Below are positions 1 through 64,000 of a DNA stretch of 64,000 nucleotides, piece after piece (the stretch's first letter is position 1; each line of letters starts with the position of its first letter). Origin of the DNA: Lepidurus packardi (lineage: Eukaryota; Arthropoda; Branchiopoda; Notostraca; Triopsidae); assembly GCA_023053545.1 (NCBI GenBank), contig JAKZAN010000005.1, positions 12,834,001 through 12,898,000 of the forward strand, written 5' to 3'. Below the pieces are notes generated by a model. It had not been told where the DNA came from and made no database searches. It saw only the letters and a list, made by a program, of their open reading frames with translations. The position numbers and the translations under genes were made by a program.

Positions 1-1550
1 ACTTTTCCAAGCTTTTCCAGGTTTTCGTGCAGAAATGTCCCTTCTGGTTTCAGCTGCTAATCTTAAGCAGAAGATTAGCTAGGACTAGAAGAGGTAATAT
101 TAATGAAGCTTAAACCTTTCCAATGCTTATTATTTAGGATTAAGGCGTAGATGTGAAGGTGCATAGTTAAACAGTTTCTCGACAGGAAATCCGTTCGACC
201 GGCAGAAAATGTGGCTAATGCATTTGTCTGTTACAGGTTTTCGGGCAGAACTATTTCTTCTAGGTCAGCTGCTAGTCTCGCACAGAAGATTAGCTAGGAA
301 TAGAAGAGAGAATTCATCTCAATTGAGCCAGTTTTAGGCCCATCTCGTTGAGTTCACCAGGTATACAGATACAACAGTTCGTTCTATATACAGATACAGT
401 ATACAGATATAACAGTTCGTAAAATGGGATTGCACATTTTAGAAGTTTGGGTTTGGTTTTTGGCACAAGGCCTTCAAAACGATTCGTAATGAGAAACCCC
501 TAAGTGAATTCCACGTGGAAGGATTGCACCACTAAGGTTTTTCAGTCCGTTTTTTGTAAACACTTAGTGCATTAAACCACACATAGATTAAAGAATACGA
601 GAATTTTCATTACCTGTAATAATATAGTTTCGCAAAACTTTCCTCTCCAATTGGTACTGTCTTTAAGCTTGAATGACGTGGTTTTGACTAACACGCTTTG
701 TCATGCAGGGATGTATCAAATGGAGCCTGGGGGGCTTGACCCAGAGAGGGGTGCATTCAGTAAGCCAATGGCTGACTTGGCTTAAAGCCATTTTGCACCG
801 CGAAGTTTAAAACCATTTTTGGCTAAAGCGCACAAACTCTATGCCATGAAGGCTGCATGCGTGTCGAAATCTATTGTATTCCATACAGAGTAGTTAGTGT
901 TTTAAGTTAATTATGTTGTTTTTTATTCAGCGAAAAAAAGTACACATTCAATCGGGAGAAAATGCTACTGGGAAACTCAATTGGGAAACTTTCGGAAACT
1001 TGGAGAGTGAGGGGTTGTTGGTTTCCCTGCGCCCAATTAGTGTACTTTTAATTTCTTAAATTCATATGGAACTCTTACGCTTTTACTTTCATTGGATTAC
1101 TTAAGGCAATCTACCGAAAGGCGTATTTGAGAATGGACTAAAGAGACCGTATGAAACCCGCCCACCGCTTAAGAAGATTATCAAGATGTTGGTTTCTCTT
1201 GCCTTGGCACCAGCAGATCAAGCTTACGGCGGATTTCAGCTAAACACAATGCAGCTTTTCTACTTTCGTTTCCAAGTCCTGTATATCCAATTTTATTAGA
1301 TTTACCATAACCTGACTGTTGTTTCTATGTGTATTTTTGTGTTCTTAGGCTATCCCACAACGGAAAAAAAGAAATGCTCGCGGAAGAAACAGCCGACGTG
1401 AAAGCTGCACATAAACTCGCCCTTTTGGATATGTCTATGGGTATTGGTTTACCATACAAAGGGCTGCACCGGTTTTCTGTCTCAGGGGAGGCCCCCTGAA
1501 CGTCGAAGTGCACTGAAAGCTCATCGTAGCCAGCTAACGGACGCTTTCGA
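1..1550. other. Intergenic region with one diverged direct repeat
   Basis: No gene is recognised here. A block at about 18-100 (GTTTTCGTGCAGAA ... CAGAAGATTAGCTAGGA) recurs at about 233-312 with substitutions, giving two copies about 215 bases apart. Short motifs such as ACAGATACA are repeated around 360-420. Short open frames in this stretch show no domain or family resemblance I know. Confidence 0.4.
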
Positions 1551-1553
1551 GGA

Positions 1554-2376
1554 TTGTATGAACGCCCACCGAAACTCTCTGAGGCAAACCGTCATCGCAT
1601 CATGGGTCCAAAAGAAGTAGATGAAACTACACGGAAATGCTACACTGACATCGAGGAGTATTTCGCCTCAAGGGCGAACAGCGTCTCGGTCAACGGTACT
1701 CTCCTCCTCTCGCACTCTACTTTCCGAAGCTCAACGAAAATCGAAGGAAACGCCTGCAGGAGGCCGCGAGGCTTTGGAAGCTGCAAGCCGATTTAGAGGA
1801 ACAATGGGATATCAAGCTTGTTCACTACAGTCCACCGCTCTACCAACTGAGCTACCAGAGGATGAGGAACAATTGCTTCGCACAGAATGAGCGAAGCAAC
1901 AACGGGCCCTAGCGGACGAGTGGGAACTCACCAACCTGCAAGTGGCGTTGTACGAGAGCGCCATTGAAAAGGAAGAACTGCCACCCGATGGCGAAGCGGA
2001 ACGTATACGAGACCAGAGGAGGTTACGCCCCCGAATACATCGTTATAATCACCGCACGCTTCGCCAATAGCATGCTCTCCCACGATCTCCGGACCCCGTT
2101 ACCTGGGGAAATCTCGTTCCACCGACCAGACCCCGAGGGGCTGCGTAGGGAGCAGCCCCTCCCTACGCGCCTTGGCTTGCGGGCGTCATGCCAAGGCTGG
2201 ACCTGAATCCCTTTGATGGCGACCCGAGGGAGTGGCCCCTCTTCATCGGCAACTTAAAACTCGACGTTTTAACACACCGTGGTGCCGTGCGACTCCCAAC
2301 GAATCGTGATGTTACGGCCATTGCTGACTCCGAAGATCCGCGAAAGTATCGCAGCCCTGTGTTGTATCGACAGTAA
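1554..2376 (+). mobile_element. Decayed BEL/Pao-like retrotransposon gag fragment
   Basis: The strongest piece, from about 2188, reads PRLDLNPFDGDPREWPLFIG. This resembles the DUF1759-type gag segment of BEL/Pao elements (typically LPKL.LP.F.GDP..W..F). Upstream, in shifting frames from about 1735 to 2010, lie charged helix-forming stretches such as LQEAARLWKLQADLEEQW and LTNLQVALYESAIEKEELPP, as in the coiled-coil region before that domain. No single frame stays open, and nothing resembling protease, reverse transcriptase or integrase follows. The element is therefore a dead, truncated copy. The family call is from remembered motif resemblance only. Confidence 0.55.
1827..1863 (-). pseudogene. 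tRNA-Tyr 5'-half-like fragment
   Basis: Read on the minus strand this stretch contains TAGCTCAGTTGGTAGAGCGG followed by TGGACTGTAG. This corresponds closely to the 5' half of arthropod tRNA-Tyr(GUA): D arm, A box, and anticodon stem up to the usual intron position. The 3' half (T arm, B box, 3' acceptor strand) is absent on both sides, so this is not an intact tRNA gene. It sits antisense inside the gag-like segment and could be a tRNA relic or an extended primer-binding-type match. Confidence 0.6.
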
Positions 2377-2519
2377 GCGTTAAGGGAGTTACAAGACCAG
2401 TACGGCCAAAGGTACTGTGCTGCTGTGAGCTACTAGCTTGTGCTACTGTGAGCGAAGTAATAAAATCGATTGCTTTGTATATCTCACTTTTAGGACATCT
2501 CTCTCCAACACGTAAAACA

Positions 2520-2895
2520 AAGCCCCGTCTAGGATTTTAACGCGAGAATCAGATTCAGTGGACACAACGAGCCCCAGGAGAACTTGGATGACATCAAGGA
2601 CACAAGAGCTAGGTACCGGCCGGCTGAAGCTATACAATATCCTGGAACTGGCTTCCAACCCCTTGGAGCCTGTTTGCACGCGTTGTTACTGATGGTCTTG
2701 TATATTTTTTTATTATTTACACGAATCGCTTGTACATATTTTAATTGCAATAGGTACGGCTCTATGACACAGGAGCGTGACGAGGGATCAGCTCGTCGTC
2801 GACGCCGACTTCGAGAAGCAGACCGTGCTGATGCCGACCCAGCCAGCAATGCACATGGAGCTGTACAGCCACCTGATCAAGTTCACCCAGCTGTA
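2520..2895 (+). other. Unrecognised coding-like fragments
   Basis: Two stretches have protein-like composition but no continuous frame: one at about 2612-2680 reading GRLKLYNILELASNPLEPV, and one at about 2768-2896 containing VVDADFEKQTVLMPTQPAM and ending in a stop. They are GC-richer than the surroundings, and a splice-acceptor-like CAATAG precedes the second. They may be exons of a gene or a transposon remnant. I do not recognise the family. Confidence 0.25.
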
Positions 2896-2899
2896 ACCC

Positions 2900-3540
2900 C
2901 TTTGTCCCGTTTGCGTGACAGGAAGAGCCAAACACGGTATTTCTGCCGTGTGGTCACCCATTTTGCAGGGCCCGTAACAAGTCGCCCTAGCCAATGGAGG
3001 GAATTGTTTCGTTTGCCGTAAGGATGTAACGAAACTTTTCCATTGCAACTCTAACTCTTTACTGCCTTTGTTTTTTCTAATGTTAACTTCACAGCGAACT
3101 ACTTAAGCTCACGAGTTTACGAAAATAGTACCCTTCTGTCGGGGGGGGTATTTTTTAACCAAGCCTTTCTTCGTGAAATATTATTTGACGGAAATTGTAT
3201 GACAAGAACCGACTTGTTTTCGTTTTAAGATCGCTCTAAATTGCTTAGCTTGGCGAGCTTCAGAAGTTCTGAGAGACCTTCCGTAATGCTAAAGATTATT
3301 GTCCTAGTGTAGTGTAGTGTTATTGTCCTTGTGACGTAGTTTTTCATAGGGCGAAAGCTTCCATTTAATCCGTTGGGCTGAACCAATGACCAGAGTCGGC
3401 AGAAGCTTTGGAGGCGACATGCTATTGGTCCTTGAAAGATTAGGGGCGGCCTTCTGCCGATTGGTTCTTGTATCGCGGGGCCTCCCAGTCCAATTTCAAT
3501 GCTCGCAACCGGTTTGTAAAACGCGAAATCTAAAATCTAA
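2900..3540. other. Non-coding stretch
   Basis: Nothing gene-like is seen. A G-run (GGGGGGGG) lies at about 3140 and a short TAGTG repeat at about 3306-3320. CCAAT-like motifs on both strands lie at about 3380-3470. Confidence 0.3.
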
Positions 3541-3544
3541 TTTA

Positions 3545-3716
3545 AATCTTGGAACTACTTGAACTTGAAAAGAAAAGGCTAAATAACCAGGTCAAAGCAC
3601 AACCCATAGTCACATTATAGACTTTAAAATCTATTGCTTCGAACTATTTGAACTTGAAAAGAAAAGGCTAAATAAGCAGGTTAAAGCTCAACCCATAGTC
3701 ACATTCTAGACTATTT
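3545..3716. repeat. Two-copy tandem repeat, about 95 bases
   Basis: ACTTGAACTTGAAAAGAAAA and the sequence after it (GGCTAAATAA.CAGGT.AAAG and CCCATAGTCACATT) occur at about 3553 and again at about 3648 with only a few differences. Confidence 0.7.
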
Positions 3717-3905
3717 CGCGTTAGCCAGGTCGCACCATGAGAAGGCCATCCACATTGCAACCCAACACATACAGAGGTATAATAATATACAGGTTCGTGC
3801 CTATGTACTATACAATTCCTGTGTATACTTATGTGCATACATGTTGTATTAACACACGTATGTCTATCTACGAGTTGTCATAAAATTCCCTATGTTTAAG
3901 GTATA

Positions 3906-4892
3906 TTGTAGCGAGAGGCCTCGCTCCTGCCTGAGGGTTGCTGTTATCGTTGGGGATAGGGGGTCTTTTGGACAAATACAGCAGTCGAAATCCTATAACC
4001 GAGTCGACAACTCACTCCGTCACAAATTTGGTGTCAGAAGTGGGATCTGAACTGGTGGACAGTAGCTGTGAGCTCCTAAAGACCGTAGGAGTCCTGGGAA
4101 TAGTGTGCTGGAGGGTTCCTTGAGAAAGCGTACGAAGCGGGTCTTGGAGAACCTTAAAATTGCTTTGGTGACAGGAACACAGTCCCACTTTACCCTGCAT
4201 ATTGTCTCCGCCTCGTACCCGTAGTCCCAAAGAGGAAGCTAAATCCACCAGCTCCAACATGCCCCAAACGCGTGCGTCAAAGAAACAAAACCACGAAAGT
4301 GACTCGGACGAAGAGGGAGCGGCTGCGTTACTGTATGAGACAACGTCCAACCCCCTCCCTGGCCCCAGCTGGCAAACAATGGGGAAACCTGAAGAATTTT
4401 CGATTGACGTCACGGAGACGAAGACTAGCTCGAGTGAACAAGAGGTGGAGTCTCAATTGGTTAAAGCCTTTGCTGAAAAACTGGAGCGTACTTCACAGCG
4501 AAGCGAGGCTGGTATCCGAGTGTTCTCGGGTCAGTCCCACGAAGACCTCCACATGTGGATCGAGACTCTGGAGCGTATGGGACGAGCCGAAAATTGACTC
4601 CCGAATTACACCTGAATTACACCTAAGGGCAGCAATGGCGAAGATTGCGGGTGCGGGAGTGAACTGGCACGAGGTTATAGGGCGGAACTGCACCACGTGG
4701 AAGGATTGGAAAAGGAAGGTTCTGACCGCTTTCGGAAAACCCCGAAGTCTGGAAGAATGGATCGCCCTCGTCAACGGTTCAGCAACCAGAAGAGAACCTA
4801 AACAGCTATATCTATACAAAGCTGCGTCTCCTCCAGCGTTGCCCAAACAACTGGCTCAATATCAAATAACTGACATTGCAGGGTACAATTAA
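3906..4892 (+). mobile_element. Gypsy-type LTR retrotransposon remnant (5' LTR, PBS, broken gag)
   Basis: A putative 5' LTR starts with TGTAGCGAGAGG at 3906 and ends near 4025. It is followed by a primer-binding-site-like TGGTGTCAGAAGTGGGAT at 4029-4046. From 4260 a gag-like frame begins MPQTRASKKQNHESDSDEEG and later includes a W-rich segment (WHEVIGRNCTTWKDWKRKVL at about 4670-4730), as in Ty3/gypsy capsid proteins. The frame is broken near 4595. An 11-base tandem duplication (GAATTACACCT at 4603-4613 and 4614-4624) plus an apparent one-base loss just before it moves the reading into another frame. There is no pol gene or 3' LTR, so this is a truncated dead copy. The LTR boundaries are inferred; the exact clade (Mag-like) is a guess. 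Confidence 0.6.
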
Positions 4893-6526
4893 ATGACATA
4901 CCTACTTCTGTCTAAATGCTACTCGCTTTTGTAGTTTTTTACACGTTTAGCTACGGCTCTTTCCTGCTGCGGCTACATTTTCACCTTGAAATGTTGAGAA
5001 AATCCTAACTCGAACGAACAAATTAAAAGAAATAATAACTGGATAAGCTTCACATGTCAATTCAGATAAATCAAAGCTGTTCAAATTTACAACTAGCACT
5101 GTCAAGTCTTGGCTCACGAAAATTTCCTGAAAAACCGACTCACGCTTCGGAAGATACTGGACAATAAAGGCTACAAATGAAGATATTGAACAATAAATAC
5201 TAGGCTTCCACATGAAGGACTGGTTCTCGGTATAGGTTTGACATGATGTTGACATGCACTGACCAGTCCGCGACTTAGTAAAGTGGCAATCACGGTGCTG
5301 AAAACTTTTACGTGTTCAAATAACTATCCCCAAACGTAAACAAAACGTGTTTCCTAACTCGTCCGGATGCCACTCGATGTGTTGGGTTTGAGCTTCTATA
5401 TCATCGGAACATCGTGGGGTCTTCGTGAAAATCTTCCAATGACAGAAATGGAACGCAAGCACTGGCTTGGAGAGCTTCTAGCAAATCACAATTCCCTGAA
5501 CTATCGTCCGGTATCTGCTGATGCTTACCTAATAAATTCTTCCTATACAGGTGAATGAAAGAGCAAGCTGATGCAGTCCAAGGCTCAAAGCCCTTGTGAA
5601 GTTTATAACATTCGTATACAGCATAAATAAAACCGAAAACACCCCGCAAGAAAAAGGAATGATCCCATTTCCTCAAGTCTCAATTCACAATTATTAAAAA
5701 GAGATCAGTCACAAGAAAAAAAAAATACGGATCCACAAAGACGAGTCAAAAAGCAGTCCAACAAGATTTGAAACAAGCTTCCGGTTGGCGAATCAAGAGT
5801 TCGAAAGCTTTGGATTCCAGTTGTCATCCAGGCAAACCATGTACTTGGTTACTCAATTCAGGGGCAGCATACACAGACGGGCAAAATACTGTGTTCAAGA
5901 CGACGGAAGACATCTTTTTGGAACTATTACGCAAAATTAAAAATCAATAATACCTCTCATTAGGAAAAATACATCAAAGTGATTTACCACATCTTTAACA
6001 AAACAACGTTAAACATGAGAAATTAACACACAGTTCACCAGTAAATAAGGAACCAATCAAATTACCAATAATTTCAAAGCTTCCTTTAATCTTTCGATAC
6101 TTGTCGTTTCATCCAACTCTTCTACGAATTAAACAAGAGTTTTAATCTCAAAGATGAGTGAATGTATGCAAGAAAGTTACTCGTGGTAGCCACCATTATA
6201 GCTGGATATGCATGAAAAGCGATCAGGAGTAACCGGAACGAGAGCTTCGAAACGCCCGCGATGATATTTATATCATCCCAAGTGCTTAAATCCGTCTTTC
6301 TGCTTCCATAAAATGGCCAAAATTATAAATAAATTAAATGACACATCAAGGTGAATTAGATTCAAAACTTGAGGAACATTCTGATCATTAACTTCTAGCT
6401 AAGACCAAGCGAAGTGCTTCCACATATTCTCGCCGGGAGTGCTTTACATCATACTGCATCTGAAATTAGATGAAACAAGCATGATTTAAGTTTGAAGCCC
6501 AACCCAAAGTTGATTTAATTTATTAC
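4893..6526. other. Non-coding region
   Basis: No gene is supported. Only short open frames without family resemblance occur. On the minus strand a splice-acceptor-like TAATTTCAG at about 6460 is followed by a 23-codon open stretch ending in TAA at about 6390. It does not join in frame with the chimaerin-like exon upstream. Confidence 0.4.
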
Positions 6527-6967
6527 CTGAGACTTAAAATGTGAAAGTCTTTGTATTGACTGCTGTCCCGTACTAAGTAAAAGCCTTCTGAAGGGAGCAA
6601 GTCTAAGGACTTGGCGTGGGAAAGATTGCCATGGTATTCCAGTCCCAAATAATCAGGGTGGGAAGTAATTAGGCCAGTAAAAAAGACTGGGGAAGGTTGA
6701 GGAGCTTCTTGTTGAAGTTGATATACTAAAAATGGACTAACATTAGAATCTAACTGATATTTTTTGTTTCTTGGTGAGTTTCTAAAGCTATAATCCAAAG
6801 AAATGGAATTTTGAGTCATTTTAAAAAGCGTACAGCCGGGGTAAACTCTAAGCCCCGCCTTTCGCTTTCCTTTGATTAAATCCTCATTAAAAACAAGAGA
6901 ATAATTTCAGTTTTAACTTACAATAGGACTTCCAGACGGAAGGCAAAGAAATCTCATTGTCGCTCAT
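6527..6967 (-). CDS. Chimaerin-like SH2 protein, first two exons only
   Basis: Exon 1 (6922-6967) encodes MSDNEISLPSVWKSY and ends at GTAAGT. Exon 2 (6527-6725) continues LYQLQQEAPQPSPVFFTG, then the start of an SH2 domain (LEYHGNLSHAKSLDLLPSEG, FYLVRD). The join reproduces the hallmark N-terminus of alpha/beta-chimaerins (VWKSYLYQLQQEAP followed by EFHG). Chimaerins are diacylglycerol-binding Rac GTPase-activating proteins built as SH2-C1-RhoGAP. Exon 2 stops at AG|GTAATA within the SH2 domain, in phase 2. The only nearby downstream acceptor gives a stop after four codons. The rest of SH2, C1 and RhoGAP are not seen down to position 1. They may lie beyond the window after a long transposon-filled intron, or this may be a truncated copy. 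The exon calls are strong; the status of the gene is open. Confidence 0.75.
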
Positions 6968-8824
6968 AATGTGCCCCAATTTACGTCGCTAAAATCTAGA
7001 AATAAAAAGAGCAAAAAAAGGTAAACAAGACGACAGAGGTCTGTCAAAAGAGCTATGCAAGGCTATGCTGTACAACATGGGAAGGTACCGTATCGTTTCG
7101 TCCAAGCCATCTTTTAAGTGAACTTGGAAGTGGCTACGAGATCCTGCGACCGATCTTCCACTGACTTCAGAATAGGCCGTTCATTCATTAAAAAGTAAAT
7201 TAAGTAAAAAACAAATCCAATAGATACTGGCATTCACACTGTTAAAAAGGGTACCTAAACCAGGTATATAACACATGCTAAAATAGCCGTTACTACTCAA
7301 GAGGGGGTACCTCTCCCCAAAGACGGGGTTCTCCCTCTCAACAACGGGGTACCAGCACTCAAAGCCGGTAGCTGTAGCCCCCAAGTGAGTGGGCACCCCC
7401 TTTTATGAGTAACGCATACCTAATAAGGGTAACCTTCCCCCCAAATGAGTAGCCTGTGAAAAAGAAAATTTCTGACAACTTATTATGTATTTTAAAAATG
7501 TAGTGAACTCTCTATTGTCTCAAGAGTTTCGCATTCTTCCAAGCCTGTAATTTTGCAGGAGCGATGTAGATATTTGACTGCAGACGTCGATGTGATGTAA
7601 TGTGGACGTCTGCGAGATGATACAACACCATACTCAACTTACTCTTTGAATTCTTCTTTCATTGGTTCATGATATTACAACACAACTATCGGAAGTATTC
7701 GTTTTAGTGCTAGTACCATAGTCAACTTACTCAACTTACTCTTACCATCGGAAGTATTCGCTTTAGTGCTAGTGCATTAGTCATATCTATAGTGCTATAG
7801 TTCAAGGGCTAGAAGCATACCTAGCGTATGACTCTTGAAAATATGATAGTTCCTATAGTAACTTGCAAATCGATAAGGCGGTTGATAAAAATTATCGCGG
7901 CCATCTTGTTCAAACTAACGGAGGCGGAATTTACATGGTTTATCTTGCACTTTCCAAAGCCTCCACTTAGCCTAGTTGAAAACTTAACTGCAGTTTGCCT
8001 GTGGTTTTCATTTATATTATAGTGTTTCAATTATATTTATGATTATGTTACAGATTTTTAGAATTTTATTTTAGTATAATGTATACAGGAATTGCCCCCT
8101 AAAAGGGGGAGTAAGGTGCAAAAAAATTAAATAAAAAAATAAACAAGTTATAGAGGAGATCGAAAGAAGTGTTATGGCTGAAGAACGCCTATTATTCATA
8201 TTAACCGAGTAATTCGTTATTTAGCGGTTTAAGCTCCACCCCTTTCTTCCAAAATTCAAATTTTGCGCATTCAAATTCTATTCATAGGGGCGGCACCATT
8301 ATCTTTCTTTTGAATGCTGCGAACAACTCTATAGGTGCTTTGGCTAACTTATAATCTCGCTTATAAAAAAAATGCCTTTTTCTTCGCACCGCGGCTTGCG
8401 GGCTCCTCTGAACGCCACACAAACTTGTAGTATGTAAATGATAACAAAATTCCATTGTAAGTTTAGCGGCCGTTCTAAGAGAGCCCCAACCTCAATCCCT
8501 CCCTCAAAGGATATGGTCCAATAAAGCTCGCCTGGCGATTCGACAAGAATCCACACCAACCAAAAGCTTTTTCCCTGAATTTGTCTGCGCTGCAGGCGTT
8601 CCTACCTCAATGACAACACTTTGTCACTAGTCTCGAAACGCCCCCATGGTAGCAGTGCTGGACTTAGCCTCACAGCGCATTCCACATGTGTGCGCCAAAC
8701 TTCTCCCGAATTAAGTTCACAATACCAAGTTTCTTTTTAACTGTTACAATTTAGGCTGCCATACAATGATTATTTGGTATTAAATGGATACCTTAGTCTT
8801 TATTTCTTAGTTCGGTTGACGATA
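6968..8824. other. Intergenic region with short repeats
   Basis: No gene is recognised. Around 7240-7450 lies an unusual stretch of GGGTACC- and CCCC-rich motifs with short inverted pieces. A repeat (ATCGGAAGTATTCG.TTTAGT) occurs at about 7688 and 7747, next to duplicated TCAACTTACTC. At 8096-8113 CCCCTAAAAGGGG forms a short inverted repeat. The last 200 bases should hold the fukutin promoter; I see no clear TATA box. Confidence 0.35.
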
Positions 8825-10424
8825 ATGAAAAAGAAACATGTGCTATACCTTGCCATATTCTTCCTTCTACTCGTATTTTGCTTGCAAACCATTGTAATCC
8901 GTCATGTTTGGAGCGACAATCTGGGTTATCTCAACCTCAAGAAAGACACAACCGGCACCATCATGAAGGACATTGAAGCTCTCCTCTCCGTTACCGACAG
9001 TCTTAATGCTGGCGTTATTTTAGTCCACCCTCAGCTGCTTATCCAGTGCCAAAAAAGTCTTGAAAAGAATCCTAAACCCACCAAATCTCACTATAAACCT
9101 TGCTTCTTCACGTTCTCCTCCAACGACGTCATTCCATTCATGGTCATGTACCAAAACCTCCAATATAAGGCAAGTAATTCACCCCTAAACTTCAATTCTT
9201 GAGCTAACCAAATTTATTTTCACAGGAAGGAATTTTAACTGAGCTTTTACAAGAGCGTGGCTTTAACTACTGGCGAGTGGAAGGAACATGTGCCCAGTCT
9301 GCTTCCAAGTGTTCTTTATTCTACATTTTAAAGCGAAAAGGAGTCCTTCTACAACTCATCATTCTACACGAGGAAAAAGTAATTCAGGAACTAACACCAA
9401 AAATTAACAAAAAAATAGAGAAATACAAAAATAAATACCAAATTCTTTCTAGGCAAACTTCTGGTGGCATGGATCCTTAAAACACGGTTCTGATGCCAAC
9501 AATAGTTTGAAATTTCCTATCCAAGAAGCTTCAGACGCCCAGAATCTCTATTATGGCCGCAAAGAAGGGGCTTATAACAAGTTTGGGACTAAATCTACGT
9601 CGATTGTGCCTATAAAAACCCGTTTTTATTCCAGATTTCGTTGTCATTCTTCGCCTGTGAATGGACTAGGCTTGCTAGTGCCCTCAGATATCTCAAGCTT
9701 CCTCGCCCAACACAGAACTTCCACTTTTAAACCTTGTAACGAGTCGCGAGCTGCGCAATTCCGACGTTTGTACCCACAGAGTCAATCAGTCAGTGCTCGT
9801 CTGTTCCGCCATAAAGCTTGGAAAACCTTATCCAAAGCTGCAGCGGTCTTAGACAAGCTAAAAGTCTCATTTTGGCTGAGTAGTGGTACTTGTTTAGGTA
9901 ATTTCTTCTATGAATTTATATGAATATCCTGAAATAATCTTCTGACAGGTTATTACCGGGAATGTGATATCATCTCGCATGCGAAAGACGTAGATTTGGG
10001 GGTCAGGATCCAAGACTACGATGAAATGATCATCAAAGAGTTGGCCCAACGTAATCTGCCTTTGAAACACTGGTTGGGGAAGATTGAGGACAGTTTAGAG
10101 CTGTCTTTCCAAGACGGCGATGTTAAATTAGATCTGTTTTTCTTCTACGAGGAGGCAGAGCATGTCTGGAATGGGGGAACGCAAGTCAAGACGGGGAAAA
10201 AGTTTAAATACATCTTCCCCGCTTTTGACTTGTGTTGGACCCAGTTTTTGAGCTTAAAAGTACGCGTCCCTTGTGATACCCTGACGTATATTGAAGCGAA
10301 TTACGGCACTGATTGGGGTACACCGCTCACGGAATGGGATTGGAAGAAAAGCCCGCCCAATGTACAAGAAAACGGGCAATGGAACCAGCAAGAATGGCCG
10401 CAAGTCATGAAACTCTACTTTTGA
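8825..10424 (+). CDS. FKTN: Fukutin (ribitol-phosphate transferase of O-mannosyl glycans)
   Basis: Four exons (8825-9169, 9226-9378, 9453-9897, 9949-10424) give 472 residues, close to human fukutin (461). In vertebrates fukutin is a Golgi type II membrane protein that adds ribitol-5-phosphate to the alpha-dystroglycan glycan. Seen here: a lysine-flanked hydrophobic anchor at residues 5-25, and the LicD-like nucleotidyltransferase domain with [10 protein letters not shown] and KDVDLG (Asp328, Asp330). Also present are [34 protein letters not shown] and the near-C-terminal [11 protein letters not shown], all matching fukutin in order. The start is the ATG just before the anchor; an upstream in-frame stretch without ATG was ignored. 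Intron 1 has a GC donor (AAG|GCAAGT). The gene ends 98 bases from the stop of the convergent CUB-domain gene. Confidence 0.95.
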
Positions 10425-10522
10425 AGGAAGCAAAATTTCTTGTTTTTGGAGTTGTTTTTTTAAAAACGTTGAAATAGACGATTATTATATTCAATCTTGG
10501 GGGTTTTCATGGCTTTTTCATT

Positions 10523-13500
10523 TCAGAACTGGGTTTCGCCAAAGTGCTCTTCTGCCTGCTCAATCAAGTCCTCGGGGAAATCGTAAATGTGTTTTTCGCC
10601 ACTAAGAGAAATTTGGAAATTTTGTCTTTTTAGAATTTATCTTCATCATATATATTAAAAAAAAAATAATAAAAATTCTCTTAAAAATAGGCATATATTT
10701 TATATAGTATTTTATAGTAATTTTATGAAAATATATAGTTTTTTTTTTTTAAATTTGGTTTTATACCTCGAAGAAGCCATTGAGTGTTTCGGTTCCAAAG
10801 GTGGCAGGCTCATATTAGGTCGTGGAATGAATAACGCTGGTGTTCGACGATCGAAAAGAGTGTCTTCAGTATCGGGGTTTTCGAATTGGGAAATCGTGTC
10901 GGATTCAATGGAATTCCGGCCGTACATGTTTATCTTTGGCAGTTGATATCCTACATAAAGAAAATGAAAGAGGATTTGAAACAATTAAAGTTGTATTAAG
11001 AAAAAGCTATTTAGAATATTTATATTTGAATTTTAATTTCATATTATCTTGCAAAATTTAGTTTATATTTTGTAAAAATATTTAACATTACGTTGCAGTG
11101 TTGATTATACTATCGATACTATGGTAGTTATATTATATCGATATTATGGTAGTGTAGATATCCTACACAAACAACATGAAAAAGAATTTGAAAACATTTA
11201 AAATGTTTACTAAATTAAAAGTTATTTAGAATATGTATTCTAATTTTCATATTATCTTGTAAAAATTAATTATACTATTGAAAGAGAATATTTAGAATTA
11301 CATTGCAGTCAGTATTCTACTATCCGTCTGAATTAAATGTATTTTATTAACTGAATTATATTAAGTAATACTTCACTTAATTTTTATTATAATATTACAT
11401 TTAATATGTAATATTATTAATATTACTAATTAATATTATTATTAATATTACATTATTACATTTAATATTTTTATTTGTAATATTATTTACCAAAATTGGA
11501 GGTAGTGTAAGTCGTTCCGAATTCCGGGTCGTATTCCAAATAGTTCTTGTGTTCACTGCCTTCTTCCTCGTCGTCTTCTAATTGGAAGACTGGATTACTG
11601 CGACCGCCCCAGGAAGAATCGGAAGAACTATGCCGCGGGCGTCCTTCTGCTGCTTGCATAGCTAGTTTAGCGTCGTAGATGCGTCTTTGGCTAATGGGTG
11701 GAAGGTATGGGAAGGTTTAATGGAACACATTTGAGACAAACCAGCCTTACTCTTTCCAGTAGAACCGGTACTTTGTGCGCCAGACGAGTAGGAATCCGAT
11801 CGCACAGATAAGAGCGACAAAAAGACTAATCCAGGAAGCTATTAAGTAGATGTTGCTTAAACGCTTCACTAATACAATCTAAAAAGGGAAAAGGAATTTA
11901 TATTCAATTAGAACGAAATAATTTGTATTCGGAATAATTTATATTCCATTATAACCGACTAATAAAACAAGTGATGCTGCAATTTCTTACCCTGAATCCG
12001 ACGTTATCTTCGACGGGATCTCTGCAAGCATCGTCCTCAATTGCTGCAGATAAAACGTCTTCGGGGAAGGCGTAATCCCCTGTTGGGGTGAAAGCGACGA
12101 TCATGATGGAGCTGTAAAGACATTTCTTGCTATCCACAGCCCATCCTCCGTAACATTTGGCAGCTCCGTAGTAAACCACATCTTCAGGTCTAATAGAGAA
12201 TTTAATAATAATTGTAATTTAGAGAAATACAACGAAAAAGATCTCCAACCTGAGGGGATAGTCGAGTGGGATGTTGGTAGTGTTGGCGTAACAGTCGCAG
12301 ATTTCAGCAATGGCAGCTTGCAAGTAGTACATTTGACCAGTTTGGGCCCAGGTATCATAGGGTTTGTCCAGTGCAATGAGTTCCACGCTTAGTTGGGCGG
12401 GATCAAGCGGTTTCGCAGTTGGACGACCAGTAGTTGTTGTCGTCGGCATGGGCGTGGTCGTAACGTTTTGCTCTAAATGGAAAATAACTATGGGTACAGT
12501 ATAACTGTCAGAAATAGGGACAGGAAATCCAGATATTTCTGACAAGAATTCGATGAATTAGGTCTGTAATTCATCTACTTCTGTCCGTAATCCCAAAGAT
12601 ATGGGGCAGAAATTCAGGTATTTTGAGTATTCTATTCCTCCCAGGAATAGATGCAATAGCTATCTTTACCCATAAGTTCATATCCAATGTAGAATCCCGT
12701 GCTGGTACTTTCGGCATAAGATTTGAAGTAGATGTACGCTTGGTTTCCGTCGACAACGAAGCTGAAGGTCGCATTACTAGCCCAGGATAGTAGTACATTG
12801 GGAGTACCAGTTGGATCCAAACCTAGTTATAATCAAATCAATATAAGTAATCAATATATCAATGTATATGTCAATATATGATCAATATATCAATGTATAT
12901 GTTAATATATCAATCAATATACAGCCTGGTCTGTCGTGTAAAGTGACGGATCCGTCACTTTAGGAGCTGAGGCAAATTTGACTGAAAACGGTATCACATT
13001 CAGACCGAATACCTCCTCACACCCTGTAAATCGATTTATAACCTGTTCATATCGAAACCATGTGTTACTTTCAATTTGAACTTGACGACTAGTGAAAACG
13101 AACATAGCGAACATGAAGAAAACAACAATGAAAGTACACTTCCGAAGAAGATAAGAACGTTACGAGATTGCTCAAACTAACCTAACCTAACGTTCTTTGT
13201 TTGTGCCAACGTAAAGTGAATAGCTCGTTTTGTGTTTATCTGGCGTCACCATCAGGGGCGTGAAGTGCTATTCGTTCTTAACTTGATACGATTTTCAGTC
13301 AAACTTGCCTCAGCTCCCTTCAGGAGACTGACGGATCCGTCACTTTACACGACAGGCCTAGTTGCAATATATCAATCAATATACCAATATATCAATATGT
13401 AATCAATATATGTCAATATATATCAATATGTAATCAATATATATATCAATATATATCTATATAAGTAATCAATATATGTAATCTAAGTAATTCGATTCAA

Positions 13501-14373
13501 ATTTACCAGGTCCAATTGCGAGGTAATCATCTCCGAAACCGTTAAGATCCAAATCGTATACTGTGAATTTGATGTCGTAGTTATAAGAAGCAGAAATGTT
13601 GATCAAATACACTGCTTCTGTATTGGCCGGATACGGATTCGGGTAGTTTTCACTACTAATATTGCCCATATTCTGTACATAGCCTACAATGAAAAAGCAT
13701 AGGATAGGAGGTTAAGGATTAAAATACTTAAAATTTATTTTAAAAAAAATTAATTACAATTAAAAATAAATTAATTTACTTCGCTGGACTGTATCAACGA
13801 GCAAGAGGAACTCGGATTGATCCGGGAGTAGAAATGTGAACCAAATTTGGTTCGAGTGAGTGTCGTAGATGTAAACTTCTTCGTTGGGATGGAGTTCATC
13901 TCCTTTCAAGGAAAACAACACGTTTAGGCCAACGGTTTTGCCCGTGCCGAAAGTAATAGATTCGTTGGGTTGTAAACTGAACAAAGTTGTGTTGAGAGTA
14001 AGCTGGAAACTCTTTTGGGGGCAAATCTCAAGTATAAGTTGGTACTAAAGGTCAAGAAGAATGTGAAATAGAAATTTCTAAAAATTAAAAAAAAAAATAC
14101 TTCATTGCTAGAGGAATTTTCGGATGAATAATCCGGTGACAAAATCGAAGAAGCGTCACTAATTGAAGAGCAATCCAAAGTGTAATTCTCAAAGCAAGGG
14201 TCTGTCTTACAATTGGTCCCAAGAATTATGCCTGTGGCGTCGCAGCCTAGAATAGGAATTTGAATTATTGAAAAGGAACTTTGTGTTTTTTACAGACACT
14301 CGTTTATACTTGTGTGCCATAGGATTAATAGGCAAAGCCAACTAACTAACTTAAAACCCATTTTGGGACACAT
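10523..14373 (-). CDS. CUB-domain single-pass membrane protein
   Basis: Eleven exons join in phase: 14298-14373, 14101-14246, 13780-14044, 13507-13683, 12670-12822, 12250-12472, 11991-12189, 11751-11878, 11491-11690, 10767-10950, 10523-10601 (609 residues). Seen: a signal peptide (MGFKLVSWLC.LLILWHTSI), a Cys/Ser/Asn-rich N-terminal segment, and a CUB-like domain at about residues 165-272 (ISSENYPNPYP, FTVYDLDLNGFGDDYLAIG, GFYIGYE). Then come a short Thr-rich linker (TTTPMPTTTTTG), a Cys-containing juxtamembrane region, one membrane helix (about 423-446) and a 160-residue cytoplasmic tail rich in acidic residues and tyrosines (YLEYDPEFGTTY). This predicts a type I surface protein. CUB domains bind proteins or glycans; the ligand is unknown, and I do not recognise a named ortholog. 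The first splice donor (GAGT|GTCTGT) is weak, so the signal-peptide exon is the least certain part. Confidence 0.8.
12832..13482. repeat. ATATCAAT-type satellite flanking the transposon
   Basis: Both flanks (about 12835-12922 and 13364-13480) are short tandem arrays of ATCAATATAT-like units. The transposon appears to have inserted into this simple repeat inside the intron. Confidence 0.7.
12931..13355. mobile_element. Non-autonomous inverted-repeat DNA transposon (MITE-like)
   Basis: A perfect 27-base terminal inverted repeat occupies 12931-12957 and 13329-13355. It begins CTGTCGTGTAAAGTGACGG and contains the palindrome TGACGGATCCGTCA. Imperfect inverted homology continues inward (GAGCTGAGGCAAATTTGACT against the complement of the right arm) for about another 40 bases. 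There is no open frame for a transposase. Flanking bases GCCTGGT and GCCTAGT could be a mismatched target-site duplication. The element lies in intron 4 of the CUB gene, between AT-rich ATATCAAT arrays. Confidence 0.85.
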
Positions 14374-14888
14374 ACGTATACACTTCATATACAGTTCATC
14401 AGCTACTTATGATCCTAGGCTTGGTGTTGATTACCATAACGACCTTATCATGAATCCCACCTTCGTTATCGTACAAAAAAATTGACGTCAAGTCAAGCTG
14501 TTCCGCATGTTTGTTCCCACCATTTTTATTCCTGTTAATAAACAATTGTTCACTTTAAAACAACTTAAGTATAAACTTGTACAAATCACTTGTAAACGCT
14601 TGAATTTGGTATTATTTCCGACTATCTTCCTTTAAATATGCTATTTACAAAAATTCGCGGCTAGAAGCATCGAAATCGATTACCTCACAAAACCACGATT
14701 TCGATTTTCAGCGTTCTCGTTCTCCAGCATTACGATGTTAAATCTTACTGCCCGAAGGAATCGATTTAGAAGCTGCACTATCGATTCGGAGTGTGTTTAC
14801 ATCTAGATCTTGTAATGCAGCTTGTTGTCCAAATTTCTAACTTATTTGGACCAAGTTTAATGTAGAGGCGTACTTTTTGCTTCGAAGT
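14374..14888. promoter_or_regulatory. Divergent intergenic region (CUB gene / GTF2H4)
   Basis: These 515 bases separate the start codons of the minus-strand CUB gene and plus-strand GTF2H4, so they must hold both promoters. The motif ATCGATT recurs (about 14676, 14758, 14780), and TGACGTCA-like TTGACGTCAAG lies near 14483. ATCGAT and TGACGTCA are known promoter motifs (DREF-type and CREB-type); their function here is inferred. Confidence 0.35.
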
Positions 14889-17256
14889 ATGTCGGTAAAA
14901 CAAAAAACTTTAAATTGCAAAGATCTATATGGCTATTTGACCACTCTTCCAGCTAGCACACTCGACCGCCTTTACACATTCCCATCCACATGCCTTGCAG
15001 TATTCAGGTTTCTTCTATGTTTTAATGGTTTCAACCCCATTCTAACCTACCTTTACCTTCTCTTAGAGAGCTTCCAGAACTAGGCAAAGAGTATGTAATG
15101 CGAATGCTCTTCGTGGATCAACCAGTCCCTCAAGCTGTCGTTGGTGCATGGGTTTCCCAAGCACATGCCAAGTAAATTGTCCAATTTTCTCCAGAAAACC
15201 CATCTTTATCCGTTTGTATAACTCGCAGAGACCACGCAGATGTGGCCAAGTTTTTGACAGACTTAAGAGTCTGGTACCAAGTCGCTATTCCTGGCGGTTT
15301 ACCCGGTTGGCAAATTAGTGGCACCTTCAAGAAAGGATTACGCTCCAATTTCCTTGGCGGGTAACTAGTTAAATTACTCTGATCCACCCAATTAACGTTC
15401 TCACATGTCACTTACTGCTAGGAGTCCAACATGGGTTATGCAACGACCGTCTCAGCCCGATCCTAAGCTTCGAGACGTGGCTTTTTTGGACGCATATGCC
15501 TCTGAGCGCTGGGACTGCGTTTTACATTTCATGGTAGGATCTCAGCAACAAGAAGGCATTTCCCAAGACGCCGTTCGACTGCTACAACATGCTGGACTCA
15601 TGAAAAAGTATAAATGAAGAAACCCATGAAATGAAACCCATTAAAAATACATTGAAACACATTCAATTTGATAGAGAGGACGGCGAAAACAGTTTGACAA
15701 TCACCAAAGATGGATTCCAGTTCCTTCTCATGGACACAGCCAGTCAAGTGTGGTACTTCTTGCTCCAGTATCTCGATACGGCGCCTAATAAAGGCTTAGA
15801 CGTCGTCGAGTGCTTATCCCTTTTATTCCAGCTTAGTTTTAGCGTTTTAGGCAAGGTAAAACCTGTGAATCTAATGATTTACTAGTGACGTTACTTTAAT
15901 AAAAACCTTTATTTTTAAATTACTTTTATTTTTTCTTATTTTTAGTTATTTTTTACATTATTTTTACATTTATTTTTGATTTACATTATTTTTAAATTTA
16001 TTTTTGATTTACATTATTTTTAAATTTATTTTTGATTTCAATTATTTTTAAATTTATTTTTGATTTAAATTGTTTTTAAATGTATTTTTGATTTCAATTA
16101 TTTTTAAATTTATTTTTGATTTCAATTATTTTTAAATGTATTTTTGATTTACATTATTTTTAAATGTATTTTTGATTTCAATTATTTTTAAATGTATTTT
16201 TGATTTCAATTATTTTTAAATTTATTTTTGATTTCAATTGTTTTTAAATTTATTTTTGATTTACATTATTTTTACATTTATTTTTGATTTACATTATTTT
16301 TAAATTTAGTTTTGATTTCAATTATTTTTAAATTTATTTTTGATTTCAATTATTTTTCAATTTATTTTTCATTTCAATTATTTTTAAATTTATTTTTGAT
16401 TTCAATTATTTTTAAATTTACTTTTGATTTCAATTATTTTAAAATTTATTTTTGATTTGAATTTTAAAAACTTTTATTTATTAGGATTATGCGACAGACG
16501 GTATTAGTGAAGGCTTATTACTCTTCTTGCAACATTTGCGAGAGTTTGGTTTAGTCTATCAACGAACGGTAACCTAACAGTAGAGCTAATGTTCGCTTTT
16601 AATGAGTTTTTATGGGTTTCTTGTAGAGAAAAGCTGGGAGATTTTATCCGACACGATTAGCGGTCAATTTGACAGCAGGAGCTGGCAAACCGAGTGCCGA
16701 GCTGCAGACTGCCGACTCTACAGGCTACATAGTCGTCGAAACGAACTACCGAGTTTATGCGTACACCGATTCTAATCTCCAAATCGCCTTATTAGGCTTG
16801 TTTTGTGAACTCTTGTATAGGTAAACCGGTTTTGTACCGTAAGCGTCGTGTTAAACAGGGGATTTCGTTCCTAGATTCCCCAATTTGACGGTTGGAGTCA
16901 TTACGAGGGAGACTATTAGGCAAGCTCTCAAGAGCGGAATTTCCGCAGATCAAATCATCACCTTTTTAAAACAACACGCTCATCCGGAAGCCCAACGAAT
17001 GCCTCCAGCCTTACCACCGACCATTTCTGACCAGATCCGGTTATGGGAATTGGAACGAGACCGTTTTAGCTTCAAAGAAGGTGTCATGTATAACCAATTC
17101 CTGTCGCAAGTGGACTTTGAGTTGCTAAGAAATTATGCACAAGATATTGGCGTTCTCGTCTGGGAAACGCCCATGAAAAGAACCATGGTAGTCACCCGGG
17201 AAGGTCATGAAGACGTCAAAAAGTTTTGGAAAAGACACAATAAAGGTGGTTCATGA
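14889..17256 (+). CDS. GTF2H4: TFIIH core subunit p52 (GTF2H4/Tfb2)
   Basis: Eight exons (14889-15007, 15067-15171, 15229-15360, 15422-15607, 15675-15855, 16485-16568, 16627-16820, 16875-17256) give 460 residues; human p52 has 462. p52 anchors and stimulates the XPB translocase within TFIIH, needed for promoter opening and nucleotide-excision repair in the nucleus. Colinear family blocks include [102 protein letters not shown] and the C-terminal [12 protein letters not shown]...[13 protein letters not shown] that contacts p8 and XPB. The start ATG precedes the conserved LYGYL/LDRLY region at the expected distance. All introns are short except intron 5 (629 bases), which holds a tandem repeat. 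Confidence 0.97.
15900..16465. repeat. AT-rich tandem repeat in GTF2H4 intron 5
   Basis: About 20 diverged copies of a roughly 28-base unit (TTTATTTTTGATTTCAATTA followed by TTTTTAAA) fill most of the 629-base intron. The repeat stops just before the true acceptor at 16484. Confidence 0.9.
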
Positions 17257-17402
17257 TATCAGACGCTTATCTAAGTCCCTTACGTATCTTTAGCTTGTAT
17301 TAAAGAATGCAATGTTGACTGTTTCGTATGATTCATTTGTTCATAAATTTCTTACACAAGACCATTTAACCGACATTTACACCTTCTTTTCCTTAAACCT
17401 TT

Positions 17403-17522
17403 CTTAACCTAAGATTGAATAATCTTAACAGGTTAAGCCTTTCTTAATCTAAGATTGAATAATCTTAACAGGTTAAACCTTTCTTAATCTAAGATTGAAT
17501 AATCTTAACAGGTTAAGAAAGG
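17403..17522. repeat. Three 40-base tandem copies with internal palindrome
   Basis: AAGATTGAATAATCTT starts at 17411, 17451 and 17491, an exact 40-base period, followed by AACAGGTTAA and CCTTTCTTAA. Each unit can fold through AAGATT/AATCTT, and the AGGTTAA/TTAACCT arms are also complementary. It lies between GTF2H4 and the ORP gene. Confidence 0.85.
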
Positions 17523-17701
17523 TTAGCTTGACCACGTGTTTCGTGAAAACCGTTGCCCTTTAGTATGAATCTGGCGCGTTTTGCCCACCTTCGCCATCTA
17601 GCGACGCTCTTATCAAATAGGGCGAGGCTTGTTCATGCTCCAACAACAATAATAACGCAGCGAAATTTAGTGATCTGTGGACGTCAATTAAATGTGTGAA
17701 A

Positions 17702-18785
17702 ATGGAAGGTCCTTTAAGCAAATGGACGAATGTAATGAAAGGCTGGCAATATCGTTGGTTTGTTCTGGATGACAACGCAGGACTTTTATCCTATTACACC
17801 GTAAGTACCGCTATTCCTTCTTATTATTCGTTTTAAATACGGCTTTTCCTATTTTGTTCATGTGTGTTTATATATTTTGTTCTTTGACCGTGTGTATTCT
17901 GCCGTAACTGTTTCAAATCTGAAGAGTAGATTTCTATATGTAGATAGTATTGCAACAAGACAATCTTTTATAAAACAGTATATTGATTTTCTTTCTGTCT
18001 TTTGCAGTCGAAAGAAAAAATGACGAAAGGAGTTCGCCGGGGTTGTGTGCGTTTGAAAGGGGCTGTGGTCGGCATTGACGACGAAGATGACGCTACGTTT
18101 ACAGTCACGGTTGACGGAAAGATTTTCCACCTTCAAGCACGCGATCCCGAGGAACGCGAAAAATGGCTGCGAGCCTTAGAAGACACAATTTTCCGCCACG
18201 CCCAACTACAAAGAGTACGCCAACCCGTCTGCTTAGCTCGCCAAACTAAATGAATTGCGTTTTTTTATTCTAGAAGCTGGATCCCAATCGACCGCCTCCT
18301 ACCATGAAAGACTTTGACAAGAAACTCACGGAATCAGATGTCTATCTCCAGCTCCTGATCGATCAAGTCAAGGTAAACTACCTCATCCTCGCCCTTTTTC
18401 TTTCCAAACTCTTTCAAATATTTAAAAAAAAATTACATTAACTCAACAATTTACTTTATGATGTTGTTCAAGAACCTCGAATTAAAAATGCAATCTGTAC
18501 CTGAAGAAGCGGAGAAACAACGCTTGGGACTCATCCGGGATAAAGCTAATGTAAGTTTAATTCACTTATCTTATGTTTAATTACCTGATCTTATGTATAA
18601 CTTACTTGCCTTACTTGCTTACGTGGTTTTAAAATTTACATTTTTAATAATCAACTTTGGCAACAGGCTAATATTAATCATATTAATAATATATATAATA
18701 TAATAACAGGCTAATACGCCAATATTAAATTTAAAAAAAAATTACTTGCCATTTATCGTAATTGAATTTCTTTTGCATAGGATAT

Positions 18786-18816
<31 letters not shown>

Positions 18817-21800
18817 TTACTTGCCATTTATCTTAATTGAATTCCTTTTGCATAGGATATTAAATTTAAAAAAAAAAAAAAAAAATACTTGCCATTTATC
18901 TTAATTGAATTCCTTTTGCATAGGATATTAAATTTAAAAAAAAAAAAAATTACTTGCCATTTATCTTAATTGAACTCCAAACGGATAAATCTTTCGCCTT
19001 TTTAATTGAATTCCTTTTGCATAGGATATTAAATTTAAAAAAAAAAAAAAATTACTTGCCATTTATCTTAATTGAATTCCTTTTCTATAGGATATGCTTG
19101 AATCCATTAAACACTCGATAGTTTTGCTGCAGATTGCAAAAGTAAGGATCAAAAGAAGAGTTTTTAGAAAAGAATCAAAATCCAAGAAAGAATTTTTGGG
19201 AATTTCTAGAATACTTCTCACCCAGTAAATGGAATTTATGCGAGTCCGGCTCCTCGGACGGAAACCACGCCCCCTCGCCAAGGTTTGGGTGATAACTTAG
19301 GATCTGTGATGGCCGCGGTGGAGCCCACTCCCTTAACAGGCATTGAAATGGGTCGCGAATGCCTCGAAAAGTCATCTCAAGCTTTTTCTGTGTCTTCCTC
19401 TCCAGCTGTGCTCGCTTCACCTAGTCCTCACGCAATAAGCGCCACGTCAACGCCTCCAATAATGCCTTCCTTCCCTTCCATGAGTCCTTCCGGTTTGTCC
19501 ATTCCCGAAACTTCCTATTCGTCTTCGGAAGACGAAGATTTCTATGATGCAAACGAATATATGGCCAGTTCCCCTTCCCACACCAAGTAAAAACGAACTT
19601 TTAAACTTGGATCTTTCAATTCCACGTGTCTATGTTGCAGGGAAGGCCTCGAAAAGAGTTTCGAGAAGGTGGAAAGTCCCATCCCTGCGCCCAGTGCTGC
19701 AGTTGACGGCAATGTCGACATCGATGCTTTGTATGAAGACGATTCTGAAGATGACAGTAACTTGAAAAGGAGAAAAAGTGAGGATTTCAGCTTGAATTTG
19801 ACGCTTTGCTTCATGTTTCCTAGTTGGATCCATGGAGTCGCATGGATCAGTCATCAGTCATCTCATCTCCCAAGTGAAAATCGGCATGGATCTGACCAAA
19901 GTCGTGCTCCCGACGTTTATCTTGGAGCGCAGATCGCTGCTAGAGATGTACGCGGATTTTTTTGCCCACCCTGACATTTTTATTAGGTAAATCATGAGTT
20001 GCCATAATCATTGGAAGCTAATGAGTGCTTTATGCGACAGTATTCCTACGTTTTCGGACCCAAAAGACCGTCTAGTCCAAGTGGTACGTTGGTACTTGTC
20101 CGCTTTCCATGCAGGACGCAAATCCGAAGTCGCCAAAAAGCCTTACAACCCCATATTGGGCGAAACTTTCTCTTGCATATGGGATCCTTTACCAAATCCA
20201 GTAAAACAAAAAATGACCTTCTCAATTTACAATAATCTCATTTTTTTAGTACTATTTTTTTATTTTTTTTTATTTTTTCAAATTTCATTTCTTACATTTT
20301 TTTACAATGAACAAATTTTCTCATTTTTTGGCTCCATTTTTGTCTCTTTTTTACATTTAGTTTCTTACATTCTTATGTGGATGTATTGGATTTGCATTGA
20401 TTTTGAGTTGATTTGCGTTATTTTTCCATTTTTAGTCAATTTTTTTACCAAATCCAGTAAAACAAACAATGAGCTTCTCAATTTACAATAATCTCATTTT
20501 TTTAGTACTATTTTTTATTTTTTTTTATTTTTTCAAATTTCATTTCTTAATTTTTTTTACAATGAACAAATTTTCTTATTTTTCTATTTTTTTAAATTTC
20601 ATTTCTTACGTTTTTTTACAATGAACAAATTTTCTTATTTTTTCTATTTTTTTAAATTTCATTTCTTACGTTTTTTTACAATGAACAAATTTTCTTATTT
20701 TTTCTATTTTTTTAAATTTCATTTCTTAATTTTTTTTTACAATGAACAAATTTTCTTATTTTTCTATTTTTTTAAATTTCATTTCTTACGTTTTTTTACA
20801 ATGAACAAATTTTCTTATTTTTTCTATTTTTTTAAATTTCATTTCTTAATTTTTTTTACAATGAACAAATTTTCTTATTTTTCTATTTTTTTAAATTTCA
20901 TTCTTACATTTTTTTACAATGAACAAATTTTCTTATTTTTTCTATTTTTTTAAATTTCATTTCTTACATTTTTTACAATGAAGAAATTTTCTCATTTTTT
21001 GGCTCCATTTTTTTCTCTTTTTTACATTTAATTTCTTACATTCTTATGTGAATGTATTGGATTTGCATTGATTTTGAGTTGATTTGTGTTATTTTTCCAT
21101 TTTTAGTCAATTTTTTACCAAATCCAGTAAAACAAACAATGAGCTTCTCAATTTACAATAATCTCATTTTTTTAGTACTATTTTTTTTTTCAAATTTCAT
21201 TTGTTACCTTTTTTTATAATGAACAAATTTTCTTATTTTTTCTATTTTTTAAATTTCATTTTTTAACTTTTTTTTACAATGAACAAACTTTCTTATTCTT
21301 TCTATTTTTTCAAATTTCATTTCTTAATTTTTTTTACAATGAACAAATTTTCTTATTTTTTCTATTTTTTCAAATTTCATTTCTTACCTTTTTTTACAAT
21401 AAACAAATTTTCTTATTCTTTCTATTTTTTTAAATTTCATTTCTTACGTTTTTTTACAATGAACAAATTTTCTTATTTTTTCTATTTTTTCAAATTTCAT
21501 TTCTTACCTTTTTTTACAATAAACAAATTTTCTTATTTTTTCTATTTTTTCAAATTTCATTTCTTACCTTTTTTTACAATGAACAAATTTTCTTATTTTT
21601 TCTATTTTTTAAATTTCATTTTTTTTATTTTATTTTTTTTTTACCATGAACAAACGTTCTCTTTTTTTGGCTCCATTTTTTTCTCTTTTTTACATTTAAT
21701 TTCTTACATTCTTATGTGAATGTATTGATTTTGAGTTGATTTGCGTTATTTTTCCATTTTTAGTCAATTTTTTTATGTGTTTTAGAGCTCGACTGAGAGT

Positions 21801-22921
21801 GTCGGAGACGGGCCTGTACCTTGGTGCAAGAAAAGCCAATTAGGCTTCATTGCAGAGCAAGTTTCTCATCATCCGCCAAGTATTGACTGCATTTTCGTTC
21901 CTAAATAAAAATAATGAATCCTTTATTTATTTATTTTGTTTTTTGTGGTTTAAGTTTCCGCATTTTATGCCGAGCATTTTGAACGACGAATAAGCTTTTG
22001 TGCCCACATTTGGACCAAGTCGAAATTCTTGGGTCTGTCGGTCGGGGTCCAACACGTTGGCCAAGGTTGCATCTCCGTCTTGGATTACGACGAGGAATAC
22101 ATCGTCACATTCCCGAATGCCTATGGGAGATCCATCTTGACGATCCCGTGGGTCGAGCTTGGTGGTTCGGTGAGCATTACCTGCGCCAAGACGGGTTTTA
22201 GTGCCCAAGTCGAGTTTCTCACCAAACCCTTTTATGGAGGCAAGAAAAACCGAATCACAGCCGACCTCTTCCAGCCGACTGACAAGAAACCCTTCTTGAG
22301 CGTGGCGGGAGAATGGAACGGGGCCATGCTTGGAAAATGGGCAGACGGAGTAAGGTTATTTCGGGATTTTTGGAGCTTTAGAAGCCGGATTACGTCATGC
22401 TTGCTAAATTTACACCTCACTTCTCCTTCGTTTCGTACTCCCACTCACTTCTAGCTTGTTTTTGTTAAGGAATGGAGCTTACATTTGTATTTGGGATTTT
22501 TCTTTCCCAGAGAACCGAAGATTTCGTTAACGTAAACCGATTAGAGATCCTCAGGAAACGAGTGAGGCCCGTTTCCGAGCAAGGGGAATTTGAGTCCAGG
22601 AAATTATGGAAGGATGTCACTGCGGGCTTAAAGTAATGTTTGCAAAAAAAGGGCAAAAAGAAACAGATTTGTTTTAGGTTCAATAATATATCCAAAGCTA
22701 CAGCGTCCAAAGCGTTTTTAGAACATCGACAACGCGAAGAAGCCCGAATAAGGAAGGAGCAAGGAGATTCCTGGGAAACGAAAGTAAACTTTCTTAGGAG
22801 TTAACACGAAGAAGCGTTTATGGGATTTTGATGTGTTTTTTTTCGCTAGTTTTTCCATCTGCTGGGCGAGAATTGGGTTTATGATACGCCGTTGCAGAAA
22901 CGACTCAGCGAAACGAGATAA
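17702..22921 (+). CDS. OSBPL9: Oxysterol-binding protein-related protein, ORP9/10/11 class
   Basis: Fourteen exons (17702-17800, 18008-18214, 18274-18372, 18473-18550, 19091-19141, 19210-19586, 19641-19777, 19824-19986, 20041-20200, 21786-21879, 21955-22349, 22511-22632, 22678-22783, 22850-22921) give 719 residues; human ORP9 has 736. These proteins exchange sterol or PI4P/PS at ER-Golgi/endosome contacts. Seen: an N-terminal PH domain ([20 protein letters not shown] at residue 1), a helix [15 protein letters not shown], a low-complexity linker, and an FFAT-like DFYDANE at 288-294 after acidic residues (predicted VAP binding at the ER). The OSBP lipid-binding domain has KPYNPILGE, the signature EQVSHHPP at 481-488, [12 protein letters not shown] and GEWNG. 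Introns 4 and 9 are expanded by tandem repeats that copy splice sites. ORP9 versus ORP10/11 is not resolved. Confidence 0.95.
18718..19090. repeat. Tandem repeat copying the exon-5 splice acceptor (ORP intron 4)
   Basis: Four units of about 65-100 bases each contain TTAATTGAATTCCTTTTGCA then TAG|GATATTAAATTT and an A-run. The true acceptor of exon 5 (19089-19090) reads CCTTTTCTATAG|GATATG. The upstream look-alike AGs are at 18779-18780, 18854-18855, 18922-18923 and 19023-19024. The unit therefore seems to derive from the 3' splice site itself. Confidence 0.85.
20201..21785. repeat. Tandem repeat copying the exon-9 donor (ORP intron 9)
   Basis: The 1585-base intron consists of T-rich units of about 60 bases (TTACAATGAACAAATTTTCT, then TTTTAAATTTCATTTCTTAC). 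These are nested in three larger copies that each begin with the exon-9 end and donor, ACCAAATCCA|GTAAAACA, at GT 20201, 20457 and 21127. Long open frames in this stretch are low-complexity artefacts. Confidence 0.9.
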
Positions 22922-23580
22922 AAAAGAATATGGCAATAGTATACTGTTCGAGTAGCGTTGATGGATTGTGGTTTGTTGTTTTGGCCATTGGCACGCATTC
23001 CTGTGTAATCCAAAATAAGCTTGTTCTGTCCTGCTTAACAATTCTGTAAGCAAAGTCAAGGTCAAGGTTGAAATCAAAAGCTTTGGCCATTCTTATTTAT
23101 GCCGTAATTAGTCCTCTTTTGGTTACTAGTTACGGCTTTAGTGCATTGCTGTACTTCATTATGAGTTAAATAGAGATCTGAATGAATGAATTTGGCATAT
23201 TTACCTTGTTATTTTCGTGTAACTTGTATAGCTTGAAGCGTTTCTTTATTAGTTGTAAAATTCTCTGGATTAGCTACAATGGTGCTAGACTTTTAAAGGG
23301 TTTGTTTACCTTTGTACTAAAATTCACTTGGTCAAATTAGTATTTACATGGATTATTCAGTTTGTATTTAGCCTGAACCGCTCATATATTATATATAATA
23401 TTACGCTAGACAATGAAACGTAAGCTTGGCTTGATTAACGCCACCTAAAGACTCGAGATTTGATTCAGAAAAGGTGTGTATTTTATACAAGTTTTTATAA
23501 CACCGGAAGCCCATGATTCACACTACATTATTTGGTATTTCCACTATTTGGTTTTATACAGCGCAACACGTGGTATGTCG
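22922..23580. other. ORP 3' flank and intergenic region
   Basis: No gene is recognised. AATAAA-type signals are not clear; the sequence is AT-rich with a short TATATATAATATTA stretch near 23385. Confidence 0.3.
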
Positions 23581-23602
23581 TACACATAAGGAAAGCCGTC
23601 TA

Positions 23603-23805
23603 GAAGGTTCGTGGCGTTTCTTACGGTCCAGCCAATGGAAAGCGACGTTCAGAGAGTTCTCGAAAATTCGAGCCCCGCCTAGTTGCCTTATGCCAACACT
23701 GCATGAGTAAAAGCATCCGCTTCAGTACGGGGAAACGTCGCGAAACGTATCGAAGCGAAGGCAAACGGAACATAAAAACCGGTGCTCGGCTCGGAATCTT
23801 CAGTT
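23603..23805 (+). promoter_or_regulatory. Hsp70 promoter: heat-shock elements, CCAAT, TATA, initiator
   Basis: Alternating inverted pentamers typical of HSF binding: TTCTCGAAAATTC at 23657-23669 (three perfect units, preceded by an imperfect GAG) and GAAGGTTC at 23603-23610. A CCAAT box lies at about 23632. A TATA-like CATAAAAA (23771-23778) is about 30 bases upstream of an arthropod initiator TCAGTT at 23800-23805, which places the predicted start of transcription near 23802. Confidence 0.7.
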
Positions 23806-23935
23806 TGAAATCTGCTAGCAAAGAGAGCACAGCGAATTTGAAGAGCGTTCTATCGGTTCATCGAACTTTGGGAAAAAAACTTACGATTTTTGAATACTAA
23901 GTGTATAATACTTCAGTGAAGTGATAAGAAGCTAG

Positions 23936-24746
23936 GTGAGTGTTCTTCTGCCTTTTGCTTACTTTTTTGTTAACTATCCGTGCTAAATTTAGCTAGCAGA
24001 GCGTTTATTTTTGTTCTCGTCAAAGAACGTTCGAAAAACAGAGGAGGTGTGGCCAAGTTCCGGGGTCTCGTGACTTCGCGAACATTCTAATCCTTCGCAC
24101 GAACGTTCTTTCGACGTTCACAAAACCGTTAACTTTTTTGCTTAAACATTAAACTTTCGAATCCGGGTACTCAATTAAAAGTAAACTAACAAACTAGATA
24201 GTAATTACAATAGTAAGTAATTAACAAACTGTGATAGAATAGAAAATCAAATCAAATTTTCATGTTAAATTCTAAAATATTGAAAGTTTGAGAGTTTTGA
24301 GTACAATATTAAGAGTATTAAGAATATTAAGAGTTCTAAAATATTGAATTCTAAAATATTGAAAGTTTGAGTACAATATTAAGAGTATTAAGAATAGTAT
24401 TGGAGTATTAAGTTAGGATATTATAGTATTGGAGTATTAAGTTATAGTATTGGAGTATTAAGTTATAGTATTGGAGTATTAGGAATTAGTATTGGAGTTT
24501 ATTAAGAGTTTGAGTAGAATGGAATATTTTGAGTAGCAGAACAGTTCGAGTCTGAGTATTTTGAGTTGAGTATTTAGAGTATTCGAGTAAGAGTAGTTTG
24601 AGTATTTCGAGTAGCGAATGTGCAAGCGAAGGAAGTATCGTATCGATTAGCATCCGCCAAGTTCCTTACCATATAAGGTTCCTTCGATCGACCTTGGCCC
24701 TGGCATCCTTTCGCAATCTTATTTGTGTTCTTTGTGATCTTTACAG
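23936..24746 (+). other. 5'UTR intron of Hsp70 with an internal heat-shock element
   Basis: A strong donor GCTAG|GTGAGT (intron from 23936) pairs with TCTTTACAG at 24746, three bases before the Hsp70 ATG. A 5'UTR intron is typical of constitutive Hsc70 genes in insects. The intron contains a perfect three-unit HSE, TTCGCGAACATTC, at 24075-24087, weaker ones at 24025-24032 and 24101-24108, and a GAGTATTAAG-type simple repeat at about 24290-24600. Confidence 0.7.
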
Positions 24747-24748
24747 AA

Positions 24749-26692
24749 ATGCCGAAAGTTCCAGCCATTGGTATTGACTTGGGCACCACGTATTCCTGCG
24801 TGGGCGTCTTTCAGCACGGGAAGGTCGAGATCATCGCCAACGACCAGGGCAATCGCACTACTCCTTCCTATGTCGCATTCACGGATACGGAGCGTCTCAT
24901 CGGCGATGCTGCGAAGAATCAAGTGGCCATGAATCCGGCTAATACCGTCTTCGACGCCAAACGCCTTATCGGCCGCCGTTTCGACGATGCCACGGTCCAA
25001 GCCGACATGAAGCACTGGCCTTTTACCGTCATCAATGACGCCACCAAGCCGAAGATCCAGGTCGAGTACAAAGGCGAAGTCAAGACCTTCTTCCCCGAGG
25101 AAATCTCGTCCATGGTCCTCGTCAAGATGCGCGAAACGGCCGAAGCTTACCTGGGCAACAAAGTCAGCGATGCCGTCATCACCGTCCCCGCCTACTTCAA
25201 CGACTCCCAGCGTCAAGCGACCAAAGACGCCGGTACCATCGCTGGTCTCAACGTCCTGCGTATCATCAACGAGCCCACCGCCGCCGCTATTGCGTATGGT
25301 TTGGACAAGAAAGTCGGTGGCGAGCGCAACATCCTGATCTTCGACTTAGGCGGCGGTACCTTCGACGTCTCGATCCTGACCATCGAAGAAGGCATCTTTG
25401 AAGTCAAATCCACGGCCGGAGACACTCACTTGGGTGGTGAGGACTTCGACAACCGCATGGTCACCCATTTCGTCCAAGAATTCAAGCGTAAATACAAGAA
25501 AGACTTGTCCACGAACCCCCGCGCTTTGCGGCGCCTGCGCACGGCCTGCGAGCGCGCCAAGCGCACCTTGTCCTCCTCCACCCAAGCCTCCATTGAGATC
25601 GATTCCTTGTTCGAAGGCATCGACTTCTACACCTCCATCACCCGCGCGCGTTTCGAAGAACTCTGCGCCGATCTCTTCCGCGCTACCATGGACCCGGTCG
25701 AGAAGTCCCTCCGCGACGCCAAGTTGGACAAAGCGTCCATCAACGAGATCGTCTTGGTGGGCGGATCCACGCGGATCCCCAAAGTCCAGAAGCTGTTGCA
25801 AGATTTCTTCAACGGGAAGGAACTCAACAAATCCATCAACCCAGACGAAGCTGTGGCTTACGGCGCGGCGGTCCAAGCCGCCATTTTGCACGGAGACAAG
25901 TCCGAAGCTGTCCAAGACCTGCTGTTGCTCGACGTCGCACCCTTGTCGTTGGGGATCGAGACCGCTGGAGGTGTCATGACCCCGCTCATCAAACGCAACA
26001 CCACCATCCCCACCAAGCAGACGCAGACCTTTACCACGTACGCCGACAACCAACCTGGTGTCCTGATCCAAGTCTATGAAGGCGAGCGCGCCATGACCAA
26101 GGATAACAACCTGTTGGGCAAGTTCGAGCTCACAGGCATTCCTCCTGCTCCGAGAGGCGTTCCCCAGATTGAAGTCACCTTCGATATTGACGCCAACGGG
26201 ATCCTCAACGTGTCCGCGGCCGACAAGTCCACCGGCAGGGAGAACAAGATCACCATCACGAACGACAAGGGTCGGCTGTCCAAAGACGAGATCGAGCGCA
26301 TGGTCAACGAGGCGGACAAGTACCGAGATGAAGATGAGAAGCAGAGGGAGCGAGTGACGGCGAAGAACGCTTTGGAAGCCTACTGTTTCAACATGAAGAG
26401 CACCGTGGAAGACGAGAAGGTCAAGGACAAGATCTCCGAAGACGACCGCAAGGTGGTGCTGGACAAGTGCAACGACACGATCAAGTGGATGGACGCCAAT
26501 CAGTTAGCCGAGAAGGAAGAGTTCGAGCACAAGCAGAAGGACATTGAGCAAGTGTGCAAGCCCGTTATCACCAAGATGTATGGCGCAGCTGGAGGAGCTG
26601 GAGGAATGCCGGGAGGAATGCCCGGAGCTGGTGCAGGGGCAGGAGCACGTGGCGGCGCCAGTGGAGGACCCACGATCGAAGAAGTGGATTAA
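24749..26692 (+). CDS. Hsp70: Cytosolic heat shock protein 70 (Hsp70/Hsc70)
   Basis: This intronless frame encodes 647 residues. Hsp70 folds and remodels client proteins through ATP cycles with J-proteins and exchange factors. Seen: the nucleotide-binding domain from residue 7 with the phosphate loops [26 protein letters not shown] and [13 protein letters not shown]. The substrate-binding domain follows, then a Gly/Ala/Met-rich linker ([18 protein letters not shown]) and the C-terminal EEVD that marks the cytosolic form and binds TPR co-chaperones. The ATG at 24749 follows the 5'UTR intron by two bases. Codons are markedly GC-rich at third positions compared with all neighbours, consistent with high expression. 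Long antisense frames across it are compositional shadows. The UTR intron suggests a cognate form, the HSEs an inducible one. Confidence 0.98.
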
Positions 26693-26799
26693 GTTGTGGA
26701 CAAGATCATTCAAAGCCATCAATTTCAATATGTCTGGTCTAATGTTTTGTTACTTGAGAACGTTCTTGTTTCTTTGCACATTGTAAGTTCGCTGTAAAT

Positions 26800-27815
26800 G
26801 TTGCTTTTAATTGCCTTGAATTTGATAATTTTGGAGAATTTGATTATTTTGGAGATTTTTTGTTGGAGAATTTGATGATTTTGGAGAGGTAAGAGACAGC
26901 GTAAGAAAGTGCGAATTTAAAGAGATGGTAGTAAGAATATGCGCCTTTAATTTTCTATGAATACATTCGACTTGAATTGCCCCTAAACTGAAAGGAGTTG
27001 GACTATTTGGTAATTCAATTTAGGGAAGGGTTAAGACGTCTAAGAGAATTTGATAATTTTGATCATTTGATGAATTTGATCATTTTGGAGATTTTGGAGA
27101 GGTAAGAGACAGCGTAAGAAAGTGCGAATTTAAAGAGATGGTAGTAAAGAATATGCGCCTTTAATTTTCTATGAATACATTCGACTTGAATTGCCCATTG
27201 AAGAAGTTTGACTATTTGGTAATTCAATTTAGGGAAGGGTTAAGACGTCTAAGAAAATTTGATCATTTTGATCATTTGATCATTTGATGAATTTGAGCAT
27301 TTTGATCATTTGCTGAATTTGATCGTTTTGATCATTTGATGAATTTGATCATTTTGATCATTTGATGAATTGGATCATTTTGATCATTTGATGAATTGGA
27401 TCATTTTGATCATTTGATGAATTGGATCATTTTGATCATTTGATGAATTGGATCATTTTGATCATTTGATGAATTGGTTCATTTTGATCATTTGATGAAT
27501 TTGATCATTTTGGAGATTTTGGAGAGGTAAGAGACAGCGTAAGAAAGTGCGAATTTAAAGAGATGGTAGTAAAGAATATGCGCCTTTAATGTTCTATGAA
27601 TACATTCGACTTGAATCTGAAAGGAGTTTGACGATTGAACTGAAAGGAGTTGGACGATTGAACTGAAAGGAGTTGGACGATTGAACTGAAAGGAGTTGGA
27701 CGATTGAACTGAAAGGAGTTGGACGATTGAACTGAAAGGAGTTGGACGATTGAACTGAAAGGAGTTTGACGATTTGGTAATTCAATTTAGAGAAGGGTTA
27801 AGACGTCTAATCTTG
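26800..27815. repeat. Nested tandem repeats between Hsp70 and opsin 1
   Basis: A composite block (AGGTAAGAGACAGCGTAAGA, then AAGTGCGAATTTAAAGAGAT and ATGCGCCTTTAAT.TTCTATG) is present three times, at about 26887, 27100 and 27525. Between them lies an array of TTTGATCATTTGATGAATT units (27255-27510) and seven copies of a roughly 21-base unit, ACTGAAAGGAGTTGGACGAT (27616-27770). Each composite copy ends with TTTGGTAATTCAATTTAG and TTAAGACGTCTAA. Confidence 0.9.
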
Positions 27816-27918
27816 TTTGGTCCTAAGGTTAATCCGTGGGCGTGGGCAAGAATTGTAGAGGATTTGAAGCAGTTTTAGAGAAGGAGAAGGAGCTTATGTC
27901 AAGGAGAGTATATAAACA
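27775..27918 (+). promoter_or_regulatory. Opsin 1 promoter region
   Basis: TATATAAA lies at 27909-27916, about 115 bases before the ATG. A TAATCC (K50/Otd-type homeodomain site) is at 27830-27835. An RCSI-like element (CTAAATTGAATTACC on the minus strand) is at about 27775-27789. In Drosophila, RCSI and Otd sites drive photoreceptor-specific opsin expression; use here is inferred. Confidence 0.5.
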
Positions 27919-28032
27919 AGCGGTTTGGAAGTGAGTGGGAGCAGTGGTAGTCGCAATATTCCGCACTCTGCTTCAGGGTTGGGAGTACTCGCTGACGTAC
28001 CAGGAAACCAAATACCAATATCCCGCAAGATA

Positions 28033-29562
28033 ATGGCAGTTTACGCAGAAGCTTGGAATGCCAGCGAAGAAATCCTTGTACGGATGGCGCGTGCAGCGCC
28101 ATCCGTGGCCTGGGGCTATCCATCTGGCGTTAGCATCGTGGACTTGGTACCAGCCGACATGAAGTCGATGGTACACAGTCACTGGTCCAAGTTTCCACCT
28201 GTCAATCCCATGTGGCATTACTTGCTCGGCTTGGTTTACATCTTTTTGGGAGTCGTTTCGATCGCTGGTAAGTTAATTTCTACAACTGTTGAAGTGATTA
28301 TCTATTTTGTATTATCTATTTCTATTTTTATTCTATTTTATTCTATTTATTCTATTATCTATTTTTATTCTATTTTCTGTATTATCTATTTTGTATTATA
28401 TATTGTTTATTATTTAAAGGTAATAGCTTGGTCATCTCGCTGTTTACCAAGACGAAGGAGTTGCGGACTCCTGCTAATATGTTTGTGGTAAATTTGGCTT
28501 TCTCCGATCTCTGCATGATGATTACACAGTTCCCTTTGTTCGTGTACAACTGTTTTAACGGCGGAGTTTGGCTCTTTGGGCCATTCCTATGTGAAATCTA
28601 TGCAGCTACTGGTATATTTATGAAATTCCTTTGGATTGTAGTAGAATTCAGTTGCATGGGGTAACGAAGGATGAGTTAGGCTACTTTAATGATTTTGAAT
28701 TTAACTTCTAGGAGCCGTATTTGGGCTATGTAGTATTTGTACACTGGCTTGTGTGGCGTTCGATCGGTACAACTTGATCGTAAAAGGCATCTCCGGAACC
28801 AAAATGACGTCAAGTTAACCGTATTCCTGAAACCTTTAACCCGAAAGTAATTCCTACCTTCCATAGAGCGCGCCACCGTCTTGATCGCCTTCTGTTGGGC
28901 CTACGCCATTGGCTGGTCTTTGCCGCCATTCTTCGGCTGGGGACGCTACATCCCAGAAGGCATCCTGGATTCTTGTTCTTTTGATTATTTAACACGCGAC
29001 AGCTCCACCAAGTCCTTTGGCCTCTGTTTATTCTTCTTTGACTACATGGTCCCCTTGCTAATTATCGTCTTTGCCTATTTCCATATCGTACGAGCCATCT
29101 TTGAACATGAAAATGTTCTCCGCGAACAAGCAAAGAAGATGAACGTGACGTCACTCCGGTCCAACGCTGACCAAAATGCTCAGAGTGCTGAGATTCGCAT
29201 CGCTAAAGTCGCTTTAATTAACATTTCCTTATGGGTGGGGATGTGGACACCGTATGCCATCATTGTCCTTCAAGTAAATCCCTTTCAGCAGCTACTATTA
29301 ACTGTTAATATACGTCTGATTTTCAAAGGGTTTGTTGGGAAGCCAAGAGAATATTACACCCTTGGTCAGCATTTTACCTGCGCTAATTGCCAAGTCGGCT
29401 TCCATATACAACCCTGTAATTTACGCCATCAGCCACCCTCGCTACCGCATGGCACTTCAGCAACGACTGCCCTGGTTCTGCATCCACGAAGAAGAAAAGA
29501 ACGCCATCTCTGATACCGAATCTTCAACCGCAAGCGTCAAAACTGAAATGTCTTCTTCCTAA
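28033..29562 (+). CDS. Visual opsin 1 (crustacean middle/long-wavelength type)
   Basis: Five exons (28033-28267, 28420-28611, 28712-28813, 28867-29273, 29329-29562) give 389 residues. It is a light-activated Gq-type receptor of photoreceptor membranes. Seen: an N-glycosylation motif (NAS), FPPVNPMWHYLLGLVYIFLG entering TM1, seven hydrophobic segments, and DRY at 160-162. The invertebrate-opsin third loop contains QAKKMNVTSLRSN and QSAEIRIAKVALIN; the retinal-binding lysine is Lys334 (LIAKSAS), with NPVIY at 340-344 and a C-terminal tail rich in Ser/Thr. The N-terminal to TM1 block closely resembles crab (Hemigrapsus) opsins. It is convergent with opsin 2, 807 bases between stops, and shares four intron positions with it. 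Confidence 0.95.
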
Positions 29563-30369
29563 ATGAAAAGGAATAACGAAACGGAAAATGTCATACATAA
29601 TTTAATACCCTGTAGCTAAACGAAACTATGTATACTACTCGTGTAATAAACCTGAGCAAAACAAAAATTATTAAAATACTTTGGAACTCATTTATATAAT
29701 TTCTTTCAATCACCTCAAGTATTTCTTCCGTGTAGAAAAACCCCGAAGAAATACAGATATAAGTATAAAGACCAGTACAAATAGATTTTTGTAGTAAAAA
29801 GCCTTCAAAGAAAACACTAAGATACTTGAAGAAACGTAATGAAACTTAAATTAAATAAAAATAACACAATTAAAGTGAACGCACAGAAATTAAATGTATT
29901 TAATACCAAAAAGAAAGACAAATGATCAAATTCTATCAAAATAGGGTTCTACGAATGTATCATCCTCTTTTTCTTATAAGTGAAGACTTTTTCAGCACTA
30001 CTTTATTCTTAAAGATAAGGGTAATTAAGTATCCTAATTAAGTATTACAAATTAAGTATTACAATTAAGTATTACACATTAAGTATTACACATTAAGTAT
30101 TACATATTAAGTATTACAAATTAAGTATTACAATATAAGTATTACAATATAAGTATTACAATTTAAGTATTACAAATTAAGTATTACAAATTAAGTTAAT
30201 CAAAGTATTTCAAAATCTGAAGTAATCCATTCTGATTTACTTTTGTTTAATTCATGAATTTAGAAACGAAGACTCTTTGATGTTCTCTTAGACTGTTCTA
30301 TATGGCTGTATTGAAATCTTTTTAATTGTACATCGAAAACAAAGAACTTGAACAAGTAAAATATCAGGT
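29563..30369. repeat. Region between the opsins with ATTAAGTATTACA array
   Basis: These are the two 3' ends of the convergent opsins. About 12 copies of a 14-15-base unit (AATTAAGTATTACA) run from about 30025 to 30195. A candidate polyadenylation signal AATAAA for opsin 1 lies at about 29645. No other gene is seen. Confidence 0.75.
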
Positions 30370-32139
30370 TTAAAGACTTTCCGTTGTTGCACTCGTCCCG
30401 GCGGATGTCACGGAACCGCAATCAGATCCTGCAGCTTTCTTCGGGGTTTCTTCGTGGATACAAAACCACGGAATCGTCTCTTTCAACGCCTACTCAGCCA
30501 ATGAAGTAATGACACGATTATTTTACAGGCAAATTAACCGGTTAACCTTTTCTACTCACGAGTCGGTATTTAGGATGACTGATGGCGAAAATTATGGGGT
30601 TGTAAATAGAAGCTGTTTTGCAGATCAAAGCTGGTAAAATTGTAAGAAGTGGCGTAATCATTTCTTGATTGCCAAAAAGTCCCTTTACAGAAATATAAGT
30701 TACAAAAAATGTAAAATGTAAAATGTAAAAATGTAAATGTAAAATGTAAAACTGTAAAAATTTATTTATTTAACGAATTGATTATTTAGAAATAATGAAT
30801 TTAATGAATTGGTATTACTTGTAGGACGATGGCAGCGTAAGGAGTCCACATGCAAACCCAGAGCGAGATATTTATTAACGCAATTTTAGCGATTCGCATT
30901 TCAGCGCTTTGGGCGTTCTGGTCCTCGTTAGTTCGGAGCGACGCCACGTTCATTTTCTTGGCTTGGTCTCGTAAGCTTTTCTCGTGTGCAAAAATCGTGC
31001 GCACGATATGGTAATAGCAATAGACGATCATGGATAATGGTAGGCAATAATTAGAGAAAAATAATGCGATGCCATAAGTGCGAATACTGGGCGTAGTAGT
31101 TAAGTAATCGAACGAACAAGAATCTAAAATGCCCTCAGGCACAAAACGCCCCCAGCCATAAAAAGGGGGCGTGCTCCATCCAATAGCATACATCCAGCAA
31201 AATGCAATCATTACGCAAGCTTTACCTAAAGAAACCAACGGAATTTCCAAGTAACCAGAGGGAGACAAGCTTATTACGGTTTCATTGGGGTTAATTCATT
31301 CTTACTGGCCATAATCCGCGTTCCCGATAAACCTTTCACTATTACGTTGTAACGGTCGTAAGAAATGGCTGCCATGGTTAAAATACTGCAAAGTCCAAAT
31401 ATCCCTCCTGCGAAGAAATTAATCTATCATCAATCTCAAAGCTGACAAACGATGTAAACAATGACAAACGATGACAAAACGATGTAAACAATGACAAACG
31501 ATGTAAACAATGACAAACGATGTAAACAATGACAAACGATGTAAACAATGACAAACGATGACAAAACGATGTAAACAATAACTATAAAAGTCATGAAAAG
31601 AATTCAGATAATAGAGTCAATCATAGATATTATTGATACCCAAGTTTTACCCGTGCTAGCGTAGATTTCGCACGCTAGTGGTCCAAAATACCACGCTCCT
31701 CCATTAAACGAGTTGTAGACAAACATCGGAAACTGGGAGATCATCATACAAAGATCCGAGAAGGCTAAATTCACTATAAACATATTTGCTGGCGTTCTTA
31801 ATTCCTTAGTCTTGGTGAAAAGGTACAAAACCAGTGAATTTCCTATAAAAACAAACAAGAACAACAACTAAAAACTAATGAAACCACCTTCGGATGTCTA
31901 ATTTTATGATTATTATTTTTACCTGAAATAGAAACCACGCCAATAACGATGTACACTAAACCCAGCAGGTAATGCCACATCGGATTAATCGGGGGGAATT
32001 TATGCCAATGCCCAGGAATAAGGTCTTTCATATCTGCCGGTACCAGATCCATGATGCTGGTACCGGGAGGAAAACCCCAAGTAAGTGGCGCCGGTCCCGC
32101 TCCACGCGTCACTCGACTGATGTTGTAAGAGAACTCCAT
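30370..32139 (-). CDS. Visual opsin 2 (paralog of opsin 1)
   Basis: Six exons (31923-32139, 31651-31842, 31306-31407, 30819-31225, 30560-30682, 30370-30489) give 386 residues. Exons 2, 3 and 4 have exactly the lengths of opsin 1 (192, 102, 407) and identical phases. An extra intron (30490-30559) splits the last coding exon after HPKYRL. Seen: FPPINPMWHYLLGLVYIVIG, DRY at 154-156, QAKKMNVASLRTN and the retinal-binding lysine (Lys328 in LICKTAS). The TM7 motif reads NPIIF (334-338) instead of NPxxY. The frame is open upstream of the chosen ATG for another 26 codons without an ATG, so an additional 5' exon (acceptor TTTTACAG at about 32208) is possible. A tandem repeat sits in intron 2. Confidence 0.93.
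31430..31580. repeat. Tandem repeat in opsin 2 intron 2
   Basis: About eight copies of a 17-19-base unit, ACGATGTAAACAATGACAA with an ACGATGACAA variant, fill most of the intron. Confidence 0.85.
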
Positions 32140-32673
32140 GGTAGCTTGATAGTTCAGGAAGTAATTGCCCGCGGCGAGGCCTCTTGGATTATATACAGGC
32201 TGTAAAATCCCTGTCAAACCACTTGAAAGGTTTCACTTTTCAGGAGGGCGCGGGGTTAGTTTAGGGAGTCACTTAACCTAAGCTTATTTTTGTGATTGAA
32301 ATTGTATTGTATTGCTGACACTCAAAATATACTCCTTCAAGTACAATTTTTGAACATGAAATGCGATCCAAGGCAATGAAGCTAAGGAGACTATTCTTAA
32401 CATAAACAAAGTATACGAAACACAAGTATGCCAGACGTTAACTTAGCCTGCGACGTCTTTATGTAATGCATCTCACTAATGGAATTATGGAGGTAGGTCA
32501 AGTGCTAAAACGCCTCCAGATAGCCCTCAAAAGACACCCTCCGGATAGTAATTAGATCAACGTCAAGCTTAAGCTCGAGTTGGATAATACGTTTGACGCA
32601 AAGCGTCCCTTTTTGATTTTATTTTCATTTTTCTCTCGAATGGGTGAATGGAATGTGTTTATTTGTTAGGAAT

Positions 32674-33312
32674 TTACAGTGGTTTAGTTAAGGCATGTTT
32701 TGTGGTCAGTTCTTTGGCTTTCATCTCGTAGACGGATCTGGTGTGCTTGAACTCTTCGGCCTGAAAGTAAAAAGTGTTTTTAATAAGATAAAAGTGATGA
32801 TTTGGATTACGATTTCAGTCATGAGCGGATCGTCCGGATTGGGGTCGTTCATAAGGAGTTGGATGCAAGAAAGTAGATTGCAGAGGGTGATGGAGGGCTT
32901 CCAGTTGCCGGCAGGGGGACCTTTAAGGAGGTCCAAGCAGATTCTGCCACCAGTATCGATATTAGGGTGGTAAATCGGGGTCAGGAACTTGACTTGTGGC
33001 GGTTCCAATGGATATCTGTTCAAGAAAACTCAGGATTACACTAGAAACCTCTTAAATTGTACCGAAATTGACCTGTTGGGAATGTGGATCTCTAGCTTAA
33101 ACTGTCCGCCCTCATAAACACTGCCAGGAGTACCGATTATGACTAGAAAATTGTAAAATTGAGACATTTTATTTGAAAGATTTGGGGGATTTTTGCTAAC
33201 CTGCTTCAAGAGTATCCACTTTATCTTCTTTAGCCCAACAACTCACGCCAGGCGGGGCACTATTTGTCAATAATTCCAACTCCTTCTTCATTCTTAGTTC
33301 TTTTCTCGCCAT
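32674..33312 (-). CDS. UBE2T: Ubiquitin-conjugating enzyme E2 T
   Basis: Four exons (33201-33312, 33073-33142, 32811-33015, 32674-32760) give 157 residues. UBE2T with the FANCL ligase mono-ubiquitinates FANCD2/FANCI in the Fanconi interstrand-crosslink repair pathway in the nucleus. Seen: the N-terminal helix MARKELRMKKELELL, APPGVSCW, YPLEPPQVKFLTPIYHPNI with the HPN motif (77-79), and the catalytic cysteine Cys87 in GRICLDLL. The UBE2T-type IQLLMNDPNPDDPLM follows. The C-terminal extension of vertebrate UBE2T (about 40 residues) is missing, so the protein is close to a bare UBC fold. The gene is head-to-head with JMJD7, 163 bases between start codons. Confidence 0.93.
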
Positions 33313-33475
33313 TTTCAAGGATAAATAAGCGAGTTTTAGGCTAAAACGTGCAGTGTTGTGATCCCCATTCGCGCCTCTATGGGAAGCCAACGTTTGCCAT
33401 TGGTAACGCCCTTAGCCACCTCCCATTTGTTTTGGTTTTCGTGTGGTTATGTTGTTGTGATTGGCGGAAGCGGCA
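33313..33475. promoter_or_regulatory. Short divergent promoter between UBE2T and JMJD7
   Basis: Only 163 bases separate the two start codons, so a shared bidirectional promoter is implied. A TGGCGGAAGCGGCA ETS-like motif lies just before the JMJD7 ATG. There is no TATA box. Confidence 0.55.
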
Positions 33476-34604
33476 ATGCAGTCCAAACTTGACGAAATAC
33501 TCGAAGAATTTACCAGTGAAGCTCATGGTAATAATGCTTGTTAATTAGCGTATCAATTGCCGAACATTTAAGGTAATTACTTGTTCTTTTCTTACCGGTA
33601 GATCTTTACTTGCATAAAGAAGTTCCTATTTTGGAAAGTCCTCCAACAGCTTCGGAATTTTATAAGGATTATGTGTCTGCCAACCGACCCGTAATTATAA
33701 AAAATGCAATACGACATTGGCCAGCTTTGGATAAGTGGAAATTACCGTATTTTCGGTAGATTTTCAAAGAATTAACGAATCTTTGAATGAATTTGTAACT
33801 ATTTTTTAGGGAGAAATATGGCGACAAACAAATTAAAGTTGCGGTGACACCCAATGGTTACGCAGATGCAATAGATGGCGACAGATTCGTCTTGCCTGAG
33901 GAGTGCGAAATGCCTTTCGGCGATCTAATTACCATTTTGGAAAATCCATCCAACTTTCCTGGGGTTTATTACCTGCAAAGGCAGAATTCCAACCTCTCGG
34001 AAGAACTTCCCGAATTCCTGGAAGACATCAAGGAGTTGAACTTTGCATCAGAAGCGTTTAATCAGAAACCTGACGCAATAAACTTCTGGCTTGGGGATGA
34101 AAGAGCCGTAACGTCAAGTAAACCAATCGCTTTTCACTTGGACGATTCTTTAGAATTCATGTTGCGGTTTTTCTAGTGCATAAAGATCCATATGAGAATG
34201 TTTATTGCGTCGTTGCGGGCTACAAAGACTTTATTTTACATCCGCCCACTGATCTACCATGGGTGCCTTATAGATCGTATCCCCAAGCAGCTTATAAACA
34301 TGAAGCGAACCAGGGAAAATGGGATATTGTTCCTCAAACGGACATGGAACCGGTACCTTGGATTTGTATCGACCCTCTGAAGCCGGATTTGGAGCAATTT
34401 CCCGATTATGCCAAAGCTAAAGCAATTCACTGCCGAGTCGAAGCGGGAGATGCCTTTTATCTACCATCCCTGTGGTTCCATCACGTACGCCAATCCCATG
34501 CGTGCCTAGCAGTCAACTTTTGGTACGATATGGAGTACGATATCCGGTACAACTACTTTGAGCTGTTGCGGAAACTTGTCAGCTTGAAAGAACAGAACTC
34601 TTGA
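33476..34604 (+). CDS. JMJD7: JmjC-domain (3S)-lysyl hydroxylase JMJD7
   Basis: Four exons (33476-33527, 33602-33755, 33810-34117, 34177-34604) give 313 residues; human JMJD7 has 316. It is an Fe(II)/2-oxoglutarate oxygenase that in mammals hydroxylates a lysine of the translation-factor GTPases DRG1/DRG2. Seen: [40 protein letters not shown] and the metal triad: His173 and Asp175 in [13 protein letters not shown], and the distal histidine in [21 protein letters not shown] follows near the C-terminus. Exon 3 to 4 joins within the methionine codon before HKD. No organelle signal is seen, consistent with a cytosolic enzyme. Confidence 0.96.
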
Positions 34605-34649
34605 ATATAGTATATAGTCAAACTTGGAATATATCAATGCCTGAAGGAC

Positions 34650-35610
34650 TACTCCGTGTTTCAATTCAAGAAGGAAATCTACTTTTGCTTGGTTCATGTT
34701 TTTAGGAATTAAAGAACAGGATTGGTCCTCATTGTACTGGACCCAAGTACTTCAGGAACGTAAATATTGGTTTAAGGAGTAGGTTTTGGTTTAACATATA
34801 CATCTTAACGGTTTAGATGTAAGATAATTCTGATCCGGAATTTGAATTGAGATACACTGTCAAGTTTCATAACGCTACTGCGGCGAAAACAGGAACTAAG
34901 GGGAACATCCACTTGCTTATCACTGCGCTAAAGCATTCAAGAAGGAAATCTACTTTTGCTTGGTTCATGTTTTTAGGAATTTAAGAACAGAGGATTGGTC
35001 CCAAGTACTTCAGGAACGTAAATATTGGTTTATGGGTAGGAGCATGTACATCTTAACGGTTTAGATTTAATATAATTCTGATCAGGAATTGGAATTGAGA
35101 TACGCTGTCAAGTTTCATAACGCTACTGCGGCGAAAACCGGAACTAAGGTGAACATCCAGTTGCTTATCACTGCGCTAAAGCATTCAAGAAGGAAATCTA
35201 CTTTTGCTTGGTTCATGTTTTTATGAATTAAAGAACAGAGGATTGGTCCCAAGTACTTCAGGAACGTAAATATTGGTTTATGGGTAGGAGCATGTACATC
35301 TTAACGGTTTAGATTTAATATAATTCTGATCAGGAATTGGAATTGAGATACGCTGTCAAGTTTCATAACGCTACTGCGGCGAAAACCGGAACTAAGGTGA
35401 ACATCCAGTTGCTTATCACTGCGCTAAAGAATTCAAGAAGGAAATCTACTTTTGCTTGGTTCATGTTTTTAGGAATTTAAGAACAGAGGATTGGTCCCAA
35501 GTACTTCAGGAACGTAAATATTGGTTTATGGGTAGGAGCATGTACATCTTAACGGTTTAGATTTAAGATAACTCTGATCAGGAATTGGAATTGAGATACA
35601 CTGTCAAGTT
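34650..35610. repeat. Tandem repeat containing copies of a DUF1397 terminal-exon end
   Basis: Three to four units of about 246-250 bases (landmark GGAATT.GAATTGAGATAC at about 34838, 35084, 35334 and 35580). Each carries the last codons of gene A's final exon in antisense (TCATAACGCTACTGCGGCGA and following) plus 3' flank such as ATTCAAGAAGGAAATCTACT. Only the rightmost copy continues into the intact gene. Confidence 0.88.
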
Positions 35611-37175
35611 TCATAACGCTACTGCGGCGAAAACCGGAACTAAGGTTAACATCCAGTTGCTTATCACTGCGGTTAGCGCAGAACTAGTGGAGTGGAAGTC
35701 GCAAGGGAGTTTCCGGAGTACGACGCTAAAGAATTCCCTCATGATTTCCGCTGGTCGCTTGTTCTGGCATTGCTTAAGTTCCGCTACCGCACAGGAACTC
35801 GCGTCGGATAGCACTCTAACGTTGGTAAAGACTCCGTTAAAATTTGAAATCCCCAGACAGAATATTCTTGAGTAACTCACTTGCAGTTTTTGCTATTAAA
35901 TTCAAGAAGATCGTCCATATCATTCTTCATAAAACGCTTGAGTTTGTCCCAGCATTGATCGACACCTTTTCCTTGAGATTTGACGCATTTCTCACCGTCA
36001 TTTTTGATTAATTCTATTGTAAAAAAAAATCCATAATTTCGTATAATTAGCAATACGCCTTTAGTGTTCTATATGGAATTCTTTCTGATTCAAATATTAC
36101 ATTATATAAAAAGGAAGTTGCTTTTTCTTTACGATGTTGATAACTTACCGATATATCTCGCTCCTTTATCGTAACATGCATGATCCATGCCAGCCGATAC
36201 TGCGTTCCATATGCCGTTTAGGTTTTTTCCCTCTGTGGGAGTCAAGCATACCAGTGTTGCATCAACTAATGGACGGAGGCACTTTCGTATCGTCCCGAAA
36301 CCCCTTCAAATAGGAAGATTCACAAACTTTAGTGTTTATTTCAGTAGAATGAAACTTCAGTTTTATACAACTAACAGATCCCCAGTGTTTGTTTGAACTT
36401 ACCCACAAATGTTGTCAATCCCTTGCTGTAGGGTAAACCTGTCTGAAGAACCCGTCATAATACGAGGCAATTCATCTTGATAGTGTTGAAATGCTTCCAC
36501 AATTGGACCCAAGCATGAAAGGAAATTGGTCATTTCATTCTGTCAAGAAAGGCACCGTTAATCCTGGCCAACAAACTACAAGCATTTTGGGATGTTTTTA
36601 CTTGGATTCTGTCATACGCTGCTCGGTTCCTAGTCTGATCACGACACTTGTTTTCCAAATCATGGAAAGCGGGCACGAAGTCTGCAAAACTACCCAAAAC
36701 TTCTTGCATCTGTTTTTGTCGCTCTGAAAGCAATAGTTTGATTTACAAATACTGGAATTAAAACATTATCGATTAGCCAGCTTCAAGTGGTACTTTAAGC
36801 AACACACTATTTACTTTGGAATTCTTAGCCTATTTTTAGATTTCTTAGCCTATTAGCGTAGAGAAGAGTCTACACAGCTACGATTAGTCACAAGTTTGTA
36901 AACACTTTACGATCTACGTTACTTTAAAACGACATATACCTTTATTTAGCATGTCAAATCTAATGAAAATGAGATAATTAAAGTTGTAATTTGTTTGTAT
37001 GTTTGAGTTTAATAGGATTATCTTTGGCATGAATATGTTTGTGTTGCACAAAATAAAATGTGTCTTGCCGTAAGATTTCCGCATCACTGTGTAAATTACC
37101 TTGTTGGTTACCATCTGCACCACAACCTAGGCAAAAAACAGCACAACACACTACGATTGTTTTCCAAGACGCCAT
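35611..37175 (-). CDS. DUF1397 secreted protein A (27 kDa hemolymph protein family)
   Basis: Six exons (37100-37175, 36602-36723, 36403-36539, 36149-36303, 35881-36013, 35611-35815) give 275 residues. The family is known from insect hemolymph as Cys-rich secreted proteins of unclear role. Seen: a signal peptide (MASWKTIVVCCAVFCLGCGA), a conserved central exon ending ACYDKGARYIG, and a penultimate exon with paired cysteines (KCVKSQGKGVDQCWD). The family C-terminal block is CAVAELKQCQNKRPAEI...LPC. The C-terminus is hydrophobic (ISNWMLTLVPVFAAVAL), resembling a GPI-attachment signal. Phases at all five introns match genes B and C. It is the leftmost of three tandem paralogs, and its 3' end has been amplified downstream. 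Confidence 0.85.
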
Positions 37176-38473
37176 TTCGCCAAACAATCTCATCCACACC
37201 GAACTAAGCGGAATGAATCCGATCGTTTTCAAACGCTAATGGATTTTTTTAAACAACAAACTCCCCTTTTATAGCCAGAAAAAGCTGGATGTGGTTAACC
37301 CAAGCCGAGATACAATGGAATGTTAAACTAATAGGCACTGAAAACGTATGCTCTGGAAAATACATGTTGAAATCGGAAGTAACATTGGTTGTGGTTTGTG
37401 AAATGGAAGAATGACGCTCTATTTCGTTTCATTTTCATTGCGTTTCTTTCTCTGCTTAGAAAATAGACAAATACATCAAATGTCAAAAAAGTATGTATAA
37501 TACAAACTTCGATTGCGTACAACGTACAGTACGTTCACGGGTTTAAGGGAATACGTAGGGATTTTTCCTACGAAATTTTTCCTAAGAAATAATTAACCCA
37601 AGTCGGTAAGGAATTTTATTGCTTTTCTTTCTCTGATGAGGAATTAGAAAAACTCAGAAAATCGTGTATCAAAGATGTGTATTACTCATAACTTCGATTG
37701 TGTACAACGTACAACATATCTGTTGGTTAATATGAAATATAATTAAATGAATGTAAAAGTTTGTCTGCCGTATAGTTTCATTATAATTAGTATAACTTTC
37801 GCAACTTTAGGAAATATAAGGCAAAACTATCTTCTGCAATAGAAGAAGAATAGAAAATGAATAGAAAATCCAATATCAACGTCGTAAAACGAGGGTAATG
37901 AGAACAGCAGTCAAAGTTAGGAATGTATCAAAGATTGGCCGAGTTGTTTTTCGTTTCAGGAATGGGATCCGAACTCAGAAAGCGCTAGATTGTTTAAGTT
38001 ATGTTGGATTGCAATGGAATATTAGTTACAGGTCCAAGTTGCAATGAAAGTGATGGCCGTGAGGTTATGCGGCGAATGTGTATAATAAATAACACGGATT
38101 TAGAGACAAGTAAGGGATAAGTAAGGGATTTTTCCCTACCCAAAACACTGTAAATGAAATTCTAACAAACAACAACATGGACACTGGAAATGAAACTGAA
38201 CGTTTTCTTAATTCGTAACTTTAATTTAGAAACAAAAGTTTGCAATGGAATATTAGTTACAGGCCCAAGTTGCAATGAAAGTGATGGCCGTGAGCTTATG
38301 CGGCGAATGTGTATAATAAATAACACGGATTTAGAGACAAGTAAGGGATAAGTAAGGGATTTTTCCCTACCCAAAACACTGTAAATTACATTCTAACAAA
38401 AAACAACATGGACACCGGAAATGAAACCGAACATTTTCTTAATTCATACCATTAATTTAGAAAGAAAAGTGAA
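37176..38473. other. Intergenic region with relic and tandem duplication
   Basis: No intact gene. At about 37790-37990 is a decayed antisense copy of the end of a gene-C-like terminal exon (AAGTTAGGAATGTATCAAAG, GCCGAGTTGTTTTTCGTTTC). A block of about 230 bases is duplicated in tandem at 38012-38240 and 38242-38465 (landmark GCAATGGAATATTAGTTACA, also TGATGGCCGTGAG.TTATGCG). The gene A promoter should lie just right of 37175. Confidence 0.6.
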
Positions 38474-40129
38474 CTAAGGTGACGATCCTGTTCCTTTAAC
38501 AAGGTTTTTCTTGCAAGGAAAATTGTGAAGTACTGCGTTAAAGAAGCCCTCCAGGTTTTCAGCTGGTCGCTTGTTGGGACATTGCTTAAGTTCATTTACA
38601 GCACAGGAACTGGCGTCGAAAAGCACGCTAGTATTGGAAAAGAACACAAGTTAAATTGACCCAAATGACTAAATAGGCTTTTGCGTAACTCACGTGCAAG
38701 TTTTCTTATTAAACTCAAGAACGTCTTGCCATGGCTCCTTTTCTAAAGTCATGATTTTGGCATGGCATTCCGTTACACCTTCATCACGAGATCTCACGCA
38801 TTCCTCAGCGTCATTTTCCATGAATTCTGCAGAGAAAAAATTCCGTAAAATTCCCATAATTACTATGAAACCTTACATATATGGCAGGTTTTATATTAAA
38901 GGATTTATACGCGGTTTTGATGGATTTTGATCAAACTTACCGATATATCGTGATCCGTTTTGATGACATAAATAGTCAACGCCATCGAATAGAGCGTTCC
39001 ATATGCTCATTATATTTTCTGCTTCTTTGGGAGTGAAACATATCAGTACCGCGATTACTAGTGGACGACCACATCTTTGTAACTTCGAAAAGGCACTGTA
39101 AAAAAACGATGGAAAATCCAAGATTTTAAGAATTTCTTAAGAAATTTCTTAAGAATTTCGATTCAGGTGAAAATGAAGCATCAAGACACACTTTGTTAAG
39201 ACTTACTCGCAGGTTTTTGTCAATGATATCTGCATCTGCTCTTTGTCTGATACATTCGTGAACTTTTCAGGGAAGTCATCACCATAGAGCTCTAAGAAAG
39301 TCTCAAAGGGTTTCAAGCATTCTAAGGTGTTGTTCGCTTCAGCCTGCGAAGAAATGCAAGGTTGAAATAATGTAGCTACATTTTGGGTTGTAACTTACAT
39401 AGATATTATCAATCGCTTCTTGACCGTTTTTCTTAAGACACTTAGCTTCCATATCCGACATATTAGGCAAGAAACTGTCTCTACGACCTTCGGCTTCTTG
39501 CACCTTGTTTCCTTGATCTGAAACAAAAATAGTTTGATTTAGGAACACTGGAATTAAAACAGTTTTTATGAATGGCTTGGATTTGATAATTTTGTGCCAT
39601 AAAACTACGTAAGAATGTCTACACTACGTAAGAATGTCAACTACATAGAATGTCTAGCCTAGTAATACGCAGAAGAGTCTTCAGAGCTCTGAATTACCGT
39701 CACCAACCAGTAACCGTTACTTACTGTGCACGCAAACTATCGTAGATGGTTTACGTTATGATCTACGATAGTTTGCACATCTTTTTTAATATGGAATATA
39801 ACTAAACGAATCTAGTTATATAATATACATTTGAATTAATTATATTTATTTAGTGATATTTTATAACTTTATTTAGTGTATTTATTATTATTTTTTTTAC
39901 AGAAAGATAAGTTAATGACAACAAAGTTTGTCAGTCACACTAAACATTACCTAGCGAGTTGTAAGGACTTTATTTAGTTTATTTATTATTATTTTTTTAC
40001 AGAAAGATAAGTTAATGACAACAAAGTTTGTCAGTCACACTAAATATTACCTAGCGAGTTGTAAGGACCTGCATTACAACCAACGAACAAAACAGTACAC
40101 AAAACTGCTGCTGTTTTCCAAAACTCCAT
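38474..40129 (-). CDS. DUF1397 secreted protein B
   Basis: Six exons (40069-40129, 39399-39517, 39207-39343, 38941-39095, 38694-38826, 38474-38627) give 252 residues. Exons 3, 4 and 5 have the same lengths as in gene A (137, 155, 133), showing recent common origin. Seen: a signal peptide (MEFWKTAAVLCTVLFVGCNA), LECLKPFETFLELYGDDFPE, a 155-base exon ending LCHQNGSRYIG, paired cysteines ECVRSRDEGVTECH, and the block CAVNELKQCPNKRPAEN...FPC. Unlike A and C it lacks a hydrophobic C-terminal tail and ends in a short basic stretch (KKNLVKGTGSSP), so it is predicted to be freely secreted. Part of intron 1 is duplicated (39870-40068), including the donor. Confidence 0.83.
39870..40068. repeat. Two-copy repeat in gene B intron 1 including the splice donor
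   Basis: A unit of about 100 bases (TACAGAAAGATAAGTTAATG, then ACAACAAAGTTTGTCAGTCA, then TAGCGAGTTGTAAGGAC) is present at about 39870-39968 and 39970-40068. On the coding strand the last part is the donor GTCCTTACAACTC of exon 1, so the donor exists twice. Confidence 0.85.
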
Positions 40130-41543
40130 TTTGACGAAACAGTGTACTTCAAGTTAATCCAAGAGAAAAGGAGCACTGAAACTACACCGTGATAGAATAC
40201 TAACGAGTACAAAGGCCCAACCTCGACCTTTATATCGCCACGAGTCTAAGAAGCTTTAGATGAACGCAACTGTTAATATAAAGCCCCCGAGGTTGGGTTT
40301 TTCATGACTAATCTTCCAGGAAACAGGACACCTTGCTTTTCAAATTATGTATCTAGTATTGGGGTCATATTTCCTTTATAAAACATCTTAACCAAACCTG
40401 TTTTGTTGACTGGGGAACCCCAAGCATTTCCTACCATGACTTATGAAGGTCAATAAACGCCCTCCGGTGGCACGGTTGGTCGTACCTCAACCGTATAGAT
40501 TTTTTTTTTACCTAATACACACATAAATTAAAAAATAAATAAAATAAATATGTATGAGTTATCATACACATTTATTATACATATTATACATATATAGTTA
40601 TTAGAGTTATTAGAGAGTTATTAGAGTTATAGAGTTATATAGAGTTATTAGAGTTATAGAGTTATCATACATATTTTAGTTATCATACATATGTTAGGTT
40701 GTAGTTGTAAAATGGGAACACTAGTCCCCAAACTTTTGAGGCATTTGCTTAAATGATCGGAAGTCAAAGTGAAGTTGTGATTTTGTGAAAGCCGAGAATG
40801 GCGTTGTATTTGCTTTCCTTGTATTTCAATTTAGGAATTCTTTGCTACAGTTTTGCGGGGAATTTTCTTTGACTACTTTTAAGAAACGCATGTCAAACAT
40901 ATCTTCTGACATGCACAAAGAATATAAAACCAAAATTCAACGTCGTAAGACAAGGGTAATACGAACAAGAGCCAAAATTTGGAATGCCTAGCCCAAATTC
41001 CAGCCCAGAGTATTGATATCTTTTCCCCGAGACTCTGCATTTCGGAAATCCAGCTTTGAATAATTCTGTAGTAAAAAAAAAACTCGTATAATTAGCATTA
41101 AGCACTGAGTATTCTATGGAATCCGTTATGTGACTGATTCCATTATGTGCTGACTGGGGAATCCCCAGCAATACCTGAACGCGAACCGCAGTCTGCGGTC
41201 ATGAACTGCGATTTACAGTAGGCCAGACCTATACAGTATAGATTGTTTTCCTAATAACCATATAAATTTCGTTAAAAAACAAACAAAAATGTGGATGAGT
41301 CATCATATTAGGTTACAGGAGTAAAAACCCGAACGCTAATCCACAAACTATCAAGAAATAGCTTAAATGATCGGAAGTCAAAGTAAAGTTGTGATTGTGT
41401 AACAAGTCGGGAATGGCGTTGCACTTGCTTTTCTTGTATTTCAATTTAGGAATTCTGGGCTACAGGATTGCGGGGCATTTTCTTTCACTGCTTTACGAAA
41501 TATAAGGCAAAAAAATCTTCTTCCATAGAAGAAGGATACAAAA
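40130..41543. other. Intergenic region with DUF1397 relic
   Basis: No intact gene. A segment at about 40740-40990 is a diverged copy of 41340-41600, the 3' flank and last codons of gene C (shared ATGATCGGAAGTCAAAGT, TTGTATTTCAATTTAGGAAT). This indicates the decayed end of another paralog. A simple repeat of GTTATTAGAGTTATAGA lies at about 40595-40690. The gene B promoter lies just right of 40129. Confidence 0.6.
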
Positions 41544-42975
41544 TCATCCACGTCGAAAAACAAGGGTAATAACAACAGGAGCCAAAGTTAGGAATGCATC
41601 CAAGATTTGCGCTGATGCCGAGTTGTTTCCCGTTTCAGCAACGGACGCCGACCCCAGATCGGTACTCGCGGAAGCTCTATTTTTCACCACTGATTCTTCG
41701 CCGCACGGAGTCGTCTTCAACATCGCGTTGAGCAGCGACTCCACGATATTGGAAGGAGTGGAATTTTTGCATTTTTTCAACTCCTTCACCACGCAATTAC
41801 GCACTTCGTGGATGGTCCTAAGAGCTCTCCATCAAACATCCTCTTTCGTAAAACCAACTACTTCAATATGTACCTGCAGTTCACCTCGTCTAATACAAGG
41901 ATGTCGGATTCAGTCTGATTCAAGTTTAAATTTTCGAAGCAATTGGGCAAAAAATCCGTTCTTGAGCGAATACATTCTTGGCCTTCTTCGCCCAAAAACA
42001 CTTGAGAAAATGGCACCCAAATTAGACAGTTTGAAATACAAAGTACAAAGAAACGAAATATTTACGAGCAATGCGATCGCCGCCTTTGTAGCAAACAAAC
42101 TCTAAGGCCGCATCCAGCGCTTTCCACGCTGATTCGACAGTTGCATTTTCCTGTTCAGTGAGGCAAACTCGGCCATGGTCAATCACAGGACGAATACACG
42201 TCTTCATGTCAGCTTGTTTCCTAAATTATGTACAAAATTAGGAGAATATTTGTGGACTTGGACATTTTTTTTTATTTTTTTTTGAATTACATGCAGTATT
42301 TTTTGAAAATCTCATCCAATGTTCCAGTGTTCTTGGCTTCTTCTATCTCATTTTCTAATTCTTTCTGATTGAAAAGGTCCGACAAGCAGCTCATGGCGCT
42401 ATTGCCCTCTTCCTGGATTTGAAATTGAAACCCAATTAAGTTTATCAATTTATTCGATTAGTATTGATAGGATTATTGTATGATGCGAACTTGGATTGCT
42501 TCTTTAACATCGTAGCCATTTTCCGCGTTACAGCGATCCAAGCGTTTTTGAATGATATTATTATAATCCGGCATATTCGTCGGGGGTTGGAAGTTCTGGT
42601 CCACACCAGGCAGATTATCTGTAATTGATATAATAACTATGAGTATATCTGTATGCGGTTTCCGTCAACGAGAAGGGAGTGTTTATTAGTGTAGAACAGA
42701 CTGAACGTTTAAGCGGAAATGTGTCATAGGAAATGACCATTTTTGTTTAGAACTATGAGTCGTCGGGATCGTGGGAAGAAAAAAAAGGGGGGGTATCAGG
42801 TTACTGTTAAATGAAGCTCAAATATTCTCGTCGTTTTCTTCGATTGTTTGTCAGATTGTCACACGTAATTAATTTTGTTTTGAATGTGGAGATAATGCTT
42901 ACCGAAAATGGAACTGGCTGAAGTAGATCTAACGATGAACATAAAGGTTAATACGTTTATTGCGAGAGATTTCAT
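41544..42975 (-). CDS. DUF1397 secreted protein C
   Basis: Six exons (42903-42975, 42491-42618, 42291-42412, 42066-42220, 41874-42000, 41544-41817) give 292 residues. It is the most insect-like of the three: AKNTGTLDEIFKKYC, MKTCIRPVIDHGRVCLTEQE, CYKGGDRIA, and CVVKELKKCKNSTPSNIVES followed by LLNAMLKTTPC parallel the lepidopteran 27 kDa hemolymph protein. Signal peptide MKSLAINVLTFMFIVRSTSA. An extra Ser/Ala-rich spacer precedes a hydrophobic C-terminal segment (ILDAFLTLAPVVITLVF), suggesting a GPI or membrane anchor. Intron phases equal those of A and B, but exon lengths differ except exon 4 (155), so C is the older branch. It is divergent from EPS15. Confidence 0.86.
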
Positions 42976-43650
42976 GTTTGCTTTGTTTTACTGGGCGAAC
43001 AAAGATGAAGAAAGCGAAGACTACACTGGATACTGTAACTTTGCAGAGGTATTTTTGTGAAGGTTTGAATTTGAGCACAAGATATGTGAATGGGGCGTTT
43101 TCGACGCAGAGGTTATCACTTTGCGAAGCTCTTTCCCTAGTTGAGGCTCATCTAACCCAATCACCAGACTAGCTTTCGTAGTTTATTGTTTACGAAAATG
43201 TTTGAAGGCAGCTAAGGTTTTTCACTCTTGCTAGTGGACTTGGTAGTTGTCTCTGCAGTCGACTTCAAGGACACGCGATTTGGATTCGAAGGCTTGCAAG
43301 TGTTGTGTATAAACCGGTCGGTGGGCGAAGAAACGAATGGACTGGGTTCGGCTCAGTTTATAATTTAAAATTCGCAGCTTGGCTGCCTAGACGTCTAGGC
43401 AGGCGGCTGGGAAGTGAATTTCGAAAAGCTCACGCGTTAGTTATCGACCCCGCTCGGTATCGATTTCAGCTCCGCCTTTTGCGTGATGGCGGCTTAACTC
43501 TCCACCTTCAATCCCCGCCCAGTTAGCAATGGCTGCTTTGCACTCGCCCACTCCGAGTGACAGAATCTCGATGTTTTAAAATTAATTCCGGGTGTTCTTC
43601 GAGGGGCAACTGGGTGTCTATTGAATTCAATTGAACCCTATTACACTACA
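42976..43650. promoter_or_regulatory. Divergent region DUF1397-C / EPS15 with 20-base palindrome
   Basis: These 675 bases separate two divergent start codons. A perfect 20-base palindrome, CTGCCTAGACGTCTAGGCAG, lies at 43383-43402 within a GC-richer block (43300-43540). No TATA box is evident for EPS15. Short open frames here lack family resemblance. Confidence 0.45.
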
Positions 43651-46600
43651 ATGCAGGTGGATTTAAGAAAGGTAAGTCTTGCTTTCGTACTTGTCGAGAA
43701 ACGAGCGCTTGAACTTGGCGTTGTTGACAGATAGCAAATCTTTATTTTGGTAAGATAAAACCGTCCGGTCTCTATCTGTACCTTGTTCTTCCCTTCTTGG
43801 TGTATCTTGTTGTCTGGGTACATATCACCTTGTTCCTATCTAGGTCGCGGGAAGCCACCTTTCCTTGTATGAAGCTTGGTATGATCAGGTAAAAGGGAAA
43901 AAGCCTTTAAATTATATATCACTCGATTGATATTCGATCCGAATGACGAATACAAAATTGACGTTCTTATTGTGCAGGTCGATCCCAACAATGCTGGCAA
44001 CATTAGAGCTTTGGATGCGGCACGTTTCTTGAAAAAATCCGGTCTCCCGAGCACAATCTTGAGCAAAATATGGGAATTATCAGATCCGTACGGCCGAGGC
44101 TTTTTGGACAAAACCGGGCTGTTTCTGGCTTTAAAGTTAGTCTCTTTGGCCCAAAACGGATTAGAAGTGAGCGTCTCGAACGTCGCGCTGGAAACGCCCC
44201 CTCCTAACATGGTAAAAAGACGAAAACTCGCTCTCCCTGACCTTTCTTTTCACTTTTTTCGTGGATATTAGGGCGAATTACCACCTATGCATGGATGGCC
44301 TCCTATGCCAATGATGTCAGCGCCTAACACTTTCACATCGCCTCCAGTGAGCACGCAAGGCTTAGACTGGTCTGTGAAACCCGATGATGCTGCCAAATAT
44401 AACGCGTTGTTCGACTCATTGGAACCCCAAAACGAGACTCTCTCAGGAAACAAAGTACTCCCTGCAAACCGGAATCCTTCACTTTGTAACTTTGTAACGT
44501 TTCATTTCATACCAGGTTCGTGGCGCTTTGATGAACTCGAAGCTGCCAGTGAAAACGCTGGGGAAAATCTGGGATTTGTCCGATCTGGACAAGGATGGAG
44601 CGTTGGATCGGCACGAATTCACAGTGGTGAGTTCCTTTGATTCCTTTCCTTCCAATTCCATTTCAGAAGGAGCTCGTCGAGCCCAAACTACACTGATTAG
44701 AGAGCCTAGAATCCGTGTTAGACAAGCATGTTCTAGTTCTCGTTCATGTTCATGTTTTGAAAGTCCTTAAGCGAGCATGTTTAAATGTTGGGCACAACTG
44801 CAGGCTATGCATCTAGTCTATAAAGTCTTGGATGGCTACCCGTTGCCCACGACATTACCTGAGCCTTTAGCTGCGCCCAAGTATACGCCTTTCTCTTCCA
44901 TGACGTTCGACCGGAAAACGTCATTAGCAGGAGCAGTTGCTGTTCTGCCTCCTCTGCCCCCCATGGCTGCCGAATTCAAGGTAAAACCAATCAAAAATGG
45001 TAAAAAAAGTAAAAAAGAAGAGATAATTGAGCTTGATTCTTTCAATGTGCTTAATTCGTGCCACGAACTTTGCTTTCTAGAAGTAGGATGTTGATTGCGG
45101 GATGCTGACTACACATTGTTTATCGTTTTAGGGTCCGTTACAGCCGCCTCCTATTCCTGTGTTACCGTGGGTGGTGTCGTTGGCTGATAAGGCCAAATAT
45201 GAGGCCATGTTCCAAGTCGCGGATGTGGATAGAGACGGATTTGTGTCCGGGCTAGAGATTAAGGACGCGTTCCTCCAGTCGGGATTGCCCCAGCCCATCT
45301 TGGCTCATATATGGTAGTAAAAAACGACGGATTTATTGAATTCCACCTTCAATTAGACATTACATTCAATTAGCATTGGGGTCAGCCAAGTTTATGAGTT
45401 TTAAAAGTAACAAAAATGGCTCTCAGTAGAAAACGTCACCTTCATTACTCTTAGTAATGGAGGTGATTTTGTCCTCTTCTTTTTTTAGTAATTGGAGGTG
45501 ATTGAGTCCTCTTAAATCCTCGATTTAACTGAAAAAAGTTGAAAATTCGTTGGAAAAGTGACCAGTTTTGCCCCAAAATGGGATTTTCCTATTCTTTACA
45601 GCTATTTTCATATTATTACACATTTTTATTATTCTTTACAGGAATTTTTGTAGATTGTGAAGAGATTCTGTTGATAGCACGAGACTGTCGACGTAAAGCA
45701 GCGTTCCCTTTAACGAATTTCACGCTTTTTTCAGAAAAAATGGCTGAAAAGGGAAAATGAATGGCAAATATTTGTTTTTTCCAGGAACTTGTGCGACATT
45801 GGGCAGACGGGGAAGCTGAATGTGGAGCAGTTTGCCTTGGCCATGTGGCTCGTCCAGAAGAAACTAGTAGGCGGAGAACTCCCTGCGGTATTAACACCCG
45901 AAATGGTGCCACCTTCCTTACGACCAGCGAGCGAGCCTGTAAAAGACGAGAGCGCGAACGCCGAATTGGAAGAAATTGCCAAGGAAATTGAGAGCATGGC
46001 CCTCGAAAAACGACTCTTGGAGAGTGAAATAGCGCAAAAAGAAGCAGACATTCAAATAAAACAAGGAGAAGTACGATCCTTGCAGGTATTGAGCCAAGTT
46101 TGCTCCTCCAAGCCAATAAACTAGTCAATTCATTCTACATTTAATGTGGATTTTTTCTGGATAGACGGAATTCGAAACGTTATCAGCCACGTTACGACAG
46201 TTGGAAAACCAGAAGAAAGAAGCTCAAAAGCGTTTGGATGATCTAAGCCATCAGGTAAAACGATTTCTCTGTTTAAAAAGTCCAAGGAAGCACTTCTTGT
46301 GTGATTTTCGAGTGAAATTTTGAGTTTATGATTTGAAGCTTGGATTTGAGTTGATTTTGCACGGTTTTTACAGCAAGTGGCATTAGAGCATGATTTGAAA
46401 GTGGTCAGACAAGACTTGGCTGCTGAGGAAGTGCAGGTAAGGCGATTTTCTGTGTGAAATTTCCCTTTTTCGAGTTCAGCTCCATTAGTTTTTTGTTTCC
46501 GGTAGTTGTCCGTTGTGTAGAATCGCTAGATTTGACCATTTCCTCGAATATTAATGGATGGATTCAATCTTATAGGTTATAACTTTGCGAGCTCAATTGG

Positions 46601-49600
46601 GCGAGCAGGAAAAAGCCCTGAAAAGCCAAGAAGAGGAAATGGCCGGCAAGCGACAAGAGTTAAATCAGCTGAAACAAGAAGAAAATAAGATTGAAAACGA
46701 TGTGGCGGCCTGCAAAAACACACTCGAGTCCCTTAACCGGAATCTTCAAGACACGCAACTGCATATCAGTCAGGTAATACCTCAATTTTGGGAAGAAATC
46801 GGTCAATTTTGAGGAATTCCGATTGATATCAATACGAATAATTATATATAATACGAATTTCATATTAAAATAATTTTTTAAAGTCGATAGGTTGAACCAA
46901 TCTCGTTGTTCTTTTATTTGTGCAGAGGTAATCTTGAAAATAGATCAATCTTGGGAAGAAATCTGTCAATTTGGAGGAATTTCGATTGATATCAATCTTT
47001 GATTGATATCAATCTTTAAGGTCGATTGATACGAATAATCATATACAATACGAATTTCATATTAAAATAATTTTTTAAGGTCGATTGAACCAATCTTTGT
47101 GTTCTTTTATTTGTGCAGAGGTAATCTTGAAAATAGCTCAATCTTGGGAAGAAATCTGGCAATTTGGAGGAATTTCGATTGATATCAATTTTTGATTGAT
47201 ATCAATCTTTAAGGTCGATTGATACGAATAATCATATACAATACGAATTTCATATTAAAATAACTTTTTAAGGTCGATTGAACCAATCTCGTTGTTCTTT
47301 TATTTGTGCAGAGGTAATCTTGAACATAGATCAATCTTGGGAAGAAATCTGGCAATTTGGAGGAATTTCGATTGATATCAATTTTTGATTGATATCAATC
47401 TTTAAGGTCGATTGATACGAATAATCATATACAATACGAATTTCATATTAAAATAACTTTTTAAGGTCGATTGAACCAATCTCGTTGTTCTTTTATTTGT
47501 GCAGAGGTAATCTTGAACATAGATCAATCTTGGGAAGAAATCTGGCAATTTGGAGGAATTTCGATTGATATCAATTTTTGATTGATATCAATCTTTAAGG
47601 TCGATTGATACGAATAATCATATACAATACGAATTTCATATTAAAATAACTTTTTAAGGTCGATTGAACCAATCTCGTTGTTCTTTTATTTGTGCAGAGG
47701 TAATCTTGAACATAGATCAATCTTGGGAAGAAATCTGGCAATTTGGAGGAATTTCGATTGCTATATAAAAAGAATTTCACGTTTCAGATTTTCACATTAA
47801 AATAATTTTTTCGTTTTTTAAGGTTGATAGGTTGACTAAATCTGTGTGTTTTTTCTTTGTGCAGGTCAAGGCGAAGATGACAATGCTGGAGGAACAACAA
47901 AGACAGATGCAAGATGCTCTCTCGGCCTTCGATTTGGCTCTAGAAACCGAAGATGCCACAGTAGCAGGCGATTATTTGAATTCGACATTGTCGCCCACTT
48001 TCCAAGATCCGGAATTCCTGCGGATGGACACGCCCTCCAGGAATACGCCTTCTCATACGAATGGAACCAAATCCCCTTTTGGAGTAATGTTCCTTTTCTT
48101 CATTTTCTGTCATTTTTGAATGGATTATTTGAGGGAAATATGCTTTTATTTTTATTTCATTTTATTTATTTTATTTTTAGTTCAAACTTTTCTTTTTCTA
48201 ATTTGGTATTGATTTTTTCTAATTATTTCTATTTTTTATTTTCTATTTTATTTCTATTTTCTTAATATTATTTCTATTTTATTTCTATTTTCTTAATATT
48301 ATTTCTATTTTCTAATGATCTTTTTTTTATTTTTTCTAATTTTTTCTATTGATTTTTTACTTTTTCTTGTGTTTTTGAATGGTTTATTTGAGGGAAATAT
48401 GATTCAAACTTTGATTTTTTCTGATTCTTGTTTGTATGTTTTAGGAAACGGATCCTTTTTCTAGTCATACTGCGCCTGCACGGCCTCCTCTACCACCAGT
48501 CAATGGAGATCCTTTCGGTGATTCTGATTTCTTCAGCAAAGGTTAGGTTTCCTTTTCAAAAAATGCTAGAATTTGTTAAGAATTCATTGAAATTCGATTT
48601 TTATTTATTTTTTTTATTTTTTTTAGCGAATTCGACGAGTCGAGTGACAGGGACGGATCCTTTTGGTGCTTCAGCAGATCCGTTTGTTAGACTCTTTGGT
48701 CCTCCAAGCCCTACCACACCCGTACGCTCATTCTCGAATGTCATTGAATTTTCCATTTATTTCATGTTTTGATTCTTGAAGATTGATCCCTTTGCTCCGT
48801 TCGACGCGTTTGGCTCAGCCGTCAACTCTGCTCCTACGGTAAGCTCATCTTGGCCTTTTTAGTGTTGAAGGAATCTTTGACATCGATTCAATTCTGTTTT
48901 TCAATAGGGAGCTGGGAGCGATCCGTTTGGGAGTGACCCGTTTGGGGCTCCTAGGGCTGAATCGCCTACTCCGGCACTGCCTCCTAAGAAAGCCAAGCAG
49001 CCGCCCCCACGGCCAGCGCCCCCTAAGGCTACTGGAGCAAAACCTCAGCGTCCAGCCCCGCCCATTGCCAAAAATGACCCGTTTGCTGCCGCGCCCGTGT
49101 CCTCGAGCGCCAAAAGCGATCCCTTTGGGGGCTTTGCCGATTTTGCCAATTTTGAAAGCAAGGTAAGCCGTATGCGTCAACTCGGCGGCTTTACTTACAA
49201 CTCCGCAACGCCCCCTTTACCCCCCAGAAAATAACTGCCCTCTCTCAGAGAAATTCAATCTTAATCTCCCTTTTTTTCCCAAATCAAAAAAAAAAAAATA
49301 CAAATCTTGCTAGTCTTGTCTGTGAATCTCTGTGTGACTAACAAACTAACCGGTGTGTGTCCCTCTTTCTTCCCCTTCATTTATTTTTTTGGACAATTTA
49401 TAGCCCTGATTTGAATTTTTTATAATTTAATTGATTTTTATGAGTTTTAAGGTTTAGTTTTTTTGTGTTTTTTTTTTGGTTATTGGTTTTTTTTCGGTTG
49501 TGTCACACGCCATCATGTAGTTCTCCAGTACTGGCGACGAAGGCGATGCGTGGAGTGGCTTGAGCAGCAGCAGCATAAGTTCCAGTACTTGGAGCAATTC

Positions 49601-50249
49601 CAAGAAATTAAAACCGCCCAGTTTCCCAGCTCCGGTACCTATTCAAGCTTCGTCCCCTCAATCGCCTCGGTACGCTGAATTTGAGTTCACGGAAGATCCT
49701 TTCAAAGATGTGAAATTCGGGGATTTGGATTTTGGGGCCAACGATGCCGATCCCTTCGGCGACGCGTTTTCGCCCAGTTCCACTAAAAACGGAGTGGTCG
49801 ATCCCTTTGCGGCCCCAACGTCTAGCCTCCAAACTAAAAACGAAGTGAACTTAAAGAAGAACGGCTGGGATGCGTGGGACGAGAGTGCTAGTACTCCCAG
49901 TACCACCGAAAGCTCGAGTTGGGATGTCGAGCTACCCGAAAGGGACCCCTTTGGGAGTAGCGGAGCCGAAGATTCGTTTTCGAGTGCGAAACTGAGCAAA
50001 GCCTCTTCAGGGTTCGTGGCCAGTACCTTGAAGAGCAAATTGGGCCTCAAGCTACCCCTAGTTTCCCCCCATAAAAGCAAGAAAATCGGGCAAGAGGAGA
50101 ATCAGCTCGCTTGGGTGGCAGCCGAGAGTTTACGCGAAGAAGAAGAACGTCAAAAGCGCATCGAATTACGGGAGCAGGCCGATTTGGAATTAGCGTTGGC
50201 GCTGAGTCAATCCGAGATGGAAACACCTACAAAAGATCGTTTGATTTGA
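43651..50249 (+). CDS. EPS15: EPS15 endocytic adaptor
   Basis: Seventeen exons (43651-43671, 43844-43888, 43978-44211, 44272-44454, 44516-44626, 44804-44980, 45132-45313, 45785-46085, 46165-46254, 46374-46436, 46576-46773, 47865-48083, 48445-48541, 48627-48721, 48782-48838, 48908-49162, 49521-50249) give 1018 residues. EPS15 is a scaffold of clathrin-coated pits that binds AP-2 and ubiquitinated cargo. Seen: three EH domains ([56 protein letters not shown]), a Pro-rich linker, a long coiled coil, about 13 AP-2-binding DPF motifs and C-terminal ubiquitin-interacting motifs ([14 protein letters not shown] and [12 protein letters not shown]). Exon 1 is only seven codons (MQVDLRK), so the N-terminus is the weakest part. 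Intron 11 is a 193-base-period tandem repeat. Confidence 0.95.
46774..47864. repeat. EPS15 intron 11: 193-base tandem array with acceptor-donor fusions
   Basis: After the true donor (GT at 46774) the intron repeats at an exact 193-base period. The junction TTATTTGTGCAGAG|GTAATC places GT at 46928, 47121, 47314, 47507 and 47700, before the true acceptor CTTTGTGCAG at 47864. Each unit carries a pyrimidine-rich stretch, a CAG and a GTAAT. The first and last partial units match the intron ends, so the repeat unit is the ancestral intron itself. Confidence 0.92.
48120..48420. repeat. TTTCTATTTTCTAAT-type simple repeat, EPS15 intron 12
   Basis: T-rich imperfect repeats of TTTCTATTTT and TTAATATTATTTCTA. 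GAGGGAAATATG recurs at about 48130 and 48390. Confidence 0.7.
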
Positions 50250-51482
50250 AAAAAAAGAAAGAAAAACCGTTAACTTTTTGAATTTGGGTTCTCAGTATCC
50301 GTTTTGATGTTGCGTTGGTAGATGGCGCGCGCGTGCACAAGTTTCGCCTTTCAAACCGCTAAACATAACAACATTTGTTTCAAATCCATCGCTTCAACAA
50401 TGGCGATTGGGCTTCTTTTTAAGAGATTCAGAAACCAAGACTTGTTTTCGTGTGGGAGTGCAAGCTAACAAAGATGAAAAGAAAGAAAACGGTGCGGAAA
50501 GTTGATCAGTTTACTTGTCTCACAGGTTTTAGCAATAGTTTTAATGAAAAAGTACATGGTTAGTCGAGAATTTCCGTTGGTTCCGGGAAATTTGCTTGGT
50601 TTGAGCCGAAATGGAACTCGTCAAGTGCCGTGTGCGCTTCCTTGTCTTAACTAAGTGGAATTGAATTCGAAGACCGAAAGCCTAGGTTAAATATCCCAGT
50701 AAAAGAAAAAAAAGTCTTGTTTTTTTCTTTGTTTTCTTTTTTCTTTGTTTAGGGCCGAGTCTTTAGAAGTTATGTAGAGTTTCTGTCAGGAAGAAGCTCG
50801 AGAATACTGATGGCTGTGTTAGTATTAAGTTACATTCCGTAACATGCTCTTTTTTCATCATCATTCATTTCAGAATTCTTCTCCCCCCTTGTAATTTATG
50901 AGAAACGGATTTGTTGTGTCTTACAAAAGTTTAACCGAGTATGTTGCATAGGTTCAGGGGCAGGTTGTGTGGCTAAGTTGAGGACACTTGAACCTGGGTA
51001 GGATTTCTATTTACCAAACAGTCTCTTTTCCCCTTGTTCAGGTTCCACCCAACTTTTTTAAAACCGTTAAGAAAACCCTGCGTATCTTGGTGTCTTGTAC
51101 GTTACGAGTTTTTTCCCCTTTAGCGAGCATTTCGTTTTGTGTTTGGACTGTTTTCATTTTGCTAATCTATTCCGTGTCATTTATGTGGATTGTGCGGGGT
51201 GAATAGATCAAAAATGCCCTGTCCGAAAAATGGGAAGCTTTTCCTCAGATTCTTCAACTTTATTGTCCATTTTATAATATATTTACAGGGGATTAGAGGA
51301 TTGATTTCGTCTCACTTTGGTTTCGCAGTGATAATGCTGAGAGGGCAAATTGGTCCTTATTTACAATTCTGGTACAAGACTTGGTTTCGGGATGGAGGTG
51401 GAATTTTTTTCTTTTAAGCACATTTTCCGGGAGAATTTTCAACTTTTGGGAATTGAAAATGAGGAATTGGGAGGGAAGGATA
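50250..51482. other. EPS15 3' flank / intergenic region
   Basis: No gene is supported. The sequence after the EPS15 stop contains poly-A and poly-T stretches (about 50245-50270, 50705-50755) and is probably the 3'UTR. Short open frames on the plus strand (for example 50988-51206) are Phe/Ser-rich without family resemblance. Confidence 0.35.
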
Positions 51483-53445
51483 TCACGAAGAAGACAGGTA
51501 ATCCGACATTTCAGTGTCTTCCACGATGGAGGGAGAAGTGGAAACTAAGCGACGAATCGATTGTCGTTTGCTGTTGGAATAGTTGGTGGTTTTCACGCCG
51601 TTGAACAGGTTCTCGGGCAATACTTCTGGTGAGCTATCACTGTGGTTGGTCGACCTACTGGTTTTGTTTCTCCAGCTTCTCCGAACGGAATTGAACTAGA
51701 AGTAGAAGATAATAGCTAGAATTAATCTCTTGAACTTAAGAAATAAGAAGACACAATAAGCTCGTATTTTGAACCCTCGGCCAGCGGAAATGGATTCAAA
51801 TGTCCCGCCCGAATGACCACGTGCTCGGCCAGCGGAAATGGATTCAAATTTCCCGCCCGAACGACCACGTGGTCGGCCAGACGCTTCCTTCGGCTTGACA
51901 GATAGGGGAGCTTTGAGCGGTTAAGCTTGAATTTTGTTAGTTTAAAGCTCGTACTGTACACGTACACGTGATATTATGTACGTTTAGTGTACCTTGAAGG
52001 TATTCTGTGATGTTAAGGATGTGCAGTTCATAAACATGAAGGTTTATTAACTTAAACTAGTGTTTGAGCCCTTTAGCCAAAACGGCCGCGAAATGGATTC
52101 AAATTTTGCGCCAGAATGGTCACGTGATCAAGCTAGAATAACAACGCTTCCATTGGCTCCTGACAGACCTGGAACTGTTTTGAGCTTCTAAGCTTGAGTT
52201 TGGTTAGTTTAAAGCATCTACACGTGATAATATGTGCGTTTCATGTACTGTGAAGGTATTCTAGTATTAAGGGCAAGTATTAAAGTAAGGGCAAGTATTA
52301 GTAAGGGCAAGTATTAAAGCAATAAAATTGAAAACAAAGGCTTACAATGACGAGAGCGACCATACAACCCAAAACTGCTCCTGCTAAAACGTCCCACCAA
52401 TGGTGTCTTCGATCTGTGATGCGAGTAAGACTGCAGATTATGGCCCAAGAAGCTAAAATAGCTTGCATGACAGGCTTCAACAACGAAGAAGGCTGCCACG
52501 TGACATTGAGTTGAGTATACCACTAAAAATAAATCAGTCAATTAATAAAACCGCAGTGAACTTTCCTTTTCTGGCTTACTATGCAGAAAATGGAGACAAA
52601 TACAGACAGGGAAGTATGGCCCGAGGGAAACGATTTTTGTGAATCCATTACGTAACGTGTGGGCAAACTGCTGACACACGTAAAGTTCGAAACGTACCTA
52701 AGATTTCCAAGTAACTCATTAAACTTTTGACTTTTCCATTTCATTTGACTTTTCCATCAACTCAATTGACAATATTCACCCTCTTTCGCAGACTTCTTGG
52801 GTCACGTTAGGCTTGCACGTGTCTAGGAAGTGAGGTCTGGGTTCCGAAACGATAGTTTTCGCCAATTCTGTCAAAGCTAAGACAATTAAACTGCCAATAG
52901 TCACAGGACGAGCCCAAAACCAAGTTTTGCGCACCAGTCGTTGGCAAGTGGCGAAAAAAGTTTCGCCTCGGGCAGCTTGAGAACTCATTTTAAACGCCTC
53001 CACAATGACACACTAATAAATGAGAAAACAAAGGCATTCTTAACATTAACTCATTTCTATTCTATTTTTTTTAATTGAACTCAGTATGCGTTTTCCAAGT
53101 CGTAATTTACCAAGATAACAGGTCCAATAAAACAACCCATAAGCAAGGTCCCAGTTTGCACTGTATCTCCGCCATATTTGTGACTAATACTGCGGTCATT
53201 GCAGTAGAATCCCGTTGACTTGGGTGTAATATAACCGGAGAAGGTCAACGCCAAAGTTCCGAGTACTATAGAAAGAAAACTAGTTTAAAAAATAGTTTTT
53301 TACTTGTAAATTACTAAATAAATCAAAATAAACATTGGGTTTTCTTACAAGAGCATGACAGTTTCCCAGGAGAATTTAAAGCTACTATATGGTACTTATA
53401 TAACGTAATAAGAATAGTTTCGATGTACAATAGAAACACCGTCAT
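51483..53445 (-). CDS. Lipid phosphate phosphatase (PLPP/wunen type)
   Basis: Six exons (53349-53445, 53111-53265, 52780-53012, 52580-52697, 52346-52522, 51483-51695) give 330 residues. This is an integral membrane PAP2 enzyme that dephosphorylates phosphatidate, lysophosphatidate and sphingosine-1-phosphate at the outer plasma-membrane face. Seen: FSGYITPKSTGFYCNDRSI, catalytic motif C1 (KTIVSEPRP) with PHFLDTC, C2 (SFPSGHTS) and C3 (TRITDRRHHWWD, with Thr in place of the usual first Ser). Hydrophobic segments lie between, and a Ser-rich cytoplasmic tail ends DYLSSS. The tail exon is separated by a 650-base intron. The first exon (MTVFLLYIETILITLYKYHI) fits in phase but is poorly conserved and could be an alternative start. 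Confidence 0.9.
51775..52265. repeat. Repeats with five CACGTG E-boxes in the last PLPP intron
   Basis: CGGCCAGCGGAAATGGATTC followed by AAAT.TCCCGCCCGAA occurs at about 51778 and 51826. A more diverged copy starts at about 52083 (GCGAAATGGATTCAAATTTT), and its flank (GTTTGGTTAGTTTAAAGC, ACACGTGATA.TATGT) again matches 51930-52005. CACGTG lies at 51818, 51866 (within the 12-base palindrome GACCACGTGGTC), 51965, 52121 and 52221. Confidence 0.8.
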
Positions 53446-55022
53446 TTTCTCTCACTTTGCAGGCACTGACTGGAAGAATGCTGTAAGAAACAACTGGGTC
53501 ACTGTGAGAACGACGCTGAAAACGTGTATAGCCTCCAGCGAGTGACTATGGAACTACTTCCTGGTTATTGTTCGCTGAACCCTGAGGCGCATGTTCCGAG
53601 CATGCGCAGTGATTGGCTCAAGCGTTTGAATGATAGTAACTTGCGAAAACTAACAATCTCCTTTAAGTTCTTTTACAAATTCAATGATAGATTCTACTTT
53701 CTGCATGTTCTGTCAGTCTTGAAGCTATGTTTTGAATGTTACGCGATTTAAAAAATCTTTCAAATTCAAAACGTATACATTCAAATTTCAAATTCAAAAT
53801 AAAGAAACGTTGCTAAATACTTGTAGCAAAGACTCGACAGAGCAGGAATGGATATACTATTAAAACCGGATTGGAGCTAGGAAATGCTACGGATTATAAG
53901 CTTCTTGCTGTATAAGATGACGCTGAATCCTTTGTGAAAGAGAAACACAGAAAGGGCACAGACATCCGCTGTTTCGCACGCAGGATGCCAAACCAATCCT
54001 TTCTAATCAACCTTAATAGGCTCAAGTTTTTCAAGTTCACGGACACAGTGTCCGTTTTCCTTGTTTCTTTACTCTTTACCACGCGATATTCAAAAATAGA
54101 AAACTTACAGAGAGTTAAGCAGGCAACATCGAGAATTAGACCCTGACACGAAGCCCTGCCTGGACATTTCATTGTAATGGAAGAAGGTATTGCACTTTTA
54201 GGAACTTTTAGGGACTTTTAGGCACTTTTAGGAACTTATTCAGCACGTCCTTCACTGTTCTTATTCGGCTAGTTCTTTTCACTCTGTGTCCTTTCTGTAT
54301 CGGGCACTTGAACGCGTTTAGTGTTACCGTCCGTTGATGTTTTCAACTAGATACGGATAAGGAGATAACAATTTTTGAGAAAGTTCCAAGTCCGAAGTTT
54401 TGTGACACTAATAAACGGCCTTGTGAGCACTTGTGAGCTATTGAGCTATTGGAATAATTTCCAAATTTTTTAAAAGTAGTAATTGACTGTTCACTGTTTT
54501 AAAATTTCACATTAATTCTTCGTTTTAGTTTTGGATGTATTGTTTTGGAACTGAATCTGGACGAAACGAAACACCGGAGTTTTCTTGGACGAAAGACGAG
54601 TCTGTCCAGAACCTCTTTTATAAATGAATTAAGGGGGGGTTTTCAAGACAAAAGAACCGAGCCCATTGGCTCATGGCTGCAGCCTTAGGAGTACCACAAT
54701 GGTATACCACAAGAATCGCAGCCGACAATTTGGCTTGGGTGACATTTGATCAACAATCTCTCCTTTGTTGTCGAGGTTCCTTGTAGGCTTGCCAAATGAG
54801 GTCGAATTATCGCAAACTTCCGGTGAAATACTGACTGGCTTCCTTTTCTGTGGTCTATTTCAACGTCAACGTGAATTAGCCCCGGATATTGGGTTACGAT
54901 TCCTTCCTTAGTCACTCCTGATCGTTAAAGGACGTTTTTTAAGACAAAATCTATTCCATAAAATTCCATTGCACCAAAAAAGGAGTAAAAGAAACCGTAC
55001 GAGAAGCCTGCCATTCGCAGTT
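53446..55022. other. Intergenic region, no gene recognised
   Basis: Contains the presumed PLPP promoter just right of 53445. CACTTTTAGG/ACTTTTAGGG short tandem units lie at about 54194-54235, and ACATTCAAATTTCAAATTCA repeats at about 53755-53800. Short open frames have no recognisable domain. AAAGGACGTTTT and AAAATTCCATT-like motifs occur near the SUOX 3' end. Confidence 0.35.
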
Positions 55023-57614
55023 CTAATGTTCAATCATAACTTTTATGTGATGGACGGAATTCACGAATTCGCCCAAGATGTTCCAAATGGAACGGATATC
55101 GTCGGGCTGAGTATTAGCGCTCGAATCCACTGCTCGGCAAGCTATCTGCAATTCCTTTACGTCTGCATCTTCCACTGGCAAATACGCTTCCCACCATTGC
55201 CAAGCCCACGTGGCACCACGTGCGGACTCTGGCGGGAGAATCAAACTGGCGCTGATCCATGTTTTTCTTTCATTATTGCACGTGAGCTCCACCTTGACAA
55301 TCTTATTTCCACTCCCACTAAACGCATATCCTTTGCAAAAAGGAAGATTTAGGATTAGGATTAGGGGAAATTGAACCAGAAGGACAATATAAGTTAAGAA
55401 ACTGTCTAGTAGACTACCTTAAAGACACTAGACTAATAGAAGTGGTGTAGTAATAATATATAAGATAATAGTAAGATCAATAGAAAGATCAAGACCAATA
55501 ATAAGATCAAAAGAAAGTTTGTTTAAGAAATAATGTTATAAAAAAAATGGACAGAAGTAGTCGATAATGTGCCCGTTAGATGGCACAGTTTTGACTAAAA
55601 ACAGAACAACAACAACAAAAACGAAGATACATAAGAAACATAAGATACAGAAGAAACATAACAAAAACCTAAGATACATAAGAAACATAACAAAATCCCA
55701 AGATTTATACAGAAAGTCAATACAAGATTACAAGATTATTACAAGATTATACAAGATTTCTACAAGATCTTTGGAACTTACCTTTCACGAAAAGCATTCC
55801 ATCGATCAAACGGACTGTTTGACCATCTACAGGCACACAAATCGCCGAATTCACTGGCATTTCATAACTGACTGGAGTATTATCAAAATCGGCTGAATTC
55901 CAGTCCGCGTTAGGTGGATAGAGTTTGTTGTCCACTCGATGGAAATACGATGTACTCTCGTCTTCTTCCACACGAATCTTACCTTTTCAACGAGAATAAT
56001 AAGAAAAAAAATAGAAAATGTATAAATAGAAATAGGAAAATTACTAAGCCATTTCACGCAGCGCGCTCCAACACCACCAGGTATAAAAACCCGTAAGGGA
56101 AACCCATGATCAGGTAATAACGGTTTTCCATTTTGCTCAAAAGCGAGCAAGATTTGGCGCCTGGGATTCATTCCCATTTCTATAGGTATCGAATCGGTGT
56201 ACGCATCACCGGTAGGTCCGATATCCAAGCTATCGAACTATGAATAGACGAACAAAAACAACATGATGTATACTAATCTAAATGCCTTTTTTGCTTTTTT
56301 TTTTTTTTTTTTAAGCTCCATAAGCGTACATGGATGTGTTTGCCGGAGTTTTCGTCTAATCCTAGACGGATTAGAACGTCTCGCAAGTAAACTCCAGTCC
56401 AATGGCAATTGGCGATCGCTCCATGATCGAATTTCGATCCTACTGTGCGTTTTACCTAATAAATGAAAAAATTGGGCCTTTTGTACATTTTCTTTTCTTG
56501 TACAGTTAGGAGTGGGACATGTACTTGACTCATTTCTCGTCGCCGATTTCCAGTACACTGTAAAACAGCCGTTAGCTCAATAAGGCTGAATTTAGACTTC
56601 AATTCATCCAATGTGAACTTGGCGTGCACTTTCGGACCCGTCACACGAAGCACGTACTCTTCCAAGTTGATTTGAGGGACGGCTATGTGATTCCTCACGT
56701 ACACCAAGTTCCTGTTAACGACTTGCATTAATTCTTGGCGGTTACATTAGGGGTCCCTTTGTTTTGTTAGGTTCACAATTACGCTGGTGTGATGAAATTG
56801 TCCATCAGTAGGTTAGGAGGCGGACAGGCATTAAAAGGTTTGGGGAGCAATACTTGTAAATCTGGATTCCGCTCAGGTTCCCCAGCATAAGGATCCTCCC
56901 ACTCCTCCAAAGCTAAGCGGTCGTCCATGAAGTTTCCTAGACGCATTCCAATGTCAGATTAAGTAATTTTTTAACTAATAGCTAACCAACGCGGAAGCGT
57001 TTCATAAGTAGAAGAACGTTGTAGGTCTTATGTTGGGCGTAAACTTCCCATAAGTAGTCCACAGACTGTCCTGCTCCTTCCAAAATAATGTCCCCTCCTA
57101 AGAACGAATTTTTTCAAAATAAAATACATGAATTTGACTCTACGTACCTGGATGTACTTTGACGTAGTCGGTGAAATCAAAAACGCTTTTCTTGAACGTA
57201 CACCAAACACGCGCTCGTTTCGTGTCAGGATCGTATAGATTATGCTGAGAAATTTGCGCTGCAGAGTAATTGGGCAAATCGGACCGAAAGTGATTATATT
57301 CATCCAACAAATGCTCAACTTTGGGTTGTAAATCCGCCCATGTACGGCAGCCTTGAGTTGTTGTACCATGTTTTAAGGCTTGATCATGTTTATCTCTTCG
57401 CCTTTCTACCACGCCATTCGGATGCCCTACGACCAAAGGCAGAAAGTAAATTTAATGATTAAATGATAGGATTATACTTACGTTTACAGCCTTTGTACAC
57501 GGTCATGAATGTTAACCCGAAGATTATCAAACACAAACCCGCGTTTGTCAGTAATGTGTCATTGTAAACAGGCTTCGAAACAGGTGGTTCATCCAAGCTT
57601 GGCGAGTCCTCCAT
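55023..57614 (-). CDS. SUOX: Sulfite oxidase
   Basis: Nine exons (57482-57614, 57148-57426, 56987-57097, 56783-56936, 56525-56711, 56330-56455, 56045-56237, 55782-55982, 55023-55330) give 563 residues; human has 545. It oxidises sulfite to sulfate in the mitochondrial intermembrane space, passing electrons to cytochrome c. Seen: an N-terminal hydrophobic anchor (TNAGLCLIIFGLTFMTVY), and a cytochrome b5 domain with HPGG at 136-139 and a second candidate heme histidine in YAQHKTYN. A linker KPFNACPPPNLL follows. The molybdopterin domain has Cys278 in LQCTGNRRREMSQ, the expected molybdenum ligand, and DHGFPLRVFIPG.VGARCVKW. The dimerisation domain is NKIVKVELTC...WAWQWWEA. All nine joins keep phase. 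The anchor in place of a long presequence may mean membrane tethering. Confidence 0.95.
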
Positions 57615-59355
57615 TGCAAGTGATTGACCTTTGGACTAACAAGCGTATTTTCTCGCCAAAGGACAGGTAGTCGTCTCACGGACGTTGATGCTTTCAAACT
57701 TCCCGCGGTAAAACCTGGGCAAGGAGCATCTACTGTGGAGCCGATACTCCATAGATGGGAGAGTTGGAAGCTTTTCGACAGTAGCGCCCTCAGCTATTCA
57801 GGCCCCGAACGTCCCAGAAAAATGTGCGCAAAATGGAATGTTTGATACTTGTTCGCATCATGAATAATCTTTGAATGGTACAAATGTATTTTTTTTTATT
57901 AGAAAAACGATTTCTCCGAAATCCTCGTCGAATTTATCTTTGATAATGCAAACGTCAAGAGAATACATGGTATGGCTGTAGACGAGCCCTCATATTTGTA
58001 TAAATCAAAAGAAAGATGGATGCTATCCTCACATTGTACACTGGCTCAGTTCATACTACGGTAACAATAATGTATGAGAACTTGTATTTGTGAGCTTTTA
58101 ATAAAAATACTGTAAACCAAACAAATGGCCTTGTAATTATTTCGAACGATTTTGACTCACAATCCAAAATTAAGGAAGGCTTTTTTATTACACTTTTCAA
58201 TACAATACGAAAGAATAGATGCAATGCAAACTTCTAGAGAATACAAGTCACGGCAATGGGTGAACCGTCAAAGTTATATAAATCGAACAAAAGATGGATC
58301 CTACCTTCACACTGTACACTGGTTCAGTTCAAAGTTGCATTTATAGATGTTTCAACGACTATTACATATAAGCCCATGACCGCGTGGATAACACGCACGA
58401 CTGGGGACCCAAAGGTTCTCGGTTCGATTCCCGGTCGAGGCACTTTATTTCGTCGAAAAAACGAAATATTAAATGGCTCCCTTTCCCTGTACCATATGCC
58501 TTCCCGGCATGGTTCCTATTCCCATATTCGAAATTGTGATGCTTCGGCATTACGAGCTCGAATATCTGGGATAGGATACCGAGCGGGGAGTTGGGAACAG
58601 GGAAAAGGGGCGCGGCTCTCAATTTTTCACGATTTTTCAAGGAGACCCCCTTGATCGTGCAGGGATCCTTATGGAAAAAAGCCCAGAAAACGCTTTCCCA
58701 GCTCGAAAAGGAGCCACGCCCCTTTTTTGGTCCAATCCACCAATAGGATTCGTGGTTTTTGTACAGGCCACACCCTTTTTGGCGGACTTTTTGAAAAATC
58801 ATCAAAAATTTTTTAAAATTTCCCGTTTATTAACAAAATTACAAACCGTACAACAGAAAGGGCATTCTTAGACACTACATTTTGGATACACACGACAGGT
58901 AAATAAGGGATTCCGGCGGAAGCAAAACATCTCTTCTGCATAATTGTATTATGTAATTTATCTAATTATCTAATACAGTGAAATAAAAACCGTGCGAAAT
59001 TTGTGTTTGCAAATAATTCCACTTTTACGAAACTTAATTCCACACTGTAAGCTTTTTAACAGGTTAATTTATCTGTTTATTAGAATCACTTTTCAAAAAA
59101 GATCATTTTCTACAAAAATTTGGCGCAAAATTACGTTCTTCGATGTTTTCAAGGTAAAATATGATATCGTATCAAAACCGTGCTCGATTCTATGAAATAT
59201 GATATCGTATCAAAACCGTGCTCATGAATGCAAAAGGCGTGAAATTTGAAAATATGGCGTGCAAATGCTATCGTAAAAACCGTAAAAAATGCTGTTTTCA
59301 AACTTAACGTTAGGTAATGTAATGTTAAATCTAAAAACCGCTGATTTAAGCATTA
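57615..59355. other. Intergenic region with diverged duplication
   Basis: Two related blocks (about 57940-58050 and 58215-58330) share AGAGAATACA, AAAGA.GATGGATCCTA-like sequence and TGTACACTGG.TCAGTTCA, about 272 bases apart. After the tRNA-like unit, 58450-58800 is GC-richer with open frames on both strands but no known domain. At 59160-59222 a 38-base stretch (AAATATGATATCGTATCAAA and following) is repeated in tandem. Confidence 0.5.
58370..58443 (+). pseudogene. tRNA-like sequence (pseudo-tRNA or SINE head)
   Basis: An A-box-like TGACCGCGTGG (58377-58387) and a perfect B box GGTTCGATTCC (58421-58431) are 44 bases apart, as in tRNA genes. The deduced anticodon position reads GGG (Pro). 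The acceptor stem pairs at only three or four positions and the anticodon stem does not pair, so a functional tRNA is unlikely. A pol III-derived SINE head or a tRNA pseudogene fits better. The end of any SINE body could not be defined. Confidence 0.45.
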
Positions 59356-62300
59356 CTACGTTTCTAGAAGCTTTCCTAATACACGTAAGCGAGACCGAGC
59401 TTCGTCCCAATCCATGTACCCCCCTTCAATGTACCTTTCGCCTCCATGTTCGTTCCCAAACGCAGACCGCCCATGTAAAATCCGCAAATTATCAAACGTG
59501 AGCATTTCTCCTAAAACAAACCCCTCTTTTAGATCTTCATATCCACCAAAACGGTTCTCTTTCTTTGTTTTAGAACTTCGAAACTCTAAGTACTGAACAA
59601 CTCTTATGCTGTACCTGGTTTTAATTTAAGTGTGATCATATTATCTGGGTGGTGAATAATCTCTGAAAATCCTTTCAAAGCCGCATACCAGGTTTCAACC
59701 AATTCTAATGGCAGTGGCAAGAAAGAGTCTCGTTGGGGTTGACTGAAGTTCACACGGTAAACCACACCTTCTTTCTCGCTAGCAAACAAAGAAAAGTGAT
59801 CATGAGACCCATTTGTAACTCGGAACCGAAACGAATTACCAGATGACTGGGGCTCGGTAGACGGTATGAAATGAGTGTCCATTCTCGTGCCCTACATCGG
59901 CCCAATCCACTTCCGTCTTTCTCAAAACGTCGTACCAGAACGGCGCAGCATGTTTCAAGCGTTGCGCAGCGTGAACCGCATCTGTTAGTTGATTCTCGCC
60001 GCCTTCTCCTCGGTATTGTATGATGCAGTGCAACAGGTTGATCTGGAAACAGCCAGCATGCCGAAAAAGGGAGCGTCAGCCGTTGTGAAAGTCAAAGCTT
60101 AAGAGGGAAAATCGGACATACACCTGGCTTGTACTCGTAATAAGGCAAATCGGTGTGCATTTGCAACAAATCTCCCGTGTACGCCACATTATTCGGATCC
60201 GCTTTCGCTTTGACGCTGTATTCTTCCCTAAAAGAAGAGAAATTGTCTAATCAGTGTCTATTTCGCGCCACATTAACTTTAAGATCCAGTTTTAACTAAA
60301 TTAAAACATAGATAATAGGTAATATTGCTCATAAAACGCAGGAATAAATTGAAATTCCTTCCGTTTATCAACTTGGCATGAAAGTTTTTGAAGATAGAAA
60401 GCTAGACTTTGTAATGAAATCGAAAATTGAGTCATTTAATTATTTATTCATTTAATTTCTTACGATCAACCTTACTTACCTTACTTATCAAACTTGTTTT
60501 AAAATCTACGCTTCATTGACATCAAAAAGTACTGTTGGTCTACAATTGTAGAACCGTTAAACTTGTTTGCTTCCTAACGTATCCCAATTAGCTCGTGCGG
60601 GGATTTCGGGAGTCCTTTAGACCAGATCTTGCGAAACTCAACGAAAGACTTTCATTTCAGCGCCCTAAAGCTACATTTTTCATGTCAAGTTTTCACCACG
60701 AAAGCTTTAGCTAAATAAAACTAAACAACTTCTAACAACTTTAACAACTTCTAAACAACTAAACAACTTTAACTAAACAAATTCTATAAAGCTCCTAAGC
60801 TAGAAACAGTAGTTATGAAACTTCATCTTGAACTTTCCCTCTACCAAGGTGAAGCTAAGTCTATTAGGCCACGGTGTGGTTCAAGTTATGAAAATTTTAA
60901 ATAAATCATATTTCTAAATCACGCAGCGTTTTAAGATATTGTTATTAAGATACTTGAAGCAAAGAGTTTTCAGTAGTATCGCTAAATTTCTTTTAAATTT
61001 CTGTTTCAAGTTGCAAAATCCCCAGGACAAAGGGATATGACATCAGCGCCATCTTTTGACAGGAAAGATAACTACTTGGAGTATACCGTGGCCTTAATAT
61101 TCGCAAATGAACTCGTACAGGGATTTCTGGAGTCATTTAGACCAGATCTTACGAAACTAGACGAAAAACTTTCACTTCAGCGCCCTAAAGCTACATTTTT
61201 CATGTCAACTTTTCACCATGAAAGCTTTAGCTAAATAAAGCTCAACCTAAACAAATGCTATAAAGCTCCTAAACTAGAAACAGTAGTTATGAAACTTCAT
61301 CTCGAACTTTCCCTCTACTAAGATGAAGCCAAGTCTATTAGGCCACGGTGTAGTTCAAGTTATGAAAATTTTAAATAAATCTTATACCTAAATCTTTTCG
61401 ACGCACCGTATTAACATACTGTTATTAAGAACTTATTGTTATTATTGTTAACATATTGTTATTAAGATACTTGAAGCAAACAGTTTTCAGTAGTATCGTT
61501 AAATTTCTTTTAAATTTCTGTTTCAAGTTTGGTTTCAAGTTGCATAATCCTCAGGACAAAGGGGTATGACATCAGCGCCATCTTTTGACAGAAAAGGTAA
61601 TTACTTGGAGTATACCATGGCCTTAATATTCGCAGGGATTCCGGGTGGCACTTAGACCAGATCTTGCGAAACTCAACGAAAGACTTTCAATTCAGCGCCC
61701 TAAAGCTAAACCTTGCATGTGAAGGTTTCATTACTAAAACTTACCAAACTAATTCTAAGCCAATTCCGCCAAGCTCCTAAATGTAGAAAAAGTAGTTATG
61801 AATCTCTTTCATCTCCAACTTTCCCTCTTCTAGCTAATTAAATTACATCAATCCACTACTTTAATTCAAATAGAAAACTTCAAAAGCCTTGAAACTTTCA
61901 ATGCTTTTCATGCTTGCCACGATAAAAGCAGAAAACATCACATTATTCACCCATAATGCGTGCGACGTATGAACCCAACGCGCTGGGCGATTCGTCGCAC
62001 TTGTCCTGGTTGGACGGGCACGTTTTGGACCAAGCAAACGCCCTTTACTTCCAGAATCTGGAGCCAGTCCAACAAGGCTCGATCATCTCGCAAAAGCGCT
62101 TCGAAATCCGCTACCGGAAACTTGTTTTCTGCCAGTAATTCCGCTCCCCACGGTTGGCGCTCCCTGCGGTACATCGTTTCGCGCCTGTTACGCGTCTCTG
62201 CCGTAAAATTATGCTCCAGTAGCCATGACGAAGGGTATTTTCCCTCATGCCCATCACTCCATTCAATCCTCAGCTCTCCCTCCACGACCTAACAAACCAA

Positions 62301-62662
62301 CTTTCCATAAAAAAACGTTTAACACCCACAAATTATCGCTCAGTGTCCCGTTTCTCTGTGTTGCTTACCTGCGCGCGCAGAGGGCGTGCGCTTAGATCCA
62401 ACTGTCGCAAATTCACCGTTCTGGATCTCGAAACCGGATGGAAACATTGCGAACACTGGCAATTGTCTTTGAGGAACACAAAAGGGTACACCAATTCACG
62501 CCCGCTTCCAAATTTGAGCCTCAATTGTCGTTTGGCGGCCGAAAGAGACACGCCGGAATCTTCTAAACGGGCTGGGAAGATGGCCAAGGCGCGTGGATGG
62601 GATAAACCGGTCCAATTTCGAGCTACTTTCCACAATAACCTTCGCGTGCCCCAAGCCGCCAT
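59356..62662 (-). CDS. BBOX1: Gamma-butyrobetaine dioxygenase-like enzyme
   Basis: Six exons (62369-62662, 61951-62288, 60122-60227, 59840-60042, 59615-59778, 59356-59510) give 419 residues. BBOX1 is an Fe(II)/2-oxoglutarate enzyme making L-carnitine. Seen: the N-terminal zinc-binding part (FLKDNCQCSQCFH), EWSDGHEGKYPSSWL, YWG-like PWGAEL, DPNNVAYTGDLLQMHTDLPY with His235 and Asp237, and LLHCIIQYRGEGG. Then come VVYRVNFSQPQRDSF, WYAALKGFSEII, KLKPGEMLTFDNLRILHGRS with the distal His381, and GGYMDWDEARSRLRVL. It matches BBOX1 better than trimethyllysine dioxygenase (TMLHE). A 30-residue Arg/Trp-rich N-terminus (MAAWGTRRLLWKVARNW) could be a mitochondrial presequence, unlike cytosolic human BBOX1. 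Intron 2 (1.7 kb) holds a tandem repeat. Confidence 0.92.
60590..61860. repeat. About 519-base tandem repeat in BBOX1 intron 2
   Basis: Landmark TTAGACCAGATCTT.CGAAACT begins at about 60617, 61136 and 61655 (period about 519), followed by TTCAGCGCCCTAAAGCTA. There are two nearly full copies and a partial third. A short open frame at 61037-61234 lies inside the repeat and is not a gene. Confidence 0.88.
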
Positions 62663-63969
62663 TTCCCCAATGTTCTTTTCCCACTTTTCCACATTCAAAT
62701 GTGCAAACTAGGCAGTGCTTTCGATTGGAGTCCCAATCTTGATAAGCTGGACGCGATAAAACATCCTAATCTCTCTGGAGAGCAAGCTAAAGAGTACAAA
62801 ACGAAAACTTTCGTTACGAATCCCCTCGTAAGTCCAAAATGCAGGCAGAAAAAAAGCCTGTTGAATCTCCTTAAAGTAAACCATTTTGACCTTACAAGTT
62901 TTGGCTAAGCGCTGACATAAGCTAGTTAGCATTCCATTGAATTATGTTAATTACGTTAATTTAAAGATGTTAAGCCAGGATTACTGTCATCCTGTCAGCG
63001 AAACTCGAAATTGACCGTTCGGACAGCGAAAGGTATTGGAATTTGAATTGAAAAGTGAATTGGGGAATATTACATCACATTCACCCTTCACAGGGCTCGA
63101 GGGACAGGACAGGATAGGACAGTTAATTCTGGAATGACGTATCAAGTATCCTTATGCGAAGGGTCAAGGTTATAGAGCATGGAAAGAATAACACCGTTTC
63201 GCCAGAGGCTCTTCTAGTGCCTTCCCTCTGGGAAAAGAGGGCCCTGACACTCATTTCCAACAGGTAGAAGGTAGCTGAAGGTGTGGAGGGGCTTTCTAGT
63301 GGCTGTGGCTGAGACTAATGCGTCCCAAAATCCCATCTACCTTGGCTCGCCCACTGAAAGCTGTGCTCAGTCGCTGGCAGTCTGTCCGAACAGGCAGTGG
63401 TTAATCTTGGTGTGAAATAGTGCAGTGGGTTACCTCAACCTTGTTGTTTTTTGCGCCTAAACCAGGCCCAAATCTTTCCCAACCAAACAGCTAAGTACTT
63501 TCGTAGGAATTTTAACGGGATCCGGAGTAGATCCAAAGTACAGTTGGATCTACCCATCTGGAAAGCAATTGTCGAGCTTTCCTTTGCACCAGAAGAACGC
63601 ATCTTGTGTTAGGAATCAGAATCTACCGGTTCGAGGGGATTTTTTAGAGGAAAATCAAGAAAATGGTCAAGTTCGTTACCGTGAATTGACTTTGTGTACT
63701 TTGTACACTTTGCGTACTTTGTACACTTTGCATAGTTTGTACACTTTGTACTTTCCATTCATTGAAAGAGATCGTGTTCTGGACTGAAGTGAACGTGGCT
63801 GGATTCCATTTCTGCGTTTTGCGCCTACGGCGAAAGGAAAAGTCGCTTGGACAAAGGTTGATTGCCAATTCCCTGGTTCAATTGCACCCGCAAGAAGCAT
63901 GCTAGTGGGCGAATTCTAAGAAGGAAAAAAGAAGTAGAAAAAAGTGAATTAAGCTGTGCACAAGCCAAA
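62663..63969. other. Intergenic region, no gene recognised
   Basis: The BBOX1 promoter should lie just right of 62662. CAGGACAGGATAGGACAG short repeats lie at about 63106-63122. An array of TTTGTACACTTTG.GTAC (11-13-base units) runs at about 63690-63752. Short open frames there derive from the repeat. Confidence 0.35.
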
Positions 63970-64000
63970 ATGGACGCTAAGCTGTGGATCACCTTTGTGG
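63970..64000 (+). CDS. Possible first codons of a gene running off the window
   Basis: An ATG in good context (CCAAAATGG) opens MDAKLWITFV and stays open to the window edge. The pattern of a charged start followed by hydrophobic residues could begin a signal peptide. Ten codons are too few for identification. Confidence 0.2.
   Translation, partial: MDAKLWITFV

Follow-up and report, generated by a model that had tools for sequence, protein, structure and literature searches.

Intron 11 of an EPS15 homologue in Lepidurus packardi holds one fused acceptor-donor junction five times at equal distances. This raises two questions: how such an array arose within a single intron, and whether its junctions are recursive (ratchet) splice sites, as had been proposed in the first-pass annotation of this DNA. 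They were approached using the window, i.e. the whole analyzed stretch of 64,000 nt, together with searches of the organism's own genome.

Structure of intron 11

The 16 introns of the gene model were placed by hand using conserved EPS15 sequence and splice signals, and the start at position 43651 was assumed. After splicing, the model is one open frame throughout, from 43651 to the stop at 50249. The encoded protein matches the Pfam EH family in three stretches (1.4e-49), the best relative of its second EH domain among solved structures is EPS15 (3.5e-32), and DPF repeats were found in the C-terminal part. Intron 11 (number 11 of 16; protein junction ...LHISQ|VKAKM...) is the longest in the gene, the other 15 introns being 60 to 471 nt in length. 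Its donor at 46774 and its acceptor at 47864 had been annotated correctly, since joining both results in an uninterrupted EPS15 frame. The exon pair flanking the intron was found once in the own genome. The features of the locus are:

43651..50249, forward strand: EPS15 homologue, 17 coding exons, 1018 aa, three EH domains, DPF-rich C-terminal part
46576..46773, forward strand: exon 11, ending in ...CATATCAGTCAG
46774..47864, forward strand: intron 11, phase 0, 1091 nt, containing the entire array of intron copies
46774..46927, forward strand: unit 0, 154 nt, diverged copy, from the true donor GTAATA to TTTGTGCAG plus AG
46923..46933, forward strand: junction 1, CAG-AG-GTAATC, repeated at +193, +386, +579 and +772
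46928..47120, forward strand: unit 1, 193 nt, 7 differences to each of units 2, 3 and 4
47121..47313, forward strand: unit 2, 193 nt, 2 differences to units 3 and 4
47314..47506, forward strand: unit 3, 193 nt, identical to unit 4
47507..47699, forward strand: unit 4, 193 nt, identical to unit 3
47700..47864, forward strand: unit 5, 165 nt, chimeric, the first 61 nt as unit 4 and the remainder an old diverged copy up to the true acceptor
47865..48083, forward strand: exon 12, starting with GTCAAGGCG

The junction TGTGCAGAG|GTAATC was found, as described before, with its GT at 46928, 47121, 47314, 47507 and 47700, spaced by exactly 193 nt. Tandem Repeats Finder (TRF) reported one row on the array with a period of 193, 4.8 copies, 97% matches, 0% indels and a score of 1732. 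Cutting the intron at the junctions results in six head-to-tail units of 154, 193, 193, 193, 193 and 165 nt, an ordinary intron size for this gene. All six copies could be aligned and the outer ones end at the true splice sites, which bears out the earlier suggestion that an ancestral intron was concatenated about six times. Six copies of one ancestral intron, joined head to tail, thus make up intron 11.

Unit 0 aligns to every full unit with 73 to 74% identity and to unit 5 with 74% up to the acceptor. Local alignments were compared with 2,000 dinucleotide-preserving shuffles. The unit 5 tail matched unit 0 with a score of 64 (best shuffle 34), the match extending to the final base of the CAG, and the beginnings of units 0 and 1 matched with 86 (shuffles 33). 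The first and last partial units, which had been said to resemble the intron ends, are therefore both diverged copies. Between units 5 and 4 there is one difference in the first 65 bases; beyond this point unit 5 is the old copy. The match stops at the exon edge on both sides. Immediately before the donor, the exon and the internal junctions have just the AG in common; after the acceptor, AGGTAAT of the junctions stands against GTCAAG of the exon.

Each of the head-to-tail copies has the 5′ and the 3′ end of the intron, as is characteristic when an existing intron is duplicated in tandem. Exon sequence from the flanks, which was carried along in the described case of TOUCH3 but does not strictly define such an event, is limited here to the two bases AG. 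The near-perfect periodicity at lag 193 is restricted to approximately 46894 to 47764, beginning within unit 0 and ending within unit 5.

Within the full units a 17-bp tandem repeat is found, which is built on the palindrome GATTGATATCAATC. The palindrome occurs twice in unit 1 (46984 to 47017) and once each in units 2 to 4 (47194, 47387 and 47580). It allows the RNA of the intron to fold into a hairpin and may mark a small duplication that lengthened the unit. The predicted RNA fold of unit 3, which contains the hairpin from the palindromic stretch, was not unusual (z of −1.5; 13 of 200 shuffles were as good).

Splice-site strength and consequences for the reading frame

The splice sites were scored with a weight matrix built from only the 15 other introns of the gene, each of these being scored with itself left out. 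The internal donors reached 8.9, exceeding nine of the 15 other donors (0.2 to 10.7), and the true donor 9.8. The internal CAG acceptors scored 9.1, which is above 12 of the 15 other acceptors (−6.0 to 11.4), and the true acceptor 11.7. At each junction GAG and GT abut directly, with the strong CAG acceptor two bases before the donor. The adjoining GAG scored 0.9, exceeding three of the 15 other acceptors. When both strands of the window were scanned for fused acceptor-donor sites with a gap of 0 to 4 nt, using the junctions' own scores as thresholds, six sites were found. Five of them are the junctions of this array, which are thus more than expected by chance.

A yUnAy motif 12 to 50 nt upstream was present for none of the five internal acceptors, for 11 of the 15 other introns and for the true acceptor, at a background of 53%. 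A distance of 15 to 40 nt gave the same counts at a background of 41%. This is only a hint that the internal acceptors may be weaker, with poorer branch sites, and the hint is weak because of the high backgrounds and because the five copies are not independent.

The first-pass annotation had noted that use of the first CAG leaves a two-base AG ahead of GTAATC. This applies to every junction, all of which read CAG-AG-GTAATC. When a CAG and the GT that follows it are used, one AG per junction is retained in the mRNA. Retention of one, two, four or five AG shifts the frame, with stops 5, 80, 7 and 82 codons past the junction, respectively; retention of three keeps the frame and adds RE (REVKAKM). 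The proteins predicted after one to five such events are 540, 615, 1020, 542 and 617 aa in length. If unit 0 or one full unit is retained, a stop follows 12 or 24 codons on, respectively. With precise use of GAG no AG is retained and the mRNA is normal.

Since five steps leave 10 nt and thereby a frameshift, stepwise removal via the better acceptor would yield no full EPS15 protein. The normal protein requires either a final ligation of 46774 to 47864, in one step or after nested removal, or ratcheting through GAG. The annotation of the junctions as recursive sites could not be upheld in this form, as the zero-base step needs the GAG (0.9) with a CAG of 9.1 lying two bases earlier. Normal mRNA thus depends on a long splice, nested removal or a poor acceptor, and for this reason the ratchet reading was rated low. 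The accompanying claim of intron concatenation was accepted, on the basis of the six copies and their outer ends at the true sites. A location in a long intron, which is typical but not absolute for ratchet points, does not apply to this intron of 1.1 kb. The internal sites may still be used in splicing.

A two-base exon between two introns would not be impossible in principle. According to excerpts from PMC4674806, a one-base exon is accurately spliced in Arabidopsis, and swapping the one base for two resulted in incorrect splicing in rice protoplasts. In the EPS15 homologue, such an exon would be harmful because of its effect on the reading frame, except when it is included three times.

Genome searches and the background of tandem duplication

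In the own genome, at least seven matches were found for unit 1, at least one for the unit 5 tail and at least six for unit 0, all of them within intron 11. The search with the unit 5 tail, the last 100 bases of intron 11, listed no sequence besides the query even at E ≤ 1. As the related tails of the other units were not recovered, its sensitivity is limited. As the three own-genome searches matched intron 11 only, a dispersed repeat, an introner or a transposon-derived intron is unlikely, although diverged copies can escape such searches.

An array hosting intronic snoRNAs or miRNAs was rejected, as Rfam gave no match at gathering score between 43000 and 50500. Three matches below the threshold were obtained in this region, including mir-283 over exon 11 and unit 0 with 24.1 compared to 50 bits. 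No tRNA genes were found in the window by ARAGORN with the bacterial code.

The word TTTNYAGAGGTAA, which does not match the EPS15 junction itself, was found 53 times in the genome compared to 60 times for the reversed control and is not enriched. For TTNCAGGTAAG the counts were 349 and 254 (control). A 225-bp tandem group on contig C4, taken from the TTTNYAGAGGTAA word list, showed no evident intron context by eye. Nine TTTCCAGAGGTAA words lie about 1652 bp apart at positions 856591 to 869823 of contig C2, which suggests a long-period array.

The base rate was taken from a sample of 264 kb, consisting of the window and 20 stretches of contig C1 and of no other contig. It contains 26 TRF rows with a period of at least 60, some of which overlap; the window contributes 12 of them and the 20 stretches the other 14. 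The density of arrays is very uneven, as a single 10-kb stretch of contig C1 holds eight of these 14 rows. Fused acceptor-donor sites were found in one of the 26 long-period rows, the EPS15 array. Scanning both strands of the sample with acceptor and donor scores of at least 6 and a gap of 0 to 6 nt gave 66 fused sites, of which five belong to the EPS15 array. Tandem duplication is therefore common in the 264-kb sample and its phasing to splice sites is rare. That the splice-phased array is the exception (1 of 26) is as expected without a splice-directed mechanism. As a rough guess, one such case per genome could arise through chance breakage.

Several other arrays are located in the window. 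On the reverse strand, 39866 to 40068 is a 100-bp tandem duplication (two copies, 97%) in a gene with a signal-peptide-like first exon (MEFWKTAAVLCTVLFVGCNAGPYNSLG). It copies a probable exon end with its donor (CGCTAG|GTAAT) into the probable intron. Together with the EPS15 array, the window has two tandem duplications that cross a splice site. Between 26869 and 27540, three copies of a unit of roughly 210 bp with GGAGAGGTAAGAGACAG are present (AGAGGTAA at 26885, 27098 and 27523), separated by expanded minisatellites of the TTTGATCAT type. Further long-period arrays at 34738 to 35671 (248 bp, 3.7 copies) and 38009 to 38470 (231 bp, 2.0 copies) are without fused splice sites at the thresholds used.

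Origin, removal and relation to known systems

The array is probably best explained by neutral tandem duplication at the DNA level, tolerated inside the intron and in need of no selected function. In a first step, the last two exon bases AG together with the whole intron would have been duplicated in tandem with a blunt join. The copies would then have diverged by small insertions and deletions, including the 17-bp tandem repeat in the 193-nt units, before unequal exchange or slippage amplified the 193-nt form. The array could persist between a working donor and a working acceptor, and the mRNA would be normal if the final ligation joins 46773 to 47865. Removal would mostly proceed as one intron, or nested with the inner copies leaving first in no fixed order, and the internal sites would compete as decoys. 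As the main route, strict 5′-to-3′ ratcheting would be unlikely, because the AG left behind by the strong CAG acceptor shifts the frame.

Each junction consists of exactly the intron end CAG, the AG and GTAAT, as would be expected of a blunt duplication whose start lies 2 bp inside the exon. An array of a segment wholly inside the intron cannot set the intron end beside its own start, so duplication of the whole intron would have come first. As the 193-bp periodicity extends only from approximately 46894 to 47764, the recent amplification was out of phase with the splice sites; it looks like unequal exchange or slippage. The splice phase itself would accordingly date back to the older duplication of the whole intron. 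The layering of tandem duplications (17 bp inside 193 bp) and the chimeric unit 5 fit recombination.

Some observations stand against neutral duplication. Both breakpoints of the first duplication lie 0 to 2 bp from splice sites, which is a coincidence for random breakage; its chance might be a few in ten thousand per intronic duplication, a rough guess rather than a computed value. Breakpoints this close to both splice sites would be explained by intron transposition, in which the excised intron was reverse spliced beside its own donor and then reverse transcribed to give the first copy. An exact event of this kind predicts CAG|GTAAT, however, and all five junctions carry the extra AG; nor was a copy of intron 11 detected at another site in the own-genome searches, so that this origin is very improbable. 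The identity of units 3 and 4 could also mean that the assembly is wrong in the copy number or in a part of the array. This is equally remote, as units 0, 1, 2 and 5 can be told apart by variants of their own, and the locus lies inside a contig of 13,491,636 bases.

Another observation against neutral duplication concerns removal. The internal donors (8.9) and CAG acceptors (9.1) are strong, and the first of them is transcribed well before the true acceptor. Early use is likely on intron-definition grounds and would need to be bypassed, suppressed or discarded. A genuine recursive ladder, in which five zero-base GAG|GT ratchet points allow unit-by-unit removal from the 5′ end, would make use of these donors, which abut an acceptor at every junction and exceed nine of the 15 others, and would give normal mRNA if GAG were used precisely. 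It is nevertheless improbable, given the score of GAG compared to CAG two bases earlier, the 10 nt and the frameshift left by five CAG steps, the intron length of just 1.1 kb and the amplification of the recent copies in a phase unrelated to splicing. A dominance of nested removal, in which the inner copies leave first as small introns in any order and 46774 is then joined to 47864, comparable to a multi-layer stwintron, is a more tenable, if still doubtful, route. Units of 154 to 193 nt are within the size range of the other introns, good sites are present at both unit ends and no trace would be left in the mRNA; single-step excision, however, accounts for the mRNA equally well. This route is compatible with neutral duplication and differs from it only in the order of steps. 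It is rather unlikely that the six copies are each competent for splicing and leave by a mixture of nested, skipping and recursive steps, and that the copy number varies between individuals, tuning EPS15 output via frameshifted, decayed by-products.

The closest described process is the multiplication of an existing intron by tandem duplication. For the TOUCH3 gene of Arabidopsis, intron multiplication was reportedly described by Gao and Lynch in 2009. As summarised in the part of PMC4974935 used here, a pre-existing intron of TOUCH3 was multiplied by tandem internal gene duplication, which is likewise a DNA-level tandem duplication carrying a complete intron. Exon sequence on both sides was duplicated in TOUCH3 (PMC4974935), whereas only the two bases AG were included in the EPS15 homologue. 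For this reason the introns are fused, with no exon between them and no protein sequence added.

Splice sites have also been multiplied by tandem duplication of proto-splice sites. Examples of intron gain in the consulted sections of PMC4974935 and PMC3629103 are AGGT in ATP2A1, the potato RdRp gene and the fission yeast genes SPOG_01682 and SOCG_00815, whose introns comprise several 24-nt repeats with AGGC. Intron arose from exon sequence in the ATP2A1 and fission yeast cases, and in potato RdRp a piece crossing one intron-exon boundary was copied (PMC4974935, PMC3629103), whereas here a whole existing intron was copied.

Stwintrons, as outlined in extracts of PMC7138796 and PMC8469720, are similar in having more than one set of donor and acceptor and in being removable in one or consecutive steps. 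They differ in that one intron lies inside a splice element of another, whereas the EPS15 copies are complete introns side by side (PMC7138796, PMC8469720). A stwintron in the strict sense was rejected here, as no donor or acceptor element is interrupted in any of the junctions.

The introns of the SNORD115/116 host gene are separated by exons. This gene also has many tandem introns in one transcript, which, in the passages available from PMC11608373, encode snoRNAs, whereas no Rfam family reached the cut-off here. Drosophila ratchet points (Ubx, kuz, Bx) have a donor directly after an acceptor within the intron, an arrangement that the EPS15 junctions would share only by way of the GAG; in the portion of PMC8605326 drawn upon, they are mostly located in long introns, with a well-conserved site and an associated cryptic exon. 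The EPS15 array, in contrast, consists of recent, near-identical copies in a 1.1-kb intron, and zero-base splicing needs GAG because the good acceptor ends two bases ahead of the donor. No report of an exon-less intron concatemer was found in the titles and abstract openings of the literature searched, a coverage outside of which most subscription papers lie.

The concatemer in intron 11 is real and well defined, and it is a variant of a known process, the tandem duplication of introns. As a clean intron-to-intron concatemer it would be a natural test of how the spliceosome chooses among nearly equal serial sites, of whether units the size of an intron are spliced out on a first-come, first-served basis, and of how a frameshift-prone duplication is tolerated. 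If removal by mixed steps were true, a single gene would reveal in which order almost equal splice sites are used and how they compete. If the array is only neutral, it still exemplifies how ratchet-like fused AG|GT sites can emerge in the absence of selection.
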